This document shows positions 1 through 64,000 of a DNA stretch of 64,000 nucleotides, piece by piece (within the stretch, counting starts at the first letter, position 1; each line of letters opens with the position of its first letter). The stretch covers positions 1-64,000 of the forward strand of contig CALXOD010000007.1 in NCBI GenBank assembly GCA_944389925.1. Direction: 5' to 3'. The position numbers and the translations under genes were made by a program. The notes beneath the pieces are model-generated. The model saw nothing but the letters and a program-made list of their open reading frames with translations, made no database searches and was not told where the DNA came from. The stretch is from an uncultured Victivallaceae bacterium (GTDB lineage Bacteria; Verrucomicrobiota; Lentisphaeria; Victivallales; Victivallaceae).

Positions 1-176
1 AGATCGTGCCGGACATCCGGATCGGAATTCTAATTGACGGGCAGTCCTGACGTGGTATGCTGCGAGACGACATGGCAGACGCCGCAGGAAAGATCCGACG
101 GCGTCAGCGCTGCTACTTCAGCGGTAATATCGACCATTTCACAGCGCGCATGCGTACGTATAGTGATTTCACGCAC
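1..176 (-). pseudogene. yjbQ: YjbQ-family (UPF0047) protein, 5' part, interrupted by an in-frame TAG
   Basis: Reading leftward from a GTG at 176 (GGGAG about 7 bases upstream), the frame gives VREITIRTHARCEMVDITAE, then a stretch ending HTTSGLPVN, then TAG at 32..30, then NSDPDVRHD to the window edge. YjbQ proteins (small beta-rich proteins, some with reported thiamine-phosphate synthase side activity) carry HTTAGITINENADPDV at this place. The stop therefore replaces the conserved Glu (GAG to TAG, one base), and the reading frame continues with family sequence behind it. The start overlaps the esterase stop by 8 bases, so the two genes were probably co-translated. TAG also ends dnaJ in this window, so it works as a normal stop. 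Read as a recent nonsense mutation or a sequencing error; the 3' part lies outside the window. Confidence 0.7.
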
Positions 177-978
177 CGGGAATCTCCCGTTTCAGTGGAA
201 GTGCCTTGAGGATATCTTGAATATTGGCGTCCCAGAATTCCCAGGTATGGCCTCCGGGTGATTCCTGATAATGATATTTGAACGCCCCCAACGCTTCCAC
301 CCGGCTGCGGAAGGCCAGATTGTCTGCATACAGGGAATCTTCCGTACCACAGGCCTGGAACAACTGGGGACGCTGGGAGGGCGGCAGAGCGGCGGTTTTA
401 TCCAGCAACTGCCAAAGATCATCTTCCGGCGGCACGGGTTTACCCGCTCCGAAAAAGCTGTCCGCCTCCTTTTCGCGATGATATTCGGTCCGGAGACGCA
501 CCAGAAATTTTGCAAGATCCGTCACTGCCGACAAAGCCCCTGCAAAACAGAATTTGTCCGGCCGTCGCAGCGCCAGCTTCAAAGCGCCGTACCCCCCCAT
601 GGACAATCCCGCGGCAAACGTATCCTCCCGCCGGGGACTCACCGGGAAAAACCCTTCCACGATCCGCGGCAGTTCCTCCGAAAGAAACGTCCAGTAATCC
701 GCTCCGCAAACCATATCCGTATAAAACGAACGTCCGCCATCCGGCATCACCACCACCAGTCCCAGCGACGCCACATACCGTTCAATCGAAGTCCGCCGCA
801 TCCAGATGGTGTAATCATCGCTCATGCCGTGCAGCAGATACAACACCGGATACAGGTGTTTCGTACCGCCGCTGGAAGCCTGCCCGATCTGGGTACTGAC
901 TTTCTGCGGAATAATCACATTCATACCACAGGCTTTGGCAAGCGCATCCGAGTGAAAATTGCAATGAATCAGAGCCAT
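169..978 (-). CDS. Esterase D/EstA-type alpha/beta hydrolase
   Basis: A 269-residue alpha/beta hydrolase of the esterase D / tributyrin esterase (S-formylglutathione hydrolase-like) family, expected to cleave short acyl esters in the cytoplasm. The nucleophile elbow GLSMGG lies at 124-129 (Ser126). Asp214 in GTED and His244 in GGHTW complete a plausible triad. YLLHGMSDD near residues 47-55 is the usual oxyanion-side motif. There is no signal peptide. The ATG at 978 has AGGGG about 7 bases upstream. It follows an SDR gene by 12 bases and overlaps the YjbQ start by 8 bases, so it sits in the minus-strand grpE-dnaJ-smpB-SDR run. The true substrate cannot be told from sequence; formaldehyde detoxification or carbohydrate deacylation are both possible. 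Confidence 0.85.
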   Translation of the reverse strand: MALIHCNFHSDALAKACGMNVIIPQKVSTQIGQASSGGTKHLYPVLYLLHGMSDDYTIWMRRTSIERYVASLGLVVVMPDGGRSFYTDMVCGADYWTFLSEELPRIVEGFFPVSPRREDTFAAGLSMGGYGALKLALRRPDKFCFAGALSAVTDLAKFLVRLRTEYHREKEADSFFGAGKPVPPEDDLWQLLDKTAALPPSQRPQLFQACGTEDSLYADNLAFRSRVEALGAFKYHYQESPGGHTWEFWDANIQDILKALPLKREIPGA

Positions 979-990
979 ATTTCATCCCCT

Positions 991-1743
991 TTAGTTTTGA
1001 ATCTGCGGACAGTCCAACCGTCCCAGATGCTGTCCGCAATCCACCAGCAGGATTGTCCCGGTCACCGACCGGTTACCCGCCAGAAACAAGACTGCCTCCA
1101 CCAGATCCGTCAACGCCACCGGACGCGCCAGCGGCACCCGCTGCAGCGTTTTTTCCATACGCCCCCCCGGCGGCAGCCATGGTGGCGGCAATACCGGCCC
1201 CGGCGCAATGCCGTTCACCCGGATCCGAGGCGCCAGTTCCCGGGCAAACTCCAGCGTGGCGTCACGCAGCGCCCGGCGGCTGTGAGCATAAGCCCCCCCA
1301 TGCGGAACAACGGCGTCAACCTCCTGATCCAGCAGATTGACGATCGCGCCTTCTCCCGACAAGGTCTGGCGCCGTACTGCAAATTCCCGCATCAGCGCCA
1401 CCGGCGCCAGGTAGTTGACTTGAAAAAAACGTCGATCTTCCTCTTCGCTGTCCTTCAGCACCGACTCAAAGCGCCGGTAACGGGAGGCGTTATTGATCAG
1501 AATATCCACCGGACCTTCGATCTGTCGGAACAATGTTTCGGCCGCCCCGGGCTTTTCCAGATCGGCTTCTACAATCCGGTGATTCCGTCCGGGCAGCTCC
1601 GCCACCAGTGCTTCCGCTGCCGCCCGGGAATATCGGCAATGCACGATCAGGGCAGCCCCTTCCGCAGCAAAGGCACGGGCAACGGCCGCCCCCACCCGGA
1701 CCGCCCCTCCGGTAACCAATACGGTTTTTCCGTCAAATCGCAT
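991..1743 (-). CDS. SDR-family oxidoreductase, pteridine-reductase/FolM-like
   Basis: A 250-residue short-chain dehydrogenase/reductase with a Rossmann fold. The nucleotide loop is TGGAVRVG (11-18), which matches the TGX3RXG form of pteridine reductases (PTR1, FolM) rather than the classical TGxxxGxG. NNAS lies at 84-87. Asp139 and Tyr152 are 13 residues apart, the same spacing as the catalytic Asp and Tyr of Leishmania PTR1. Four residues after the Tyr, where nearly all SDRs have Lys, there is Arg156 (YAHSR). GIAPGPV follows at 178-184. It may reduce dihydrobiopterin or dihydrofolate with NADPH, but the Lys-to-Arg change makes activity uncertain. Good Shine-Dalgarno AAAGGA before the ATG. 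It sits 28 bases after smpB and 12 before the esterase. Confidence 0.75.
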   Translation of the reverse strand: MRFDGKTVLVTGGAVRVGAAVARAFAAEGAALIVHCRYSRAAAEALVAELPGRNHRIVEADLEKPGAAETLFRQIEGPVDILINNASRYRRFESVLKDSEEEDRRFFQVNYLAPVALMREFAVRRQTLSGEGAIVNLLDQEVDAVVPHGGAYAHSRRALRDATLEFARELAPRIRVNGIAPGPVLPPPWLPPGGRMEKTLQRVPLARPVALTDLVEAVLFLAGNRSVTGTILLVDCGQHLGRLDCPQIQN

Positions 1744-1771
1744 GCTGCCGTTTCCTTTCGGCCGTATTTTT

Positions 1772-2233
1772 TCAGCGGCGCATGGCGCGTCTGGCTTCCA
1801 GATCGTCCTGTTTTCGACGCAGGTCTTCGCGTTTATCGCCGTGAGTCTTACCTTTGCAATAAGCGATCTCGACCTTCACCAGTCCCTGTTTCAGGTAAAA
1901 CCGCAACGGCACCACAGTTCCCCCTTTTTCGCCGAGCATCTGCGCCAGTTTGCGGATCTCCGCGGCGTGCAACAGGAGCTTCCGCTGCTGTTTCGGGGGA
2001 TGGTTGAATCGGTTCCCCTGGCCATAAACGGCAATATGAGCATTATGCAGCCAGGCCTCACCATCGCTGATCCGGACAAAGGAGTCGGTCAGCGTCACGG
2101 CACGTTCACGGCAGCTTTTCACCTCGGTGCCGGTGAGCTTAATGCCCGCTTCATAGCGTTCCAGAATGGTATAGTCGTGGAACGCCTTCTTGTTGGTTGC
2201 GAGCACCGGATCATCGGGATTGCGTCTCGGCAT
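1772..2233 (-). CDS. smpB: SsrA-binding protein SmpB
   Basis: A 153-residue SmpB, the partner of tmRNA in trans-translation, which rescues ribosomes stalled on broken mRNAs and tags the product for proteolysis. Family landmarks are visible: NKKAFHDYTILERYEAGI near the start, LTGTEVKSCR, the HNAHIAVY strand, and a basic C-terminal tail (KTHGDKREDLRRKQDDLEAR) that enters the decoding centre. Length is normal for the family. The gene follows dnaJ by 9 bases and is part of the grpE-dnaJ-smpB run. The tmRNA gene itself was not seen in the window. Confidence 0.97.
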   Translation of the reverse strand: MPRRNPDDPVLATNKKAFHDYTILERYEAGIKLTGTEVKSCRERAVTLTDSFVRISDGEAWLHNAHIAVYGQGNRFNHPPKQQRKLLLHAAEIRKLAQMLGEKGGTVVPLRFYLKQGLVKVEIAYCKGKTHGDKREDLRRKQDDLEARRAMRR

Positions 2234-2242
2234 GGCAAAAAC

Positions 2243-3394
2243 CTATTTACTTTCCTTGAGGAAATTGCTGGCTTTTTCCTCAAACTGACGCCGCTTCGGA
2301 TAATTGGCACTGGTCAGGGATTTTTCGAATTTTCCCAGCAAATCACGCTGTTCGGCACTGAGCCGGGTCGGCACCTCCACCTGCACCCTGATATGCAGAT
2401 CGCCGCGCCCTCCGCCGCGCAAGGCCGGCACACCTTTGCCTTTGAGCCGCAACAGAGTTCCATTCTGGGTCCCTTCCGGCACCTTCATCTTGGCGGGACC
2501 GGCGATGGTCGGCACCACGACAATTCCCCCCAGCGCCGCAGTCATGAACGGCACGGGCATTTCGCAGAGCAAGTCATTGCCTTCCCGCACGAACACCGCA
2601 TGCGGCCGCACATGAATCACCACATACAAATCTCCCGGTGCGCCCCCCCGGCGCCCACTTTCCCCTTCGCCGGAGACCCGCAGGCGGGATCCGGTATCCA
2701 CTCCTGGGGGAATGTGGAGCTGCAAGGTTTTCTCGATCCGTACACGCCCTTCCCCACGACATTTGCGACAGGGTTTATCGATTACCTCGCCGGTACCGCG
2801 ACAGGCCGGACAGGCCTGGCGGACACTGAAAAAGCCATTGGTCGCCGTAACCTGCCCGGTGCCGCCGCAGCGAACGCAACGGCTCTTGCCGGAACCGGGC
2901 TCGCAGCCGGAACCGCCGCAGCTGTCGCAAGTTGTCAACCGCGGAATGGTGATCTTCGTATCAGCACCATAAACAGCATCTTCGAAATCGATTTCCAGAT
3001 CATAACGGAGATCGGCACCGTCCATGGCCCCGTTGGGGTTCTGCCGTCTGCCGCCGCCGAAAAATTCCTCAAAAATACTCCCGCCCCCGGCTCCTCCGCC
3101 AAACACCTGGCTGAAAATATCGAAGGGATCCTGGAACCCCCCTCCCGGCCGCCCGCCGCCGGCTCCGGGAGCAAAAGCATCGGGTCCGAACTGGTCATAG
3201 CGCGCCCGCTTGTCGGGATCGCTGAGCACTTCGTATGCCTGAGAAATATCCTTGAATTTCTCCTCCGCCGCCTTGTCGCCCGGATTCTTATCCGGGTGGT
3301 ATTTGATCGCCAGCTTGCGGTAGGCTTTTTTGATTTCATCGGCGGATGCGGTACGCGCCACGCCGAGCAGTTCATAATAATCCTGTTTGGCCAT
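2243..3394 (-). CDS. dnaJ: Chaperone protein DnaJ
   Basis: A 383-residue type I DnaJ (Hsp40), the co-chaperone that delivers substrates to DnaK and stimulates its ATPase. The J domain (about 1-70) contains the essential HPD in [11 protein letters not shown] Gly/Phe-rich linker with [18 protein letters not shown] follows, then four zinc-finger repeats [24 protein letters not shown] and CRKCRGEG, and the C-terminal substrate-binding domains. All catalytic and metal-binding positions look intact. It lies 21 bases after grpE and ends with TAG. No dnaK is present in the window, and no CIRCE operator was found upstream of the operon. Confidence 0.98.
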
Positions 3395-3415
3395 TTTGAT
3401 CCACCTGATCCTGCC

Positions 3416-4048
3416 TTATTCGTCGATTTTCCCGGTTTCCGGCGCCGGAGCTTCCGGTACCGGTTTCCCGGTTGAAACCACCACCTTGGCCGGACGGAGC
3501 AACCGGTCTCCGATCCGGTAGGCGGAGGTCCATTCTCTGAGCACATGGCCCTCTGGAACGGTTTCCGAGGGTTCCTGGGCCACAGCTTCCTGCCATTCGG
3601 GATCAAACGGCTGGTGAATACTTTCCTGTTTCTTCACGCCGAGATCCTCGAAGGCCTTGATATATTCCTGAATAATCATCTCCACGCCCTGCCGGATCGC
3701 TTCGATATTGTCGGATTTCGCCGCTGCGGTCTGAGCCATGCCGAGGAAATCAAACACCCGGAGAAAGGGATCCAGCGTACTGGTCACTCCCAGCATCCGG
3801 GCATCGGCAATATCCTTGAGTGTACGCTTGCGGTAATTCTGATAATCGGCCTGAAGATAAAGCATCTTTTCCTTGAGTTCGGCCAGTTCTTTTTTCAAGG
3901 CCTCGACTTCCGCACCGCCCGCTTTGTCATGCGCAGCTGTTTCAGCAGCATCCGCTTCCGGAACCGGTTCAGCGGCGGCAGTATCCGGGCCGACCGTCTC
4001 CGGCTCAGGAGGGTTCACCGTCTTTTTCTTCTCAGATTTTCTGCTCAT
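3416..4048 (-). CDS. grpE: Nucleotide exchange factor GrpE
   Basis: GrpE releases ADP from DnaK. From the chosen start the protein has 210 residues: a charged, low-complexity N-terminal arm rich in Glu, Pro and Ala, a long coiled-coil dimerisation helix (ALKKELAELKEKMLYLQADY), the family signature NYRKRTLKDIADAR, then the C-terminal beta wing (GDRLLRPAKVVVSTGKP). I chose the ATG at 4048 because AAGGA lies about 9 bases upstream; another in-frame ATG at 4078 would add 10 residues but has a poorer ribosome site. First gene of the minus-strand grpE-dnaJ-smpB-SDR-esterase-yjbQ run. Confidence 0.93.
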   Translation of the reverse strand: MSRKSEKKKTVNPPEPETVGPDTAAAEPVPEADAAETAAHDKAGGAEVEALKKELAELKEKMLYLQADYQNYRKRTLKDIADARMLGVTSTLDPFLRVFDFLGMAQTAAAKSDNIEAIRQGVEMIIQEYIKAFEDLGVKKQESIHQPFDPEWQEAVAQEPSETVPEGHVLREWTSAYRIGDRLLRPAKVVVSTGKPVPEAPAPETGKIDE

Positions 4049-4230
4049 ATGTCTGAATCCTTTCCAAAACTTTTCCATTCACACCCCCCGTGAAGCAAAA
4101 ATCAGCAGTAATTCCCCCGGGACTTATTAATATAGTTCCGCTTTCTCTTTTTTCCACCCTCCCGGACGCCGGTTGCACCCGAATCACCGGGAACAAGCAA
4201 AAAACCGTCTCTTTGCTGCTGCAAAAAAGG

Positions 4231-4259
4231 TTGAAAACCACTCATGACCATGATATATT
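4231..4259 (+). promoter_or_regulatory. Sigma-70-type promoter for psd-pssA-epimerase
   Basis: TTGAAA (4231-4236), a 17-base spacer and TATATT (4254-4259) lie 72 bases before the psd ATG. Spacing is ideal and both boxes are close to consensus. It is the only good promoter in the 282-base gap between divergent grpE and psd. Confidence 0.75.
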
Positions 4260-4330
4260 AGACATCGCCGATGTGCAGAAATGTCGGCAGAAACGCTTTT
4301 TTTCACGGCTAAAACGAAGGAACACCGTCT

Positions 4331-5014
4331 ATGATGACGTTGACTCGATATGGTCTCCGGGAATGGGGGGGCGGAGGAATTGTGGCACTGCTTCTGGCAG
4401 CGGGGTTCATTCTCTTGATTCTCGCCGGTTTTCCGGTAACAGGCGGCATCGGCACCGGACTTGTAGTGCTCTGCTGGTTGGGGTTGGCGGCTTTTTTCCG
4501 GAATCCCGTCCGGCGTCCTCCGATGGATCCGGCCCTGCTGGTCAGCCCGGCGGATGGAGTCGTGCGTGACATCGGCGAAGTGGATTTCGACCAGCCGCCA
4601 TTCGATGGAAAAGCACAGAGAATCGGTATTTTTCTTTCGGTCCTGAATGTCCATGTTAACCGGGCCCCCGCTGATCTGGAGGTGCAAAGCGTCGTCTACC
4701 GCGAAGGTCGCTATCTGGATGCGCGCAGCGCCGGTTGCGCGACGGAAAATGAAGCTATGACCATTGCCGGGATCGCTTCCGCTGCGGGGCATACGTTCCC
4801 GATGGGCATCCGTCAGATTTCCGGAGCGATCGCACGACGAATTGTCTGCCCGGTACAGCCGGAACGGCGGTTGCGGCGCGGCGAGATTTACGGCATGATC
4901 AAATTCGGCTCCCGTACTGAGCTGTATCTGCCGCTGGAAGGCGTGGAAATCCGGGTACGGCCCGGAGACCGGGTATACGGCGGCAAAACCGTCATCGCCG
5001 CCATTCGCCCCTGA
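4331..5014 (+). CDS. psd: Phosphatidylserine decarboxylase (short, pyruvoyl type)
   Basis: A 227-residue proenzyme that decarboxylates phosphatidylserine to phosphatidylethanolamine. It belongs to the short archaeal/Bacteroidetes-type family. The N-terminus has hydrophobic segments (about 17-53) for the inner membrane. SPADGVVRDIG (72-82) and the FLSVLNVHVNRAP stretch (101-113) are family blocks. The self-cleavage site that makes the pyruvoyl group is Gly193-Ser194 in MIKFGSRTELYLP. AAGGA precedes the ATG at 4331; a second ATG follows at once. It is followed after 25 bases by pssA, so both steps from CDP-diacylglycerol to phosphatidylethanolamine are encoded together. Confidence 0.95.
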   Translation: MMTLTRYGLREWGGGGIVALLLAAGFILLILAGFPVTGGIGTGLVVLCWLGLAAFFRNPVRRPPMDPALLVSPADGVVRDIGEVDFDQPPFDGKAQRIGIFLSVLNVHVNRAPADLEVQSVVYREGRYLDARSAGCATENEAMTIAGIASAAGHTFPMGIRQISGAIARRIVCPVQPERRLRRGEIYGMIKFGSRTELYLPLEGVEIRVRPGDRVYGGKTVIAAIRP

Positions 5015-5039
5015 TGCCGCCCAGCGAACAGGAGTCCCC

Positions 5040-5864
5040 ATGAAGGAACGATTCAAACGACTGATTGAGCGGAACCGCTGGCTGAAAGCGGCACCGAATT
5101 CTTTGACTTTGTGCAATTCGCTCTGCGGCTTTGCCGCGATTCTCTTCACGTTGCGGGCGTATGAACGCGGAATGATGCCGGACACCGGAGCGGAAATCTT
5201 CGCTGCCAGTGCCTGGATTATTTTGTTTGCCATGGTCTTTGACGCACTGGACGGATTTGCCGCTCGGATTTTCAATGCCGCCAGCATGCATGGCGTGCAG
5301 ATGGACTCTTTGGCGGACATGGTCACTTTCGGAGTGGCTCCGGCCACAGTGGTAGCGATCATGACCCATTCTCTTCGGGAATTAAGCCGGACTCAGGAAA
5401 TTGTCGTTTATCTGCTCTGTTCGGTTTATCTGGGGTGTGCCGCCCTCCGGCTGGCGACTTATAACGTGCACGCCATTCTGAATAAGAAGAGTGGCGATAA
5501 GTTTACCGGCTTGCCCTCTCCCGGCGGTGCGGCTGCCATCTGTAGCGTGGTCATGTTCGCGGAACACACCTCGATCGATATTGCCCGGCTGGCACTGGTG
5601 CTGCCGGCGTATGCGGCGGTGCTGGGGCTGCTGATGGTCAGCAATATTCCCTATCTTCATTTCGGTAAATGGCTGCTTTCCATCCGGCGCAACCGGAAAC
5701 GGTTGCTGCTGCTGATTGTGATGCTGCTGATCATTCTTCTATTTCAGGCGAACGGTCTCCTGCTGCTGGTTACGCTGTATATTTTCTCCGGTCCGGCAGC
5801 TTATCTTTTTCATCTGATTCACCGGTCGGAACCATCGGAAGCCGACGGGAAAGGAGCAGCATAA
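5040..5864 (+). CDS. pssA: CDP-diacylglycerol--serine O-phosphatidyltransferase
   Basis: A 274-residue integral membrane enzyme that makes phosphatidylserine from CDP-diacylglycerol and serine. The CDP-alcohol phosphatidyltransferase signature D-G-X2-A-R-X8-G-X3-D-X3-D is complete at residues 71-93 (Asp71, Gly72, Arg76, Gly85, Asp89, Asp93). The N-terminal APNSLTLCNSLCGFAAI and at least six hydrophobic segments agree with the type II bacterial family. Its stop codon overlaps the ATG of the next gene by one base (TAATG), so translation is probably coupled. Works directly upstream of Psd. Confidence 0.95.
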   Translation: MKERFKRLIERNRWLKAAPNSLTLCNSLCGFAAILFTLRAYERGMMPDTGAEIFAASAWIILFAMVFDALDGFAARIFNAASMHGVQMDSLADMVTFGVAPATVVAIMTHSLRELSRTQEIVVYLLCSVYLGCAALRLATYNVHAILNKKSGDKFTGLPSPGGAAAICSVVMFAEHTSIDIARLALVLPAYAAVLGLLMVSNIPYLHFGKWLLSIRRNRKRLLLLIVMLLIILLFQANGLLLLVTLYIFSGPAAYLFHLIHRSEPSEADGKGAA

Positions 5865-6835
5865 TGCGTTATCTGATCACCGGCGGTGCTGGCTTTATCG
5901 GCGGCCATTTGACGGAACGGCTGTTGCGGGATGGCCATGAAGTGGTCGTCGTTGATAATTTCTCTACCGGCAGCCGCAGAAACCTCCAGACGGCAGCAAC
6001 TCTGACCACCGGAAAACTCCGGGTGATCGAAGCCGATGTTGTCTCTGCTGCCGAACTGCTGGACCGGGAAATCCATGATGCTGACCGGGTAATTCATCTG
6101 GCTGCCGCCGTTGGAGTGGAGTTGGTCATTCACGACCCGGTACGCACCATCACCACCAATGTTCACGGTACGGAGAACGTACTTGTCCCCGCCGCACGAT
6201 ACGGCAAACGTACCATTATCGCCTCCACCAGCGAGGTATACGGAAAGTCCACAAAACCCCTTTTTGCGGAAAGTGACGACCTGCTGATCGGCAACCCGCT
6301 GCATGCCCGCTGGTCTTACGCCTGCAGCAAGCTGCTGGATGAGTTTTTTCTGATGGCTCACCACCGTCAGTCGGGATTGCCGGGAACCGTAGTTCGTTTT
6401 TTCAATACGGTAGGCCCACGCCAGACCGGCCGTTACGGGATGGTCATTCCCCGTTTCGTGGAAAAGGCACTCCGCGGAGAACCGCTTCCGGTTTACGGCA
6501 GCGGCAGACAGACCCGGTGCTTCTGTCATGTACTGGATGTCGTCCGTGCTCTGCTGCTTTTGCTGGAACGCCCTGAATCCTGTGGACGCATCTTCAATAT
6601 CGGCAGCAACCATCAGATTTCCATTGGAGAACTTGCCCGGTTCGTGATCGCCCGCACCGGCAGCCAATCCGAAATCCGCAACATTCCCTACGACGAAGCC
6701 TATGAAAAAGGATTCGAGGACATGCTGCACCGGGCCCCCGATACAGCGGCGCTTCGAAATCTGACCGGTTGGCAACCGGAATTTTCTCTGGAAAACATCA
6801 TCGACGACGTCGTCCGGGAACAACAGCGCGGCTGA
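5864..6835 (+). CDS. NAD-dependent nucleotide-sugar epimerase/dehydratase (extended SDR)
   Basis: A 323-residue extended SDR with the NAD motif GGAGFIG (7-13), AVGVELVIHDP typical of sugar-nucleotide enzymes, Ser/Thr at 121-123 in ASTSEVYG, and the catalytic Tyr152-X3-Lys156 in WSYACSK. RFFNTVGPRQTGRYGMVIPRF and VYGSGRQTRCFCHVLDVV place it among UDP-glucose/UDP-glucuronate-type epimerases and decarboxylases; the exact reaction is not decidable by eye. I chose the ATG at 5864 because it overlaps the pssA stop by one base, has AAAGGAG upstream and starts exactly at the conserved MRYLITGG. It probably supplies an activated sugar for envelope glycans, which suits its place behind phospholipid genes. 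Confidence 0.88.
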   Translation: MRYLITGGAGFIGGHLTERLLRDGHEVVVVDNFSTGSRRNLQTAATLTTGKLRVIEADVVSAAELLDREIHDADRVIHLAAAVGVELVIHDPVRTITTNVHGTENVLVPAARYGKRTIIASTSEVYGKSTKPLFAESDDLLIGNPLHARWSYACSKLLDEFFLMAHHRQSGLPGTVVRFFNTVGPRQTGRYGMVIPRFVEKALRGEPLPVYGSGRQTRCFCHVLDVVRALLLLLERPESCGRIFNIGSNHQISIGELARFVIARTGSQSEIRNIPYDEAYEKGFEDMLHRAPDTAALRNLTGWQPEFSLENIIDDVVREQQRG

Positions 6836-7028
6836 TCCGGTACGGTTCTGACACCACAGGTTCTACAACTGTCCTGGCTTGCTCCGCAATTATGCTGCAC
6901 GCTCTCCCGACGGTTGAAAAAGTGAAAAATCTGGTTCGCCCAGTCTCTCTTCGACTTGTATTTTTCAAAGCTCATCGTTATCTTGAACAACGGCAACCAC
7001 ACGAGCTTCAAGCAAGAGAGGATTGACC

Positions 7029-8816
7029 ATGAACCAGAATCCCCCTGTCAACCGTTTCCGCAACGCTCTGCCGAAAGTCGGAATCCGCCCCATCATCGAC
7101 GGTCGTCGTCGCGGCGTCCGAGAATCCCTTGAAGACCAGACCATGGGAATGGCCCACGCTGCTGCCGAGCTGATTACCGGTACCCTTCGCCATCCGAATG
7201 GCGCTCCGGTAGAATGTGTCATCGCCGACACCACCATCGCAGGCAGTGCGGAAGCCGCCGCCTGTGCGGACAAATTCGCCCGGCACGATGTCGGGGTTTC
7301 GCTCTCTGTAACTCCCTGCTGGTGCTACGGTTCCGAAACCATGGATATGGACCCCCTGATTCCGAAAGCTGTGTGGGGCTTCAACGGCACCGAACGCCCG
7401 GGTGCCGTCTATCTGGCGGCAGTTCTGGCGGCGCACAACCAGAAAGGCCTGCCTGCCTTTGGAATTTACGGTCATGACGTTCAGGATGCAGATGACCGCA
7501 GCGTACCGGCGGATGTACGGGAAAAGATTCTTCGTTTCGTTCGTGCGGGCCTTGCGGTGGCAACCATGCGCGGGAAGTCCTATCTCTCCATGGGCAGCGT
7601 GTCCATGGGCATCGCCGGCTCCATCGTCGATCCGGAAATGTTTGAAGATTATTTCGGCATGCGCTGTATCTCGGTGGACATGAGTGAATTTATCCGCCGT
7701 GTCAATGAAAGAATTTACGACCCGGCAGAGTACGAACAAGCCCTGGCATGGGTGGTAAAAAATTGCAAAGTGGGCAGAGACTTCACCCATTCCGGCGTCA
7801 CCAATGAAGAAAACCGCCGGATCTGGGAATATGTGGTGAAAATGGCGATGATCGCTCGCGACCTCATGGTTGGCAATCCCCGTCTGGCGGAGCTCGGCTT
7901 CGCGGAAGAGGCTCTCGGCCATAACGCCATCGCCGCCGGATTCCAGGGGCAGCGCCAATGGACCGACCACATGCCCAACGGAGATTTCCTCGAAACCATC
8001 CTCAACTCCTCCTTTGATTGGACAGGAATCCGTCAACCCTACATCGTCGCAACGGAAAACGATGCATTGAACGGAATGTCCATGCTGTTCGGCCATCTGC
8101 TGACCGGAACCGCCCAGGGCTTTTCGGACGTCCGCACCTACTGGAGTCCGGAAGCAGTCAAGCGGGTGACCGGTTATGAACTGACCGGAGCCGCCGCCGG
8201 CGGACTCATCCACCTGATCAATTCCGGCGCCACCACCATGGATGCCACCGGACGCCAGAGCCGTGACGGGAAACCTGTCATGAAACCCTACCGGGAAATC
8301 ACTCCGGAAGAAGCCCAGGCCTGTCTGGACGCGGTCGAATGGATCCCGGCCAACCGCGGCTATTTCCGTGGCGGAGGCTTTTCCTCCCGATTCCTGTCGC
8401 GTGGCGGCATGCCGTTGACCTTGTGCCGACTGAATCGAATCAAAGGCCTCGGTCCCGTCCTGCAGATTGCAGAGGGCTGGACCTGCGAACTTCCGGAAAA
8501 AGTTCATGAAATACTGGATCTGCGCACCGATCCCGCCTGGCCGACTACCTGGTTCGCGCCGCGCCTGACCGGGAAAGGCGCCTTCCAGGACGTATACACA
8601 GTCATGGCCAACTGGGGTGCGAATCACGGAGCATTCTCTTTCGGCCATATCGGCGCGGAGCTGATTACTCTGGCCTCCATGCTGCGCATTCCGGTCTGTA
8701 TGCACAACGTACCGGAGGAAAAGATCTACCGGCCAAGCGCCTGGGCCGCCTTCGGCATGGATTCTGAAGGCTCCGACTATCGCGCATGCGGTAACTTCGG
8801 CCCCCTCTATCGCTGA
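7029..8816 (+). CDS. fucI: L-fucose isomerase
   Basis: A 595-residue FucI that converts L-fucose to L-fuculose (and D-arabinose to D-ribulose) with Mn2+, in the cytoplasm. The N-terminus [20 protein letters not shown] is diagnostic. [18 protein letters not shown] carries metal and active-site residues (Glu, Asp), and [20 protein letters not shown] carries the conserved His. Length matches the family. The ATG at 7029 has AGAGAGGA 6 bases upstream. No fuculokinase or aldolase gene is adjacent, so the rest of the pathway must lie elsewhere. The 193-base gap before it holds no convincing promoter. Confidence 0.97.
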
Positions 8817-8835
8817 AACAACAGCAAATATAAAT

Positions 8836-8874
8836 ATAAAAAACGCCGGCGACAGGTGCCGCCGGCGTTTTTTT
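8836..8874. terminator. Bidirectional intrinsic terminator between fucI and pyk
   Basis: AACGCCGGC (8842-8850) pairs perfectly with GCCGGCGTT (8861-8869) around a 10-base loop. A run of T follows on the plus strand and a run of A precedes it, so the hairpin can stop transcripts from fucI (plus) and from pyk (minus). Confidence 0.93.
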
Positions 8875-8897
8875 CATTCCGCCGCCCTTATCCGGCA

Positions 8898-10349
8898 TTA
8901 GTTCGTCCGAGCCTCCTCTGCCAATACTTCACAGGGCCGCACAATACAATAAAGGTCGGTTGAGGGAGAATCCGGCGAAAACTGCCCAAGAATTACAACC
9001 AGATCATCGTCCTTGATCATATTTTTGGCAAGCAGATGCCGCAGGGAGGCCTTAAGCAGATGGTGCGGATTCTCCACATAATCCATCACATCGGTCTGAA
9101 CCCCGTATGTCAGGGAAAGCCGACGCGCGACACCGGGCCGGTAAGTCAGTCCGAAAATCGGCACCTTTCCGCGATAGGCGGAACAAAGATTGCAGGACCG
9201 GCCATTGCTCGTATTGCAGATCACGGCCCGAACCGGCAACGTCCGGGATGTCTCCATCGCGGAACGCACAATGCAGCTGCGCACCGGGTTGTTTTCATCG
9301 TCAATGCGAGTCAGCCGGGTAAAAAGATTCTCCGGTGAGGTCTCCGTCTGCCGGATGATGCTGCTCATCATCGCCACCGACTCCACCGGATAATCTCCCT
9401 GGGCGGTCTCTCCGCTGAGCATGACTGCATCAGTACCGTCAAGCACGGCGTTGGCAATGTCACTGACTTCCGCCCGGGTGGGACGCGGCGCATGAATCAT
9501 ACTCTGCAGCATCTGTGTGGCAGTGATCACCTGCTTATGCCGGCGCATGCATTCATAAATGATGTTTTTCTGAATCAACGGCACCTCTTCCAGCGGGATC
9601 TCAATGCCGAGATCGCCGCGTGCAACCATCACCCCCGCCACCACGTCGAGAATCGAAGATAAATTCTTCACGCCCTGCCGGTTCTCTATTTTTGCAATGA
9701 TACTGATCGGGCTGTCATGCGTATCCAGAATACTCTGCAATGCCATCACATCATCCCGATCCCGCACAAAGGAATGTGCGATAAAATCCAGCTGATTGGC
9801 AATAGCAAAATCCACGAACTCCCGGTCCTTCCGGGTCAATGCCGGTGTACGCAGCTCCGCATCCGGCACGTTGACCGACTTCTTGTCCAGCACCGTCCCG
9901 GCCCGGGTAACGCGGCACAGCAGCTTCTCCGGATTCCGCCCGACAATTTCCAGCTCGGCCACACCGTCGTCCACCACGATTCTCTGGCCGATTTTCACCT
10001 CCGCCACAAAGCGGGAATAGTTGACCTGAAAGCCTTCTCCCGCCGGGACCGGGTTCCCACTGACCAGTATGGTCTGCGCCAGTTTCAAATCCAGCGGTTC
10101 CGCCAAGTTGCAGGTTCGGATATTGGGACCTTTGGTGTCAATCATGATACCGATCTGGTCGGACACCTGACGAATATTGTGCACCACCATCGCCGCATCC
10201 TCCAGCGACATATGGGCGGTGTTGAGCCGTGCCACATTCATCCCGGCATCATAAAGCTGCCGCAGCAGCTCCACGCTGCAATTCAAACTGGAAATGGTGG
10301 CGACGATCTTGGTTCTCTTATGATCCATATTTGATTCCGATTTTCTCAT
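8898..10349 (-). CDS. pyk: Pyruvate kinase
   Basis: A 483-residue pyruvate kinase (phosphoenolpyruvate + ADP to pyruvate + ATP). Visible blocks are TKIVATISS, MNVARLNTAHMS, MIDTKGPNIRT, the barrel signature IIAKIENRQGV, MVARGDLGIEIPLEEVP with the metal ligands, and ITATQMLQSMIHAPRPTRAE. A C-terminal domain of about 120 residues is present. The ATG at 10349 starts 6 bases after the stop of the upstream acyltransferase gene; an in-frame ATG at 10328 is a possible alternative. The two genes form a small minus-strand operon. Confidence 0.97.
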   Translation of the reverse strand: MRKSESNMDHKRTKIVATISSLNCSVELLRQLYDAGMNVARLNTAHMSLEDAAMVVHNIRQVSDQIGIMIDTKGPNIRTCNLAEPLDLKLAQTILVSGNPVPAGEGFQVNYSRFVAEVKIGQRIVVDDGVAELEIVGRNPEKLLCRVTRAGTVLDKKSVNVPDAELRTPALTRKDREFVDFAIANQLDFIAHSFVRDRDDVMALQSILDTHDSPISIIAKIENRQGVKNLSSILDVVAGVMVARGDLGIEIPLEEVPLIQKNIIYECMRRHKQVITATQMLQSMIHAPRPTRAEVSDIANAVLDGTDAVMLSGETAQGDYPVESVAMMSSIIRQTETSPENLFTRLTRIDDENNPVRSCIVRSAMETSRTLPVRAVICNTSNGRSCNLCSAYRGKVPIFGLTYRPGVARRLSLTYGVQTDVMDYVENPHHLLKASLRHLLAKNMIKDDDLVVILGQFSPDSPSTDLYCIVRPCEVLAEEARTN

Positions 10350-10355
10350 ATGCCC

Positions 10356-11354
10356 TCAACGTCCGCGCCGATTGAAAAAACTCGGCTTCACCACCCGGGC
10401 ATAGTACGGGTAGCGGCGGAGCAACTCCTCCGGACACTCCGGCGGAATATACCGGAACCTCCGGTAAAACCACAAATATTGTTCCGGAAAACGGCGAATA
10501 TAACCGGCGGAAATATCCATCAACTCCTGGATGACCGCCTCCTCGCTTTCATATTGATCAAAGGGCCGGGACAGCCATTCGGCATGCGCCCGCACCCGCC
10601 CATCCGGCATCCGCACGGACGTACCGTAAATAATCACCGATGGGATACCATGCGCATTGCAATAGTGTTTCAAACTTGCCGGAGCCTTGCTGCTCGCTAC
10701 CGGCATACCGAAAAAGCGCACAAAAACTCCGCCATCCCGCACCCGGGTATTCTGATCAATCAGAGTTCCCACCCCCAGACCTTCCCGCAAGGCCCGCGTC
10801 GCCGCCCGGATTGCGCCACGGGCGAAAATAATATGCAGTCCTGCTTCTTTCTCGCGGTTTCCGTGGTTCAGCAGCCGATTGAGATAGGGATTACGCACTG
10901 GCTTGGCGATCGCCACCATGCGCACGCCGGCATAATAGGGGGCCATCAGCCCGGATGCCTCCCAGCTGCCGAGATGGGGATTGACGAAAATGATCCGTTC
11001 ACCTGCCGCCACATGCGCCTTCAATCGAGCGGTAATGTCTTCCGGCAACTCGTACCAGCGTTCAATCCGGCGGGGATTTCCACTCAGCCAGATGAATTCA
11101 AATAGATTGAAGATCACATGATAACAACTGCGTCGCCCGATCCGGACCGCCTCTGCCTCGCTTTTCTCCGGCATGGCGGTACGGATATTCGCAATGATCA
11201 TCCGCCGAAAAGTCGGCATCAGCCAGACTCCCGCTCCCCCCAGAATTGCCGGAATGCGCAAGGCGCCATGCGGCAGCAGCCGAATCATTCCGTACAGTAC
11301 CAGCACGGCAACATATTCGATCCGGTATCGAATGTTCAAAAAGAAATCCTTCAC
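10356..11354 (-). CDS. LpxL/HtrB-type lysophospholipid (lipid A) acyltransferase
   Basis: A 332-residue inner-membrane acyltransferase of the lipid A biosynthesis acyltransferase family. The catalytic His-X4-Glu is in NPHLGSWEASG. An N-terminal hydrophobic region (about 14-50) provides the membrane anchor. LIDQNTRVRDGGVFVRFFG is the second conserved block, where other members have DQ and FFG. It should transfer an acyl chain to a lipid A precursor or related lipid. Together with the Lol genes it argues for a lipopolysaccharide-bearing outer membrane. Confidence 0.88.
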   Translation of the reverse strand: MKDFFLNIRYRIEYVAVLVLYGMIRLLPHGALRIPAILGGAGVWLMPTFRRMIIANIRTAMPEKSEAEAVRIGRRSCYHVIFNLFEFIWLSGNPRRIERWYELPEDITARLKAHVAAGERIIFVNPHLGSWEASGLMAPYYAGVRMVAIAKPVRNPYLNRLLNHGNREKEAGLHIIFARGAIRAATRALREGLGVGTLIDQNTRVRDGGVFVRFFGMPVASSKAPASLKHYCNAHGIPSVIIYGTSVRMPDGRVRAHAEWLSRPFDQYESEEAVIQELMDISAGYIRRFPEQYLWFYRRFRYIPPECPEELLRRYPYYARVVKPSFFNRRGR

Positions 11355-11421
11355 TTCACGCTCTCCCGGCGCCCCCCGTCACTTCCAGTCCAAAAAAATT
11401 TCCCATTCCTGTTCCATATTT

Positions 11422-12321
11422 TCAGGGCAATGGCTGCAACGTCCTCTTCTGACGCCGACGAGGCGGACGATAAAAGCGCAACTCCCCTCCCGACGAAACC
11501 CCCACTCCGGCAGCGAACAGCACACTATGAGCCGCTGCCGCGGCAATATTCAAGGCCAGATGATTCCGCGCTGCCGGTTCGCAAGGTTGCGGATCCGGCT
11601 CCCGGATCACCGAGATCGTTCCGTCAGGGAATACATACAGCAGCCCCCAGCCCAATGCCGTTTCGTCCGCCTCCAAGGTACCGGCCGGAACTGCCAGATA
11701 GAGCTCATCCGCCACCCCTGCCCGGCGGATCCGCTCCAACCGGCTGCCATGATGCAGGGCACGCTGCAGTTTTTCAAGACGGCGACGCAACTTCCGATAT
11801 TCGCCATCCGTACTGCGTTCATAATGCCAGGTCCGAAATTCACTGAAAAGATCATCACTGTCCGCCAAATGCGGCTCCCGTTCCCGGATCCGCGCCTCCA
11901 GACGCTCCCGTTCCCCCCGCAGCTCATGGATTGCCTCCAGCAAAGCCCGCCGATCAGCGCATTCCACAAAGCAGCGATCCCGGTGGTCATAGATTTCCAC
12001 AATAGCGGTTTTCACCACCTGTTTAACCTTGCCCGCGTCCCGGGTCCAGAATGCCGCCGCCGCCACCTGGTATTTCCGAAAACGAGCCGGCACATATCCC
12101 GCAACTCCCGCCGGGCGTCTGGCGGCAAGGAATCCCAGTGCCGCCTGCCGCATTTCCTGCGGCCCCAGGCGCGGCACAACCACCGGCACCGTTACAGAAG
12201 GCTCCACGGTCGGCACCGGTTCCGACAGAGGCTCCGCAGCAGATACTTCTGCTTCGGGAGGCGTCTCGTCGGAGATCGAAAAAAACAAGTCCAGTTCCGG
12301 CTGCTCTCTGTTTTTGCTCAT
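11422..12321 (-). CDS. Conserved hypothetical protein, possible PD-(D/E)XK-like
   Basis: A 299-residue soluble protein I cannot name. The start is the ATG at 12321 (AGGA about 10 bases upstream); an upstream TTG lies beside the rpsA terminator and is unlikely. Residues about 1-50 are acidic and Pro-rich. AALGFLAARRPAGVAGYVPA and KYQVAAAAFW lead to KTAIVEIYDHRDRCFVEC, then a Glu/Arg-rich helical stretch, then ADELYLAVPAGTLEA and GWGLLYVFPDGTISVIREP. The last blocks resemble MmcB-like restriction-endonuclease folds, where 'YLAVP' and 'GLLYV' flank the fold's core, but I do not see an unambiguous D-E-X-K set. Function remains open. Confidence 0.75.
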   Translation of the reverse strand: MSKNREQPELDLFFSISDETPPEAEVSAAEPLSEPVPTVEPSVTVPVVVPRLGPQEMRQAALGFLAARRPAGVAGYVPARFRKYQVAAAAFWTRDAGKVKQVVKTAIVEIYDHRDRCFVECADRRALLEAIHELRGERERLEARIREREPHLADSDDLFSEFRTWHYERSTDGEYRKLRRRLEKLQRALHHGSRLERIRRAGVADELYLAVPAGTLEADETALGWGLLYVFPDGTISVIREPDPQPCEPAARNHLALNIAAAAAHSVLFAAGVGVSSGGELRFYRPPRRRQKRTLQPLP

Positions 12322-12352
12322 CTGATTCTTATCCTGTCCCGGCAAGTATACG

Positions 12353-12380
12353 AAAAAAGACAGGAACCGAAGTTCCTGTC
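12353..12380 (-). terminator. Intrinsic terminator of rpsA
   Basis: GACAGGAAC and GTTCCTGTC (12359-12367 and 12372-12380) form a perfect 9-bp stem. On the minus strand the loop is TTCG closed by C-G, a cUUCGg tetraloop, and it is followed by six T. It lies 46 bases after the rpsA stop and before the next minus-strand start. Confidence 0.93.
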
Positions 12381-12426
12381 TTCAATATAGCACAATTTGT
12401 GCCGTTTTTCCAGTGGCTGGACCGGA

Positions 12427-14169
12427 TTAGTTGAGCTTGAGCTCGGAGAGTGCTTCGTTGCTGAAGACTTCGCCCATATCCACCATGGATTCGCCCGGTT
12501 TGAGGGCGGCGGTGTATTCTTCTTCGGCAGCCTTGAGGTCCGCTTCAGAGAATCCTTCGCTGACGGCCTTGATCGACAGACCGATCCGGCGTTCTTCGGT
12601 ATCCACCTTGATGACGCGGGCTTCGACTTCGTCGCCGACGGAGAGCACATCTTTGACTTTTTCCACATGGTCGCGGCTGAGCTGCGAAATGTGAATCAAA
12701 CCATCGATCTTGTTGCTCAGTTCCACAAACGCACCGAATGCGGCAATCTTGGTAACTTTGCCCTTGACCACATCACCGACCTTGTACAGGTTATTGATTT
12801 CCGACCAGGGATCGCTTTCGGCCTGCTTCAGGCCGAGCGAAATGCGCTGCTGTTCCGGATTGATATCCAGAATGACCGCTTCGACTTCCATGCCCGGCTT
12901 GAGAATTTCATTCGGGTTGTTGATCTTGCGGGTCCAGCTCATATCGGAAACGTGAATCATCCCGTCGATGTCGTTTTCGATTTCCACGAAGGCACCGTAG
13001 CTGGTCATGTTCCGCACCTTGCCCTTGATCCGGCTGCCGACCGGATACTTCGCCGCCAGCACTTCCCACGGATTCGGATCCTTCTGGCGCAGACCGAGCG
13101 AGATCTTGCGGCTTTCGCGGTCAATGTCGAGAATGACGGCTTCCACCGTTTCGCCGACCTGGACCACGTCACCGGCCTTGGCGATGCGTTTGGTCCAGCT
13201 CATTTCGGACACATGGATCAGGCCTTCGACGCCGCTTTCGATTTCCACAAAAGCACCGTAAGGCATGATGTTGACCACACGACCGGTAATCTTGCTGCCG
13301 ACCGGATATTTCGCGGCGATGTCGTCCCACGGATTCGGGGTCTTCTGCTTGTAACCCAGAGAAACCCGTTCCTTGACATCGTCGATGCTGAGGATCACCA
13401 CTTCAATCGGCTGGCCGACTTCCAGCACTTCGGAGGGATGCGAAATCCGTCCCCACGAAATATCGGTGATATGCAACAGTCCGTCCACCCCGCCGAGATC
13501 GATGAACGCCCCGAAATCGGTGATGTTCTTGACCACGCCCTGACGCAATTCGCCGACGGTCATGGTCTTCAGCAGCGCGCTGCGGCGTTCGCGCAGCGAT
13601 TCTTCCAGCAGTTCCCGCCGGGAAACCACGATGTTGCGGCGTTCCAGATTGATCTTGATGATCTTTACATCGAATTCCTTGCCGATGTAGTCATCCATAT
13701 TGCGCACCGGCCCGATGTCCAGCTGAGAACCGGGCAGGAAGGCCGGAAAGCCTTCGACATCGACCATGATCCCGCCTTTGACGCGGTGCCGCATGAAACC
13801 CTTGGTCACATAGCCTTCGCCATACTCGGTAGTGATTTTGTTCCAGGCCTTGATCGAGTAGGCTTTTTCCAAACTGATGCTCGGCATGTTGTGTTCATTT
13901 TCGACTTCTTCGAGCAGAACGTCGATTTTGTCGCCGACTTTTGCTTCGTCATACTTGAGGAATTCCGAAGCGGGAACGAATCCCTCGGCCTTGTAGCCGA
14001 TGTCCACCAATGCGCCGTCCGGACGCTTGGCGACGATCACGCCTTCACGGATCTTGCCTTTGGTGAATTCGCTGCCGGTACCGGCGGACTGGAGCAGTTC
14101 GTCCATGGAGGGCATGTTGCTCAGGTCGACAAAGCTGCCGCCGTCTACGAGTTTGGTTTCTTCTGCCAT
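12427..14169 (-). CDS. rpsA: 30S ribosomal protein S1
   Basis: A 580-residue S1, which binds mRNA upstream of the start codon and helps it onto the 30S subunit. Six S1 RNA-binding repeats run from about residue 28 to 525. The best preserved show the pattern GAFIDLGGVDGLLHITDISW, GAFVEIESGVEGLIHVSEMS and GAFVEIENDIDGMIHVSDMS. A short Ala/Glu-rich tail follows. I take the ATG at 14169 (MAEETKLVDGG); the AT-rich region upstream contains in-frame codons but no protein-like sequence. The leader contains a stem-loop, and S1 is known to control its own mRNA in enterobacteria. Confidence 0.96.
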   Translation of the reverse strand: MAEETKLVDGGSFVDLSNMPSMDELLQSAGTGSEFTKGKIREGVIVAKRPDGALVDIGYKAEGFVPASEFLKYDEAKVGDKIDVLLEEVENEHNMPSISLEKAYSIKAWNKITTEYGEGYVTKGFMRHRVKGGIMVDVEGFPAFLPGSQLDIGPVRNMDDYIGKEFDVKIIKINLERRNIVVSRRELLEESLRERRSALLKTMTVGELRQGVVKNITDFGAFIDLGGVDGLLHITDISWGRISHPSEVLEVGQPIEVVILSIDDVKERVSLGYKQKTPNPWDDIAAKYPVGSKITGRVVNIMPYGAFVEIESGVEGLIHVSEMSWTKRIAKAGDVVQVGETVEAVILDIDRESRKISLGLRQKDPNPWEVLAAKYPVGSRIKGKVRNMTSYGAFVEIENDIDGMIHVSDMSWTRKINNPNEILKPGMEVEAVILDINPEQQRISLGLKQAESDPWSEINNLYKVGDVVKGKVTKIAAFGAFVELSNKIDGLIHISQLSRDHVEKVKDVLSVGDEVEARVIKVDTEERRIGLSIKAVSEGFSEADLKAAEEEYTAALKPGESMVDMGEVFSNEALSELKLN

Positions 14170-14216
14170 GTTGTTTCTTTTTGAGTTGTTTGGTTTGTTA
14201 CGATTGTTTTTCTTCT

Positions 14217-14239
14217 GATCTTCCGTTTTTCGGAAAATC
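14217..14239 (-). other. Stem-loop in the rpsA leader
   Basis: In the minus-strand RNA, GAUUUUCCG pairs with CGGAAGAUC around a loop of five A (9 bp including one G-U). It lies about 50 bases before the rpsA start. It could take part in autoregulation, but nothing beyond the fold supports this. Confidence 0.45.
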
Positions 14240-14252
14240 CGCACATTTTTAT

Positions 14253-14280
14253 AAAATAATGCGTTATAAAAAAATTACAA
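14253..14280 (-). promoter_or_regulatory. Probable rpsA promoter
   Basis: On the minus strand TTGTAA (14280..14275) is followed after 16 bases by TATTTT (14258..14253), in a very AT-rich stretch 84 bases before the rpsA ATG. Confidence 0.45.
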
Positions 14281-14308
14281 GTCATAATTCATTTTTTTCC
14301 GGATTCGA

Positions 14309-15217
14309 TCAGGCCTGCTGGAACAGGGTCCACAACTTTCCCATCACCATGCACCAGGCCCCCAGCACCACCCAGGCGAAATAACGTCGCAGCGCCTCCG
14401 CGTGCAGCCGTTTCTGCAGCCGTACTCCCATCCGGGCTCCGAAAAAAGCGCCGGCCACCAGTGCGCCGGCAAGTCCGTAATGAATATTCCCCTCCACCGC
14501 ATGAAACAACGTTCCGAATGCCCCGGAAATGAAAATCAGCAACATCCCGGTTCGAATCGCTGCCCGGGTCTCCTGGCCCACCAGATAATACAGCGCGGGC
14601 AACATCACCACCCCGCCGCCGATGCCGAGCAATCCGCTCAAAAACCCCATGCCTCCGCCCAGCATGGCCAGCACCGGCAGACTGAATGCCCCGGCAGGGA
14701 TGCTCTCAAACCGGCGACACGGAGGAATTTTCCATCCGGCCAGCAGCCCGGGAGGGACTTCATCCTCTGACCTCCGGCGTGCCAACACCATCGTGTCATA
14801 TAACATCCAACCGGCAATCAGCAGCAGAAACACCGCAAAAAAACCCAACAGCGTCAAATCCACCACCGGAAGATCCCGCCCCCCGCAATGCCATGCTGGA
14901 ATGGTCTTCAAGCGGCGCACCACCCAGGTTCCCAGCGCACTGCCGAACGGCACGCCGACGGCCACCCACAGCACCACCCGGGCCCCGGACCACCGCCGGT
15001 CAAAACTGCCCGCCATCGCGAATAACGACGCTCCCAGAATCTGGCACGAACTGGTTCCCACTGAAAAATTCATACCGACTCCGAGAAACACATTCAAAGC
15101 CGGCGTGATGATGAATCCGCCTCCTGCTCCGAACAATCCCGTCAAACTTCCGACCAAAGCACCCAGCAACATTCCGCCCCCCAGCAACGGCCAGTTGCCC
15201 ATCCAATATTCCATCAT
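14309..15217 (-). CDS. TSUP-family (TauE/SafE) anion exporter
   Basis: A 302-residue integral membrane protein with the two-fold repeated TSUP signature: GALVGSLTGLFGAGGGFIITPAL near the N-terminus and GGGMGFLSGLLGIGGGVVMLPAL in the second half. About eight hydrophobic segments are visible. TauE/SafE proteins export sulfite, sulfoacetate and related anions. The ATG at 15217 overlaps the stop of the sulfatase-maturase gene (ATGA) and has GGAG 8 bases upstream. This tight link suggests a role in disposing of sulfur oxyanions released from sulfated glycans (inference). Confidence 0.9.
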   Translation of the reverse strand: MMEYWMGNWPLLGGGMLLGALVGSLTGLFGAGGGFIITPALNVFLGVGMNFSVGTSSCQILGASLFAMAGSFDRRWSGARVVLWVAVGVPFGSALGTWVVRRLKTIPAWHCGGRDLPVVDLTLLGFFAVFLLLIAGWMLYDTMVLARRRSEDEVPPGLLAGWKIPPCRRFESIPAGAFSLPVLAMLGGGMGFLSGLLGIGGGVVMLPALYYLVGQETRAAIRTGMLLIFISGAFGTLFHAVEGNIHYGLAGALVAGAFFGARMGVRLQKRLHAEALRRYFAWVVLGAWCMVMGKLWTLFQQA

Positions 15218-16305
15218 TTCAACGTCTCCGCCAACGCTTCGAGCCGGTCGCAGGCGTGCTCGTAAAACATCTTCCAGCCGGAACAAAGCGCACTGCGATT
15301 TTCCGTGTTCCGGTTTTTCACACAATCCCCGGCACAAAACCGGAACCAGCGGCAGCTGCGACATTCCGCCGGAGTCTTTTCTTTGCGCCGGGCCAGCGCC
15401 CGCAGCACCGGATGTTCAAAAAAACGCCCCATTTCCCGATCCCCGATCCGTCCCAACCGCCATTCCGGCCGGACAAAGAAATCACAGGGATATACTCCGC
15501 CATCATGCTCGACCACCAGATATGTACCACAGCGCCGTCCCATCGCACAGGTATTCGGTACGCCATACAGGATCCGGTGCAGGATGGAATCAAACAGCCG
15601 CACCGACACCTTCCGGACATCATGCGCATACCATTCGTCAAAGATCGTGCAGAGAAATTCCCCCCACTCCCGTCCTCCGACCGCAAACGGCCGCAGCGTT
15701 CCATCCGGTTCATACTCCACACACTCAATATATTGGTGAAACAGCACCTGCAATTCATCCCGCAAATACCGGTACACCTCCAGAGGATGCCGGACATTGA
15801 GCGAATTCACCAGCGTCAGCACATTGAACTCCACCCGGTTCCGCCGCAATACGTCCATGCCACGCAACACCGCTTCGTGGCTTCCGGCACCGGTTGCAGT
15901 CACGCGATTGGCATCATGCAGTTCCGGCGGTCCGTCAATACTCAGACCAACCAGAAAACGGTGGGACGCAAGAAATGCTCCCCATTCGTCATCCAGCAAT
16001 GTTCCGTTCGTCTGAAGCGCATTGGCAACCGTCGCCCCCGGCGGCGCATACTGCCGCATCCATGCGACGGCGCGGCGAAAAAAATCCACGCCCGCCAGCG
16101 TCGGCTCCCCCCCCTGCCAACCGATAGTCCAGTGCGGCTGGGGAGTACGCAGATAACCGGCAATCATCCGTTCCAGCACCGCGTCACTCATGCGGTGGGC
16201 GCCCCGTCCGAAATACGCCTCCGTCGGCAGATAGAAACAATAACGGCAGCGCAGATTGCAGTCACAGGCAACCGGCTTTACCAGCAGAGAAAAAACCTGC
16301 TGCAC
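15214..16305 (-). CDS. Anaerobic sulfatase-maturating enzyme (radical SAM/SPASM)
   Basis: A 363-residue radical SAM protein of the anSME family, which converts a Cys or Ser of sulfatases into formylglycine without oxygen. The SAM-binding cluster motif CX3CX2C is C16-NLR-C20-RY-C23, with FYLPTEAYF after it as in other anSMEs. GWQGGEPTLAG (the GGE motif), LQTNGTLLD and SIDGPPELHD are conserved. The C-terminal SPASM region has many Cys for two auxiliary clusters, including CAMGRRCG, YPCDFF, CRSCRWFRFCAGDC. The start is GTG at 16305, with GGGAG 8 bases upstream. No sulfatase gene is in the window, so its substrates lie elsewhere. Confidence 0.93.
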   Translation of the reverse strand: MQQVFSLLVKPVACDCNLRCRYCFYLPTEAYFGRGAHRMSDAVLERMIAGYLRTPQPHWTIGWQGGEPTLAGVDFFRRAVAWMRQYAPPGATVANALQTNGTLLDDEWGAFLASHRFLVGLSIDGPPELHDANRVTATGAGSHEAVLRGMDVLRRNRVEFNVLTLVNSLNVRHPLEVYRYLRDELQVLFHQYIECVEYEPDGTLRPFAVGGREWGEFLCTIFDEWYAHDVRKVSVRLFDSILHRILYGVPNTCAMGRRCGTYLVVEHDGGVYPCDFFVRPEWRLGRIGDREMGRFFEHPVLRALARRKEKTPAECRSCRWFRFCAGDCVKNRNTENRSALCSGWKMFYEHACDRLEALAETLK

Positions 16306-16406
16306 CTTTTAGGCTCCCTCTATAGTTATTAATCCTGATTTTCCTCTGACTGAATCCTCCGAACAATGTCCGGAGCATCGCCCTTGGCCAGACGGGTGCC
16401 ATTTAT

Positions 16407-16718
16407 TCAGCGGCCGAAAACCCAGTCCTTCCGGCCTCGGCTGTCCTTATCATAAACCCCCGGCCCGTAGGTGGGAGTCGCAATATCCCCCTCCCGCTCA
16501 TGAGACCGCAAAACCTCCTGCTCCTTCGCCGAAAGCTCTTCCTCCAACATGGAAGGCGGACGACGGGGCTTTGAACTCAGCGAAAATACATCTGACCGGC
16601 TATTGGCCTTCCCTGCTTCCTCCGGAGGATTGAGCATCTCACGGATGCTCTGACAACCGCCGCTCAGTCCCAGCAACACCACGGCCGTCCCAATGACAAA
16701 TTGCCGCAACAGATTCAT
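16407..16718 (-). CDS. Small lipoprotein of unknown function
   Basis: A 103-residue protein with a lipoprotein signal peptide: MNLLRQFVIG, a hydrophobic core, and the lipobox LSGGC with Cys22 as the acylated residue. The mature part is short, polar and Pro/Glu-rich, with MLEEELSAKEQEVLRSHERE predicted helical, and ends DSRGRKDWVFGR. No known family recognised. AAAAGGAG precedes the ATG, which overlaps the aminomutase stop (ATGA). The residue after Cys is Gln, not Asp, so outer-membrane targeting by Lol is likely. Confidence 0.85.
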   Translation of the reverse strand: MNLLRQFVIGTAVVLLGLSGGCQSIREMLNPPEEAGKANSRSDVFSLSSKPRRPPSMLEEELSAKEQEVLRSHEREGDIATPTYGPGVYDKDSRGRKDWVFGR

Positions 16719-17797
16719 TTCGACTCCTTTTCTGTTTTCCCGGAAGCTCCGGGATAAGCAATCCATTTGCGATTGTGAATATCGGGGAAACAGTCGCCGC
16801 ACCGGTAATCCGGCTGAAGCGCGACTTTCCCCCCCCCCTCCGGCAGGTCGATCGCGAACGTCGGCACCGCCAGCGAAGACAGCCGCGGCCGGAATTGCCG
16901 CAATATCTCCAGTCCACATTCAATCCCCGTCGCAAAGTGCCGCACGCCCCGCACCGGATCGACATGAAACAAATAATGCGGCTTCACCCGCAGCGCCACC
17001 AGACGGCGAAATAGAGCCTCCAGCACCTCCGCCGAATCGTTCACGCCTTTCAGCAGCACAGTTTGATTGACCACCGGCACTCCGGAGCGCACCAGCAATC
17101 CCAGCGCCTTCTCCGCCGCCGGCGTCAATTCCCGGGGATGATTGAAATGAGTTGCCAGCCACAACCCGCGCACCCGCCCCAGGCGGGCGGCCAGTTCCGC
17201 CGTCATCCGTTGCGGCCAGACCACCGGCACCCGGGTTCCGATGCGCAAAATCTCCAGCGATGGAATGGTCTCCAATACATCCAGAATATGGAACAGCCTT
17301 TCTTCCGGCAACATCAGCGGATCCCCACCGGAGACCAGAACTTCCCGAATTGCCGGATGAGCCTGCAGATAAGCCGCTGCTGCTGTCAGATTTTCCTCCT
17401 CCAAATCCGGCAGCTCCGTTCCATCCGATGCCCAGGTCCTTTTGCGAAAGCAGAACCGGCAACGTACGGCGCAATGCCCTGTCACCAGAAGCACAACCCG
17501 GTCGTCAAACCGGTGAATCAACCGTGGAACCGGCATCTGCTCCTCTTCGGCTAGAGGATCATATTCCGCCTCCGGATCATCCAGCTCGGCGATGGCCGGC
17601 AGGCATTGCCGGTAAATCGGATCCGCTGCGCCCTGCTTCGGATCAATCAATCCCAGATAATAATCGTTGACCAGTACCGGATACCGTTCTTCCACGGCCG
17701 CGGCGGCCGGATCGGATGCCAACCCCAGTCGGCGATGCGCCTCCGCGGCGCTGTGATACCATTTCATCATCCTCGACTCATTTTTTACCATTTTCAC
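16715..17797 (-). CDS. epmB: KamA-family aminomutase, EpmB-like
   Basis: A 360-residue radical SAM, PLP-dependent aminomutase. The cluster motif is C109-AVR-C113-RF-C116 followed by RKRTW, and VLVSGGDPLMLPEERL, EILRIGTRVPVVWPQRM and LATHFNHPREL are lysine 2,3-aminomutase blocks. At this length it is nearer to EpmB, which makes (R)-beta-lysine for elongation factor P, than to catabolic KamA (about 415 residues). Neither efp nor epmA is visible nearby. The GTG at 17797 overlaps the comF stop (GTGA); ATGs at the third, tenth and eleventh codons are alternatives. Confidence 0.85.
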   Translation of the reverse strand: MKMVKNESRMMKWYHSAAEAHRRLGLASDPAAAAVEERYPVLVNDYYLGLIDPKQGAADPIYRQCLPAIAELDDPEAEYDPLAEEEQMPVPRLIHRFDDRVVLLVTGHCAVRCRFCFRKRTWASDGTELPDLEEENLTAAAAYLQAHPAIREVLVSGGDPLMLPEERLFHILDVLETIPSLEILRIGTRVPVVWPQRMTAELAARLGRVRGLWLATHFNHPRELTPAAEKALGLLVRSGVPVVNQTVLLKGVNDSAEVLEALFRRLVALRVKPHYLFHVDPVRGVRHFATGIECGLEILRQFRPRLSSLAVPTFAIDLPEGGGKVALQPDYRCGDCFPDIHNRKWIAYPGASGKTEKESK

Positions 17798-18531
17798 GCC
17801 CGGCCAATCGTCAGAATCCGGACCGGTCCGGTACCGGCACGCAAAAGTATTTCTGCCGCAGCAGTCAAAGTGCTTCCGGTAGTCAGTACGTCATCCACCA
17901 ACCACACATGCCGACCGTAACACTTCGCGACCGCACGCGTCGTTTGAAAAGCGCCCCGGAGATTGCGCAACCGCGCCTCTCGATCCATTCCCGCCTGATG
18001 CGGCGTCGCCCGCACCCGTTTTAAGGCCGCCACACAAGGAACCCCCAGTGCATCGGCCACCAACCGGGCAAACAACTCCGCCTGATTATAGGAACGACTC
18101 CACTGCCGCCGCCAATGCAACGGTACGGGCACCAGCATATCCACTGGTTCGCCGCAATTCTGTAGCATCGGGGCCGCCAATGCGGCCAGCGGCCTTGCCA
18201 GTTCCGGCTGCCGGTGAAATTTGAAATCACGAATCAGCTCCCGTCCGGCTCCGCGGTATTCCAGCAACGCCAGTGCGTAAACCCATGGCCGTGGTTTTTC
18301 CCGCAGACATTTGGAACAGCTGGCCAGCACGCCGTCGAGCGCACCGCCGCACCCGGGGCAACGATCTCCCCGGACAAACGGCAGGCGCGCCCGACATTCT
18401 TCACAAAATCCGTTGACACCGCCACCGTCCCCGCTGCCGCAGACTGGACAGGGCAGCAGATTCCACGCAGCAGACCAGCGGACCAGAAAGTGTTTCAGGA
18501 ACTCAGGCGGGATTTTCCACCCAGTCTCCAC
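17794..18531 (-). CDS. comF: ComF-family phosphoribosyltransferase-like protein
   Basis: A 245-residue ComF/GntX-type protein, linked in other bacteria to DNA uptake for competence or nutrition. The N-terminal half has four Cys pairs (C28/C31, C43/C46, C58/C61, C72/C75) for zinc binding. The C-terminal half is a type I phosphoribosyltransferase domain with VPVPLHWRRQWSRSYNQA and the PRPP loop VWLVDDVLTTGST. The start is GTG at 18531, chosen because AAGGAG lies 7 bases upstream; this gives a 29-base overlap with the upstream gene. Whether the window's prepilin serves DNA uptake with it cannot be told. Confidence 0.9.
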   Translation of the reverse strand: METGWKIPPEFLKHFLVRWSAAWNLLPCPVCGSGDGGGVNGFCEECRARLPFVRGDRCPGCGGALDGVLASCSKCLREKPRPWVYALALLEYRGAGRELIRDFKFHRQPELARPLAALAAPMLQNCGEPVDMLVPVPLHWRRQWSRSYNQAELFARLVADALGVPCVAALKRVRATPHQAGMDREARLRNLRGAFQTTRAVAKCYGRHVWLVDDVLTTGSTLTAAAEILLRAGTGPVRILTIGRA

Positions 18532-19390
18532 CCCGGCACTCCTTGAGGTAATGCAGCGCACGCACCTGTCCGGTCATTTCCAGTTCATCCCGATACACCG
18601 GATCGTGCCAGCCTTCGATTTCCACTGAACCGCGATACCCTATCAGACGCAGTTCGGAAAAAACATCACACCAGTTGGTATCTCCGAAGCCCGGCGTCCG
18701 ATGCCAGACCGGTTTCTCCGCGCCGAACATCCCATGCCGCGCAATCACATCATGCCGGATGGTGGCATCTTTCCCATGCAGATTGAAAAACCGTTTCCCC
18801 CACTCCCGAATCTGCGGCAGCGGATCGATCAGCTGCGTCATCTGATGGCACGGCTCCCACTGCAAACCGACATTCGGAGCATCCAGCGCTTCGAACATCA
18901 GATGCCAGGCATCCGGATTAAAGGCAATGTTAAAACTGCCACGCTGCCAGTCTCCGCCCATGGTGCAGTTTTCAAATGCGATCCGTACCCCTTTGGCTGC
19001 CGCGCGTTCCGCCAGCGGTGTCCAGAATGCCTTGAAGGCTTCAATACTCTCCGGCACCGGCCGGTCCGGCACCCGGCCGGCAAATCCGGACACCAGATCC
19101 GCGCCAAATTCCCCCACCCGTTCCACGGCCTCCCACAACGCCTTCCGTGTCAGTTCCCCCAGTTCGTCGTCCGCCAACGGATTTCCGTACACGCCCACGG
19201 TACTGATCACCGCACCGGAACCTTCCAGTGCCCGGTTGACATCGTCCACAATCGTCGTCGGCGGAGCATCACCGAACTGCTGCCAGTAGTTGATGGCGAA
19301 ACTCTCAAAACCGTGAGGCAGGATCTGCCGAATATACCCCGCGCTGTTCCGATTGCCGCGGACCAGAGTACCGATGCGGATCTGTTCCAT
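18503..19390 (-). CDS. Sugar phosphate isomerase/epimerase-like TIM-barrel protein
   Basis: A 295-residue protein of the AP endonuclease 2/xylose isomerase-like TIM-barrel superfamily. Blocks are GADLVSGFAGRVPDRPVPE, KGVRIAFENCTMGGDW with a metal-binding Glu, NVGLQWEPCHQM with Glu and His, FNLHGKDA with His, and the C-terminal SVEIEGWHDP with Glu. These four clusters make up the usual divalent-metal site. The substrate is unknown; keto-sugar or inositol-type substrates are common in the family. AAGGA lies upstream of the ATG and a strong promoter lies 54 bases before it. Confidence 0.88.
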   Translation of the reverse strand: MEQIRIGTLVRGNRNSAGYIRQILPHGFESFAINYWQQFGDAPPTTIVDDVNRALEGSGAVISTVGVYGNPLADDELGELTRKALWEAVERVGEFGADLVSGFAGRVPDRPVPESIEAFKAFWTPLAERAAAKGVRIAFENCTMGGDWQRGSFNIAFNPDAWHLMFEALDAPNVGLQWEPCHQMTQLIDPLPQIREWGKRFFNLHGKDATIRHDVIARHGMFGAEKPVWHRTPGFGDTNWCDVFSELRLIGYRGSVEIEGWHDPVYRDELEMTGQVRALHYLKECRGGDWVENPA

Positions 19391-19443
19391 TTTTCGTTTT
19401 TCCTTCCAGTTGGAATTTCCGGTTTGGTTTGTAACGACAGTGC

Positions 19444-19472
19444 AATATACTTCAAAATGTATCTTGAATCAA
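19444..19472 (-). promoter_or_regulatory. Sigma-70-type promoter for the 18.5-19.4 kb isomerase gene
   Basis: TTGATT (19472..19467), a 17-base spacer and TATATT (19449..19444) on the minus strand. The -35 box lies inside the 3' end of the yraN gene. It should drive the isomerase-comF-epmB-lipoprotein run. Confidence 0.65.
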
Positions 19473-19865
19473 ATCCGCATCGACAAAATCAATATGTCGC
19501 CGCACCTCCAGCAGTTCCCGCTTTGTGCGTACCACTTCAATCAGATCAAAACGAAAACGGCAGCCCGAGGGCCCGTATTCGGCCAGATATTCGCGTGCCG
19601 CACGGACATTTCGCCGCAACTGCCGGGGCGAAAGATTATCCGACGGTCGATACCGATCCACCTGCCGTCGGGTCTTGACTTCGACAAACACCAGACAGTC
19701 TCCGTCTCGAGCCACAATATCCAGTTCCCCATGCCGGCAACGCCAGTCACGGGCGAGAATTTCCAGACCATGCTCCTGCAGCAACCGGACTGCATCCTTT
19801 TCGCCGGCCTCCCCCAATGCCAGATGGGCGGCTCGTCTTTTCCCGAAAACACTCACAACCGTCAC
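19452..19865 (-). CDS. yraN: YraN family (UPF0102) nuclease-like protein
   Basis: A 137-residue protein of the YraN family, a small endonuclease-like fold of unclear role (linked to DNA processing). The PD-(D/E)XK core is visible: RHGELDIVARDGDCLVFVEVKTRR, with Glu47, Asp49, Glu62 and Lys64 as likely catalytic residues. GEAGEKDAVRLLQEHGLEILARDWR is the usual N-terminal block. Its ATG overlaps the ispD stop by four bases (ATGA). Slightly longer than most members at the N-terminus. Confidence 0.92.
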   Translation of the reverse strand: MTVVSVFGKRRAAHLALGEAGEKDAVRLLQEHGLEILARDWRCRHGELDIVARDGDCLVFVEVKTRRQVDRYRPSDNLSPRQLRRNVRAAREYLAEYGPSGCRFRFDLIEVVRTKRELLEVRRHIDFVDADLIQDTF

Positions 19866-20542
19866 TTCCGCATCGCCAGCGCACGGCGCAGACGTTCCAG
19901 ATCCGCCGGCCAGGTGAGCTTGAAGTTATCCTCGTCGTGCGCCACAACCGCTACCGGGTGTCCGGCATATTCCATTACCGCCGCGTCATCCGTAAACACT
20001 TTGTCCCCCGCAAATTCATACGCCGCCAGCAACGGTTGGAGCAGAAAACATTGCGGCGTCTCCACCCGAAACAGTCCCTCCCGGGCTACCGTTTCGACAA
20101 TCAATCCCTGATCATCCACCCGCTTCAGCGTATCCGGCACCGGCCTTCCCGGAATTGCCGCCCCGACCTCCCTGGCCCGCATTACGACCTGCTCCAGCAA
20201 TGCAGCTGAAGCCAGCGGCCGGGCCGCATCATGAATCGCCACCAACCGTACCGCGCCATCCAGCGCCGCCAGACCGGACCGAACCGAGTCCGTACGCTGC
20301 GCTCCCCCGGCCACCCAGCGGAAAGGAATTTCCGGCAAATATTCCATTGCTGCCTGTTGAAAATGTTCCATCGCCGCCGCCGGCGCAACCATCACCCGCC
20401 TATGACTGGAAAACAAAGGCCCCAGTTCCCGCATGGCATGCAGAAACAACGGCATCCCGTCCAGTTCCACCAGCAGCTTATCCCCCCCGAACCGACGGCC
20501 GGAACCACCACCGACGATTACCAGTGCTCCGTCTTCGATCAT
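19862..20542 (-). CDS. ispD: 2-C-methyl-D-erythritol 4-phosphate cytidylyltransferase
   Basis: A 226-residue IspD, third step of the non-mevalonate (MEP) isoprenoid pathway: CTP + methylerythritol 4-phosphate to CDP-methylerythritol. The nucleotide loop is VGGGSGRRFGGDK (9-21). VAIHDAARPLAS, AAIPGRPVPDTLKRVD and TPQCFLLQPLLAAYE are the conserved catalytic blocks, and DEDNFKLTWPADLERLRRAL matches the family C-terminus. No ispF or ispDF fusion follows; instead yraN is coupled behind it. The start is the ATG at 20542. Confidence 0.96.
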   Translation of the reverse strand: MIEDGALVIVGGGSGRRFGGDKLLVELDGMPLFLHAMRELGPLFSSHRRVMVAPAAAMEHFQQAAMEYLPEIPFRWVAGGAQRTDSVRSGLAALDGAVRLVAIHDAARPLASAALLEQVVMRAREVGAAIPGRPVPDTLKRVDDQGLIVETVAREGLFRVETPQCFLLQPLLAAYEFAGDKVFTDDAAVMEYAGHPVAVVAHDEDNFKLTWPADLERLRRALAMRK

Positions 20543-20583
20543 CGCACCCTCCTCATCCGCACCCGAATGCTCTCGCTACCATG

Positions 20584-20633
20584 AAAAAGGGGGAAGAAAG
20601 TCCGGATCTCTCATCCTTCTCCTTTCCTCCCCC
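20584..20633 (-). terminator. Intrinsic terminator of guaB
   Basis: On the minus strand GGGGGAGGAAAG (20633..20622) pairs with CTTTCTTCCCCC (20600..20589), 12 bp with one G-U, followed by TTTTT. It lies 37 bases after the guaB stop and before ispD. Confidence 0.85.
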
Positions 20634-20669
20634 GCCGTCGCCCAAGCGACTGCTGTGCACACCATCCGA

Positions 20670-22169
20670 TCAGTTCGTGCCGGAATAATTGGGTGCGTCC
20701 TTCAGCATGGTTACATCGTGCGGATGCGCTTCCCGCAGACCGGCAGCAGTCACTCGCACCAACCGGGCCTTCGCGTGAAATTCCTCCATGTTGCGGGCCC
20801 CGCAGTAGCCGAAGCTGTAACGCACTCCGCCCACAAACTGGTGCACCACATTCTGCACCGGCCCGCGGAACGGTACCAGGCCTTCGATCCCCTGCGGCAC
20901 AAGCTTGGTATCATCCTCGACATCAGGCTGTCCGTAGCGTTCCCGGCTGCCCTTCCCGGTCTTCATCGCCTCCAGACTGCCCATCCCGCGGTACACCACA
21001 TAGCTGCGGCCCTGATGCAAAACCACTTCTCCAGTGCTTTCGGAAGTACCGGCCAGCGCCGACCCCATCATGACGGAAGATGCCCCGACCGCCAGCGCTT
21101 TGGCCACGTCGCCGGACTGTTTGATCCCGCCGTCGGCAATAATCGGCAAGTCGGAGGGAACAGCTTTCGCCGCTTCGTAAACCGCAGTCACCTGCGGAAC
21201 GCCAACCCCAGCCACCACACGGGTCGTGCAAATGGAACCGGGTCCAATACCGACCTTGATTCCATCAGCACCGGCATCCGCCAGAGCCCGGGCAGCTTCT
21301 CCGGTGGCAATATTGCCCCCGACCACATCCACACGATCGCCATACTGTTTCTTGATCAGCGTCACGGTTTCGAGCACACCTTTACTATGGGCGTGCGCGG
21401 TATCCACCACCAGCACATCCACCCCGGCGCCGACCAGCGCTTCAATCCGGGCTTCATCGTAAGGCCCGACAGCGGCGGCCACCCGAAGCTGATGCCGTTC
21501 ATCGCGGTTATAATCCGGTTCCTCCTTGTCAATCAAGGTCTTCACGTCCAGAAAACTGTACAAGCCGGTCAAGCGGCCCTGATCATCCACCAGCGGCAGT
21601 TTTCCCACCTTGTGTTCCAGCATCATCCGATAAGCGTCCTGCATGGAGATCCCGTCGTGGGCAAAGACCGGTGCCTGATTCATCACTTCCGAAATCCGGA
21701 CACTGCAGTCGGTTAGGAATTTGATATCCCGCGATGTAATGATCCCGACCAGACGATTGTCTTTATCCACAATGGGGAAACCGGAGAAGGAATATTTCCG
21801 GACCCGTTTTTCCCGGAGCATTTCCTCGACGGTCTGTTCCGGAGAAAAAACCACCGGCTTACGGATAACGCCGTTCAAATAATATTTAACCTTGCGAACT
21901 TCTTCCACCTGGCGTTCAATCGACAGATTCTTGTGAATCACGCCAATCCCGCCGAGCCGTGCCATAGCGATGGCCATGCGGCTTTCCGTCACCGTATCCA
22001 TTGCCGCGCTGACGAAAGGAATGTTCAATTTCACATGTCGGGTGAAATTGCTGCGCACATCGGCTTCAGCCGGAAGAAAATCCGCGTATTGCGTCACCAG
22101 TGAGATGTCGTCGAACGTCAGGCCTTCAAACGGGAAGGCCGCCATAAACTCATCAATTGCTCTTGCCAT
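20670..22169 (-). CDS. guaB: Inosine-5'-monophosphate dehydrogenase
   Basis: A 499-residue IMP dehydrogenase, the NAD+-dependent first step from IMP to GMP. The TIM barrel is interrupted at about residues 95-210 by two CBS domains ([20 protein letters not shown] and [17 protein letters not shown]), which bind adenine or guanine nucleotides for control. The catalytic loop [15 protein letters not shown] has the active Cys, and the flap holds KGSRERYGQ with the Arg/Tyr dyad. Single-gene unit between its own promoter and terminator. Confidence 0.98.
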
Positions 22170-22199
22170 AGTTCCGTATCTCCGGGGTTTTGCCCCCTT

Positions 22200-22228
22200 A
22201 ATATAACGGCAAAACAGAACTTTTTCAA
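22200..22228 (-). promoter_or_regulatory. Sigma-70-type promoter for guaB
   Basis: On the minus strand TTGAAA (22228..22223), a 17-base spacer and TATATT (22205..22200) lie 31 bases before the guaB ATG. Confidence 0.8.
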
Positions 22229-22394
22229 GTCTTTCCCGACTCGTCCCTGCGCTTTCCCCTCAAAAAACAGCAGACAGAAACGAACCGGGAAATCTCAACC
22301 CCAATTACCCCCGCACTGGGAGGTTGTGCTGCCTTATGAGAATCGTCCGCTCCGGCCCCTTCCCTTCTGCAGCGAACTTCTCCCTCACGCCTCC

Positions 22395-25178
22395 TCAATG
22401 CCGGGACGGCGGCTGGAGCAGTACGACGTTGTCGCTTAACGCAAACGCGGTTTTCTTCAACTGCTCGGCACTCATTTCCGGCAGTACTTTTACCGGATAA
22501 TTGGCATCCAGAATCACATCCAGCATGCCATCTTCCTTCTTTTCCCAGCGTACCCGGATCTTGCCGAATGCCGTCGGCAGCAATAGATCCACCCAGTCCG
22601 CCTGCGACAGCGCGGGATTGAAGTAAATCGAGGCATGACCGGCGTCAGCGGTCCGAACTCCGGCAATCTCCCGCACCAGAAACACGTTCGGCGACAGAGC
22701 GTTACCGTCCCGAAGCCGCAACGGCGCCGGATCTTCTCCGTCCCGCCAGCTCAGCCACGAACCGGACTGTTTACAGATGCGTTTTTCCCAGTATTCGCGG
22801 AAATAACGTACCGTCCATTCCCCCTGCCCCAACGCAAACATGGTCTCCAGAAACAGGAAATGAAAATACGGATTCCGCGCCTCCTCACTCCGATCAAAGG
22901 GTGGTTCGTAGCGGAAAAATGTGAAGAAAAAGTGTTCGAAATCTTCTGCGCCCATCACCCCGCTCTGCAACGCACTGAAGTTGGCAAACAAATTTCGATC
23001 CGTTTCCAGTGAATGACAGAAATCCTTTCCTCCCTCGGTCTTACGCACGAACAGCCGGAGTTTCGGATCGTAATTGAGCTCCCGCAGCCGGCTTGCAATC
23101 CGATCGGCCTGCCGTCGGCTGCGTTCCGCCGCTTCCGGATTCCCCCCCGCCAGATAAGCTTCTGCCGCCGAAAGCAGAAAGCGGCAATACAACGCATTCA
23201 GATAAGTCGGCACACTGCCCTTGCCGAACACCCCGTTGCTCAGGCGGCTTTCCAGACGGAACCGGGTGTCAATATCCTCCATCAATCCGAGCGACTCGTC
23301 CACCAGCGAGAGGAAAAAGTCTTCCAGCAGCTCCAGATGCGGCAGCAGTCTTTTGAGTTCCTCCAGATCTCCGCTGGTCCGGTAATTGTACATCATCCAC
23401 ACCGGCAGAAAAAACAGGTGATGCACCTGAGAACGATGCCGCGCCCCGAAAGTCAGCACAGGAATGTCGCCGTTCTCAAACTGGGCATCGATAAACTGCC
23501 GCAACCGGGTCGCCGCATAAGCATGATCCCCGAAGGTCACCACCATATTTACTGCATCAATATAGGCGTCAAAGAGATAACTGTCATATTCCGCGAAAGG
23601 TTCCACCTGAGGAATGAATGCCGAAGACCGCCGCAAAGTGTGCACGCCGATCTTCCAGAGCAGATTCAGTGTCTCGTCGGAACTGCTGAACAGCGTTTCC
23701 CGGGTCGGCATCCGGACCAGCTCTTCAAAACCGCAATTAATGATTCTCACCTCGCCCGCGGCCTGTCGTACCGACACCATCAGAAACAGCCCTTCACGCG
23801 GATTGAAGAGCATAAAACGATTCATCCCCTGACGACAACGGAACGTATGCGTGGCCCGGACATGTTTGCCCCGCGACGGAAGACCATTTTCCCCAAGTCG
23901 GTAGCCCAGGGTAACATCAATCACATCCCCCTGGGACGCCTCCAGCTCCAGTACCGGGAAACCATAACGCAGAATATCCAGCCGGTAACGGAAAAATTCT
24001 CCGGCATGCAAGACGCGGGACTCCGGCACCGGTCCGGTCACATTCAGCCTCGCCGCCCGCAGGACACTGGACACATCCACCGGATTGTCGCTATCCGGCA
24101 CATACGTTCCGATTTCCAGATTCCGCAACCGAAGAGATGGAGTTGTGTCGTGCAACGGCAGCTTCAGCGGTCCGGCGACTTTCCAGCCTCGGCCGGCCTT
24201 TTCATCCGGCTCCCGGTAGGTCGCCAGTTCTTCCGGCTGCAAGCCTGGAAACAACAGAAAGAATCCCATCGAATGGTGTCCCGGAGTCTGTGCCAGCAGC
24301 AGACGGTTCCATCCCTTCTTCAGCGACAACATGTGCAAATGCTCTCCGGCGACACGCTCCGCTCCGGCCACCAGCGTGCGGTTACAGAAAAAACGGAACG
24401 GATCATCCGCGTACAACCGAACCGGCACCTCCTGCTCCGCCGCACTGAACAGCCAGGTGCTGGCCGCACAAACCGCCAGCCGATTCCGGTGCCGGGCACC
24501 GAAACAGACCTCTGTCCACGCCGCACCATTCTCCACCCGCCCGGCATCCAGCGCCTGAAACTCCTCCAACGCTTCCACCGTGGCCGGCTCCAGAGGATAA
24601 ATTTCCAACTCCGCCCCCGGTTCATCCAATCGAAACAACCGGTCGGGCGTCGTCCACTCCAGCCCCGGCTGAAACATCGGAGAACTCCAGTTGGCCGGCA
24701 GCGTCCGGTTATCGGCGTATTCCGTCATTAACTGATTGACTGCGGCGCGCGGCCTCGGCACCGTCAACTCCGGCGCCTCACGCAACTGCCAGCTGTGATC
24801 GGAGCAGAAAACCGGATGTCCATCCGACTCCATCTGACACCATAAGCCGGGCACCTGAATCCGGCTCTGACGGAATGATGGACAGTGATACACGATCACT
24901 CCGACGGTATTGCTGCCGCTCTGCAGATAGCGTGTGATGTCATAGCAGTCCACATAGGAGGAAAGGCCATGGTTGGCGCGGGGACCAAAACCAGCGAAAC
25001 GCTCATTGACAAATAACTGATAGGAACAGTTCGCGGAAATCCAGAGCGTATTTTCCAATCCCGGAGAATCCAATCGGAAATTTTTCCGCATCAACAGGAA
25101 AGTATCTTCCCGTCCTGACAACGAAGATTTCCAGATCCATTGGCCGCGCACTTCTCCGGGCATCGTCACCTGCTTCAT
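22395..25178 (-). CDS. GH78-like (alpha-L-rhamnosidase-related) protein
   Basis: A 927-residue protein with the layout of family 78 alpha-L-rhamnosidases. An N-terminal lectin-like beta region (WISANCSYQLFVNERFAGFG, and YDITRYLQSGSNTVGVIVY) is followed by more beta domains and an (alpha/alpha)6 barrel from about residue 490 (SSDETLNLLWKIGVHTLR). There is no signal peptide, so a cytoplasmic or non-classical location is likely. The usual catalytic-barrel segment with CPQRE and WxGD is replaced by FIPQVEPFAEYDSYLFDAYI, so hydrolase activity is uncertain. I chose the ATG at 25178 because GGAGG lies 4 bases upstream; longer frames to 25274 lack support. Confidence 0.8.
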   Translation of the reverse strand: MKQVTMPGEVRGQWIWKSSLSGREDTFLLMRKNFRLDSPGLENTLWISANCSYQLFVNERFAGFGPRANHGLSSYVDCYDITRYLQSGSNTVGVIVYHCPSFRQSRIQVPGLWCQMESDGHPVFCSDHSWQLREAPELTVPRPRAAVNQLMTEYADNRTLPANWSSPMFQPGLEWTTPDRLFRLDEPGAELEIYPLEPATVEALEEFQALDAGRVENGAAWTEVCFGARHRNRLAVCAASTWLFSAAEQEVPVRLYADDPFRFFCNRTLVAGAERVAGEHLHMLSLKKGWNRLLLAQTPGHHSMGFFLLFPGLQPEELATYREPDEKAGRGWKVAGPLKLPLHDTTPSLRLRNLEIGTYVPDSDNPVDVSSVLRAARLNVTGPVPESRVLHAGEFFRYRLDILRYGFPVLELEASQGDVIDVTLGYRLGENGLPSRGKHVRATHTFRCRQGMNRFMLFNPREGLFLMVSVRQAAGEVRIINCGFEELVRMPTRETLFSSSDETLNLLWKIGVHTLRRSSAFIPQVEPFAEYDSYLFDAYIDAVNMVVTFGDHAYAATRLRQFIDAQFENGDIPVLTFGARHRSQVHHLFFLPVWMMYNYRTSGDLEELKRLLPHLELLEDFFLSLVDESLGLMEDIDTRFRLESRLSNGVFGKGSVPTYLNALYCRFLLSAAEAYLAGGNPEAAERSRRQADRIASRLRELNYDPKLRLFVRKTEGGKDFCHSLETDRNLFANFSALQSGVMGAEDFEHFFFTFFRYEPPFDRSEEARNPYFHFLFLETMFALGQGEWTVRYFREYWEKRICKQSGSWLSWRDGEDPAPLRLRDGNALSPNVFLVREIAGVRTADAGHASIYFNPALSQADWVDLLLPTAFGKIRVRWEKKEDGMLDVILDANYPVKVLPEMSAEQLKKTAFALSDNVVLLQPPSRH

Positions 25179-25321
25179 ATCGCCTCCGGAATTTGATATT
25201 TTCAGACTGTCCCCGAGGGGCGTCCGTTTCTGTTTCCAATGGGTCCCGGCGGTTGCTGATTGCCGACTGCGCAACGTTTTTTCCCGAACGCGGAACTCCG
25301 TTTCCCCCCATCCGTCAACAA

Positions 25322-25348
25322 CCTATACCCCGACCGGGGCAATGTCAA
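25322..25348 (-). promoter_or_regulatory. Possible promoter with inverted repeat before the GH78-like gene
   Basis: On the minus strand TTGACA (25348..25343) and TATAGG (25327..25322) are only 15 bases apart. The spacer consists largely of the inverted repeat CCCCG-GT-CGGGG. The short spacing with a dyad between the boxes would suit a regulated promoter, but the -10 box is weak. Confidence 0.35.
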
Positions 25349-25411
25349 ACCCAGCCTGAAAAAATTCTCTTATATTCTCTGCACGCCGGATAGACTGCAC
25401 CGGGGCTTCTT

Positions 25412-26431
25412 TCAATCCGCCGTATTGGCTTCGCCGATGTCCCGGCGGATCGCCGCGGAGTATGCAGCCCCCTCCTCAGGATGACCGGCACGAATTCGAT
25501 GCCGGTTTTTCACATTGTCGAAATTCTCCTTATCGGCATCACCACCGGCCAGGTAACCTTTCTCAAACGCCAGACCATCAATGAGACCATTGAAAATTGC
25601 CCGGTAATCCACCCGAAATCCCAATAGAATCGGCCGCAGCGGCGGAATCAGCACCGTGGTGCAGTTGCTGGTCAGTGTATTGTAAAACTCCGGCTGCCGC
25701 TCCAGTTTCCGCGCCCGCCGTACCAGATTGAGAAACGCCGTTCGCACCATCTCCGGAGAGGCAGTGGTCGGATAAAGGTACAAAGTCTCGCCACGATGGG
25801 TGGCCCGCAGTTTCAGAAGATCGGATTCAGTCCCGAAAATCATCCCCAGACCGTACTGTTTAAACAGTCCCGCGATCGTCCCCTGTTCGCGCCCCTCCGG
25901 CACCCGCGTCTCTACCGACAACACCACATGTCGCCCGTCCGTGAAGCCGAAAGACAGCATCGTGTGCGCAATCGCCTGCAAGCCATCCCAATGCGACACG
26001 GCAAGATACAAACTTTCCGCCTGATCAAGATCATACGTTTCGGTACGATACCGCACGTCATAATCCTGCTCGCTGCGGTAATGAAAATCCCTGATGCCGT
26101 CCAGTGTCACCCGGTTTCCTTCAATCGTCACCCGGCATTGCCGCGCCCAGGGAGTTTGATACACCGTATCCGGATCGGGACGGATGGCAGCAAACCACAG
26201 CATAACCGGCATGGCTGTCAGCAGCAACCCCGGAAATTTCCGATAACGCGGAGCAAAAATCCAGATGCCCAGGTACACTCCCGAAAACAGCAGCACCGCC
26301 GCACTCCGGCCCCATGTGCCGCCGCCACCGCAATATGCCAATGCCCCTATGCACCACAGCCAGAGCACCAGCGCCACCACCGTGAACGGCAATCGCATTC
26401 CCCAGCCGGCCAGCCGCTTCAGCAAACGCAT
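25412..26431 (-). CDS. DUF4105 (Lnb N-terminal-like) membrane protein
   Basis: A 339-residue protein with three hydrophobic segments at about 12-33, 41-58 and 64-84, then a soluble domain of DUF4105 type. Diagnostic blocks are HTMLSFGFTDGRHVVLSVETR, the LYLYPTTASPE strand and PEFYNTLTSNCTTVL, with the Cys and Asn of a papain-like (NlpC/P60-clan) active site; an upstream His is in AIAHTML. Family members are envelope proteins of unknown enzymatic role. It follows the 2-hydroxyacid dehydrogenase by 16 bases and probably shares its transcript. Confidence 0.85.
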   Translation of the reverse strand: MRLLKRLAGWGMRLPFTVVALVLWLWCIGALAYCGGGGTWGRSAAVLLFSGVYLGIWIFAPRYRKFPGLLLTAMPVMLWFAAIRPDPDTVYQTPWARQCRVTIEGNRVTLDGIRDFHYRSEQDYDVRYRTETYDLDQAESLYLAVSHWDGLQAIAHTMLSFGFTDGRHVVLSVETRVPEGREQGTIAGLFKQYGLGMIFGTESDLLKLRATHRGETLYLYPTTASPEMVRTAFLNLVRRARKLERQPEFYNTLTSNCTTVLIPPLRPILLGFRVDYRAIFNGLIDGLAFEKGYLAGGDADKENFDNVKNRHRIRAGHPEEGAAYSAAIRRDIGEANTAD

Positions 26432-26447
26432 GCTATCTCCCGCCCTC

Positions 26448-27428
26448 TTAGTTGGTCATCAACAGTTCCGGAGTAATCCGGTACCGCGTCGGAGCCCCGG
26501 CACGCCAGTTGCGGAATTCCTCGAGCATGTAATCGGCCATGCGTACCACCTCATCATTCAGCGAACCTGCGATGTGACCGGTCAACTGCACATTCGGCAA
26601 CCGGTAAAGTTCGGAATCCGCAGCGGGCGGCTCGGGATCGGTCACATCCAGCAGCGCTGTCAAATCAGGACGGCTCCGGAAAACAGTCACCAGATCCGCC
26701 TCATTCACCTGCGCCCCACGACCGGTATTGATAAACACCGCGCCGGGCCGCATCAACCGGAAAAGGTCGCCGTTCAACACGCCGCGATTGTCCTCCCGGT
26801 TCGGCAGATGGTTGCTGATGACAAACGCCGTCCGGAACGCCTCCTCCAGCGAGACCGTCCGACGCTCCGCCCGGGAAGGAACCACCAACACATTCAGATG
26901 ATACGGTTTCAACAGTTCCCGGGTTCGAGTGGCAATCGCTCCGGCCCCGATCAACGCAACGGTTTCACCATAATTTCCCGGTCCGACAAAAGCCGGCGGA
27001 CGGTGTCCGTACATCTCCGGCCCGGTATATTCCCGGGTATTCCGGAAAAAACCTTTCATGGCCAGCACAATCTGGGCTGTACAGTATTCCGCCACAGGAA
27101 TGGCATTCGCCTGCCAGGCACTGAAAATTTCAATCCCCCGTGCCAGAAACGGCCGGGCAAAATAATCCGTCGCCCCTGCACTGTAAAACACCGCCTTCAA
27201 ATGCGGCATCGCTGCAAATTCCTCTTCGGAAAACGCCCAGAAGCCCCATGTGGAAAAAATCACCTCCACCTCCGTCAACGCCTCCCGGTGCTGATGAAAG
27301 TTCTCCGGTGTAATCACTTCCGGATAAAGTTCCGTCTCTCTGGCGACCAGCTCCCGCCGGCCCTTTCCGTATACATAGTCAATATTGCCGGGATTGCCGG
27401 TAAAAAAAGCGGCTTTGATGGCGGACAT
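26448..27428 (-). CDS. D-isomer-specific 2-hydroxyacid dehydrogenase
   Basis: A 326-residue NAD(P)-dependent dehydrogenase of the D-2-hydroxyacid family. The Rossmann loop reads ALIGAGAIATRTRELL. The substrate Arg is in FINTGRGAQVNEADL, the Glu in DVTDPEPP and the catalytic His in LTGHIAGSL. YSAGATDYFARPFLARGIEIFSAWQANAIPVAEY is the usual N-terminal hinge region. Substrate not decidable. The ATG at 27428 has AAGAAGGAG just upstream. Family members in glycan degraders often act on sugar-acid catabolites (inference). Confidence 0.88.
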   Translation of the reverse strand: MSAIKAAFFTGNPGNIDYVYGKGRRELVARETELYPEVITPENFHQHREALTEVEVIFSTWGFWAFSEEEFAAMPHLKAVFYSAGATDYFARPFLARGIEIFSAWQANAIPVAEYCTAQIVLAMKGFFRNTREYTGPEMYGHRPPAFVGPGNYGETVALIGAGAIATRTRELLKPYHLNVLVVPSRAERRTVSLEEAFRTAFVISNHLPNREDNRGVLNGDLFRLMRPGAVFINTGRGAQVNEADLVTVFRSRPDLTALLDVTDPEPPAADSELYRLPNVQLTGHIAGSLNDEVVRMADYMLEEFRNWRAGAPTRYRITPELLMTN

Positions 27429-27672
27429 GATAGACCAACTCCTTCTTTTGAATGAAAATATTGATATTTTTTTTTAATCCAATAGCATTTCCGAACGCGC
27501 ACAAGAAACCGAACATTCTCAGTGGCGCCTCCTCTCACAGAGCGTACCGACGCATTCCGCCGATGGGGGACCTCCCCCGTACCACGTCCTCTGAAAATCG
27601 TTCCCATTGCAACCGATACCGGATGTCTCACATCCTTTGTTGCAACTTCCTTCGGCAATCTTGCCGGTGTCA
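27429..27672 (-). other. Leader region of the 2-hydroxyacid dehydrogenase gene with several small inverted repeats
   Basis: The 308-base gap between the LysM gene and the dehydrogenase holds the LysM terminator plus this stretch. Three small inverted repeats are visible: GGCA-TGCC near 27654-27665, GGATG-CATCC near 27621-27635, and GGGGG-CCCCC near 27563-27576. No good promoter or known riboswitch motif is seen; an AT-rich block near 27455-27490 could hold one. Confidence 0.35.
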
Positions 27673-27708
27673 AACAAAAAACGGATGGAGACCACTCTCC
27701 ATCCGTTT
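27673..27708 (-). terminator. Intrinsic terminator of the LysM lipoprotein gene
   Basis: AAACGGATGGAG (27679-27690) and CTCCATCCGTTT (27697-27708) form a perfect 12-bp stem with a 6-base loop. On the minus strand it is followed by TTTTTTG, 28 bases after the gene's stop. Confidence 0.93.
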
Positions 27709-27736
27709 CCGCATCCTTGCTCTCCGAACCGTTTCT

Positions 27737-28843
27737 TTATTCGGCGCTCGGGATGAAGACAATGCTGCCAGTACGCAACATACCGTCCGGCGGCAAACTA
27801 TCCTTGTTCAACTTTTTGAACGTATCGGCGGAAATCTTGTTGTCCGCGGCAAATTTTTCAATCGTGACATCCGCCTTGATTTCCACCGGAATCGAGGACC
27901 CGTCCACCACTTCTTCCTGCACCGTCGTCTGCTCCGTTTCGGTCGTCCCCGAAACAGGATTCGTCGCAGCATCATTCATCGGCTCTGCCGTCGCGCCGCC
28001 GTCCGTTGCCGGGCCAGCAACCGGAGGCGTATTCTTCACATCGTCCAGCACATTGCTCACTGCATCAAGCGCGTCGGCGGTCTTCTTGTCTTCCGCCTTC
28101 TGTTCCGGAGCGACAGCTACAGCAGCTATACCCACCGGAGCCCGACCGGGGACCACCAGTTTCTGACCAATCTGGAGCCGCTTGGCCGATTCCTCGGTAA
28201 TATTATTCACCTTCATCAGCTCCGACCATTTGACCCCCAGTTTGCGGGCGATCTTGGGCACGTTGTCGCCGGCTTGCACAATATAATACCCATCGGAGCT
28301 CAACGTCACTTTGCCACTGCTGCTGCTGGACGCAGCGGTCCGGGAAGTGGATTTCTTGCTGGAAGTCTGCGGCGCTACGAATTTTCCACCTTCAGGAATC
28401 GTCAGTTTCTGACCGATCTGGATCCGGGAAGCCGTCGCAGCGGTCAAACCGTTCGCCGCCATCAGAGCGCGCAGACTTACTTTGTGGGCCCGGGCGATCT
28501 TGTAGCAGGAATCACCGGCCTTCACAACGTAAACCCCGCCCTTGGCTACGGGAGCAACCGACACGGAAGGAGCCGACGGGGTCTCTTTTTCTACCGTCGA
28601 GGAAGAGGTACTGCCGACAAATTCATCGAACCGCGGCAATTCGGCAGAGGCTGTCTGTTCCGTTTCGACAATTGTAACGGTTTCCTGCTGCACCGGCGCC
28701 ACCGGCGTCATCGGCACCGCAGTTTCCTCTACTGGAGCGGGAATATAACGACGTTCGCCCATAACTTCCGTGCTGCACCCGCCGGCGAGCACCAGCCCGC
28801 CCAGTGCCGCCGCCATGCCTGACAATACCACTGTTCTGTTCAT
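27737..28843 (-). CDS. LysM-repeat lipoprotein
   Basis: A 368-residue cell-envelope protein with a lipoprotein signal peptide (hydrophobic core, then LAGGC, Cys23). Three LysM-like modules follow: GGVYVVKAGDSCYKIARAHK, DGYYIVQAGDNVPKIARKLG and a more diverged C-terminal one (ADVTIEKFAADNKISADTF). They are separated by Ser/Thr- and Glu/Thr-rich linkers. LysM modules bind the N-acetylglucosamine of peptidoglycan, so the protein probably links the outer membrane to the wall. No enzymatic domain is visible. The ATG at 28843 has a perfect AGGAGG 7 bases upstream. Confidence 0.92.
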   Translation of the reverse strand: MNRTVVLSGMAAALGGLVLAGGCSTEVMGERRYIPAPVEETAVPMTPVAPVQQETVTIVETEQTASAELPRFDEFVGSTSSSTVEKETPSAPSVSVAPVAKGGVYVVKAGDSCYKIARAHKVSLRALMAANGLTAATASRIQIGQKLTIPEGGKFVAPQTSSKKSTSRTAASSSSSGKVTLSSDGYYIVQAGDNVPKIARKLGVKWSELMKVNNITEESAKRLQIGQKLVVPGRAPVGIAAVAVAPEQKAEDKKTADALDAVSNVLDDVKNTPPVAGPATDGGATAEPMNDAATNPVSGTTETEQTTVQEEVVDGSSIPVEIKADVTIEKFAADNKISADTFKKLNKDSLPPDGMLRTGSIVFIPSAE

Positions 28844-28894
28844 TTTCTGTCCTCCTGAACCCGAAATCATTCCAAGATATTCACCTGTTGCTAT

Positions 28895-28923
28895 AATATA
28901 AAAACCATCTCCGATAAATGCAA
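28895..28923 (-). promoter_or_regulatory. Sigma-70-type promoter for the LysM lipoprotein gene
   Basis: On the minus strand TTGCAT (28923..28918), a 17-base spacer and TATATT (28900..28895) lie 52 bases before the ATG. Confidence 0.75.
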
Positions 28924-28983
28924 CAGATTTTTTCCAATTTTTCCATTCTCCGTCCCTGTCGTTTCTGTTTCACGCGGGCGGTT

Positions 28984-29673
28984 TCATCCAGCGGTCAATA
29001 CTCCATTGCGCAGGATCATAGCGGTATCCGCCTGAGCGGCAATCGCTTCATTGTGGGTAATCATGATGATCGCCCGATTCGGACGGCTTCGCCGCAACTC
29101 ATGAAAGAGCGCCAGAATCTCTTCGCCGGTCGCAGCGTCCAGATTACCCGTGGGTTCATCCGCCAGCAACAGTTCCGGATCGTTGATCAGTGCTCGGGCA
29201 ATCGACGCCCGCTGTTGTTCGCCTCCGGAAAGTTCCCCCGGCCGATGCCGCAACCGGTCGGCCAGACCGACCCGCTCCAGCAGCTCCCGCGCCCGTGCCG
29301 CCGAGGCTCCCGACGTCATCCCCGCCATTCTGGCGGGTAATAATACATTCTCCCATATGGAAAGTTCCGGCAGCAGACAGTAGGATTGAAATACAAAACC
29401 GATTTTCCGGTTCCGGAAAACCGCCGCCCGGCGCCCATTCAATGTACGATAATCCGTCCCTGCCGCACAAATCCGCCCGCAGTCCGGTCGTTCAAGAGCT
29501 CCGAGCAAATTGAGCAAAGTGGTTTTCCCGCTGCCTGAAGCGCCGAGCAGCGCCGCCCATTCTCCGCGCCGCACCCGCCACTGGATGTTGCGCAACACCT
29601 CCAGACGCACCGAGCCGAGCGTATAGGCTTTCGCCACGTCCTCCACTTCCAGAATCCATTCCCGATCACTCAT
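28984..29673 (-). CDS. lolD: Lipoprotein-releasing ABC transporter ATPase LolD
   Basis: A 229-residue ATPase of the LolCDE/MacB type. Walker A is GASGSGKTT, the Q-loop region is [15 protein letters not shown], the ABC signature is [15 protein letters not shown], Walker B is [12 protein letters not shown] and the switch His is in IMITHN. It powers extraction of outer-membrane lipoproteins from the inner membrane for transfer to LolA. The ATG at 29673 overlaps the end of the permease gene by 8 bases, which supports a complex of the two products. Candidate cargo includes the lipoproteins encoded in this window. Confidence 0.95.
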
Positions 29674-30925
29674 AACGCAACGCCTTTGCCGGATCCAGTT
29701 TCGCCGCCCGAAGCGCCGGAATCACCGCACCAATCGTACACAGCATCACGGCGCACAACACCACAATCAGCACATCTCCCGGTACCATATGCGACGGCAG
29801 TTCATTGAAATAATAAAACTCCTTCGGAAACAATGTCTGTCCCGTCAACCGGGAAGCCGCATTCAAAATATCATTGCGCAACCAGAGCACCAGCGCCCCC
29901 AGTCCGGTTCCGCAAAGCGACCCGATCACTCCCACCAGCAACCCCTGCAACACAAAAATCTGCATCACCATTCCATCCCCGGCTCCCAGCGCCTTGAGAA
30001 TTCCGATTTCACGGGTTTTCTGGTATACCGACGTAATCAGCGTATTGGCAATACTGAATGCCGCCACCAGCACGATGAACACCAGCAGGAAAAACATCAT
30101 GCGTTTTTCCACTTCCAGCACCCCCAGCAACTGCCGGTTCTCCTCCTGCCAGGACGTCACCACCAGTCCGTCCAATGCGTCGCGCAGTTTTTCTAAATCG
30201 GCTTCCATATTGAACGGTTCCCGGACCCAGCCGTAAATGATCGACGCCCCCCCCCACGGCAGCCCGAAAAGCTCCGCAGCATCATCGCGCCCTACAAAAA
30301 TCACGCTGCGGTCGAAATCATATTTCCCGAAGGAATAAATCCCCGTCACCCGAAATTCTGTCGGCAGATACACCGGGCTGTCCGGATTCAGCTCCACCCC
30401 CCCTTCCGGCTTGAACCGGACCAGTCCCGTCAACCGGTTCGGTGCATGCAGCAGAATCCTGTCGCCCAGCTGGACTCCCCAGCGCCGTGCCATCTCAGAA
30501 CTGATGATCACCTCGCCGCGCCCCAGTTTCAACGTTCCACTCTTGAGCGCGCCATCCACCTTCATATATTTTCGCACGTCCTGTTCGTCCACGCCGAACA
30601 CCACTATCTGCGCGTCCAACATCTGTCCCAGCTGCACCAGCGCCGGAGACTGCACCACCGGCGCGCCTTCCGCTCCCGCCTCGCGAATCCGCGCCAGCAC
30701 GCTTTCCGGATCGCTGATGCCGCCGTAACCGCGCACATGAAAATGCGCCTGCGTGTCCAGCAGCTTGCTCTTCATCAAATCCGTGAAGCCCGTCATCACC
30801 GCCAGCACAATGACCAGAACCGCCACCCCCAGCGTCACGCCGATCACCGAAATCAGGGTGATCACCGAAACCGCATTCCGACGCGGTCGCAAATACTTTC
30901 CGGCAAGAAACCAGGCCGTGCTCAT
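29666..30925 (-). CDS. lolC: Lipoprotein-releasing ABC transporter permease LolC/LolE
   Basis: A 419-residue permease: one N-terminal transmembrane helix (VISVIGVTLGVAVLVIVLAVMTGF), a large periplasmic MacB-like domain (about 50-270), then three C-terminal helices with the FtsX-type block FSIANTLITSVYQKTREIGILKALGA. Only one permease gene is present, so a homodimer as in bacteria with LolF, or a partner elsewhere, is likely. Coupled to lolD by an 8-base overlap. Confidence 0.93.
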   Translation of the reverse strand: MSTAWFLAGKYLRPRRNAVSVITLISVIGVTLGVAVLVIVLAVMTGFTDLMKSKLLDTQAHFHVRGYGGISDPESVLARIREAGAEGAPVVQSPALVQLGQMLDAQIVVFGVDEQDVRKYMKVDGALKSGTLKLGRGEVIISSEMARRWGVQLGDRILLHAPNRLTGLVRFKPEGGVELNPDSPVYLPTEFRVTGIYSFGKYDFDRSVIFVGRDDAAELFGLPWGGASIIYGWVREPFNMEADLEKLRDALDGLVVTSWQEENRQLLGVLEVEKRMMFFLLVFIVLVAAFSIANTLITSVYQKTREIGILKALGAGDGMVMQIFVLQGLLVGVIGSLCGTGLGALVLWLRNDILNAASRLTGQTLFPKEFYYFNELPSHMVPGDVLIVVLCAVMLCTIGAVIPALRAAKLDPAKALRYE

Positions 30926-31028
30926 CCTCGCATATCCTCCCTCCAGACTGCCGCTTCGGAATCGGCATCACCGGCGGAAACCGGCCTGCGTTTTTCCGGA
31001 TCAAACAGCGCTGTTCCATACATTTCTG

Positions 31029-31661
31029 CTACTCGAATCGAACTGGGATTCCCTGTGCAGAAAGCAGCGGGACAGCCCAGCGGTTCAACGTTTCTATCAT
31101 CTCCGCCCGGGATGGAATCAGGTCCCGGTCGGCGAAATATTTTCCAGCACTCCGGGCAAAATCCCGACGCAATTCATCTTCCAGATCACGGCCGCTCCAC
31201 TTATCCCGGATAAGCGATAAACCGCTCTGCCGGGTAAAGGTACGCATCCCGGCAAGATCCACGGAACTGCCCAGCAATTCTGGATCCGGCAGCCGGACGA
31301 CCAGGCGATCCCCTTCCCGGCGGATGGCGTCGCGCGTCAACTTTCGAAGATCAAAACCGTAAAATTGTTCAACATCCGCGACCAGCAGCCCCCGGCGTTC
31401 TCCGAAAAGCAGACTGTGATCATCCTTTTCCAGCACCACCGTCGAAAAAAGCCGCCGGGTAACGAGGAAATTCATGGACTCACTGCGCAGCACATTCAGC
31501 ATCAGCGTCGTTTTTTCTTCCTGATGCCACGCCAGAGCAGCCGTATCCAGCATGCGCCGGAGCGGCGTAGCCAGCCACAACGCAACGACAAGGAGGCACC
31601 CCGCCGTCAGTACGATGACGGCCAGCCAGCGCAATGATCTGCCCGCCAGGCGCGTCAACAT
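31029..31661 (-). CDS. Membrane-anchored protein, DUF4230-like
   Basis: A 210-residue protein with one transmembrane helix (about 12-32) and a soluble domain with FSTVVLEKDDHSLLFGERRGLLVADVEQFYGFDLRKL, VVRLPDPELLGSSVDL, and a C-terminal helix-rich part. The pattern of a signal anchor, a G-x-D-L-x-K-L element and an acidic strand resembles DUF4230 proteins; function unknown. I chose the ATG at 31661 (GAGG 8 bases upstream). It overlaps the 28-codon gene upstream by 7 bases, and that gene in turn overlaps the citramalate synthase stop, so the three are probably one transcript. Confidence 0.75.
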   Translation of the reverse strand: MLTRLAGRSLRWLAVIVLTAGCLLVVALWLATPLRRMLDTAALAWHQEEKTTLMLNVLRSESMNFLVTRRLFSTVVLEKDDHSLLFGERRGLLVADVEQFYGFDLRKLTRDAIRREGDRLVVRLPDPELLGSSVDLAGMRTFTRQSGLSLIRDKWSGRDLEDELRRDFARSAGKYFADRDLIPSRAEMIETLNRWAVPLLSAQGIPVRFE

Positions 31662-31741
31662 GAGCAGAACCTCAGCAGCAGCAATACCACCACCAGGATC
31701 ATGGCTGCGGCAATGGCCGTCTCTCTGGGATTCACGCTCAT
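31655..31741 (-). CDS. 28-residue single-helix membrane peptide
   Basis: An ATG at 31741 overlaps the stop of the synthase gene (ATGA) and opens a 28-codon frame, ending at TGA 31657..31655 inside the next gene. The peptide starts MSVNPRETAIAAAM and continues with a run of Ile, Leu and Val (about residues 9-23), then Arg, Phe, Cys, Ser, Cys. It looks like one short transmembrane helix with two C-terminal Cys. No family is recognised. The tight overlaps on both sides (4 and 7 bases) fill the gap exactly, which favours a real coupled gene over chance. Confidence 0.5.
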   Translation of the reverse strand: MSVNPRETAIAAAMILVVVLLLLRFCSC

Positions 31742-33273
31742 TTGATAATGGAATTAAGCATTTTTTCCGTGGCGATGATGGCGGCGGCGAGCTGGTCGCT
31801 GTCCACACCGGTGGTGGTCAATGGACGACCGCCGCCGGTATTCCAGGTAATGGTGGCTTCCACCAGGGCATCGGTTTTCCCCCCGGGAGGAATGCGCACC
31901 TCGTAATCCATCAGCTTCGGCATGGTAAACCCGAGTCGTCGCAGGATCCGCCGGAGCGCTTTTACGAAAGCGTCATATCCACCGTCTCCAGTCGCAGTAC
32001 CTTCAATCAGACTGCCGTCAAACTCCACACTTACGGCAGCACGCGGCAGCTTGCCGCCGCGATTCTCCACCTGATAGTCGGCAATCCGCAACCGACTGCT
32101 CACCGGACGGTTCAGCACGTCGGCAATCAGGAAAGGCAGATCGGCCGGCGACACCTGTTTTTTCTTGTCGCCCAGCCGAACCACGGCATCCAGCACCCGG
32201 GCGCGTACTTCCGGTTCAAGTTCCACCCCGAGCGCCTCCAGATTCTGGTCGATCGAAGCTTTCCCGGAAAGCTTGCCCAATGCATAATGCCGTTCACGCC
32301 CGAAACGCTCCGGCAACAGAGCGTTCGCATACAAATTCCCTTTCTTGTCACCGTCGGCATGTACCCCGCAGGTCTGGGTAAAAACATCGCCGCCAGTGAC
32401 CGGAGCGTTCCAGGCGCACCGTTTACCGGAAAGAGTCTGCAGCAGTTCGGAGGCCCGCCCCAGAAGTTTTTCCACCACATGGGTATGCCGGGTGGTCAGG
32501 TCGTTGATGGCAACCACGATCTGCGCCAGCGGTTGATTTCCGGTCCGTTCGCCAAGTCCATTAATCGTAGCATGAATGCCGCTGACTCCGGCTTTGACCG
32601 CCGCAAGGCTGTTGGCTGTCACCAGTCCATAGTCATTATGCCCGTGAAAATCCAGTCGGACACCGGGAAATGCGGCATACAGCCAGTCCAGATATCGCGT
32701 CAGTTCGTCCGGCGCCAGCACCCCCAGCGTGTCCGGCAGCATAATACGCGCCACCGGAAGCGTCCCGAGCACCGTCATGAATTCATGCACATAGGCAAAG
32801 GAGTCCCGCATACCGTTGGACCAGTCTTCCAGATAAACATTGACGGCCAGTCCGCGCTCCGCGGCGTACTGCACTTCGCGGGCGACGTCGTCAAAATGCT
32901 GCCGCGGCGATTTGCGCAGCTGAATGCGGCAATGTCTCTTCGATCCTTTGGCCAGCAGATTGATAGTTTTGCCGCCGACGTCGGCAACCCAGTCGGCGGA
33001 TTTTCCGCCGTCGATGAAGCCGAGGATTTCCACCGCATCCCGGCAGCCGCGTCCTTCGGCCCAATCGATGATGGTACGCACTGCATCGCGTTCTCCATCG
33101 GAAACCCGGGCGGACCCGACCTCCATACGGTCGATCCGCATCTGCCCGAGAAGCAGTCGGGCCACCTGCAGTTTTTCGGCGGGGGTGAAGGCAACCCCCG
33201 GTGTCTGTTCACCGTCGCGCAGAGTCGTATCGAGAATTTCGACGGCAGAGCCGTGTCGATTTTTATCTTTCAT
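31738..33273 (-). CDS. Citramalate / 2-isopropylmalate synthase family protein
   Basis: A 511-residue enzyme of the LeuA/CimA family that condenses acetyl-CoA with a 2-oxoacid. The HMGL-like barrel shows LDTTLRDGEQTPGVAF, HGHNDYGLVTANSLAA with metal-binding His-X-His, and GLGERTGNQPLAQ. A C-terminal regulatory (LeuA dimer) domain with SSRLRIADYQVEN and TATGDGGYDAFVKAL follows. The choice between citramalate (isoleucine) and isopropylmalate (leucine) cannot be made by eye. I start at the ATG at 33273 (GGAAG upstream); earlier codons lie in the leader. An attenuator-like hairpin sits between promoter and start. Confidence 0.9.
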   Translation of the reverse strand: MKDKNRHGSAVEILDTTLRDGEQTPGVAFTPAEKLQVARLLLGQMRIDRMEVGSARVSDGERDAVRTIIDWAEGRGCRDAVEILGFIDGGKSADWVADVGGKTINLLAKGSKRHCRIQLRKSPRQHFDDVAREVQYAAERGLAVNVYLEDWSNGMRDSFAYVHEFMTVLGTLPVARIMLPDTLGVLAPDELTRYLDWLYAAFPGVRLDFHGHNDYGLVTANSLAAVKAGVSGIHATINGLGERTGNQPLAQIVVAINDLTTRHTHVVEKLLGRASELLQTLSGKRCAWNAPVTGGDVFTQTCGVHADGDKKGNLYANALLPERFGRERHYALGKLSGKASIDQNLEALGVELEPEVRARVLDAVVRLGDKKKQVSPADLPFLIADVLNRPVSSRLRIADYQVENRGGKLPRAAVSVEFDGSLIEGTATGDGGYDAFVKALRRILRRLGFTMPKLMDYEVRIPPGGKTDALVEATITWNTGGGRPLTTTGVDSDQLAAAIIATEKMLNSIIK

Positions 33274-33494
33274 GGGTTCTTTCTTCCTGAAAATGCTGAT
33301 CCGCAATACCAATAAAAAAAGCCGTGCAAGGACTCACCGATTAGGGCGGGCGGAGGCACGGCTGTCGATTCCTGTTGCACCCGGAAGGCAAGGCGCCTTC
33401 CAGCTCAACCCGCACAGACGGTCGGGGGCCGCGCCATCGAAACAGCGCGCCCCGAACTAATTCGATGCCATTGACTGCGGATAACTTTCATCAT
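33274..33494 (-). promoter_or_regulatory. Attenuator-like leader of the citramalate synthase gene
   Basis: The predicted transcript runs about 220 bases before the start codon. It contains a G/C-rich stem (TCGGGGCGCGC with GCGCGGCCCCCGA, bulged) near 33425-33455, a perfect hairpin GGAAGGC/GCCTTCC (33383-33401 region), and a terminator hairpin at 33313-33363. The segment GGCGCGGC (33435..33428) can pair with GCCGTGCC (33362..33355), the 5' arm of the terminator, giving a possible antiterminator. An ATG at 33494/33491 opens a frame of about 28 codons. No T-box motif is present. Confidence 0.5.
33313..33363 (-). terminator. Intrinsic terminator inside the synthase leader
   Basis: On the minus strand AGCCGTGC (33363..33356) pairs with GCACGGCT (33327..33320), followed by seven T (33320..33314). 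It lies between promoter and start codon, 40 bases before the ATG at 33273, so it should act as an attenuator rather than a gene end. Confidence 0.8.
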
Positions 33495-33499
33495 ACCAT

Positions 33500-36152
<2,653 letters not shown>

Positions 36153-36181
36153 GCACATCTTCAACGAAGGAATACACTCCC

Positions 36182-37270
36182 ATGCCCGCAGAAAAGGACA
36201 ACAAGCAGGTCGATCGCAATAAAAATCTTGAAATTGCCATCAGCCAGATCGAAAAAGAATTCGGAAAAGGCTCCATCATGCGCCTCGGCGATACCGCCGC
36301 CCTCTATTCCGACATTCCTGTAACCAGTACCGGCAGTCTGGCGCTGGACATCGCACTCGGCATCGGCGGACTGCCCGCCGGACGCATCGTGGAAGTCTTC
36401 GGACCGGAATCTTCCGGCAAAACCACGCTCTGCCTGCATGTCATCGCCAACTCCCAGGCCGCGGGAGGCCGGTGCGCCATCATCGACGCCGAACACGCCA
36501 TTGATCCCGGGTATGCGGCGAAAATCGGCGTCAAGCTGGAAGAACTGCTGATCTCCCAGCCGGACTGCGGTGAAGACGCGTTGAACATCGCCGACGCTCT
36601 GGTGCGCAGCAATTCCATCGACGTACTGGTGATCGACTCGGTTGCCGCCCTGGTTCCCAAAGCCGAAATCGAAGGTCAGATGGGTGATTCCCATGTCGGA
36701 CTTCAGGCACGTCTGATGTCCCAGGCACTGCGGAAACTGACCGGTGCGGCCAGCCGCAGCCGGACCTGCATCATCTTTACCAACCAGATCCGGGAAAAAA
36801 TCGGCGTCATGTTCGGCAATCCCGAAACCACCACCGGCGGCAACGCCCTCAAGTTCTACGCGTCAATCCGGCTTGACATCCGCAAAACCGGTACGCTCAA
36901 AGACGCTGCCGGCAATATCACCGGCAACCGGGCCCGGGTCAAAGTCATCAAAAACAAAATGGCGCCGCCGTTCCGTACTGCCGAATTCGACATCAATTAC
37001 GCGGAAGGCATTTCCAAGGTCGGTTCCATTCTGGATGTGGCCACCGAGCTGAATCTGCTGGAAAAACGCGGTTCGTGGTTCTCCTTTGAAGGGCAACAGC
37101 TCGGACAAGGGCGCGACCAGACCAAGGCCGAACTGGAGAAAAACCCTGAACTGCAGTTGAAACTGCTGGAACGGATCCGGGAAAAAACCGGCATTGCCGG
37201 TGTCCCCGGTGCCGCCCCTGCTGCGGCGACTGCCATGGGAGATGAGACTCCGGCAGATTCTGCGGAATAA
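36182..37270 (+). CDS. recA: Recombinase RecA
   Basis: A 362-residue RecA, the strand-exchange protein of homologous recombination and SOS co-protease. Walker A is [10 protein letters not shown], Walker B is [12 protein letters not shown] in sense (DVLVIDSVA), and the L1/L2 region with [28 protein letters not shown] is intact. The Ala/Asp-rich C-terminal tail is acidic as usual. AAGGA precedes the ATG. No LexA-like box is visible in the 29 bases after gyrB, so any SOS control must act on the gyrB promoter or elsewhere. Confidence 0.98.
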
Positions 37271-37299
37271 CCCGGTAAATCCAACGGAAATTTGTAATC

Positions 37300-39828
37300 A
37301 TGGGAGCTCTCCGACTGTTTATTGTGCGTTGTCTGCTGCCCGGCATGCTTGGCATGCACGGGCTCTCTGCTGCACAGACGGTGGATCCGGCCCATGTAAG
37401 ACCGGATTATCCGGCGCTGAGCCGTCACGCCCTGGCCGCTGGAGATTTCCGGGGAGCTGCCGATCTGCTGGAACGGGCCCTGGAAACAGCAGGCCCGGAA
37501 CAATGGCGGCCGATGGCTCTTGAGACTGCGGAACTGCGCCTCCGCTCCGGGGAACCGGACCGGGCGGAACGATTGCTGGCGGAGTTCGAGTTGCGCTATC
37601 CGGACCACAATTTGACTGAGCGAAAAATTCTCCGTGCCGACATTCTGCTGGCTCGGGATCAGTTCGGTCCCGCGGCTCGTCTTTATAATGAACTGACGAC
37701 CTCCGCCGGTTTGAGTAAAACCCAGATGGACAGCGTCATGACCCGGCTGATCACCGCCCGGCTCGGCGAGGAAAAATACGAGGAGGCCGCCGAAATAGGA
37801 GAACGGCTGGAAAAAATCGCAGCCACCCCGGAGACGGAATTTGCCGCACGGGTTCGGCGTATCTATGCGCTCCAAGCCGCCGGAAAATTGCAGGAAAGCG
37901 CAGCTCTTCTTGCCGACGCAGCCCCGTTCCAGAATGCCTCCCAGCAGGATGTGAAAACAAAACTGGACTTGCTCCAGCTGCTGCTTTCGCGGAAAATCAG
38001 TGATTTCAAAAAACAATATACGGCGTTCATTACCGGCCGTTCTTTTGAAAAAGCCGATTTTCTCACTCATCGTCTCAGCCGCGCCGCCGGCGAACTGTTC
38101 GCCGCAGGAGAGCAGCCGGATGAAGCGATTGCCAGCTATCAGATCGCATTTCGTACTGCCACCCGGGAAGACGACCGGCGAGGCGCCCTGCTTGAGCTGG
38201 CCAATGTACAGATGAATGCAGGACGCCAGGCGGATGCGGCGGAAACCCTTCTCAAATACCTTGCGTTTTACCCGAATGATCCGGATTCTGTCAATCTGGA
38301 AATGCAGGCGGGGCGACTTTTTGCCGCCGCCGGAAAACACCGGGAGGCGATCCGCTGCTTTGAAAAACTGACCGGCAATGAACAATTACCTTTGACCACC
38401 CGTCTGGAAAGCGCCCGGGAAGCCGCCTTGACCGCGGAACAGGGGAAACTGGATCAGGAGGCCATGCGGTTTCTTCGGTACCTCATCGACCATGCCGCCG
38501 ATGCTGCACAACGGCAGGACGGCTATTATCTGCTGGGCGAACACTATTACCGACGGCAGGAATACGGCCGGGCGGCCGAAGCCTTCGCCACTGCCGCAGA
38601 AGAACCGGCAGTGCTGCAGGAGAAAGCGGTTTTCTGGCAACTCCAGGCCCTGCTGAAAGCTGGGAATTACACTGCCGCCATGCCGGTCGGAGAAAGACTC
38701 CGCAAGGCGGAGGATCCGGAATTACGCGCAGCAGCGGAATACTTTCTTGCCGTTCTGCTCGATCGGACCGGAAAAATCGCGGAAGCAGCCGACGCTTACC
38801 TGAAATTCGCTGCGGCGCACCCGGAATCAGAATTCGCCCCCCAAGCCGTTTTCGATGCGGCACTGATTGCCGAAAAACAGAACAATCATCGGGTTGCAGC
38901 AGAACGATACGCCGACTTCGTCAGTCGTTTCCCCACTCACATTCTTGCCGCCAACGCCCTGTTTAAAGCCATGCAGGCGGCATTCGTCTCCCGCGACGAC
39001 ACGCTGATGCGGCGGACTTCGGATACGCTGACGCAAAATTACCCGGATTCGGAGTATACGATTTCCGCCCTGTTCCTGCAAGTGGACTTTCTGGCGGGAG
39101 AAAACCGCTTTCAGGCGGCATTGTCCGTACTGGATCGAATCGCCGCTCTGGCCAAAGAGCATCCGGACCGACTGGCACAATGTTATTATGATCAGGCGCG
39201 GATCAACGCCCGGCTGGACCACACGGAAAAGGCGCTCCAGCTGTTGACGCAACTTCTGGAAAAACACCTCGCCACCCCGGTGGCCGCCGACGCGGCCTTG
39301 CTGGCGGCCAACCTGTATTCTGATCATGGCGATTATCAACGTGCGGCAGAACTCTATGAACGAGCGAAAAAGCTTCGGCCGGGCGGACGGTTTGCCGATG
39401 TCTGCGAAGAACGAATCGCGGATTGTGAATTCAGCCGCGCGGCAGCCACTCACGACCGGAAGCTTTTCAAAAACGCCGCGGAACGTTATCGGAAACTGGT
39501 GGAAAAAAATGATCCCGGCTCCATCTATTCCTGTTTGTATAAGTTGGGACGCAGCCGGGAATTCGCCGGCAATGCCCGGGGGGCCCTGGCAGCCTACGGG
39601 GAATTACTCTACCGGGCGGTGGAAGCTCGCCGTCAAAACCGTTACTTCGATACGGTCTGGGTCGGCAAAGGTGTTTATGCCGCTGCCATGCTGCATTTGA
39701 AAAAGGCCTCGCCAGCGGCAGCCCGGGAAGCACTCCGGATTCTGGAAATCGCCCGGCAGCTGGATCTGCGTACCGGCGAAGATTTTGACAAAATGGCCGC
39801 GGATATTCGCGCCCGATATAAAATTTGA
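37300..39828 (+). CDS. Large periplasmic TPR-repeat protein
   Basis: An 842-residue protein with a probable signal peptide (hydrophobic core about 5-24, ending SAAQT). Nearly all the rest is tetratricopeptide repeat: units such as LAAGDFRGAADLLERALETA, AGRQADAAETLLKYLAFYP, GDYQRAAELYERAKKLRPGG and KIAEAADAYLKFAAAHPESE recur. This fits an extended solenoid. It opens a plus-strand block with ExbB, ExbD, TonB-like and zinc-ribbon genes, suggesting a periplasmic scaffold for an energised envelope machine, perhaps comparable to Tol-Pal's YbgF (inference). The ribosome site before the ATG at 37300 is poor. Confidence 0.85.
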   Translation: MGALRLFIVRCLLPGMLGMHGLSAAQTVDPAHVRPDYPALSRHALAAGDFRGAADLLERALETAGPEQWRPMALETAELRLRSGEPDRAERLLAEFELRYPDHNLTERKILRADILLARDQFGPAARLYNELTTSAGLSKTQMDSVMTRLITARLGEEKYEEAAEIGERLEKIAATPETEFAARVRRIYALQAAGKLQESAALLADAAPFQNASQQDVKTKLDLLQLLLSRKISDFKKQYTAFITGRSFEKADFLTHRLSRAAGELFAAGEQPDEAIASYQIAFRTATREDDRRGALLELANVQMNAGRQADAAETLLKYLAFYPNDPDSVNLEMQAGRLFAAAGKHREAIRCFEKLTGNEQLPLTTRLESAREAALTAEQGKLDQEAMRFLRYLIDHAADAAQRQDGYYLLGEHYYRRQEYGRAAEAFATAAEEPAVLQEKAVFWQLQALLKAGNYTAAMPVGERLRKAEDPELRAAAEYFLAVLLDRTGKIAEAADAYLKFAAAHPESEFAPQAVFDAALIAEKQNNHRVAAERYADFVSRFPTHILAANALFKAMQAAFVSRDDTLMRRTSDTLTQNYPDSEYTISALFLQVDFLAGENRFQAALSVLDRIAALAKEHPDRLAQCYYDQARINARLDHTEKALQLLTQLLEKHLATPVAADAALLAANLYSDHGDYQRAAELYERAKKLRPGGRFADVCEERIADCEFSRAAATHDRKLFKNAAERYRKLVEKNDPGSIYSCLYKLGRSREFAGNARGALAAYGELLYRAVEARRQNRYFDTVWVGKGVYAAAMLHLKKASPAAAREALRILEIARQLDLRTGEDFDKMAADIRARYKI

Positions 39829-39884
39829 CAATCGACCGCCGTGGCTATCCCGGCGGCACAGAGCGGATCGAAAGGAAATCTGCC

Positions 39885-40544
39885 ATGCTTTTTTATGACC
39901 TGATGACGGACGGAGGTCCGGTAATGTGGCTGATTCTGGTATGCAGCCTGATCGCAGTATTCGTATTTCTGGCGAAAACCTTCCAGTTCCATCGCGAGGA
40001 AATCAACGTGCGGGAACTGGTCAAAGGACTGGTCAATGTTCTCAAACGAGACGGCTATGTGGCAGCAATCAGCCTCTGTGACACCACCCCCGGACCGGTG
40101 GCCCGGGTACTGGGGGCAGCCATTCTCGCCTGGGAACGGGGGGATGAGGATATCCGGCAGGCGGTTGATGACGCATGTCTGGAGGAACTGCCGAAATTGG
40201 AACGCCATATCGGCGCACTCGGCACCATCGGTTTCATCGCCCCGTTGCTGGGACTGCTGGGAACGGTGCTGGGCATGATGCAGACGTTTCAAACCATCCA
40301 CGATACCAGTAGCGTGTATCTCTCTGCGGCACAGCTTTCAGGATCCATTAATATGGCCCTGATCACGACGGCGGCAGGACTGGCGGTGGCAATTCCCAGT
40401 TATGTGGCCTATAACTATCTGGTGTCCCGAGTCAATTCGATTACGCTGGACATGGAAAAAGCGGCCTCGGAAATCATTTCCTTTTTCGAACGCCGCCGGA
40501 AACAGCAGGAACAGGATCTCGACGAAGATGATATCATCGAATAA
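39885..40544 (+). CDS. exbB: ExbB/TolQ-family proton channel
   Basis: A 219-residue inner-membrane protein of the MotA/TolQ/ExbB family. Three helices are visible: about 15-33 (WLILVCSLIAVFVFLAKTF), then IGALGTIGFIAPLLGLLGTVLGMM with the conserved Gly-rich helix-turn, then MALITTAAGLAVAIPSYVAYNYL. The cytoplasmic C-terminus is acidic (DLDEDDIIE). With ExbD it forms a proton-driven motor. I start at the ATG at 39885, with AAAGGA about 9 bases upstream. It overlaps exbD by 17 bases. Confidence 0.93.
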   Translation: MLFYDLMTDGGPVMWLILVCSLIAVFVFLAKTFQFHREEINVRELVKGLVNVLKRDGYVAAISLCDTTPGPVARVLGAAILAWERGDEDIRQAVDDACLEELPKLERHIGALGTIGFIAPLLGLLGTVLGMMQTFQTIHDTSSVYLSAAQLSGSINMALITTAAGLAVAIPSYVAYNYLVSRVNSITLDMEKAASEIISFFERRRKQQEQDLDEDDIIE

Positions 40545-41007
40545 CAGCCAGCGACGCATCGGTGCCCGCCGTTACCGGACCCGCCTGCAACCGCTGTCGG
40601 GACGTCCCGATCTGACACCGCTGGTGGACGTAATGTTTCTGGCGCTGATCTTTTTCATGATCTCCAGTTCTTTCGTCCAGGTTTCCGGGATCCGGGTGGA
40701 TTTACCGCAGGCGAACGCTTCCACGGTCGCGGATATCGAAAAGTTCATCATTTCCATTGCCTGGTCGGAAAAAGAAAGTCTGGTCTACTTCAACGATCAG
40801 CAGGTTTCCTGGGAGAACCTCAAGGAAAAACTCGCCGAAGTCAGCGGCATGTCCAAAACCGCCACGGTCGTAATCCGTGCCGACAGCCGGGTTCCGTTTG
40901 AAACCGTGGCCCGCGTCATGACGCTGGCAGAACGGGCCGGGCTGGCCTCCTTCATCGCCGTCATGCCTCAAAAACTGAAGCCGGATGCGGTATTCAGTCA
41001 ACCCTGA
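40528..41007 (+). CDS. exbD: ExbD/TolR-family protein
   Basis: A 159-residue protein with a basic N-terminal arm of about 25 residues, then the single transmembrane helix with the functional Asp in LTPLVDVMFLALIFFMISSSF, and a periplasmic domain with VRADSRVPFETVARVMTLAERAG-like features of ExbD/TolR. The Asp is the proton-carrying residue of the family. The ATG at 40528 lies inside the exbB end; no strong ribosome site is seen, so re-initiation after exbB is likely. Confidence 0.92.
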   Translation: MISSNNSQRRIGARRYRTRLQPLSGRPDLTPLVDVMFLALIFFMISSSFVQVSGIRVDLPQANASTVADIEKFIISIAWSEKESLVYFNDQQVSWENLKEKLAEVSGMSKTATVVIRADSRVPFETVARVMTLAERAGLASFIAVMPQKLKPDAVFSQP

Positions 41008-41023
41008 TCTGGAGTCTGCACTC

Positions 41024-41767
41024 ATGTCGGAATCCCCGGAAACATCCCATGTGCCGGCCAGACATCCTTATCGTCTGATCGTGCTGGAGGCGATCCTGGC
41101 AACCCTGCTGGGACACGCCTTGCTGTTGTTTCTGTTCGTGCCAGCGCCTCCGGTACCCGCAGGGACTCCGCCCCGAACCGCCGGTATAGCGTTATTCAAC
41201 CTGAACAACGCGTCTCCGGAAGGCGTGGCGCGCATGGAAAACTGGATGGCCATCCACGATCCTTCCCATATTGCCCGCAGTGACACGGTCGCGTCTCCCA
41301 CCGCCCGGTTGCCGCAGCCGCTCCGGAATCTGCCCGCAGACCGTCCGAGACCGGAACCCGGGGTATCTTTGCCGCCGCATTCCCCGACTCCGCCGGAACA
41401 CTTGCTTGCGTCGCCGGCACCGGGAATCCCGCTTTATCCGGAAGCCGTATTTGCCCTTAAAATTCCCCAAACAGCGGCACAGCTGCCGCCACAGGTCTTG
41501 CAGGACGGGCGTCCGATCTCCCTGGATTTGCCTCCGGAAGCGCTGGAACTGAGCCGCTCCATTCATGCCACCTGTACTCGGCTGTTGCTTCGTAGAGAAA
41601 CCAGAGATGGCCAGATCCGGTTCACCATCCTGCAAACCGGCGGCAGCGCCAAGCTGGATCTGCTGGCAGCCCGGCTTCTGATAGGGGATGCCACGCGACT
41701 GAAAATCGAGACCGAACCGGTGGAATTTCAAATTCTCTGGAATCCGGCGGCAGGAGAACAGCTATGA
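41024..41767 (+). CDS. TonB/TolA-like anchored protein
   Basis: A 247-residue protein with a cytoplasmic N-terminus, one transmembrane helix (about 23-41, LEAILATLLGHALLLFLF), a long Pro-rich periplasmic stretch (about 42-150) and a compact C-terminal domain (RETRDGQIRFTILQTGGSAKLDLLAARLL). This is the layout of TonB and TolA, and its position behind exbBD supports it. The C-terminal domain does not show the usual TonB YP motif, so its partner is likely not a standard TonB-dependent receptor. GGAG lies 9 bases before the ATG. Confidence 0.7.
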   Translation: MSESPETSHVPARHPYRLIVLEAILATLLGHALLLFLFVPAPPVPAGTPPRTAGIALFNLNNASPEGVARMENWMAIHDPSHIARSDTVASPTARLPQPLRNLPADRPRPEPGVSLPPHSPTPPEHLLASPAPGIPLYPEAVFALKIPQTAAQLPPQVLQDGRPISLDLPPEALELSRSIHATCTRLLLRRETRDGQIRFTILQTGGSAKLDLLAARLLIGDATRLKIETEPVEFQILWNPAAGEQL

Positions 41768-42021
41768 TCGCCATCAGTTATGCCCATGCAATATTCGTTT
41801 ATATGACCTTGTGGCTGGCCTTGCTGCTGGTACTGTGGTGCCGGTCGCTGTTGCGGCGGAAGCGTTTTCAATGGCAGTTGACCAACAGCCGCCTCTTTGA
41901 CTGTGACAACTGCCATTATGCCTTCTTAACCAAGGAAGAGGTCAATCTGACCCGCTGCCCTCGCTGCAATGCCATCTGTATCCGGCGGAAAAAACGGCGC
42001 GGAGCGCCGTTCCGTCCCTGA
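41764..42021 (+). CDS. Small membrane zinc-ribbon protein
   Basis: An 85-residue protein: a transmembrane helix at about 8-27 (AIFVYMTLWLALLLVLWC), a basic linker, then Cys pairs CDNC and CPRC about 20 residues apart that would bind zinc, and a strongly basic tail. It starts by ATGA overlap with the TonB-like gene, so it belongs to the same unit. No named family recognised. The DNA that encodes its last residues also contains the terminator of the prepilin gene on the other strand. Confidence 0.8.
   Translation: MIAISYAHAIFVYMTLWLALLLVLWCRSLLRRKRFQWQLTNSRLFDCDNCHYAFLTKEEVNLTRCPRCNAICIRRKKRRGAPFRP
41989..42011 (-). terminator. Intrinsic terminator of the prepilin gene, inside the zinc-ribbon gene
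   Basis: AACGGCGC (41993-42000) pairs with GCGCCGTT (42004-42011). On the minus strand the stem is followed by TTTTTT, 17 bases after the prepilin stop. It overlaps the coding end of the zinc-ribbon gene. Confidence 0.8.
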
Positions 42022-42027
42022 AAACCG

Positions 42028-42717
42028 TTATTTATCCAGCGTAAAATAGTAATCCTGCGGGGTCAACACACCATCCACAGTTGCGGTGGAACTGATATAG
42101 GTAATCGGTGCAACGTGGCCGTCATAAAAGGCGGCGTTGACACTGTTGCGATTCCCGTGGCGAGTCCAGCGTACATTGCTGTTGGGCGAACCGTCCCAAG
42201 AGGTGCTCAGCGCCCCGAGCTCGTAATACATACCGTCCAGGGAGGAAATTTTCTGTCCGGCATTGCGTACCCGACTCAACTTGGTCAGTTGATTCCAGGC
42301 TCCGGATCCGGAGATATAACCGGAAGAGCGATTGTGCGCATAGCCACCGTAACTGGCAATCTCATGCTTGACTTCATACTGAAAAGTCTGGTTGTCCTCT
42401 CCAACTGCAGATGGACACATCGGCACCGCATTTTTCAAATATACCGGAAAGCGCCGGGTGAAAAGCGGCGTCGCATAAGGAGCCAATCCAATATGCCAGT
42501 TGAATTTGGCAGGCGCGTTGTAGCAAGCAGCCAACCATTCGTTGTAATCGACAGTATACAGCTGTTCCGCAGTAGCGATCTGCTTGAGAATACTGGCACA
42601 CGAACTGCGCCGGGCCTGCTCCCGGGCCTGATTCAGAGCCGGAAGCAGCATCGCCGCCAGAATCGCGATGATTGCAATGACCACCAGCAATTCAATCAGG
42701 GTAAATTTTCTGTTCAT
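42028..42717 (-). CDS. Prepilin-type (type II pseudopilin) protein with H-X9-DG motif
   Basis: A 229-residue protein with a very short leader (MNRKF), the cleavage and methylation site [20 protein letters not shown] with Glu at mature position 5, and a hydrophobic N-terminal helix. The globular part includes several Cys and ends with [17 protein letters not shown], the H-X9-DG signature of pseudopilins widespread in Planctomycetes and Lentisphaerae. These genomes carry many copies; roles are mostly unknown. It has its own strong promoter and terminator and is monocistronic. The ATG at 42717 has a purine-rich stretch upstream. Confidence 0.93.
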
Positions 42718-42790
42718 AATGGCTCCTTCTTTTTTTTTACGTTAAAAAAATAACTGCTTTCCTGGAAACCATAATCCCCTTCTCCTTATA

Positions 42791-42819
42791 GTTATAACCA
42801 AAAATAGAAAATTTGTCAA
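42791..42819 (-). promoter_or_regulatory. Strong promoter of the prepilin gene
   Basis: On the minus strand a perfect TTGACA (42819..42814), a 17-base AT-rich spacer and TATAAC (42796..42791). This is the closest match to consensus in the window and predicts high expression. Confidence 0.88.
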
Positions 42820-42830
42820 GGATATTTTCC

Positions 42831-42847
42831 GGAAAAATCATTTTTCC
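42831..42847. promoter_or_regulatory. Perfect 17-bp inverted repeat between divergent promoters
   Basis: GGAAAAATCATTTTTCC is a perfect dyad. It lies 11 bases upstream of the prepilin -35 box and 9 bases upstream of the symporter -35 box, a good place for an operator that controls both genes. Confidence 0.5.
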
Positions 42848-42856
42848 AGATCCTGC

Positions 42857-42884
42857 TTGACAATCCCGGAAACAACATTATTTT
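42857..42884 (+). promoter_or_regulatory. Promoter of the SSS symporter gene
   Basis: A perfect TTGACA (42857-42862), a 16-base spacer and TATTTT (42879-42884), 51 bases before the ATG. Confidence 0.7.
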
Positions 42885-42935
42885 TTCATTCAGAACACTT
42901 GTTTTTCAGTCAATGCATTGAATACGGGATACATC

Positions 42936-44534
42936 ATGTTGATCTGGACATTGGCATCGTTTTTCGGCTTCACGGCAGCAGTCGGTTTTCTCACGTGGTA
43001 TTACACCCGAAAATCTGATCATGACAGCAAAGACGGCTTTTTCCTGGCAGGCCGATCCCTGAGTTTCCCGCTGATTGCCGGCTCCCTTCTGCTTACCAAC
43101 CTTTCCACGGAACAGATGGTAGGATTGAACGGCGGTGCCTTCACCGACGGTCTGTGTGTCATGGCCTGGGAAGTGGTCGCCGTGGTCGGCCTGGTGCTGA
43201 TGGCCTTGTTCTTCCTGCCCCGCTTCCTGAAAAGCGGTGTCACCACCGTCCCGCAATATCTGGCCATCCGCTTCGACCGGCGGACTGAACTGATCACCAA
43301 TATCATCTTCCTTGTCGCCTATGCGGTCATCCTGCTGCCGATCATTCTCTATACCGGAGCGACCGGCATGATGGGAGTGCTGGACCTCGGTGCACTTCTG
43401 GGAATTGAGTCCGAAACGACAGCCTTGTGGTTGATTGTCTTCGGCGTGGGGTTGATCGGTGCACTGTATGCACTCTGGGGCGGGTTGAAATCCGTAGCCT
43501 TTTCCGATATGCTCAATGGAATCGGTCTGCTGACCGGCGGCTTTCTCATCACCTATTTCGGACTGTCGGCACTGGGGGACGGCAGCCTGGCTGAAGGTAT
43601 CTCCCGATTGCGGCAGGCGCCGGAAGGTACCTTCAACTCGGTGGGGGGACCCGACAGCTCGGTGCCATTCAGCACTCTGTTCACCGGCGTCCTGCTGCTC
43701 AATGTCTTCTACTGGTGCACCAACCAGCAGATCATCCAGCGCACCCTCGGTGCGAAATCTCTGGCGGAAGGTCAGAAAGGCGTCCTCCTTACCGGTGCCT
43801 TGAAACTCTTCGGTCCGTTCTACCTGGTACTTCCGGGAATCATCGCCGCCGTCATGTTTGCCGGTGAAAACCTGAAATCCGACCTTGCCTACGGTGCGTT
43901 GGTCAACCGGGTGCTGCCGGGACCGCTGGCGGGATTCTTCGCCGCGGCGCTTCTGGGAGCGATTCTGTCGAGCTTCAATTCGGCGTTAAACAGCACCTGC
44001 ACTCTGTTCAGCCTCGGGATTTACAAACCCCTGATTCATCCGGAAGCAGACGATGCCCGGGTGGTGCGTTCCGGTCGCTGGTTCGGCTGGATCATCACTC
44101 TGATCGCCATGATTACCGCGCCACTGCTGGCGGAAACGGGAGGGATTTTCTCTTACTTGCAGAAGATGAACGGCATTTACTTTATTCCGATCCTGGCAGT
44201 GGTGGCGGCAGGGATGCTTTTCCACCGGGTGCCTGCCGCCGCGGCCAAAACCGCGCTGGTGGGCGGCGTTGTAATCATTGCGCTGTGTTATTTCGTGCCA
44301 CCGTTCAATGGGCTGCTTTCGCTCATGCGCGAATACCATTTTCTTGGTCTGGTCTTTGTCGCATTGATGGCCATGATGTATGTATGGGGACAGGTCCGCG
44401 GCCTGGAAACTCCTTTTGTGCAACCGGATGCCCGGGTGATTGAAATGACCCCCTACCGTTATCTCTGGCCGGTTTCCCTGGCACTGTTGGTCGTGGTGGT
44501 GGCCATTTATATTTTCTTTGCCGATTTCAGTTGA
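42936..44534 (+). CDS. Sodium:solute symporter (SSS family)
   Basis: A 532-residue inner-membrane transporter of the SSS/SGLT family with about 13-14 helices. The N-terminal FFLAGRSLSFPLIAGSLLLTNLS and the GAILSSFNSALNSTCTLFSLGIY block (with the sodium-site Ser/Asn residues) are diagnostic. LYALWGGLKSVAFSDMLNG is another family block. Members related to sugar carriers (SGLT) are common in glycan degraders; the substrate is unknown. I start at the ATG at 42936. A heparinase-like gene follows after 136 bases. Confidence 0.92.
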   Translation: MLIWTLASFFGFTAAVGFLTWYYTRKSDHDSKDGFFLAGRSLSFPLIAGSLLLTNLSTEQMVGLNGGAFTDGLCVMAWEVVAVVGLVLMALFFLPRFLKSGVTTVPQYLAIRFDRRTELITNIIFLVAYAVILLPIILYTGATGMMGVLDLGALLGIESETTALWLIVFGVGLIGALYALWGGLKSVAFSDMLNGIGLLTGGFLITYFGLSALGDGSLAEGISRLRQAPEGTFNSVGGPDSSVPFSTLFTGVLLLNVFYWCTNQQIIQRTLGAKSLAEGQKGVLLTGALKLFGPFYLVLPGIIAAVMFAGENLKSDLAYGALVNRVLPGPLAGFFAAALLGAILSSFNSALNSTCTLFSLGIYKPLIHPEADDARVVRSGRWFGWIITLIAMITAPLLAETGGIFSYLQKMNGIYFIPILAVVAAGMLFHRVPAAAAKTALVGGVVIIALCYFVPPFNGLLSLMREYHFLGLVFVALMAMMYVWGQVRGLETPFVQPDARVIEMTPYRYLWPVSLALLVVVVAIYIFFADFS

Positions 44535-44594
44535 CCGGGCGGGATCTTTCGGAAACAGATGGCGTGGGCAATGTATTTTTTCGGGCTCCGTCGC

Positions 44595-44623
44595 TGGCAA
44601 AGCGGCGGAGCTCATGCTATTGT
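44595..44623 (+). promoter_or_regulatory. Possible promoter of the heparinase-like gene and murD
   Basis: TGGCAA (44595-44600), a 17-base spacer and TATTGT (44618-44623). An imperfect GCTCCG/CGGAGC hairpin (44585-44611) overlaps the -35 box. Confidence 0.35.
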
Positions 44624-44670
44624 AGGTGGCAACATTCATTTCCACCATTCAATATCATCAGAGAAAAAAC

Positions 44671-47298
44671 ATGAATACCGATCTGCCGCTTGTTCTGCCT
44701 GCCGCCGGAGCGGATTTTTCCGCCGACCGGGTCACCGTCATTGAACGTTCCCGATTCGCCGGCGGCAGTGGCGTCATGCTGGCCCCCAACGCCGAACCGC
44801 TGCCGGACGGACCGTTCGGTGACGCCGATTTGACGTTTCACTTCGACATTTCCCGCCCGGGACGCTATCTGCTGGTCAGCTATGCCGATACCTGCGGAAA
44901 AGCCCGAAAAAAAATGAATGAATCCCACAGCAAATACGATTCTTTACGGATCATGCTTTCCGTGGATGACGACTTTGCCCGCAGTCGGGTCATCGTTTCC
45001 CCCTGGCAGGATCAGGCTCTGGCCATGCAGGAGCTGCAACGCTGTGAATTTTCCGCCGGGCGCCATACGGTCCGTATCCGCCTGCCCCGGGAAGTCGGCT
45101 TGAATCGATTGGAAATCCATCCCTATCTTCCTCCGGAGGTTCCGGAAAAGGCACGCAACTACCATGCACCGATCACACCCGGTCCCCATCCCCGGATCTG
45201 GATAACCCCGGAAACTCTTCCGGCCATTCGGGCCAATCTGGAAAAACCGGAAAACCGCCCGGTGTGGGATGCCGTCCGCCGCTCGGCCGCAGAAACCATG
45301 TCGTTTGCGCCACCGCCCCACACTGTGGTCGGGCATCTGCCGGAACTGCTGGAACTCGCAGTGCATCAAGCTTTCACCGCATTGATGACCGATGATCGCG
45401 AAACCGGCTTGAAAGCCGTGCGGCTGATGAACGATTATCTTGCCGCCGTGGAATTCGACAATCTGCTGGACATCACCCGGGAACTGGGCGAAGTCATCTA
45501 TTCGGGAGCACGTGTATACGACTGGTGCTACGCCTGGATGACGGAAACGGAACGTAAATGTTTTCGCGACCACCTGCTGCGCCTGGCAGACGGCATGGAA
45601 ATCGCCTGGCCCCCCTTCGGTCAACCGGTGGTCAACGGTCACGGCAACGAAGCACAGGTCAACCGGGACCTGCTGGCCATGGCCATCGCACTTTTTGGAG
45701 AAGACGACGAACCGTACCGGTATTGCTCCTGGCTGATGCTGGAAGATCTGGCGCCGCTGCGTGCTCTGGAATACCGGTGTGACCGCCATAATCAGGGCGT
45801 TGGATATGGTGCCTATCGCTTCGCCTTCGAAATGCACGGAGTCTGGATGCTGCGTCGGATGTGCGGGCGCGAAGTGTTTGCCCCGGAAATCAAAAACGTA
45901 TACAATTTCTGGCGTTATTACCTGCGTCCGGACGGGCGGATGCTGCAGGACGGCGACGGCATCTCCGGAGAAGGCGCATGGAGTGCGCCGCTGCTGAGCT
46001 TCATGTGCTACACCTACTCCGGCAATCCACGCATCAAAGGAGATTTTCTGAAACACGGCGGTGCGATTCCCGACCGAACCCTGTTTCTGGCGTTGAACGA
46101 TCCCGACCTGATGCCGGTCTCCACGCCGGAAGGCCTGCCGGAAACGCATTATTTTGAGGGTGTGATCGGCTCCATGATCGCCCGAACCGGCTGGGACTCC
46201 GATGCCGTACAGGTGGAAATGAAGGGAGGCGGCGTGCATTTCGGCAATCATCAGCACGGCGATGCCGGGAATTTCCAGATTTTTTACCGGGGCATGCTGG
46301 CGGCGGATCTCGGAATGTACGTTTTCTACGGAACACCTTATGATTTCGGATACAACAAACGCTCCATCTGTCACAACGTCATGCTGGCCTACGATCCGGA
46401 AGAGATTGTTCCCCGCCAGGCCGTGAACGACGGCGGGCAGCGCTTCAATCAGGAACTGCCGCTCACGCCGGAAATGGCCCTGCATGAACCATGGTTTCAA
46501 AACGGGGCCACTCTGGCGGCGGACTTCGGACCCGACCCGGTGCGTCCTCTGTTCACTTATCTGAAAACGGATCTGCGCGCTGCCTATTCCGAAAAACTGC
46601 GGGCATACTGCCGCAGCTTCCTCTTTGTCCGGCTCGACACCCCCGGCACACCGGGATTGCTGCTGGTGGCCGACCGCATGACCACCGCCCGGCCGGAATT
46701 CAAAAAATACTGGCTGCTCAACACATTCCGCCGGCCGGAGTTCATCGACAACGGCTTGCAGGTCCGTTCCGACCGCGACCGGGATCCCGGCAAGCTGACG
46801 CTCTCCATGCTGCTGCCGCGTGACTGCGAATGGCATCTGGCCGAAGGGGAAGCCCTGCACCAGGTATTCGGTGTACAGCTGGAATCCCCGAAACCGGAAT
46901 CACCCGAATCCAACGGGTTCCGTACCATGATTTCTCCCCGCACTCCGGCGGCCACCGACTGCTTCGTCGCCTGCATGCAGATCGGTGCCGAATCAGCGAC
47001 GCCGCTGCCAATAGATTGGGAGGCTCTGCAGGAATGTTGCCGGATCACGCTTCCCGGACGCGTACTGTTTCTCGGTACCGGCGAAACGCCGATTCACGAA
47101 TCGCTGACTTTTCAGGTGCCGGACGGCTCACCGGCCCAGCTGGTTGCCGCAGGCCTGGAACCGGGGGTATGGTATCTGGAGAATGCCGACGGCCGGCAGC
47201 GCAGCCACACCGTTCTCCCGGGACGGGAAACGATCACCGACACCCTGCCCCCGGGCCAGTATCGGCTGGTGCCGGACCGCCGTGCCAGCGGAGACTGA
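44671..47298 (+). CDS. Heparinase II/III-like protein
   Basis: An 875-residue protein of the heparinase II/III (alginate-lyase type) superfamily: an N-terminal beta domain (about 1-165), an (alpha/alpha) toroid with MFGRARVYDWCYAWM-like elements (GARVYDWCYAWMTETE), then the C-terminal beta-sandwich with GVHFGNHQHGDAGNFQIFYR, where His and Asp residues match the family's metal site. These enzymes cleave uronate-containing polysaccharides by elimination. No signal peptide is visible, so it may act on imported oligosaccharides. The ATG at 44671 has only a weak ribosome site (AGAGA). murD starts 4 bases after its stop. Confidence 0.85.
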   Translation: MNTDLPLVLPAAGADFSADRVTVIERSRFAGGSGVMLAPNAEPLPDGPFGDADLTFHFDISRPGRYLLVSYADTCGKARKKMNESHSKYDSLRIMLSVDDDFARSRVIVSPWQDQALAMQELQRCEFSAGRHTVRIRLPREVGLNRLEIHPYLPPEVPEKARNYHAPITPGPHPRIWITPETLPAIRANLEKPENRPVWDAVRRSAAETMSFAPPPHTVVGHLPELLELAVHQAFTALMTDDRETGLKAVRLMNDYLAAVEFDNLLDITRELGEVIYSGARVYDWCYAWMTETERKCFRDHLLRLADGMEIAWPPFGQPVVNGHGNEAQVNRDLLAMAIALFGEDDEPYRYCSWLMLEDLAPLRALEYRCDRHNQGVGYGAYRFAFEMHGVWMLRRMCGREVFAPEIKNVYNFWRYYLRPDGRMLQDGDGISGEGAWSAPLLSFMCYTYSGNPRIKGDFLKHGGAIPDRTLFLALNDPDLMPVSTPEGLPETHYFEGVIGSMIARTGWDSDAVQVEMKGGGVHFGNHQHGDAGNFQIFYRGMLAADLGMYVFYGTPYDFGYNKRSICHNVMLAYDPEEIVPRQAVNDGGQRFNQELPLTPEMALHEPWFQNGATLAADFGPDPVRPLFTYLKTDLRAAYSEKLRAYCRSFLFVRLDTPGTPGLLLVADRMTTARPEFKKYWLLNTFRRPEFIDNGLQVRSDRDRDPGKLTLSMLLPRDCEWHLAEGEALHQVFGVQLESPKPESPESNGFRTMISPRTPAATDCFVACMQIGAESATPLPIDWEALQECCRITLPGRVLFLGTGETPIHESLTFQVPDGSPAQLVAAGLEPGVWYLENADGRQRSHTVLPGRETITDTLPPGQYRLVPDRRASGD

Positions 47299-47302
47299 CG
47301 CC

Positions 47303-48562
47303 ATGCCCGCTTCTCCCCGCCTGATCATCATCGGACGCGGCACCAGTGGCCGCGCCGCCGAACGACTGGGCCGCCTGGCCGGTTATGAAGTCACCGTCGT
47401 GGAAGACGGAGACGGCGAGGCCGCCGCTCGACAGGTGGCCGCCGCCGATCTCGTCGTCACCAGCCCCGGCGTCAAGCCGTGGTCCCCCCTGTACCGGGCG
47501 GCCTTGGACGGCAGAGCCGAATTCATTGGCGAAATGGAGTTTGGATTCCGCCATTTTCCGGGAAAAGTCGTCGCAATTACCGGCACAGACGGCAAAACCA
47601 CCACCACTGAACTAACCTGTCATCTTCTGCGCGTTCTCGGTCTGCATCCGGCAGAAGCGGGCAACATCGGAGTTCCGCTCTCCGCCATTGCCGCGGACCT
47701 CCGGGAAGGCCTGCTTCCCCCCGATACTGTGGCCGTCGTCGAAACCAGCTCCTTTCAACTGGAACGAATCGATCGTTTCGCCCCGGAAGCGGCAGTACTG
47801 CTCAACATCGGCTCCGACCATCTGGACCGCTACCACGGCAGTCCGGCGGAATATGAAGCGGTGAAACGCCGGATCTTCCGGCATGTCACTCCGGGAAACC
47901 GGATTTTCGGAATCAGCATGAACGAACCGGACGCCCGGCGTCGCGTTGTCACGGACGGCGACCGTATTTTACTGGACGGACAGGAAATTCTGCGATTTTC
48001 CGAGACCCGTTTGAGCGGCGCGCACAATCTGGAAAACCTCATTGCCGCCATTGAGCTCTGCGCCCGACTGCTGCCCGCTGAAGCATTTGCCACCGCCGCA
48101 TTCCGGGACGGCGCGACCACATTCAGCACCGGCCGTCACCGGATTGAAACCGTTGCCGAACACAACGGAGTTCGTTACATCAACGACTCCAAGGCGACCA
48201 ATCCCCATGCCGCGGCCGCCGCGCTGCGTACCCTGGATGCGCCGCCGCACTCCGTGCACTGGCTGCTCGGCGGTCTGGACAAGGGGATGGATTTCCGGGA
48301 ACTGCGGACCTTCGCGGAACAAATCCGCCGTGCCTATCTGTTTGGTGAATGTCGGGAGAAAATCCGAAACGCCCTTTCTGACGTCATTGAATGTGTCGAT
48401 TTCGGAAGGGATTTCGAAGGTGCGGTTCAGGCTGCCGCGCAGGCCGCCCGGCCGGGCGAAACCGTGCTGCTGGCTCCTGCCTGCGCCAGCATGGATATGT
48501 TCCGGAATTACCAGGAACGCGGCGACCGTTTCCGAGCCGCGGTGCTGGTAAAAATATCCTGA
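47303..48562 (+). CDS. murD: UDP-N-acetylmuramoylalanine--D-glutamate ligase
   Basis: A 419-residue MurD, which adds D-glutamate to UDP-MurNAc-L-alanine in peptidoglycan synthesis. The N-terminal UDP-binding domain has LIIIGRGTSGRAAERLG. The ATP loop is VVAITGTDGKTTTTEL, followed by VETSSFQLERI and the NIGSDHLDRYHG block. The C-terminal domain has INDSKATNPHAAAAAL and LLGGLDKGMDF, the classical Mur-ligase signatures. The ATG at 47303 lies 4 bases after the heparinase-like gene; there are no other mur or fts genes nearby, unlike the usual dcw cluster. Confidence 0.95.
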   Translation: MPASPRLIIIGRGTSGRAAERLGRLAGYEVTVVEDGDGEAAARQVAAADLVVTSPGVKPWSPLYRAALDGRAEFIGEMEFGFRHFPGKVVAITGTDGKTTTTELTCHLLRVLGLHPAEAGNIGVPLSAIAADLREGLLPPDTVAVVETSSFQLERIDRFAPEAAVLLNIGSDHLDRYHGSPAEYEAVKRRIFRHVTPGNRIFGISMNEPDARRRVVTDGDRILLDGQEILRFSETRLSGAHNLENLIAAIELCARLLPAEAFATAAFRDGATTFSTGRHRIETVAEHNGVRYINDSKATNPHAAAAALRTLDAPPHSVHWLLGGLDKGMDFRELRTFAEQIRRAYLFGECREKIRNALSDVIECVDFGRDFEGAVQAAAQAARPGETVLLAPACASMDMFRNYQERGDRFRAAVLVKIS

Positions 48563-48603
48563 AAAAAAAGCAAAACAGGCTTTCATTCCCGCAAAATCCA
48601 TGC

Positions 48604-48609
48604 TATACT
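48604..48609 (+). promoter_or_regulatory. Extended -10 promoter for the rarA leader RNA
   Basis: TATACT is preceded by TG one base upstream (TGCTATACT), an extended -10 element. No good -35 is seen. Transcription would start near 48616, about 207 bases before the rarA ATG. Confidence 0.5.
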
Positions 48610-48615
48610 TATATA

Positions 48616-48822
48616 ACGGCAGTTTGCTGTTTTTCATATATGGTAAAGCATTTTCTTGAAAAGGGACGACCGGAATGGGTTCCGGTTGGATAACCTGCGG
48701 AAAGAGAAGGAGTTCCGGCGTCCATGGCGACTTCGCATAAAATCGCACTGAGTCATTCGCTTGTACCGAGTGCAAAGACTGACGGAATCGTATCCTTTCC
48801 GGTGGTTTCCGACTGAAACGGA
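48616..48822 (+). ncRNA. Structured RNA or long leader upstream of rarA, possibly 6S-like
   Basis: This stretch has no convincing gene but much pairing potential. ACCGGAATGG (48669-48678) pairs with CCTTTCCGGT (about 48794-48803, one U-U mismatch), flanked outside by GGGAC/GTTTC and inside by TTCCG/CGGAA, a long rod enclosing about 115 bases. Alternative pairings exist: ACCGGAA/TTCCGGT locally, and GGACG-CCGGAA with TTCCGG-CGTCC (48664-48723). Size and rod shape, plus the neighbours rarA and 5-formyl-THF cyclo-ligase (next to 6S RNA in some bacteria), suggest a 6S-like RNA; a cis-acting leader is the alternative. A 30-codon frame at 48724-48816 also lies here. Confidence 0.3.
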
Positions 48823-50226
48823 ATGACCGATCACCGGCCGTCCGTTGAAGATACGGACGGGAGCATGAGCGACGATCTTTTCGAATCGAACGAGGCGCCG
48901 GCATCCGGCGCCGGAGGACTGGCGGCGGCGGCCAAAGCCATGCCGCTTGCTGCACGTCTGCGTCCGCGTTCGATCGAAGAATACGCGGGACAGAAACATC
49001 TGCTTTCTCCCGGCATGTTGCTCCGCCGCGCTATTGACGCCGACCGGTTCACCTCCATTATCCTCTCCGGCCCCCCCGGCACCGGAAAAACCAGTTTATC
49101 AGAACTGATTGCCCGCAGTACCAACTCCGCTTTTGTCCGTCTTTCCGGCGTCACCTCGTCCGTTGCGGACATTCGCCGGGAAATTGCCGTGGCCTTGAAG
49201 CGCCGCCAGGTAAATGGACGTCGAACCGTTCTGTTCATCGACGAGATTCACCGCTTCAACCGGGCCCAGCAGGACGCCTTGCTGCCTGATGTCGAAAACG
49301 GCAATATCCGACTGATCGGCGCGACGACCCACAATCCGCAATTTTACGTGGTCGGGGCGCTGCTATCCCGTTCCTTGGCATTTCAGCTTCAACCGCTGAG
49401 CAGAGAAGATATTCTGGCCATTCTGGAGCGGGCGCGGACCGATGAACGGGGCTTCCCGGATCGAACGATTGAATTGACGCCCGAGGCTGCCGAATTTCTG
49501 GCACAGGCCTGCGAAGGCGACGCGCGCCGAGCGCTTAACGCCTTCGAAATCGCCGTGCTTACCACGCCCGAAAACGAGGCCGGCGTCATCGTTGTCGATA
49601 CGAAAGAAGCGGAAAGCTCCATTCAGAAAAAGATGGTTCATTACGATGATGATAACCATTATGACACCGCCAGCGCCTTCATCAAAAGCATGCGGGGCAG
49701 CGATCCCGATGCCGCCATCTATTACCTGGCAAAAATGCTCCATGCCGGAGAAGATATCCGGTTCATTGCCCGTCGGATTATGATTTTCGCCTCCGAGGAC
49801 GTCGGCAACGCGGATCCCCGGGCTCTGGAACTGGCCGCGGCGGCGGCACAGGCCGTGGAAATGGTCGGCATGCCGGAAGCACGGATCATTCTGGCCCAGG
49901 CGGTTACCTACTGCGCAACCGCCCCCAAGAGCAACGCCTCCTATACCGCTATCGAAGAAGCGGCGGCGGATATTGCACACGATCGGATTCAACCGATCCC
50001 GCTGCCGTTGCGCGACCCCAACTCTGCCGGGGGGAAAGCCGCCGGACATGGTCGCGATTACCGTTATCCGCATGATTTCGGTGGTTTCGTGGTACAGGAT
50101 TACCTGACTGTTCCGAAAACCTATTACCGTCCCGGTAAAATCGGCTACGAAAGCAAAATCAGTGAACGACTTGATTACTGGAAACAATGCCGAAAAGTCG
50201 CGGCGGCCACGGAGGCACAGCCATGA
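48823..50226 (+). CDS. rarA: Replication-associated recombination protein A (RarA/MgsA)
   Basis: A 467-residue AAA+ ATPase that acts at stalled replication forks. PLAARLRPRSIEEYAGQKHLL is the usual entry block. Walker A is LSGPPGTGKTSL, Walker B is VLFIDEIHRFNRAQQDALLP, sensor 1 is LIGATTHNP, and the C-terminal tetramerisation region has RIMIFASEDVGNADPRAL and AQAVTYCATAPKSNASY. The ATG at 48823 has a poor ribosome site and an in-frame ATG at 48865 is an alternative start; the conserved part begins after both. The stop overlaps the next start (ATGA). Confidence 0.95.
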   Translation: MTDHRPSVEDTDGSMSDDLFESNEAPASGAGGLAAAAKAMPLAARLRPRSIEEYAGQKHLLSPGMLLRRAIDADRFTSIILSGPPGTGKTSLSELIARSTNSAFVRLSGVTSSVADIRREIAVALKRRQVNGRRTVLFIDEIHRFNRAQQDALLPDVENGNIRLIGATTHNPQFYVVGALLSRSLAFQLQPLSREDILAILERARTDERGFPDRTIELTPEAAEFLAQACEGDARRALNAFEIAVLTTPENEAGVIVVDTKEAESSIQKKMVHYDDDNHYDTASAFIKSMRGSDPDAAIYYLAKMLHAGEDIRFIARRIMIFASEDVGNADPRALELAAAAAQAVEMVGMPEARIILAQAVTYCATAPKSNASYTAIEEAAADIAHDRIQPIPLPLRDPNSAGGKAAGHGRDYRYPHDFGGFVVQDYLTVPKTYYRPGKIGYESKISERLDYWKQCRKVAAATEAQP

Positions 50227-50825
50227 GCCGGGACAAGCAAACGCTTCGCAAACATTATCTGGCGCAACGCCGCGGTCTGTCCGATGCCGAACGAAACCAG
50301 GCGGATGCGACCATCCGGGAACGGATCCGGGAACTTCTGGAATACCGGCAAGCCAGACTGGTGGCGATTTATGCCGGAGACGGCACGGAGCCGGACCTGC
50401 TGCCGCTGACTGCGGCGGATCCGGACAAACGTTTTTTTCTGCCGCGTTATGTGAAAAGCACTGGTCAATACGAACTGGCGGAGGTGCATAACCCGGCAAC
50501 GGAATTGCATATTGCCCGTTACGGGCTGGCGGAGCCGATCCCGGAATGTCCGGCGGCGACCCCGGCGGAAATGCATGATGAATTTCTGTTTCTCATTCCC
50601 GGAGTAGCGTTTGATGAGCGTGGCGTACGTCTCGGACGCGGCGGCGGTTATTATGACCGGCTGCTGGCGGAAACCAGCGGCGTGATCGCGGGGGTGTTTT
50701 ATGCCGGTCAGCAGGCGGATGCCCTGCCGGAAGAGCAATACGACCGCCGGATGGATCTGGCGGTAACGGAAGAAAAGGTGTGGATTTTTCATAATGATGC
50801 GGCCCGACACACCGCGGCATTGTGA
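50223..50825 (+). CDS. 5-formyltetrahydrofolate cyclo-ligase
   Basis: A 200-residue enzyme of the MTHFS/YgfA family, which uses ATP to turn 5-formyl-THF back into 5,10-methenyl-THF. DKQTLRKHYLAQRRGLS is the N-terminal substrate block. LIPGVAFDERGVRLGRGGGYYDRLL is the diagnostic signature with the ATP loop. The ATG at 50223 overlaps the rarA stop (ATGA) and has GGAGG upstream, so it is translationally coupled to rarA. Confidence 0.95.
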   Translation: MSRDKQTLRKHYLAQRRGLSDAERNQADATIRERIRELLEYRQARLVAIYAGDGTEPDLLPLTAADPDKRFFLPRYVKSTGQYELAEVHNPATELHIARYGLAEPIPECPAATPAEMHDEFLFLIPGVAFDERGVRLGRGGGYYDRLLAETSGVIAGVFYAGQQADALPEEQYDRRMDLAVTEEKVWIFHNDAARHTAAL

Positions 50826-50879
50826 ATTCAGAAACAAATATCATATTTTCCAGATAGAAAGTTTGAAAGGATCGCAGGA

Positions 50880-52445
50880 ATGGAACATTGGGCGGTATTG
50901 GTTGCCCTCGGGGCGATTGCCGGTGTGATCGGCATCGCCATCGGGTTGATGATTGGAAACTGGGTGCAGCGCGTGCAGAAAGACGCCGCCAACAAAAGCG
51001 CCGAAAAAATCCGGGAGGATGCGGAAAAAGACGCCGAACATATCCTCCGGGAGGCCCGGGTCAGCGCCAAGAGCGAGGTGCTGAAAATGCGGGAAGAGTG
51101 TGAACAGGAACTGAAAGAGCGACGCCGGGAACAGGGCAACAATGAAAAACGGCTGGTCCAGCGCGAAGAAACCCTCGACAAACGTGCCGAATTGCTCGAC
51201 GGAAAAATCAAGCATATCGAACGGCAGGAAAAAGAACTGGAAACGCTGCGGGAACGTGTTTCCAACCGGGAACAGGAGCTCCAGAAAAGCATCTCCCGAC
51301 AAATTGATGAACTGGAACGCATTGCCCAGATGGATCGGGACAGCGCTCGGGAAATCCTGCTGGAAAAACTGAAAAATGAAGTGCGCAACGAGTCCGGTCT
51401 GCTCGTACGCAACGTCCTGGAGGAGGCACGCGAAAGATCCGAAAAAGAAGCGCGCCGTATTTTAACTTACGCCATTCAGCGTTACGCTTCGGACTGCACC
51501 TATGAACGGACTACCGCGACGATTCCGCTGCCGACCGACGAACTCAAAGGTCGGATCATCGGTCGGGAAGGCCGCAACATCCGCGCGCTGGAAGCCGCCA
51601 CCGGGGTCAGCATTCTCATCGACGACACGCCCGAAGCCGTGGTGATCTCCTGTTTCGACCCGATCCGCAAGGAGGTGGCCCGTCAGTTGATGGAACGACT
51701 CATCGCCGACGGCCGTATCCATCCCACCCGGATTGAAGAGCTGGCTAAAAAGATCGCCAAGGAACTGGATGAAGAACTCTATGCCGTGGGTGAAGCCGCC
51801 GTGCTGGAAACCGGCATACAGGGCGTGGCTCCGCAGGTCATCCGTCTGCTCGGACGCCTGAAATATCGCTACAGTTTCTCTCAGAATGTGCTGCAGCATT
51901 CGCTGGAAACCGCTTACTTCATGGGAATGATCGCCGCAGAAATCGGCCTGGATGAGCAGAAGGCGAAACGCATCGGTCTTTTCCACGACATCGGCAAGGC
52001 CATCGACCACGAAGTGGAAGGGCCCCACGCCCAGATCGGTGCGGACGTGCTGCGCAAACACAACGAAGCCAAGGATGTCATTGCCGCCGTTGCCGCCCAC
52101 CACGGCGAAGTCGAACCGACCAGCATGTATGATATTCTGATCAACGCCTGTGACACGTTGAGTGCCTCGCGCCCCGGCGCCCGCAGCGAAACCACGGAGC
52201 TTTACCTGAAACGCCTGGAGCAGCTGGAGCAGATCGCCCACGATTTCCCGGGCGTCGAATCCTGTTTTGCCCTGCAGGCCGGACGCGAAGTCCGCGTCGT
52301 AGTCATGCCGGAAAAGATCAGCGAAGGCGAAGCCCAGATCCTCGCCAAAGATATCTGTCAGCGCATCGAAAAGGAAATGAGTTACCCGGGACAGATCAAG
52401 GTGACCATCATCCGCGAAACCCGTTCCGTGGAATACGCAAAATAA
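50880..52445 (+). CDS. rny: Ribonuclease Y
   Basis: A 521-residue membrane-anchored endoribonuclease that starts mRNA decay in many bacteria without RNase E. Domains in order: N-terminal transmembrane helix (about 5-24), a long charged coiled coil (about 35-200), a KH domain (GRIIGREGRNIRALEAATGV), and an HD domain with the metal motif GLFHDIGKAIDHE. Length matches the family. GGAT-rich purines precede the ATG. The presence of RNase Y is consistent with this phylum. Confidence 0.96.
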   Translation: MEHWAVLVALGAIAGVIGIAIGLMIGNWVQRVQKDAANKSAEKIREDAEKDAEHILREARVSAKSEVLKMREECEQELKERRREQGNNEKRLVQREETLDKRAELLDGKIKHIERQEKELETLRERVSNREQELQKSISRQIDELERIAQMDRDSAREILLEKLKNEVRNESGLLVRNVLEEARERSEKEARRILTYAIQRYASDCTYERTTATIPLPTDELKGRIIGREGRNIRALEAATGVSILIDDTPEAVVISCFDPIRKEVARQLMERLIADGRIHPTRIEELAKKIAKELDEELYAVGEAAVLETGIQGVAPQVIRLLGRLKYRYSFSQNVLQHSLETAYFMGMIAAEIGLDEQKAKRIGLFHDIGKAIDHEVEGPHAQIGADVLRKHNEAKDVIAAVAAHHGEVEPTSMYDILINACDTLSASRPGARSETTELYLKRLEQLEQIAHDFPGVESCFALQAGREVRVVVMPEKISEGEAQILAKDICQRIEKEMSYPGQIKVTIIRETRSVEYAK

Positions 52446-52469
52446 GGAATCGAAACCGGACACTGTACC

Positions 52470-52510
52470 AAACACATCCCTCCCAGGCCTTGGTCGGGGC
52501 AGATGTGTTT
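52470..52510 (+). other. Stem-loop between rny and alr
   Basis: AAACACATC (52470-52478) and GATGTGTTT (52502-52510) pair perfectly (9 bp) around a 23-base loop with extra CC/GG pairing. Only three T close it, so it may be a weak terminator or a processing/stability element rather than a strong stop. Confidence 0.4.
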
Positions 52511-52545
52511 CGACGGAAGTTCTCCGGATATGTTGAGGCATAGCC

Positions 52546-53670
52546 ATGAAACCGTTTGAAAATCGAGTCCGTCTGGAAATCAATCTGGCCGCCATCGCTG
52601 CCAATTTTCAGGAGATCCGACGCCGGGTGTCTCCCTGTCGGCTGATGCCGGTGCTGAAAGCCAATGCCTACGGACTCGGCGGACAACGCATCGGCGCCAT
52701 GCTCCGGGATGCCGGGGCTGCCGCCTTCGGCGTGGCGGAAATCAATGAAGCGCTGGAACTGGCTCCACTCGGATTGCCGGTGCAGATTCTCGGCAATCTC
52801 CTGCCGGATGAAGTCGCTCCGGCAGTAGAGGCAGGATTGTGGTGTCCGGTCAACGACCTGGAATCAGCCCGGCGCATCAGTGCCGAAGCCGTCCGCCAGA
52901 ATCGCCGCGCCGCGATTCAACTGACCATCGACACCGGTATGGGGCGGCTCGGGATGGTCGCGGAACGCGCCGCTGCCGAAATTCTGGAAATCCGCCGACT
53001 GCCGAACCTGGAACTGCGCGGCATTTATTCCCATTTTTCTTCGGCCTTTCTCCGTTACGACGATTACAACTGCCGACAGCTGGCGAAATTCAAAACCCTG
53101 CTGATGCAGTTGCAGGCGCAGGGCTTGACCTTTGAGGACGTCCACATGGCGGCCAGCAATGCGCTGAACAATTTTCCGGAAAGCTGCCGGGAACCGTTCA
53201 CGCTGGCACGCTGCGGCATCAACCTGTATGGCTATTATGACCCGGAAGTTACGCCATCCATGCGCCTTACTCCGGCAGTGACGCTGAAGACCCGTCTGGC
53301 GGCCGTCCGCATGCTGGACGCAGGAGCCGCCATCGGATACGGTCGGATGCACCGGTTGCTCAAACCGACCCGGGTCGGCACCATCGCAGCCGGATACGCA
53401 GACGGCCTGCCGCTGGCACTGTCCAATCGCGGTTATGTACTGGTACGCGGCACCCTCTGTCCGGTTCTGGGACGGATCTCCATGGATTACACCACCATCT
53501 CGCTGGAAAACGTCCCGGATGCGGCGCCGGGCGATGAGGTGGTCTGTATCGGGGCCCAGGGCGACGCCGCCGTCACGCTCGAAGACTGGGCGCAGTTGAA
53601 GGGCACGCATGTATATGATCTGCTGTGCTCATTCGGGACCCGCGTGGGGAGGGTGTATCGCCATGGCTGA
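52546..53670 (+). CDS. alr: Alanine racemase
   Basis: A 374-residue PLP enzyme that makes D-alanine for peptidoglycan. The PLP Lys is Lys38 in MPVLKANAYGLG, and the opposite catalytic Tyr is in AAIGYGRMHRLLKP. DTGMGRLGM, HMAASNALNNFPE and LGRISMDYTTISLENVP are family blocks. The ATG at 52546 begins at the conserved entry. Its stop overlaps the aldehyde dehydrogenase start by 8 bases. With MurD, the window covers two peptidoglycan precursor steps, though in separate transcripts. Confidence 0.95.
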   Translation: MKPFENRVRLEINLAAIAANFQEIRRRVSPCRLMPVLKANAYGLGGQRIGAMLRDAGAAAFGVAEINEALELAPLGLPVQILGNLLPDEVAPAVEAGLWCPVNDLESARRISAEAVRQNRRAAIQLTIDTGMGRLGMVAERAAAEILEIRRLPNLELRGIYSHFSSAFLRYDDYNCRQLAKFKTLLMQLQAQGLTFEDVHMAASNALNNFPESCREPFTLARCGINLYGYYDPEVTPSMRLTPAVTLKTRLAAVRMLDAGAAIGYGRMHRLLKPTRVGTIAAGYADGLPLALSNRGYVLVRGTLCPVLGRISMDYTTISLENVPDAAPGDEVVCIGAQGDAAVTLEDWAQLKGTHVYDLLCSFGTRVGRVYRHG

Positions 53671-55039
53671 TCTCTCTGTTCTGCGCGCCCAGCTCGAAGA
53701 AGGCCGGGCATTCTTCCGGGCGGGGAACCGCTACTCCGTCCTGCAGCGGCAATCCGGTCTGCGGCGGCTGCACGACCAGCTGGTGCGCAATCAGGATCGG
53801 ATCTGTGCCGCGTTGTATGCCGACCTGGGAAAATCCGATTTTGAAGCCCGGATCACGGAAATCATTCCGTTGCTGGAAGCACTGAAGTTTCTGATTCGCC
53901 GCCTGCCCCGACTGGCACGGTTGCGGCGGGTCGGCCTCTCCCTTTTCAACTGGCCGGGACGCGGCCGGTTGCGGCCGGAGCCCTATGGTCAGGTATTGAT
54001 ATTCGGCACCTGGAATTATCCGCTGCTGCTGGCGCTTGATCCGCTGGCTGCCGCGGTGGCGGCGGGGAACCGGGTGCTGCTGAAACTGTCGCCTCAGGCG
54101 CCCGCCACTGCCCAGATCATTACCGAACTGGTGGAAAACAGCTTTTCCGGCGGAGAAGTAACCGTGCTGCCCCGCGAATTGGATTTTGACACCATTCTCG
54201 GAGAACCATTTGACTACATTTTTTTCACCGGGAATCCCCAGGCCGGCCGGGAGGTTCTGCGGCGCGCGGCAGAAAACCTGACCCCGGTAACGCTGGAACT
54301 CGGCGGGAAAAGTCCCTGCGTCGTTGACCGCTCCGCCCACATTCCGACGGCGGCCCGTCGCATCGTCTGGGGAAAATTCCTCAATGCCGGGCAAACCTGC
54401 GTCGCCCCGGATTATCTGTTGGTGCACAGTCGCGTCAAAAGCGAACTTTTGAACGAAATTCGCGCATGCGTCAAACGCTTTTACGGAGACAACCCGGCGG
54501 AAAACAAGGATTTTCCAAGGATTGTCAACGATACTCACTTCGAACGTCTCCTGCCGCTGATGGAAAAAGGCCGCCTGATTACCGGCGGCGAAAAAAACCG
54601 GACCACTCTCTACATCGCGCCTACGGTGATCGACCAGATCACGCCGGAGGATCCGGTCATGCAGCAGGAAATTTTCGGTCCCATCCTGCCGGTACTGGAA
54701 ATCTCATCGGTCGAAGAGGCTGCCGCGTTTATCAACGACCGCCCCAAACCTTTGGCCCTCTATTATTTCGGGTCCAGAAAAAACCGGGAAAAACTGCTGT
54801 CCGCCACCAGCTCCGGCGGCGTATGCGTCAATGAAACCGTCATGCACCTGGTCAACCCCTCCATGCCGTTCGGTGGCGTCGGTGCCAGCGGCATGGGAGC
54901 CTATCACGGACAGTATGGATTCGATACCTTCACCCACTATAAACCGGAATTGCTGAAATGGAACGGCTTCGAACTGCCCCTGCGCTATCCGCCTGTCACT
55001 GACTGGAAGCGATGGCTGGTCCGGCTGTTCTGCCGCTGA
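53663..55039 (+). CDS. Aldehyde dehydrogenase, ALDH3-like
   Basis: A 458-residue NAD(P)+-dependent aldehyde dehydrogenase. FGTWNYPLLLALDPLAAAVAAG and VLLKLSPQAPATA are cofactor blocks, FFTGNPQAGREVLRRAA follows, the catalytic Glu is in VTLELGGKSP and the catalytic Cys in NAGQTCVAPDYLL. The lack of an N-terminal extension and the NPSMPFGGVGASGMGAYHG end resemble class 3 (fatty aldehyde) enzymes. The ATG at 53663 overlaps alr by 8 bases. Substrate unknown. Confidence 0.92.
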   Translation: MADLSVLRAQLEEGRAFFRAGNRYSVLQRQSGLRRLHDQLVRNQDRICAALYADLGKSDFEARITEIIPLLEALKFLIRRLPRLARLRRVGLSLFNWPGRGRLRPEPYGQVLIFGTWNYPLLLALDPLAAAVAAGNRVLLKLSPQAPATAQIITELVENSFSGGEVTVLPRELDFDTILGEPFDYIFFTGNPQAGREVLRRAAENLTPVTLELGGKSPCVVDRSAHIPTAARRIVWGKFLNAGQTCVAPDYLLVHSRVKSELLNEIRACVKRFYGDNPAENKDFPRIVNDTHFERLLPLMEKGRLITGGEKNRTTLYIAPTVIDQITPEDPVMQQEIFGPILPVLEISSVEEAAAFINDRPKPLALYYFGSRKNREKLLSATSSGGVCVNETVMHLVNPSMPFGGVGASGMGAYHGQYGFDTFTHYKPELLKWNGFELPLRYPPVTDWKRWLVRLFCR

Positions 55040-55075
55040 ACCATAATCGGAGCAACTGCATAAGGAGAAATTGTC

Positions 55076-56392
55076 ATGTCCGGAATCTTCAAAGCCTATG
55101 ACATCCGAGGCATCTACCCCACGGATCTGGACGCCGATATGGCGGAAGCCATCGGTCGGGCCTTCGTGCTCTTCACCGGCGCCCGGAGGATCGTGGTGGG
55201 ACGCGACATGCGTCCCCATTCCGACGCACTCTTTCAGGGGCTGGCCCGGGGCTTGACCGGACAGGGCGCCGATGTGATCGATATCGGTCTCTGCTCCACA
55301 CCGATGTCCTACTTCGCCAACGGCACCCTCCGAGCTGACGGCAGCATCATGATCACAGCCAGCCATAATCCGGGAGAATGGAACGGCTTCAAACTCTGCC
55401 GTGCCGATGCCGTGCCGATCAGCGGCGCCACCGGGATTGCCGACATCCAGCGTCTCGTCGAAGCAGGAAACTGGCCGGCACCTTCCCGTAACGGCACTGT
55501 TTCTTCTTATGACATCGCACCGGAGTACGGCAAGTTTCTGCGTTCCTTCGCCCGGATGGACCGCAAACTGAAAGTCGTTGTGGACTACGCCAACGCCATG
55601 GGACTTTATGAAATAGCGGGAATTGCCGATCTCTTCCACATCATCCCCCTCTATGACCAACTGGATGGCACCTTTCCCAATCACGAAGCCAATCCGCTGC
55701 ATGTGGCAACGCTGGATGCGATCCGGGCAAAGGTCCGGGAAACCGGCGCGGATTTCGGTGCGGCCTTCGACGGCGATGCTGATCGCTGCGGGTTCATCGA
55801 CGATCTGGGAGAAGTGATTCCGATGGACCTCTTCACGGCGTTGATTGCCCAGGATATTCTCGCCGACGGCCCGGCGACGATCCTGTACGATTTGCGCAGC
55901 AGCCGGGCAGTACCCGAATGTATCGAGGAAAACGGCGGCAAAGCCGTCATGTCCCGGGTGGGACACGCTTTTATCAAGGCGCAAATGCGGGAAACCGGTG
56001 CGGTTTTCGCTGGAGAACTATCCGGACATTACTACTTCAAGGAGAATTTCACCGCGGAATCCCAGGCGTTGGCCATGCTCAAACTGGCCAATTTGATCTG
56101 CAAGAAAAACCGGAAACTCCATGAGCTGGTAGCCCCGCTGCGTCGCTATGCCTCCAGTGGCGAAATCAATTCGAAGGTCGCCGATGTCCAGTCGATCCTC
56201 TCTGCCATCAAAGAGCGTTATGCGGATGGCCGTCAATATGAACTGGACGGACTCTCTGTTGAATATCCGGATTGGCATTTCAACGTGCGCGCCTCGAATA
56301 CCGAACCCCTGCTCCGATTAATCGTCGAAGCGAAAAATCCCGCGCTGATGGCGGCAAAACGTGATGAACTGCTGCATCTGATCCGCGGCTAA
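55076..56392 (+). CDS. Phosphomannomutase/phosphoglucomutase
   Basis: A 438-residue alpha-D-phosphohexomutase (AlgC/ManB type) that interconverts hexose 1- and 6-phosphates. The phosphoserine loop is MITASHNPGEWNGFK, the metal site is AAFDGDADRCGFID, the sugar-binding loop is FAGELSGHYYFKEN and the phosphate-binding loop is VRASNTEPLLRLIVEAKN. All four signatures are intact. AAGGAG precedes the ATG. It feeds nucleotide-sugar synthesis for envelope glycans. Confidence 0.95.
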   Translation: MSGIFKAYDIRGIYPTDLDADMAEAIGRAFVLFTGARRIVVGRDMRPHSDALFQGLARGLTGQGADVIDIGLCSTPMSYFANGTLRADGSIMITASHNPGEWNGFKLCRADAVPISGATGIADIQRLVEAGNWPAPSRNGTVSSYDIAPEYGKFLRSFARMDRKLKVVVDYANAMGLYEIAGIADLFHIIPLYDQLDGTFPNHEANPLHVATLDAIRAKVRETGADFGAAFDGDADRCGFIDDLGEVIPMDLFTALIAQDILADGPATILYDLRSSRAVPECIEENGGKAVMSRVGHAFIKAQMRETGAVFAGELSGHYYFKENFTAESQALAMLKLANLICKKNRKLHELVAPLRRYASSGEINSKVADVQSILSAIKERYADGRQYELDGLSVEYPDWHFNVRASNTEPLLRLIVEAKNPALMAAKRDELLHLIRG

Positions 56393-56434
56393 AGGAAGAA
56401 ATCTCATCTCATTGATCATCAAGGAATCTTCATT

Positions 56435-56962
56435 ATGAAAACACTGCTTTACTCCTTTTTTACCGGTCTGCTGCTGACCGGGACAATGACACTTTCAGCA
56501 GCCGTCGTCCCTTTCCGCGGGGGAGAGATCCTCGCGGCGGAATTGACCTCCAAGGCACCGGAAATCGTCCATCTCGACCGGTTCGACTTCGATTTCCAGT
56601 TTGAAAACAAATGCTATGCCCTGGTAACCGTCAAACTATCCCCCGGCCGCAATCTCAGCACATACGACTACTCACTGGAGTTGTTCGGCCGCAGCTATCC
56701 CTGTGTCGCCATCCGGACCGGTGACGGCGGTTTCGATGCAGACCAGTGGGAAATTCGCGACATTGCTCCCGGCACCCGGCTGGGCATGTTGTTTATCGTT
56801 GACGGCAATGCCGTCGGCAAGGGGACAACGGAAAAAATCACCCTGAAATGCAATGCTCCCGGTACTTACCCCGCCGTTACGCTGCCATTCAGCAATCTCC
56901 GTACCCGCACCTTCACTGCCGCATCCGGAATTCCGGAAACGGGTACATTCCCGCAAAAATAG
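56435..56962 (+). CDS. Secreted protein of unknown function
   Basis: A 175-residue protein with a clear Sec signal peptide (MKTLLYSFFTGLLLTGTMTL, cleavage likely after SAA). The mature part is beta-rich with IVHLDRFDFDFQFENKCYALV and YDYSLELFGRSYPCVAI, including two Cys that could form a disulfide, and a long Thr/Pro end. No family recognised. AAGGAAT precedes the ATG at 56435. It sits between the phosphohexomutase gene and ygiQ, 12 bases before the latter. Confidence 0.8.
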   Translation: MKTLLYSFFTGLLLTGTMTLSAAVVPFRGGEILAAELTSKAPEIVHLDRFDFDFQFENKCYALVTVKLSPGRNLSTYDYSLELFGRSYPCVAIRTGDGGFDADQWEIRDIAPGTRLGMLFIVDGNAVGKGTTEKITLKCNAPGTYPAVTLPFSNLRTRTFTAASGIPETGTFPQK

Positions 56963-56974
56963 GATTTCCAGATC

Positions 56975-58723
56975 ATGGAGTTTCTGCCGACCAACGCCGA
57001 TGAAATGAAGAAAGCCGGGTATGATGAGCTGGATATCCTGCTGATCACCGGAGACTTTTATGTAGACCACCCCTCTTTCGGGGTTGCCGTGATCGGGCGC
57101 TGGCTGACTGCCTGCGGCTACCGGGTCGGTTTGATTTTCCAGCCGGACTGGAAGACGCCGGAATCGTTGCGCGCAATGGGCCGCCCCCGGCTGGGCGTCG
57201 GCGTAACCAGCGGTAATCTGGATTCCATGGTCAATCTCTATACCGCCGGCCGTCGTCTCCGGCGGGAAGACGCCTACAGTGAAGACGGCGTTCCCGGCAA
57301 ACGCCCGCCGCATGCACTGGTGGTGTATGCCCAGCTGGCCCGGCAGGCGTTCCCGAAAATCCCGGTAGTGCTGGGCGGTCTGGAAGCCAGCCTGCGCCGG
57401 GTGGCCCATTACGATTACTGGCAGGACAAGATCCGCCCGTCCGTCCTGGTCGACTCCAAAGCCGATATTCTCTGTTACGGTATGGGCGAAAAACCCATGC
57501 CCGAAATCTTCCGCCGCCTGGAACGGGGCGAATCACTCGCCGGCATCCGCGGCACTGCGGTACTTCTGGGCAAGCAGGACGCCGCCGCCTTCTCCCCCGG
57601 CGACCGCTATCTGGAACTGCCCTCCTACGAAGAACACCTGACCAGCCGAGACGCGCTGATGACCTCAACCAAAATGCTGGAAGCCGAGATGAATCCCTTC
57701 GGCGGCCACGGTCTTCTCCAGCGCTGCGGCGAACGACTTCTGGTCGTTGAACCGCCACCGGAACCGTTAACTTCGGAAGAGCTGGACCGGGTGCACGAAC
57801 TGGGATACGCCGGTCGCCCCCACCCCTCCTGCAAAGGCCGGATCCCCGCCTATGAAACCATCCGCGACTCGGTCCCCGCCATCCGTGGGTGTCCCGGCGG
57901 TTGTGCCTTCTGCGGTCTGGTGACCCATCAGGGACGGCAGGTTATGAGCCGATCCCCCGAATCCATCCTCCGGGAAATTACCGCCATGACGAAAAAACCG
58001 TGGTTCAAAGGCACGGTCAGCGACATCGGCGGAGCCGCAGGCAACATCTTCGGCAGCGAAACTGACCGGGAATTCTGTGCAAAATGCCGCCGTTCCAGTT
58101 GTCTTTTTCCCCACATCTGTCCCCATTACCGCTGCGATGGGAAAAAACTCCTGGATCTGCTGCGCAAAGCAAGCCGCATCCCCGGCGTCAAACATCTGTA
58201 CATCAATTCCGGCATCCGCCTGGATCTGGCGCTGCGGCAGCCGGAACTTTTCCGGGAAATCGTTACTCGACACGTCTCCGGCCATCTGAAGGTGGCGCCG
58301 GAACACCTCCACCCGGAGGTATTGAAACTGATGCGGAAGAATCCGGCGGAAGAATTTTACCGCATTCAGGAAATTTTCGAGGAAGAAAGCCGTCGCTGCG
58401 GCAAAGAACAGTATCTGGTGCCGCTGTTTATTTCCAACTTTCCGGGATGCACGGCCGAACATATGAAAACCGTGGATGATTTCCTCTCGCGCCACCGCTG
58501 GAGTCTGCAACAGGTACAGGATTACATTCCGCTGCCGATGACCATGGGCGCGGCCATGTATTACTGCGGCAAAGCTCCCGACGGCCATCCCATTCCGGTC
58601 AACCGGGGGCTGGCGGAACGCCGCCCCCAGATCCGGGTTCTGAAAAAACGCCGCAACGGCCCCCGGGACAAACGCCCCCCTGCCGCCCCGCCCCGTCACT
58701 CCGGAAACGGCCGGAAACATTAG
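56975..58723 (+). CDS. ygiQ: YgiQ family radical SAM protein
   Basis: A 582-residue protein of the YgiQ family (uncharacterised radical SAM enzymes). The N-terminal block FLPTNADEMKKAGYDELDIL and PKIPVVLGGLEASLRRVAHYDYW are diagnostic. The radical SAM cluster motif is C-PGG-C-AF-C in IRGCPGGCAFCGLVTHQGR. Three further Cys lie in CAKCRRSSCLFPHICPHYRC. The C-terminus is basic and Pro-rich. The ATG at 56975 lies 12 bases after the secreted-protein gene. Confidence 0.95.
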   Translation: MEFLPTNADEMKKAGYDELDILLITGDFYVDHPSFGVAVIGRWLTACGYRVGLIFQPDWKTPESLRAMGRPRLGVGVTSGNLDSMVNLYTAGRRLRREDAYSEDGVPGKRPPHALVVYAQLARQAFPKIPVVLGGLEASLRRVAHYDYWQDKIRPSVLVDSKADILCYGMGEKPMPEIFRRLERGESLAGIRGTAVLLGKQDAAAFSPGDRYLELPSYEEHLTSRDALMTSTKMLEAEMNPFGGHGLLQRCGERLLVVEPPPEPLTSEELDRVHELGYAGRPHPSCKGRIPAYETIRDSVPAIRGCPGGCAFCGLVTHQGRQVMSRSPESILREITAMTKKPWFKGTVSDIGGAAGNIFGSETDREFCAKCRRSSCLFPHICPHYRCDGKKLLDLLRKASRIPGVKHLYINSGIRLDLALRQPELFREIVTRHVSGHLKVAPEHLHPEVLKLMRKNPAEEFYRIQEIFEEESRRCGKEQYLVPLFISNFPGCTAEHMKTVDDFLSRHRWSLQQVQDYIPLPMTMGAAMYYCGKAPDGHPIPVNRGLAERRPQIRVLKKRRNGPRDKRPPAAPPRHSGNGRKH

Positions 58724-58743
58724 GGAAAAATCCGGCCTTTCGC

Positions 58744-58772
58744 TTGCAAAGCACCGGAACTCACTCTATATT
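58744..58772 (+). promoter_or_regulatory. Sigma-70-type promoter for citrate synthase
   Basis: TTGCAA (58744-58749), a 17-base spacer and TATATT (58767-58772). The 5' leader would be about 117 bases. Confidence 0.8.
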
Positions 58773-58895
58773 ATCGGGCTGGCGGCATGCACTGCCCGTT
58801 CTTTGCTGTAAAGAGCGGAAAAATCCATAGACGCAGCCGCGGATACGGTTCTGTACCGTGATTTTGTCAACCATACAAAGAGAGAAGGAACAATT

Positions 58896-60167
58896 ATGAG
58901 CAATGTTCCGGAATATGCCATTCTGAAAGTCGGCGGCCGCGAAATCAAACTTCCCGTGGTGGAGGGCACCGAAGGAGAAAAAGCCATCGACATCGCCGGT
59001 CTGCGCAAGGAAACCGGGTATGTGACGCTGGACCCGAGCTTTATGAATACCGCTGCCTGTTTCAGCAAAATCACCTTCGTCGATGGCGAACAGGGGATTC
59101 TGCGTTACCGCGGCATTCCGATCGAGGAGCTGGTCAAACTCGGTTCTTTCGTCAAAGTCGCCTATCTGCTGGTCAACGGCAATCTGCCGACACCGGAGCA
59201 GAGCCGGAAATTCTCCCAGTTGCTGAATGTAAACTCCCTGCTGCATGAAGACATGCGTCACTTTTTCGACCACTTCCCGCAGGGGGCGCACCCGATGCAC
59301 ATTCTCTCTACGATGATCAATGCACTGGCGGCATTTTATCCCAACGTCGACCTGCGTTCCATGACCGAAGACATCGATACCTCCACCGCCCGGCTGATTT
59401 CCATCGTTCGCACCATGGCGGCCGTGGCGTACAAAAAATCCATTGGAGAACCGATCGTCTACCCGCGTCATGACCTCAAATACTGTGCGAACTTCCTCAA
59501 CATGATGTTCGACTCTCCGGTAGCGCCTTACTCGGTGCGGCCGGAGGCGGAACGGGTACTGAATATTCTGTTCATCCTCCATGCGGATCATGAACAGAAC
59601 TGCTCGACCACCGCAATCCGCACGGTAGGCAGCGCCCAGGTCAACCTTTATGCGACGATCTCCGCGGGCATGTCCGCCCTTTCCGGTCCGCTGCATGGCG
59701 GCGCCAACCAGGAGGTCATCGAAATGCTGAAGATGATCGAAGCCGACGGAAACGTCAAAAAATACATCAATATGGCCAAGGATAAAAATTCCCCGTTCCG
59801 GTTGATGGGCTTCGGACATCGGGTCTACAAAACCTATGACCCCCGGGCCGCGATCATTAAAAAGGAATGTCACGCCTTCCTGCAGGCGATGGACATTCAG
59901 GATTCGCTGCTGGAAGTCGCCTGGGAAGTGGAAAAAGCCGCGTTGGAAGATGAATATTTCATCACCCGCAACCTGTATCCGAACGTGGATTTCTACACCG
60001 GCATTCTGTACCGGGCTCTGGGGATTCCGGAAGACATGTTTACGGTCATGTTCGCGCTGGCACGGCTCCCCGGCTGGATCGCGCATTGGAAGGAAATGAT
60101 CGGCGGCAACACCAAAATCGTACGGCCGCGCCAGATTTACATCGGGAAAACCCTTGACCAGATCTGA
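58896..60167 (+). CDS. gltA: Citrate synthase
   Basis: A 423-residue type II (hexameric-type) citrate synthase: oxaloacetate + acetyl-CoA to citrate. GEQGILRYRGIPIEEL, LHADHEQNCSTTAIRTVGS, SALSGPLHGGANQEV with the catalytic His, and MGFGHRVYKTYDPRA are present; the catalytic Asp lies near VDFYTGILYRALGIP. AGAAGGA precedes the ATG. It follows its own promoter. The amino-acid permease fusion gene begins 17 bases after its stop. Confidence 0.96.
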   Translation: MSNVPEYAILKVGGREIKLPVVEGTEGEKAIDIAGLRKETGYVTLDPSFMNTAACFSKITFVDGEQGILRYRGIPIEELVKLGSFVKVAYLLVNGNLPTPEQSRKFSQLLNVNSLLHEDMRHFFDHFPQGAHPMHILSTMINALAAFYPNVDLRSMTEDIDTSTARLISIVRTMAAVAYKKSIGEPIVYPRHDLKYCANFLNMMFDSPVAPYSVRPEAERVLNILFILHADHEQNCSTTAIRTVGSAQVNLYATISAGMSALSGPLHGGANQEVIEMLKMIEADGNVKKYINMAKDKNSPFRLMGFGHRVYKTYDPRAAIIKKECHAFLQAMDIQDSLLEVAWEVEKAALEDEYFITRNLYPNVDFYTGILYRALGIPEDMFTVMFALARLPGWIAHWKEMIGGNTKIVRPRQIYIGKTLDQI

Positions 60168-60184
60168 CAGAGGAGGCCCGGACA

Positions 60185-62050
60185 ATGAAACCCTCCACGT
60201 TGATCAATAAATTCAATCTGGCGAAAACATTGACCGGGCTGGATTTGTTCTGCATCGCCACCGGTGCCATGATCAGCTCCGGGATTTTCATTCTTCCCGG
60301 AGTGGCCTTCAAGCAAATCGGCCCGGCGGTTTTCCTATCCTACGGTTTCGCCGGTATTGCGGCGATGATCGGCGCGCTGGCAGTGATCGAACTCTCCACC
60401 GCCATGCCCAAGGCGGGCGGCACTTATTACTTCATTGAGCGCAGTCTGGGGCCGGGAATCGGCACCGTCTCGGGGATATTAAGCTGGCTGGCTCTGGTGC
60501 TGAAAACCTCCTTTGCCGCCTACGGGCTGGGAGCGGTACTGAGTGACATGTTCGGTCTCAATCTGGTGCTGGTAGCCTCTGTCTCGACCATTTTTTTTCT
60601 GGTGGTCAATCTGATCGGTACCAAAGAAGCGGCGGTGCTGGAGGTTCTGATGGTATTCGCGCTGCTGCTGATCATGTTCGGTTACATTGCCGCGGGGGTC
60701 CCGTATATTGAACCTGCCCGCTATCAACCGTTCTTTCTGGAAGGGAAAAGTCTTTCCACGGTACTTCCGGTTGCAGCGCTGGTTTTCGTGTCGTTCGGCG
60801 GGCTGCTCAAAGTCAGCAGCGTGGCGGAAGAGGTAAAAACTCCCCGACGCAGCATCCCATTGGGCATTCTCAGTTCCATTTTCACGGTTACCCTGCTGTA
60901 TGTGCTGATTCTGCTGGTTACCACCGGGATTCTGCCACCGGATGAATTTTCCGGTTCTCTGACTCCACTGGCAGATGCGGCGAAAAAGTATTATGGATCG
61001 ACCGGTTACTGGCTGGTAACGGCTGCCGCCTTGCTGGCTTTCATCACGACCATCAACGCCGGCATCATGGCGGCCTCCCGCTATCCGGTGGCCATGGGCC
61101 GCGACCAGCTGCTGCCGGAATTTCTGGCGAGTACTGCCGGCAAAAAAGAAACACCGATTGTGGCCGTGGTCGTAACCGGCATTCTGATGCTGCTGGTGTT
61201 GCAGCTGCCGCTGGAAACCCTGGTAAAAGCAGCTTCGGCCGTCATCATGGCCTCCTATGTTCTAATCAATCTCGCGGTGATTATTCTGCGGGAAAGCCGG
61301 ATTCAGAACTATCGGCCCACCTTCAAATCTCCCGGCTACCCCTATTTGCAGATCTGCTGCATCCTCGGTTTTACGGTGCTGATCGTGGACATGGGGGCGG
61401 AAGTCATCCAGATTTGCCTGGGTATCATTGCCGCGGCTCTGATCATCTTTCTCTGCTGCGGGCGGCGGGTCCGCCGGGAATACGCCTTGATGCATCTGGT
61501 CGAGCGGATCACCAACCGGCAATTGACCGATCACCGGCTGGAAAGCGAACTGCGCGATATCATCCGTACACGTGATGAAATTGTCGAAGATGCATTTGAC
61601 CGACTGGTGGAGGATGCGGATGCCGCCATTTATGAAGGTCCGATGACGCTGGAGGAATTTCTGGGCCTGGCGGCACGTGATTTCTCCCGCAAACTGAACA
61701 TCAGCCAGGAAGAAACTCTGCGGCTGCTGCAGGAACGGGAAGCCGAAGGAAGTACGGTCATCGCCCCCGGCGTTGCCCTGCCCCATCTGATCGTACCGGG
61801 AACGAATCGGTTCGCACTGTTTCTGGTCAAATGCCCGGATGGCGTCACTTTCGATCCGGACGAACCTCCGGTGCATGCGATCTTCGTACTGGCAGGAAGC
61901 CGGGACCAGCGGAATTTCCACCTGAAAGCCCTGGCGGCGATTGCCCAGATTATCTCCTCGCCGGACTTTGAAACGAATTGGCAGAAATTGATGACGCCGC
62001 CGCAATTGCGGGACGCGGTTCTGCTCGGGGTCCGACGCCGCCAGAACTGA
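60185..62050 (+). CDS. APC-family amino-acid permease fused to a PTS EIIA-type domain
   Basis: A 621-residue two-part protein. Residues about 1-430 form an APC (amino acid-polyamine-organocation) permease with about 12 helices: ATGAMISSGIFILPGVAF is the signature near the start, then MPKAGGTYYFIERSLGPGIG. After a cytoplasmic linker (RRVRREYALMHLVERIT), the C-terminal part (about 480-620) resembles a nitrogen/fructose-type PTS EIIA domain: ISQEETLRLLQEREAEGSTVI, then APGVALPHLIVPG with the phosphorylatable His534, and AIFVLAGSRDQRNFHLKALA. This suggests transport control by phosphorylation. GGAGG lies just upstream of the ATG. Confidence 0.88.
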   Translation: MKPSTLINKFNLAKTLTGLDLFCIATGAMISSGIFILPGVAFKQIGPAVFLSYGFAGIAAMIGALAVIELSTAMPKAGGTYYFIERSLGPGIGTVSGILSWLALVLKTSFAAYGLGAVLSDMFGLNLVLVASVSTIFFLVVNLIGTKEAAVLEVLMVFALLLIMFGYIAAGVPYIEPARYQPFFLEGKSLSTVLPVAALVFVSFGGLLKVSSVAEEVKTPRRSIPLGILSSIFTVTLLYVLILLVTTGILPPDEFSGSLTPLADAAKKYYGSTGYWLVTAAALLAFITTINAGIMAASRYPVAMGRDQLLPEFLASTAGKKETPIVAVVVTGILMLLVLQLPLETLVKAASAVIMASYVLINLAVIILRESRIQNYRPTFKSPGYPYLQICCILGFTVLIVDMGAEVIQICLGIIAAALIIFLCCGRRVRREYALMHLVERITNRQLTDHRLESELRDIIRTRDEIVEDAFDRLVEDADAAIYEGPMTLEEFLGLAARDFSRKLNISQEETLRLLQEREAEGSTVIAPGVALPHLIVPGTNRFALFLVKCPDGVTFDPDEPPVHAIFVLAGSRDQRNFHLKALAAIAQIISSPDFETNWQKLMTPPQLRDAVLLGVRRRQN

Positions 62051-62063
62051 AAATGCGCAGCGA

Positions 62064-63233
62064 ATGTTTTTCATGTGCCGGTCATCTATTCTGAGCTTGG
62101 TACTGGCTGCCGTTGCAACCGGATTGTTTTCAGGGTGCAGCGTACCTGCCGAAACATCACCCGCAGTCATCATAGCCGGAGTGCGGGATCTGGGACCGTT
62201 GCATTTCGATGAATCGGTCCGCTGTCGGGACGGAGGATACAGCGGCGGCTGGCGTGGAAAAGCCTTCTGGCTTTTCGGAGATACCGTTACGACCCGCCCG
62301 GGAACTGACGGCAGCAATTGGAGAAGCAACACCATCAGTATCTTAACCAACCCGAAATCTGCCCCCGAGAGCTGGTGTTTTCGAGACTATACCGACGATT
62401 CCGGTGTTTCCCGGGAGGTGCTGCCCCTGTTACCGGAAGAAGCTGCCTATAATCATCAGCACTTCTCGCCGCAACTTCCGGAAAAACAACGCAGCCGTTA
62501 CTCCACCTGGCCCGGCCCGCTGGTTGCTGCGCCGGATGACAGCCGGGCCTGGATATTTTACACCTTGCTGCGCTGCGGATCAAACGGCCCCTGGGATTTT
62601 CACCCGCTGGGGATGTCCATCGCCAGCTGGCAAGATCCGGATCAGCCCCCTGAACGCCCGCCGCTCCTCTTTCCTGCTGGCGACATCCAGTTGGGACACG
62701 GCGCGCTGGCGGTGGACGGCATGCTCTACGCCTACGGCTGCCGCCAGGAGGGATTTTCCTGGCCGATCCTGCTGGGACGAGCTCCGTTCGACCGGGCGGA
62801 CAAACGCGAAGTCTGGACCTTTTTCTGCGGCAACGGGACATGGAGTCAGGACGCCTCCCGAGCGGTTCCGGTTATGGAGGCGGCGCCCATCCTGAGTGTG
62901 CATTACAACCGCTATCTCGGATGTTACCTGGCCATTTACAGTCTGCAAATGCAAAACCGTCTCGCGCTGCGCACCGCGCCTGCGCCGGAAGGTCCATGGT
63001 CAGCGCCATTGGTCTTCGCAGAAACGTTGAAACCGGAAACGGAATCCGGTGTCACCTGGAGTTATGCCGGCTGCGGTCATGGGGAACTTGCCCGGGACAA
63101 CGGTCAGATCGAATACGTCAGTTATTACCGGACCACCGGATTTTTTCTGGGGGAAATCCGGCTGCTGGAATTGACTCTGGAACGGCCCGACGACCTCGTT
63201 ACAGCTCCCGACGCATCACAAAATCGTCCATAA
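62064..63233 (+). CDS. DUF4185 lipoprotein
   Basis: A 389-residue secreted protein with a lipoprotein signal (hydrophobic core, LFSGC, Cys25). The rest matches DUF4185: GGYSGGWRGKAFWLFGDTVTT near the start, YSTWPGPLVAAPDDSRAWIFY, LGHGALAVDGMLYAYGC and the closing YVSYYRTTGFFLGEIRLLEL. The repeated beta-strand pattern suggests a beta-propeller related to glycosidases; enzymatic activity is unproven. It lies 13 bases after the permease gene with a weak ribosome site. It overlaps the convergent GNAT gene by 35 bases. Confidence 0.8.
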   Translation: MFFMCRSSILSLVLAAVATGLFSGCSVPAETSPAVIIAGVRDLGPLHFDESVRCRDGGYSGGWRGKAFWLFGDTVTTRPGTDGSNWRSNTISILTNPKSAPESWCFRDYTDDSGVSREVLPLLPEEAAYNHQHFSPQLPEKQRSRYSTWPGPLVAAPDDSRAWIFYTLLRCGSNGPWDFHPLGMSIASWQDPDQPPERPPLLFPAGDIQLGHGALAVDGMLYAYGCRQEGFSWPILLGRAPFDRADKREVWTFFCGNGTWSQDASRAVPVMEAAPILSVHYNRYLGCYLAIYSLQMQNRLALRTAPAPEGPWSAPLVFAETLKPETESGVTWSYAGCGHGELARDNGQIEYVSYYRTTGFFLGEIRLLELTLERPDDLVTAPDASQNRP

Positions 63234-63699
63234 AAAAGCCGTCGCCGATATCAATCTTGACCGCTTCGATTTCCTGATAGCCGTTGCGCAGATACGCGCG
63301 GCGGGCGCGTTCATTGTGTTTGTTGACATTCAACCGCAGTCCCCGGAATCCCAGTTCCCGACAGCGATCGGCCACATGGCGGAGCAGAAGTGAACCATAC
63401 CCTCGGCCCTGATATTTCTCCAGCAGATACACCTTGTGCAGTTTGGCCTCGCCCGGTTCGCCGTATGCCGAATAGGAGACGTACCCCGCCGGTTCGCCAT
63501 CCAGCAACAACGCTTCGAAATAAAACCCCTGCGCCAGTTCCCGCTCCATCACTTCGGGCGCATACATCATTTTCATCATATAAGCGATCTGTTCCGGAGA
63601 AAGAATGTTCCGAAAGGTTTTCGGCCAGACGTCAGCCGCAATGTTCCGAATGATCTCCAGCGATTCCGGCGTCTCCAATTTTCTGATTTCGACTGTCAC
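63199..63699 (-). CDS. GNAT-family N-acetyltransferase
   Basis: A 166-residue acetyltransferase. The acetyl-CoA loop is YQGRGYGSLLLRHVADRC (Q/R-x-x-G-x-G), followed by FRGLRLNVNKHNERARRAYLRNGYQ, the usual beta-5/alpha-4 block. Substrate unknown; the RAYLRNGYQE end is common to RimI-like and small-molecule members. The start is GTG at 63699, chosen because AGAGGA lies 6 bases upstream; the long upstream frame to 63843 covers the promoter. Confidence 0.9.
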   Translation of the reverse strand: MTVEIRKLETPESLEIIRNIAADVWPKTFRNILSPEQIAYMMKMMYAPEVMERELAQGFYFEALLLDGEPAGYVSYSAYGEPGEAKLHKVYLLEKYQGRGYGSLLLRHVADRCRELGFRGLRLNVNKHNERARRAYLRNGYQEIEAVKIDIGDGFFMDDFVMRREL

Positions 63700-63748
63700 A
63701 GGCAATCCTCTCTTTTCACAACTGATTGTAGGATAACTACTGGTTGTC

Positions 63749-63777
63749 AAGATACCCGTCTGACCCGATTTTGTCAA
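63749..63777 (-). promoter_or_regulatory. Sigma-70-type promoter for the GNAT gene
   Basis: On the minus strand TTGACA (63777..63772), a 17-base spacer and TATCTT (63754..63749). A second TTGACA partly overlaps it closer to the gene, with TACAAT only 14 bases away. Confidence 0.75.
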
Positions 63778-63917
63778 GCGGAACAGGAGTGTGGATTTTT
63801 CACTTTTTTTCCGGCGATCGCTGGTTTTTACAATGAAGCGCAATACATTAATAGCAGGAATCTTTTTTCAGCCTGTGACTCAAAACAAAAAAAGAAGACT
63901 CGCACAGATACATTATC

Positions 63918-64000
63918 ATGACCGATTTCAGATTCATCGACCTGATCCGGCCCTATCGCGGTCTGCTCGCAGGCGCGATTATCGTACAGATTCTCTTCTC
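63918..64000 (+). CDS. ABC exporter-like protein, N-terminal part (cut by window end)
   Basis: An ATG at 63918 opens a frame that runs off the window: MTDFRFIDLIRPYRGLLAGA, then a hydrophobic start of helix. A polar entry ending LIRPYR followed directly by a transmembrane helix is typical of MsbA-type ABC exporters with fused ATPase. No ribosome site is evident, so the start could lie elsewhere. Confidence 0.55.
   Translation, partial: MTDFRFIDLIRPYRGLLAGAIIVQILF

Follow-up and report, generated by a model that had tools for sequence, protein, structure and literature searches.

The window, i.e., the whole stretch of DNA analysed, covers 64,000 nucleotides from an uncultured Victivallaceae bacterium. 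It encodes five genes in series downstream of recA, for a TPR protein, an ExbB, an ExbD, a TonB-like protein and a membrane zinc ribbon, with the following features:

36182..37270, + strand: recA, the upstream neighbour, given for context only and outside the machine (Pfam RecA, 2.3e-131)
37300..39828, + strand: TPR protein of 842 aa, the presumed periplasmic partner (Pfam TPR families, best 7e-16)
39885..40544, + strand: ExbB/TolQ-like pentamer subunit of 219 aa (Pfam MotA_ExbB, 1.5e-31)
40528..41007, + strand: ExbD/TolR-like subunit of 159 aa (Pfam ExbD, 1.7e-28)
40627..40629, + strand: codon of Asp34 of ExbD, the proton-site aspartate, in the motif PLVDVMF (sequence)
41024..41767, + strand: TonB/TolA-like transducer of 247 aa, with a membrane helix, a proline-rich linker and a predicted TonB-fold end domain (AlphaFold2, VIA-align, alignment)
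41492..41743, + strand: C-terminal domain of the TonB-like protein, residues 157-240 (predicted secondary structure, structural matches)
41764..42021, + strand: membrane protein of 85 aa with a C-terminal zinc ribbon, probably cytoplasmic (conserved cysteines)
41902..41967, + strand: presumed zinc-binding cysteine pairs CDNC and CPRC (alignment of relatives)

The first-pass annotation had described these five genes as a set following recA on one strand, and its coordinates, frames and spacing are correct. The TPR gene starts 29 bases after the end of recA, the ATG of exbB (39885) is located 56 bases past the TPR stop, the ATG of exbD (40528) opens a 17-base overlap with exbB, and the TonB-like gene, which starts 16 bases after exbD, is overlapped by the zinc-ribbon gene through an ATGA. 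The module is followed by a convergent pseudopilin gene and then by a sodium:solute symporter, the only transporter near by. Between recA upstream and these two downstream neighbours, neither tolB nor pal is present in or near the gene string.

The adjacent genes encoding MotA_ExbB and ExbD domains are those of the 5:2 motor family (MotA/TolQ/ExbB with ExbD/TolR/MotB), and by sequence the module encodes ExbB/TolQ-type and ExbD/TolR-type subunits with the known pore residues. Alignment of the window ExbB to its PDB matches, TolQ (1.7e-15) and ExbB (2.4e-10), revealed that the pore threonines T127 and T162 are retained, and both PDB and NCBIfam scores bring this subunit nearer to TolQ than to ExbB. 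The ExbD subunit matches ExbD of the PDB (8.6e-12) and keeps Asp34, the membrane aspartate of the proton site. Motors of this class are described as powered by ions that flow past an aspartate conserved in the inner subunit, as stated in a review for MotB, TolR and AglQ/S (PMC9389320).

The TonB-like protein has no match to a Pfam or NCBIfam family. Its AlphaFold2 model consists of a membrane helix (residues 15-37), carrying a T-x-x-x-H motif in the alignment, and a C-terminal alpha-beta-beta-alpha-beta domain of about 85 residues. As the annotation had remarked, the protein is devoid of the YP end and terminates in VEFQILWNPAAGEQL. Foldseek alone returned no PDB match for the model at E<=0.001, its best rows being unrelated polymerases. 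With VIA-align, every one of the 12 best structural rows for the end domain was a TonB or TolA end domain (Z 4.0-6.1), among them Neisseria TonB (Z 6.1, rmsd 2.8, 71 residues aligned), and two weak profile matches were obtained (E 0.57 and 0.70). The TonB assignment draws on these VIA-align Z scores of 4-6, on the succession of strands and helices and on the two weak profile matches.

The TPR protein begins with a signal-like hydrophobic stretch, which is the first of the 44 helices of its AlphaFold2 model (pLDDT 90.4). According to our own script, a hydrophobic N-terminus is found in 67 of 74 long TPR relatives and a lipobox-like motif in 1 of the 74. The protein reaches 104.1 bits against NCBIfam tol_pal_ybgF (cut-off 90.1), as a sum over five stretches, and a fold search with the model led to generic TPR solenoids. 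A periplasmic scaffold of the Campylobacter flagellar motor appeared at rank 20 of this search (TM-score 0.24) and was not used as evidence.

The 85-aa protein gave only weak Pfam zinc-ribbon matches. C47, C50, C65 and C68 are invariant across 18 aligned relatives, and the four-cysteine pattern is found in 98 of 99 distinct relatives. In 97 of 98 scorable distinct relatives, the flank of the helix that leads to the ribbon has more Lys and Arg than the other flank, so that the ribbon is probably cytoplasmic.

The order gyrB-recA-TPR-exbB-exbD-TonB-like-zinc ribbon was found in all 18 loci opened from the same family and order, which rules out chance. One strict-pattern scan of named genomes provided 53 confirmed named loci, all Lentisphaeria-type or "uncultured bacterium", in which recA directly precedes the TPR gene in 44, the TPR gene directly precedes the motor genes in 46, and exbB-exbD-TonB-like-zinc ribbon are in line in 50 (recA-TPR and TPR-motor adjacency being 18/18 in the own family and order). 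Across the phylum Verrucomicrobiota, a TPR relative (E up to 1e-20) was found in 343 of 387 sampled genomes, and exbB-exbD adjoin the TPR gene in 19 of 20 of the TPR loci opened. The five-gene order is therefore old and conserved throughout the class and in a large part of the phylum; it is not unique to one strain, and the annotation's suggestion of a lineage-specific envelope machine fits this distribution. In other orders of the class, 13 of 21 loci hold only exbB-exbD-TonB-like-zinc ribbon with no TPR gene beside the motor, hence the TPR protein and the motor need not always act together.

Several known systems resemble the module in part. The TPR-tolQ-tolR-tolR-vWA clusters of PVC bacteria, of unknown function, are described by Williams-Jones et al. 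2025 (PMC12204202) and share with it the superphylum, a TPR gene 5′ of a TolQR-type motor and a transducer that spans the membrane once and bears a histidine. The likeness as compared here is one of gene layout. These clusters encode a tolR-like pair and a vWA end domain (PMC12204202), whereas the module has a single ExbD between ExbB and the transducer gene, an end domain predicted to be of TonB/TolA type instead of vWA (no Pfam match), and a zinc-ribbon protein in addition.

A relationship with the Agl-Glt gliding or spore-coat machinery of Myxococcus is unlikely; we know of no gliding in these bacteria. GltJ carries a cytoplasmic zinc ribbon joined to a TonB-like end domain, and a zinc ribbon is also encoded here, on a membrane protein of its own. 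Published descriptions include a TolQR-like motor with TPR proteins (PMC3169522) and the TonB-like end of GltJ (PMC8262864), so that motor, TPR proteins and TonB-like end are common to both systems when likened by the description of their parts. However, Agl-Glt has two TolR-like subunits, AglQ and AglS, where the module has one ExbD, comprises many more proteins, and combines the zinc ribbon with the TonB-like end in a single protein.

Tol-Pal (TolQ-TolR-TolA-TolB-Pal, CpoB) has in common with the module a TolQ/R-type ring, a single-pass transducer with a TonB/TolA end and a TPR protein in the gene string. It differs by TolB and Pal, which the annotation had rightly reported missing from the string, and the module has an 842-aa TPR solenoid and a membrane zinc-ribbon protein. 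As for TolA, the module's transducer matches no Pfam or NCBIfam family, while its predicted fold is like that of TonB/TolA ends. That the module is the genome's own Tol-Pal motor, split from TolB and Pal, its TPR protein being an oversized CpoB/YbgF, would agree with the TolQ-like scores of its ExbB, with the TPR protein passing the tol_pal_ybgF cut-off and with the presence, away from the module, of TolB (TIGR02800, 3e-62) and Pal (TIGR02802, 6.6e-34) in the genome. TolB was detected by PD40, the TolB_N family alone missing it (1 of 28 genomes matched). However, a separate TolQRA is encoded on another contig, C34 (MotA_ExbB 1.2e-29, ExbD 2.1e-23), with an end domain that Pfam recognises (TonB_2, 7.9e-12), and this set outscores the module both as TolQ (145.9 vs 100.6 bits) and as TolR (80.5 vs 65.6 bits). 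All the Tol parts are therefore accounted for without the module, and the split Tol-Pal, quite unlikely on these data, was rejected. The annotation had held that a full Tol-Pal set elsewhere might explain the motor: such a set is indeed present, but it has its own TolQRA motor, and therefore the module is an additional machine and not the missing motor of Tol-Pal.

The membrane aspartate kept by the window ExbD is replaced in 44 of 100 distinct module ExbDs and, by the same procedure, in none of 59 ExbD paralogues from 20 of these genomes. Its distribution requires 17 changes on a tree, at least nine of them on well-supported (starred) branches, the support being partial (48 of 97 inner branches starred). 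The module genes lacking the aspartate remain under purifying selection, with an ExbD dN/dS of 0.01-0.13 in 12 pairs. A compensating charge was sought in the 44 aspartate-less modules, as an acidic residue elsewhere in the ExbD helix or a new acidic column in ExbB, and none was found in the helix core; a charged residue is located within the 26-column helix window in 11 of the 44 ExbDs, mostly near the outer end. This loss, which was not visible to the first-pass annotation, was the most surprising part of the analysis. A literature search, with subscription journals mostly outside its coverage, returned no paper on an ExbD without the aspartate and none on the module's gene order.

An aspartate-less ExbD might not be passive but share a ring with a TolR paralogue that has the aspartate, and one proton site of two would therefore remain. 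All 20 genomes checked encode one or more such paralogues. However, in three genomes (G005, G008 and G058) the one further ExbD that was found sits on another contig and nothing else points to such pairing, which makes it quite improbable.

The Ton system (ExbB-ExbD-TonB with TonB-dependent receptors) shares motor subunits and the TonB-like fold with the module, which differs from it by its extra TPR and zinc-ribbon proteins, the missing YP end and the missing receptor plug. A Ton-type motor for outer-membrane uptake, the "polymer uptake system" of the annotation, could be suggested by the TonB-fold end domain, and other outer-membrane proteins may still serve uptake. Yet a search for the Plug domain of TonB receptors came back empty for 21 of 21 genomes from the order, including the one that contains the window, and the module is retained there; uptake thus receives no support and is very unlikely to be its role. 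The module may have a Ton role in the class's other orders, because TonB receptors are present in 6 of 7 genomes there.

That the aspartate loss reflects decay, misalignment or assembly error is hardly credible: although most of the surveyed loci are metagenome assemblies and tree support is partial, one genus shows the loss in several of its genomes, a genome assembled as a single contig (G224, L138) shows it too, the surrounding motif aligns gap-free, dN/dS is low and the paralogues are unchanged.

We propose, as the reading we hold probable, that the module is a second Tol-like trans-envelope machine, separate from Tol-Pal, often a passive tether and with a role that is probably structural. 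Five ExbB and two ExbD would form a ring in the inner membrane, on which the helix of the TonB-like protein may dock through its histidine. The end domain would cross the wall and act on the TPR solenoid or on an outer-membrane partner held by it, and the zinc-ribbon protein, which would sit in the inner membrane and expose its ribbon to the cytoplasm, could regulate or anchor the ring. In the window's lineage, proton flow could drive the machine since the proton site is intact. In many relatives, the aspartate is gone while the genes are under selection, so the machine would most likely be a passive, envelope-spanning tether or scaffold. Because aspartate-less modules would be kept as such, the role is probably structural (envelope organisation or division) and not nutrient uptake, the least certain step of the proposal.

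More tentatively, the essential job of the ring may be that of a trans-envelope strut, linking inner membrane, TPR solenoid and outer layers, and not proton-driven turning, if ring and TonB-fold arm were kept for the age of the phylum while the proton site was lost repeatedly; powered and unpowered versions would then coexist in sister lineages. Within this phylum, nearly half the copies of a single conserved machine have the aspartate replaced while paralogues keep it, a natural experiment on which Tol-like functions need proton flow and which need only a scaffold.

Other parts of the module were compared with the state of the aspartate. The first ExbB pore threonine is retained in 99 of 100 distinct modules. 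Of the 44 modules without the aspartate, 7 have Met or Ala in place of the second, including all five with Gly at the aspartate site, as against none of 56 with Asp. On an 81-row tree, this coupling amounts to 0-2 independent pairs changing the same way and none the opposite way, which is too few, and it is a lead only. The helix histidine of the TonB-like protein is absent in 23 of 91 scored relatives (9 of 100 modules had no TonB-like match, and the helix finder is crude and visibly wrong for at least one row, L192). It is present in 42 of 52 modules with Asp and 26 of 39 without, with no clear link.

Outside the class, the zinc-ribbon gene is absent in 8 of 18 aspartate-less loci vs 0 of 13 with Asp (Fisher p 0.0096). 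A link between zinc ribbon and proton site was rejected: the tree shows the absence as a single event, and the choice of loci depended in part on their having no listed zinc ribbon, hence the association is no independent evidence. The module is a candidate envelope machine for Lentisphaeria and relatives and would give this small membrane protein a testable role; the protein is widely distributed in the phylum, where its gene is also found alone, beside guaA or rsmD.

In the window, five genes follow recA on the forward strand, as read from the ORF list and the DNA:

37300-39828, forward strand, TPR protein (Pfam TPR repeats)
39885-40544, forward strand, ExbB (Pfam MotA_ExbB)
40528-41007, forward strand, ExbD (Pfam ExbD)
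41024-41767, forward strand, TonB-like protein (Pfam search matching no family)
41764-42021, forward strand, zinc-ribbon protein (Pfam zinc ribbons below threshold only)

The ExbD of this module carries the motif PLVDVMF, with Asp34 at the proton site. This aspartate, presented as conserved in a review of 5:2 motors (PMC9389320), is missing in 29 of the 81 distinct ExbB/ExbD pairs of the first collection and, with later loci added, in 44 of 100 module ExbDs (identical pairs counted once, fragments removed), where it is replaced by Asn (20), Ser (12), Gly (5), Cys (4), Ala (2) or Thr (1). Such proteins make up 26 of the 69 from the class Lentisphaeria and 18 of the 31 from outside it, and a search of their ExbD helix core for a substitute acidic residue revealed none. 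Among the matches listed for 20 genomes, 18 of them picked in the knowledge that their module is Asp-less, the same alignment column holds Asp in 59/59 distinct non-module ExbD-family proteins and in 2/10 module rows. In an ExbB-ExbD tree built with the two columns in question removed, the Asp state changes 17 times (9 within the class, 8 outside), at least 9 of these on starred branches. The tree itself does not give the direction of change; because the paralogues and the solved relatives have Asp, we infer that the changes are losses. The first pore threonine of ExbB is kept in 99 of 100 modules, while the second is replaced by Met or Ala in 7 of the 44 Asp-less modules versus none of the 56 others.

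Pairwise dN/dS values, obtained with a Nei-Gojobori script and rough because many dS values exceed 1, gave no sign of decay of the module exbB and exbD in the pairs compared. For the 12 pairs lacking Asp, which are not all independent of one another, the ExbD values range from 0.01 to 0.13, and for 10 pairs with Asp from 0.04 to 0.22, an eleventh being saturated; for ExbB the ranges are 0.00-0.12 and 0.02-0.16, respectively.

The gene order is conserved within the class. TonB-like relatives occur in 28 of 61 near genomes, own genome counted, and the string gyrB-recA-TPR-exbB-exbD-TonB-like-zinc-ribbon was found in all 18 loci opened at larger scale. Of 197 genomes of the class, 177 have a match to the zinc-ribbon profile (E<=0.001), including 77 of the 81 good ones. 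A scan of named genomes yielded 53 loci, whose titles are all Lentisphaeria-type or "uncultured bacterium"; exbB-exbD-TonB-like-zinc-ribbon stand in line on one strand in 50, of which 46 have the TPR gene before them and 44 also recA before that. Two of the remaining three are cut by contig ends and, in the third (locus L097, 2080-5367), the TonB-like and zinc-ribbon genes are on one strand and exbB and exbD on the other, which may reflect replacement of the motor. The class contributed another 21 loci: 5 carry the full string, 3 the zinc-ribbon gene alone and 13 the last four genes with no recognised TPR or recA gene adjoining; 12 of these 13 come from other orders, and the one from Victivallales (L064) may be cut short. 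At two loci of the class (L071 and L076), the motor-free zinc-ribbon gene adjoins rsmD, neighbours being named by eye.

The class-trained zinc-ribbon profile also matches 173 of 387 genomes sampled from Verrucomicrobiota. Seventeen such loci outside the class were opened: 7 have TPR-exbB-exbD with the zinc-ribbon gene downstream, 5 exbB-exbD-TonB-like-zinc-ribbon, 1 exbD-TonB-like-zinc-ribbon and 4 the zinc-ribbon gene alone, which by eye adjoins guaA in three (L142, L152 and L157). The TPR profile matches 343 of the 387 at E<=1e-20, often across its full 845 positions; the weaker matches, with E of about 1e-20 to 1e-45, could represent different TPR proteins. In 20 opened TPR loci, picked mostly for a weak or unlisted zinc ribbon, exbB and exbD lie downstream of the TPR gene in 19, including L207, where the final order lists only exbD and the zinc-ribbon gene and ExbB was identified in an overlapping reading frame; at the remaining locus (L210, from a genome of the class), the TPR gene is a copy that does not stand with the module. 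By eye, the TPR gene of loci outside the class is often preceded by uvrA (L192-L194, L207, L208), with hisD-hisC often downstream at these loci; uvrA, like the recA of the window's order, is a DNA-repair gene.

Two known systems were considered for the module. A Ton system was judged unlikely for the window's order, as no Plug domain was found in 21/21 of its genomes; it is present in 6/7 genomes of other orders, and OmpA-type proteins occur in 28/28. The module was likewise rejected as the Tol-Pal motor, since the genome has a separate set. Of its three MotA_ExbB proteins, one is encoded on contig C34; next come an ExbD and a protein that combines a proline-rich linker with a TonB_2 end domain (7.9e-12). 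The motor subunits of this C34 set outscore those of the module as TolQ and as TolR. A TolB propeller lies on contig C7 outside the window, near 91 kb (TIGR02800, 3e-62), and C54 carries a Pal-type protein (TIGR02802, 6.6e-34); neither reaches the cut-off of its family, the Pal-type protein falling only just short. The Tol-Pal genes are thus spread over three contigs (loci L155, 6147-6791; L051; L188). The third MotA_ExbB protein, on C8, stands beside a DUF2149 protein (6.5e-31) and belongs to a different motor-like set; the start of an apparent CobN-type protein was seen there by eye (L052, 1-1840). In NCBIfam, the module ExbB scores 100.6 bits as TolQ versus 68.2 as ExbB, and the module ExbD 65.6 as TolR versus 55.3 as ExbD, all below cut-off. 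Because the TPR protein reaches 104.1 bits with tol_pal_ybgF (sum over five stretches; cut-off 90.1), automatic annotation may label it YbgF.

The AlphaFold2 model of the TPR protein has 44 helices, the first being the signal-like one (pLDDT 90.4). That of the TonB-like protein, built from a 19-sequence alignment (mean pLDDT 73.3, pTM 0.39), has a membrane helix (15-37) joined by a long linker of low confidence to a C-terminal alpha-beta-beta-alpha-beta domain. Foldseek alone returned no match at E<=0.001, with Helicobacter TonB only at rank 38. When its candidates were realigned with VIA-align, the first twelve were all TonB or TolA end domains (Z 4.0 to 6.1), unrelated folds scoring 3.5 and below. 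Searching PDB sequences with a profile produced two hits only, both Neisseria TonB (E 0.57 and 0.70). Weak singly, these results together support a TonB/TolA fold for the predicted end domain.

PVC bacteria are described as having a cluster of unknown function in which a TPR gene accompanies tolQ, a pair of tolR-like genes and a gene for a vWA transducer (Williams-Jones et al. 2025, PMC12204202); the main text of that paper contains neither "zinc" nor "Victivallis", "Akkermansia" or "Lentisphaer-". The module differs from this cluster in its end domain, single ExbD and zinc ribbon.

At the level of sequence, the parts of the module, their order, their conservation and two classes of ExbD are established. 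By analogy with the known motor family, ExbB and ExbD would form a ring of five-to-two stoichiometry, on which the TonB-like helix would dock through its histidine, a residue that 68 of the 91 scored relatives have, and the end domain would reach across the periplasm and contact the TPR solenoid. Judging from its residues, the machine of the window can be proton-driven, and modules where Asp is gone should be passive struts. A role in division or envelope organisation, which is a guess, would fit the module's conservation in the absence of receptors. The zinc ribbon is most likely cytoplasmic, where charge distribution places it in 97 of 98 relatives. One locus (L066, 7443-7903) has a tandem pair of zinc-ribbon genes, the first without the second cysteine pair. 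In the window, the zinc-ribbon gene lies tail to tail with a gene for a pseudopilin-like DUF1559 protein (42028-42717, reverse strand), to which proteins on C34 (L051, 2871-3791) and C8 (L052, 2357-3202) look similar.

Follow-up and report, generated by a model that had tools for sequence, protein, structure and literature searches.

The DNA between murD and the replication-repair gene rarA in an uncultured gut bacterium of the Victivallaceae probably encodes a structured, untranslated leader that acts in cis on the rarA mRNA and is absent from Rfam, a reading in which we place moderate confidence. The leader lies on the + strand of the window, the whole stretch of 64,000 nucleotides that was analyzed. 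Several observations support this assignment, among them a promoter upstream with no terminator before the gene and selective constraint on a sequence that does not code for protein.

Locus and extent of the leader

The start of rarA defines the end of the leader. Comparison with homologs and congeners places the start at ATG 48865 (MSDDLF) and not at ATG 48823, so the leader spans about 48616–48864 (Table 1). A preliminary description of this locus had taken ATG 48823 as the start and closed its interval at 48822, which is too early. The rarA product matches the NCBIfam AAA ATPase and RarA models, but under their curated cut-offs. Downstream, the start of a 5-formyltetrahydrofolate cyclo-ligase gene overlaps the rarA stop codon (ATGA). 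Because of this overlap, and because no + strand terminator was found between the 5′ module described below and rarA in this genome, the cyclo-ligase gene probably shares one message with rarA. Adjacency of murD and rarA is confined to this genus among the loci compared (tblastn; three congeners).

Elsewhere in the window, a 638-codon open frame on the - strand (44944–46860) runs antisense to an 890-codon frame (44626–47298). It probably arose as a side effect of coding sequence rich in G+C.

Table 1. Features of the murD–rarA region, in window coordinates.
Feature	Position	Strand	Description and basis
murD	47300–48562	+	Upstream neighbor; NCBIfam TIGR01087 above cut-off; start inferred
Predicted promoter	48581–48609	+	-35-like TTTCAT 48581–48586 (weak); extended -10 TGCTATACT 48601–48609
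Probable rarA mRNA leader (5′ UTR), ~249 nt	48616–48864	+	Divergence against four-fold sites; non-coding
5′ hairpin	48615–48631	+	At the inferred +1 (~48616); stem AACGGCA/UGCUGUU; terminator-like by scan
U/A tract UUUUUCAUAUA	48630–48640	+	Directly after the 5′ hairpin; pattern search
Local 12-bp helix, one bulged A	48664–48676 / 48712–48723	+	100% of pairs kept in three congeners
Two small hairpins	48727–48736 and 48745–48773	+	Kept in three congeners
Start-proximal hairpin CCGUCCGU-UGAAGAU-ACGGACGG	48838–48860	+	Abuts the rarA start
rarA	48865–50226	+	Corrected start; NCBIfam AAA ATPase / RarA models and homolog alignments
5-Formyltetrahydrofolate cyclo-ligase gene	50223–50825	+	TIGR02727 above cut-off

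Constraint without coding

The leader evolves more slowly than synonymous positions in its neighbors. Pairwise divergence among three genomes of the genus is 11.9%, 15.0% and 11.1% in the leader. The same genome pairs differ by 34.9%, 37.5% and 20.1% at four-fold sites of rarA, and by 29.6%, 32.1% and 24.5% at those of murD. The leader thus changes at about 0.3–0.6 of the four-fold-site rate, and since its divergence falls below that of four-fold sites in both genes, its sequence is constrained beyond chance. The leaders at two of the loci compared (L033 and L034) are the same.

Protein coding does not account for this constraint. A small protein gene at 48640–48816 would draw on a 58-codon frame that is open and free of indels in two congeners, but here the frame is interrupted by an in-frame TAA at 48691, and substitutions fall on codon positions 1 and 2 while avoiding position 3 (for example, 6/10/2 at positions 1/2/3). 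We therefore rejected this candidate, whose probability we put close to nil, in agreement with the preliminary description, which had seen no clear protein. A long frame on the reverse strand of this genome was also set aside, being broken in congeners.

Between genera, the leader is variable in length and in its interior. Lengths range from 181 to 322 nt, hairpins at both ends recur in relatives, and the middle part is unalignable between genera. Such lengths and middles fit a UTR better than an RNA of fixed size. A single common fold for the entire leader was sought across genera and none was found, and no known Rfam family reached its gathering score in the rarA-bearing loci of relatives.

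A possible shared core, hairpin-UUNNSAUAR-hairpin, appears in the middle of six leaders (L030, L174, L014, L013, L172 and L157), with the window's counterpart at 48732–48740. This core, which was defined post hoc, occurs in 15 of 64 leaders against 7.7 expected, about a two-fold excess that comes chiefly from close genera; we treat it as a lead only.

Promoter and 5′ module

An extended -10 promoter precedes the leader and recurs upstream of rarA in relatives. The extended -10 element TGCTATACT, already reported in the preliminary description, is real and unchanged in both congeners, and 17 bases before it there is a weak -35-like TTTCAT. A strict sigma-70 scan listed no site at this element because the -35 match is poor. 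Poor -35 matches are common among extended -10 promoters. The string TGCTATA is present 190–331 bases upstream of rarA in 15 genomes from 5 genera.

The promoter forms part of a compact 5′ module. A hairpin near the inferred +1 is followed directly by UUUNAUAUA or a close variant, with stem sequences that are unrelated between genera. Five genera carry this combination of promoter, hairpin and UUUNAUAUA upstream of rarA, and similar modules are found in the order's other families. A search for GCTATA-N18-45-TTTNATATA gives one copy in the window and 0 in 100 shuffles, and searches of 12 and 7 whole genomes found copies with a hairpin at rarA only. Across the order, the hairpin adjacent to the U tract is stronger than other positions in the same rarA leaders (Fisher chi2 94.9, 46 df); for all of these module tests, the anchors and the promoter string were picked after inspection of the data, and related genomes are not independent of one another.

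Two loci (L177 and L179) carry two tandem UUNAUAUA tracts about 65 and 95 bases upstream of rarA, each preceded by a small hairpin. These tracts lie far nearer to rarA than the tract in the window's family.

A terminator-like hairpin at +1 also bears on a different reading, in which termination or processing ends the transcript before rarA and the stretch is either a small RNA in its own right, with no relation to 6S, or a transcription attenuator. Strong terminators do stand about 55–118 nt upstream of rarA in three relatives (L157, L015 and L028), and a separate RNA or attenuation is thus possible in those few. Against this reading, the + strand from the 5′ module to rarA carries no terminator in the window or in most relatives, and we regard the reading as unlikely here. 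Transcription that continues into rarA, as expected of an mRNA leader, is the reading we prefer.

Local structure and the start-proximal hairpin

A stable hairpin lies next to the rarA start codon. Its pair probability is 0.96–0.98, and in congeners the loop varies while the stem is invariant. Folding near the start is stronger at 64 rarA loci of the class (mean z -1.29) than at 31 control genes, all taken from this window alone (mean z -0.36). As an alternative to its main reading, the preliminary description had proposed a leader with a final hairpin over the rarA start region. Our data support that idea once the start is placed at 48865 and the hairpin is taken to be 48838–48860.

Other local helices are kept within the genus. 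The 12-bp helix has three one-sided changes in congeners and a low pair probability in the single-sequence ensemble (0.04). The two small hairpins that follow it show one compensatory change, from U-A to C-G. Taken together with the start-proximal hairpin, the local helices lose none of their pairs in congeners and show that one compensatory change, a result that shuffles of these three close sequences match equally well.

The leader may pair in more than one way. Several competing CCGG/TTCCGG pairings are found within it, as the preliminary description had noted for TTCCGG and CCGGAA. Rod-closed and local folds lie just 1.5–3.3 kcal/mol from the minimum, so alternative pairings are possible. 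A short stretch, GGTTGGATAACC, had also been likened to the 3′ end of 16S rRNA. It reads GGTTGGACAACC and GGTCGGGCAACC in congeners, and since it is not kept, the likeness looks like chance.

Relation to 6S RNA

The leader occupies the slot in which 6S RNA sits in other lineages of the phylum. In a phylum-wide sample of 289 genomes, the Rfam 6S model RF00013 scores over its cut-off in 100. Of the 30 best phylum matches, 18 are immediately followed by rarA in the same orientation, which identifies this position as a 6S slot. RF00013 also matches just before rarA in additional loci, among them ones from Verrucomicrobia and Omnitrophota. In Lactobacillales, 6S RNA is likewise flanked by rarA (PMC8414754). 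Besides this slot and strand, the leader shares with the rarA-linked 6S RNAs of Verrucomicrobia and Omnitrophota a similar overall length and a promoter of its own. The preliminary description had read the stretch as a 6S-like RNA, and as to location it was right, with 6S preceding rarA in many sister lineages; the identity was not supported.

Searches with 6S models found no such RNA here. The RF00013 scan that the preliminary description had suggested matched nothing in the region at a threshold as loose as E 10 and nothing in the whole genome of the window, and not one of the 198 class genomes has a match above cut-off; control genomes gave matches. A custom covariance model, R1, built from 24 phylum 6S RNAs that are mostly rarA-linked, returned no convincing match in either this genome or related ones, its best matches being at chance level and outside the leader. 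Run on rarA loci with filters off, R1 again gave no match in the leader. The 6S blocks CCCTGC, GGGAGC...CACCC and GGCGGGG were not found in a 6S arrangement in the leader. A 6S-Flavo search gave no matches, its control included, and so carries no information. The best of the weak 6S matches among class genomes, in G345 (E 0.011), lacks a neighboring rarA and was discarded. Sequence and structure tests thus do not assign the leader to 6S RNA; its neighborhood alone fits.

The predicted rod points the same way. The preliminary description had called a long interrupted rod, and such a rod is predicted, but over 206 nt it folds only 1.2 sd below shuffles (z -1.21), and in congeners the outer helix is interrupted, with only 81% of its pairs kept. 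In the minimum-energy prediction the rod has small internal loops only, with no large central bubble.

These results bear on the possibility that the stretch encodes a 6S RNA, or an Ms1-like RNA that binds RNA polymerase, which stayed in the 6S position while its sequence diverged beyond recognition. Its mature form would be an RNA of about 181 nt, the rod at 48663–48843, released from a precursor that carries a 47-nt 5′ tail. The rarA linkage of 6S RNA elsewhere in the phylum and the lack of any other recognizable 6S RNA in the class both favor this idea, and in one locus (L038) the TGCTATACT string lies about 30 nt upstream of a 6S match. Ms1 of Actinobacteria provides a precedent, a weakly conserved 6S-like RNA that binds RNA polymerase and was uncovered through synteny (PMC9130861). 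Ms1 has a different gene neighborhood from the rarA leader. Since sequence models can miss RNAs of this type, as Ms1 shows, we assign the diverged-RNA reading some probability, yet the silence of RF00013 and R1, the missing arrangement of conserved blocks, the properties of the rod and the variation of leader length and middle between genera make it unlikely.

The class as a whole presents a 6S gap by Rfam, with 0 of 198 class genomes against 100 of 289 across the phylum, and this gap is worth explaining. That Lentisphaeria kept 6S, as a new and unrecognized 6S/Ms1-type RNA-polymerase-binding RNA that sits in the ancestral rarA slot and is joined to the rarA transcript, is in our estimate a rather unlikely outcome.

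A model for the rarA leader

A cis-acting mRNA leader, the reading we favor, suggests how the element may work. Transcription would begin at about 48616 from the extended -10 promoter. The RNA would then present, in order, the terminator-like hairpin, the U/A tract, several local hairpins and a stable hairpin before the rarA start codon, and polymerase would read through from the leader into rarA. The 5′ hairpin may protect the end of the transcript or work as an attenuator close to the promoter, and ribosome loading may be limited or gated by the start-proximal hairpin. Judged from this arrangement, the leader most likely sets rarA output post-transcriptionally.

The leader resembles the structured 5′ leaders of other bacterial mRNAs in having its own promoter, a 5′ hairpin, a start-proximal hairpin and constraint without coding. 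Unlike described structured leaders, it belongs to no described Rfam family. Compared with 6S RNA, it lacks a match to sequence or covariance models, the conserved bubble blocks and the large bubble, and its length and middle vary between genera.

In Lentisphaeria, a little-studied class of gut bacteria, these findings point to an RNA element at rarA that had not been described. Something that 6S models miss occupies, in this class, the place where the global regulator 6S RNA is usually found. Whether 6S in Lentisphaeria was lost, changed past recognition or turned into a cis-acting leader is thereby made a testable question.
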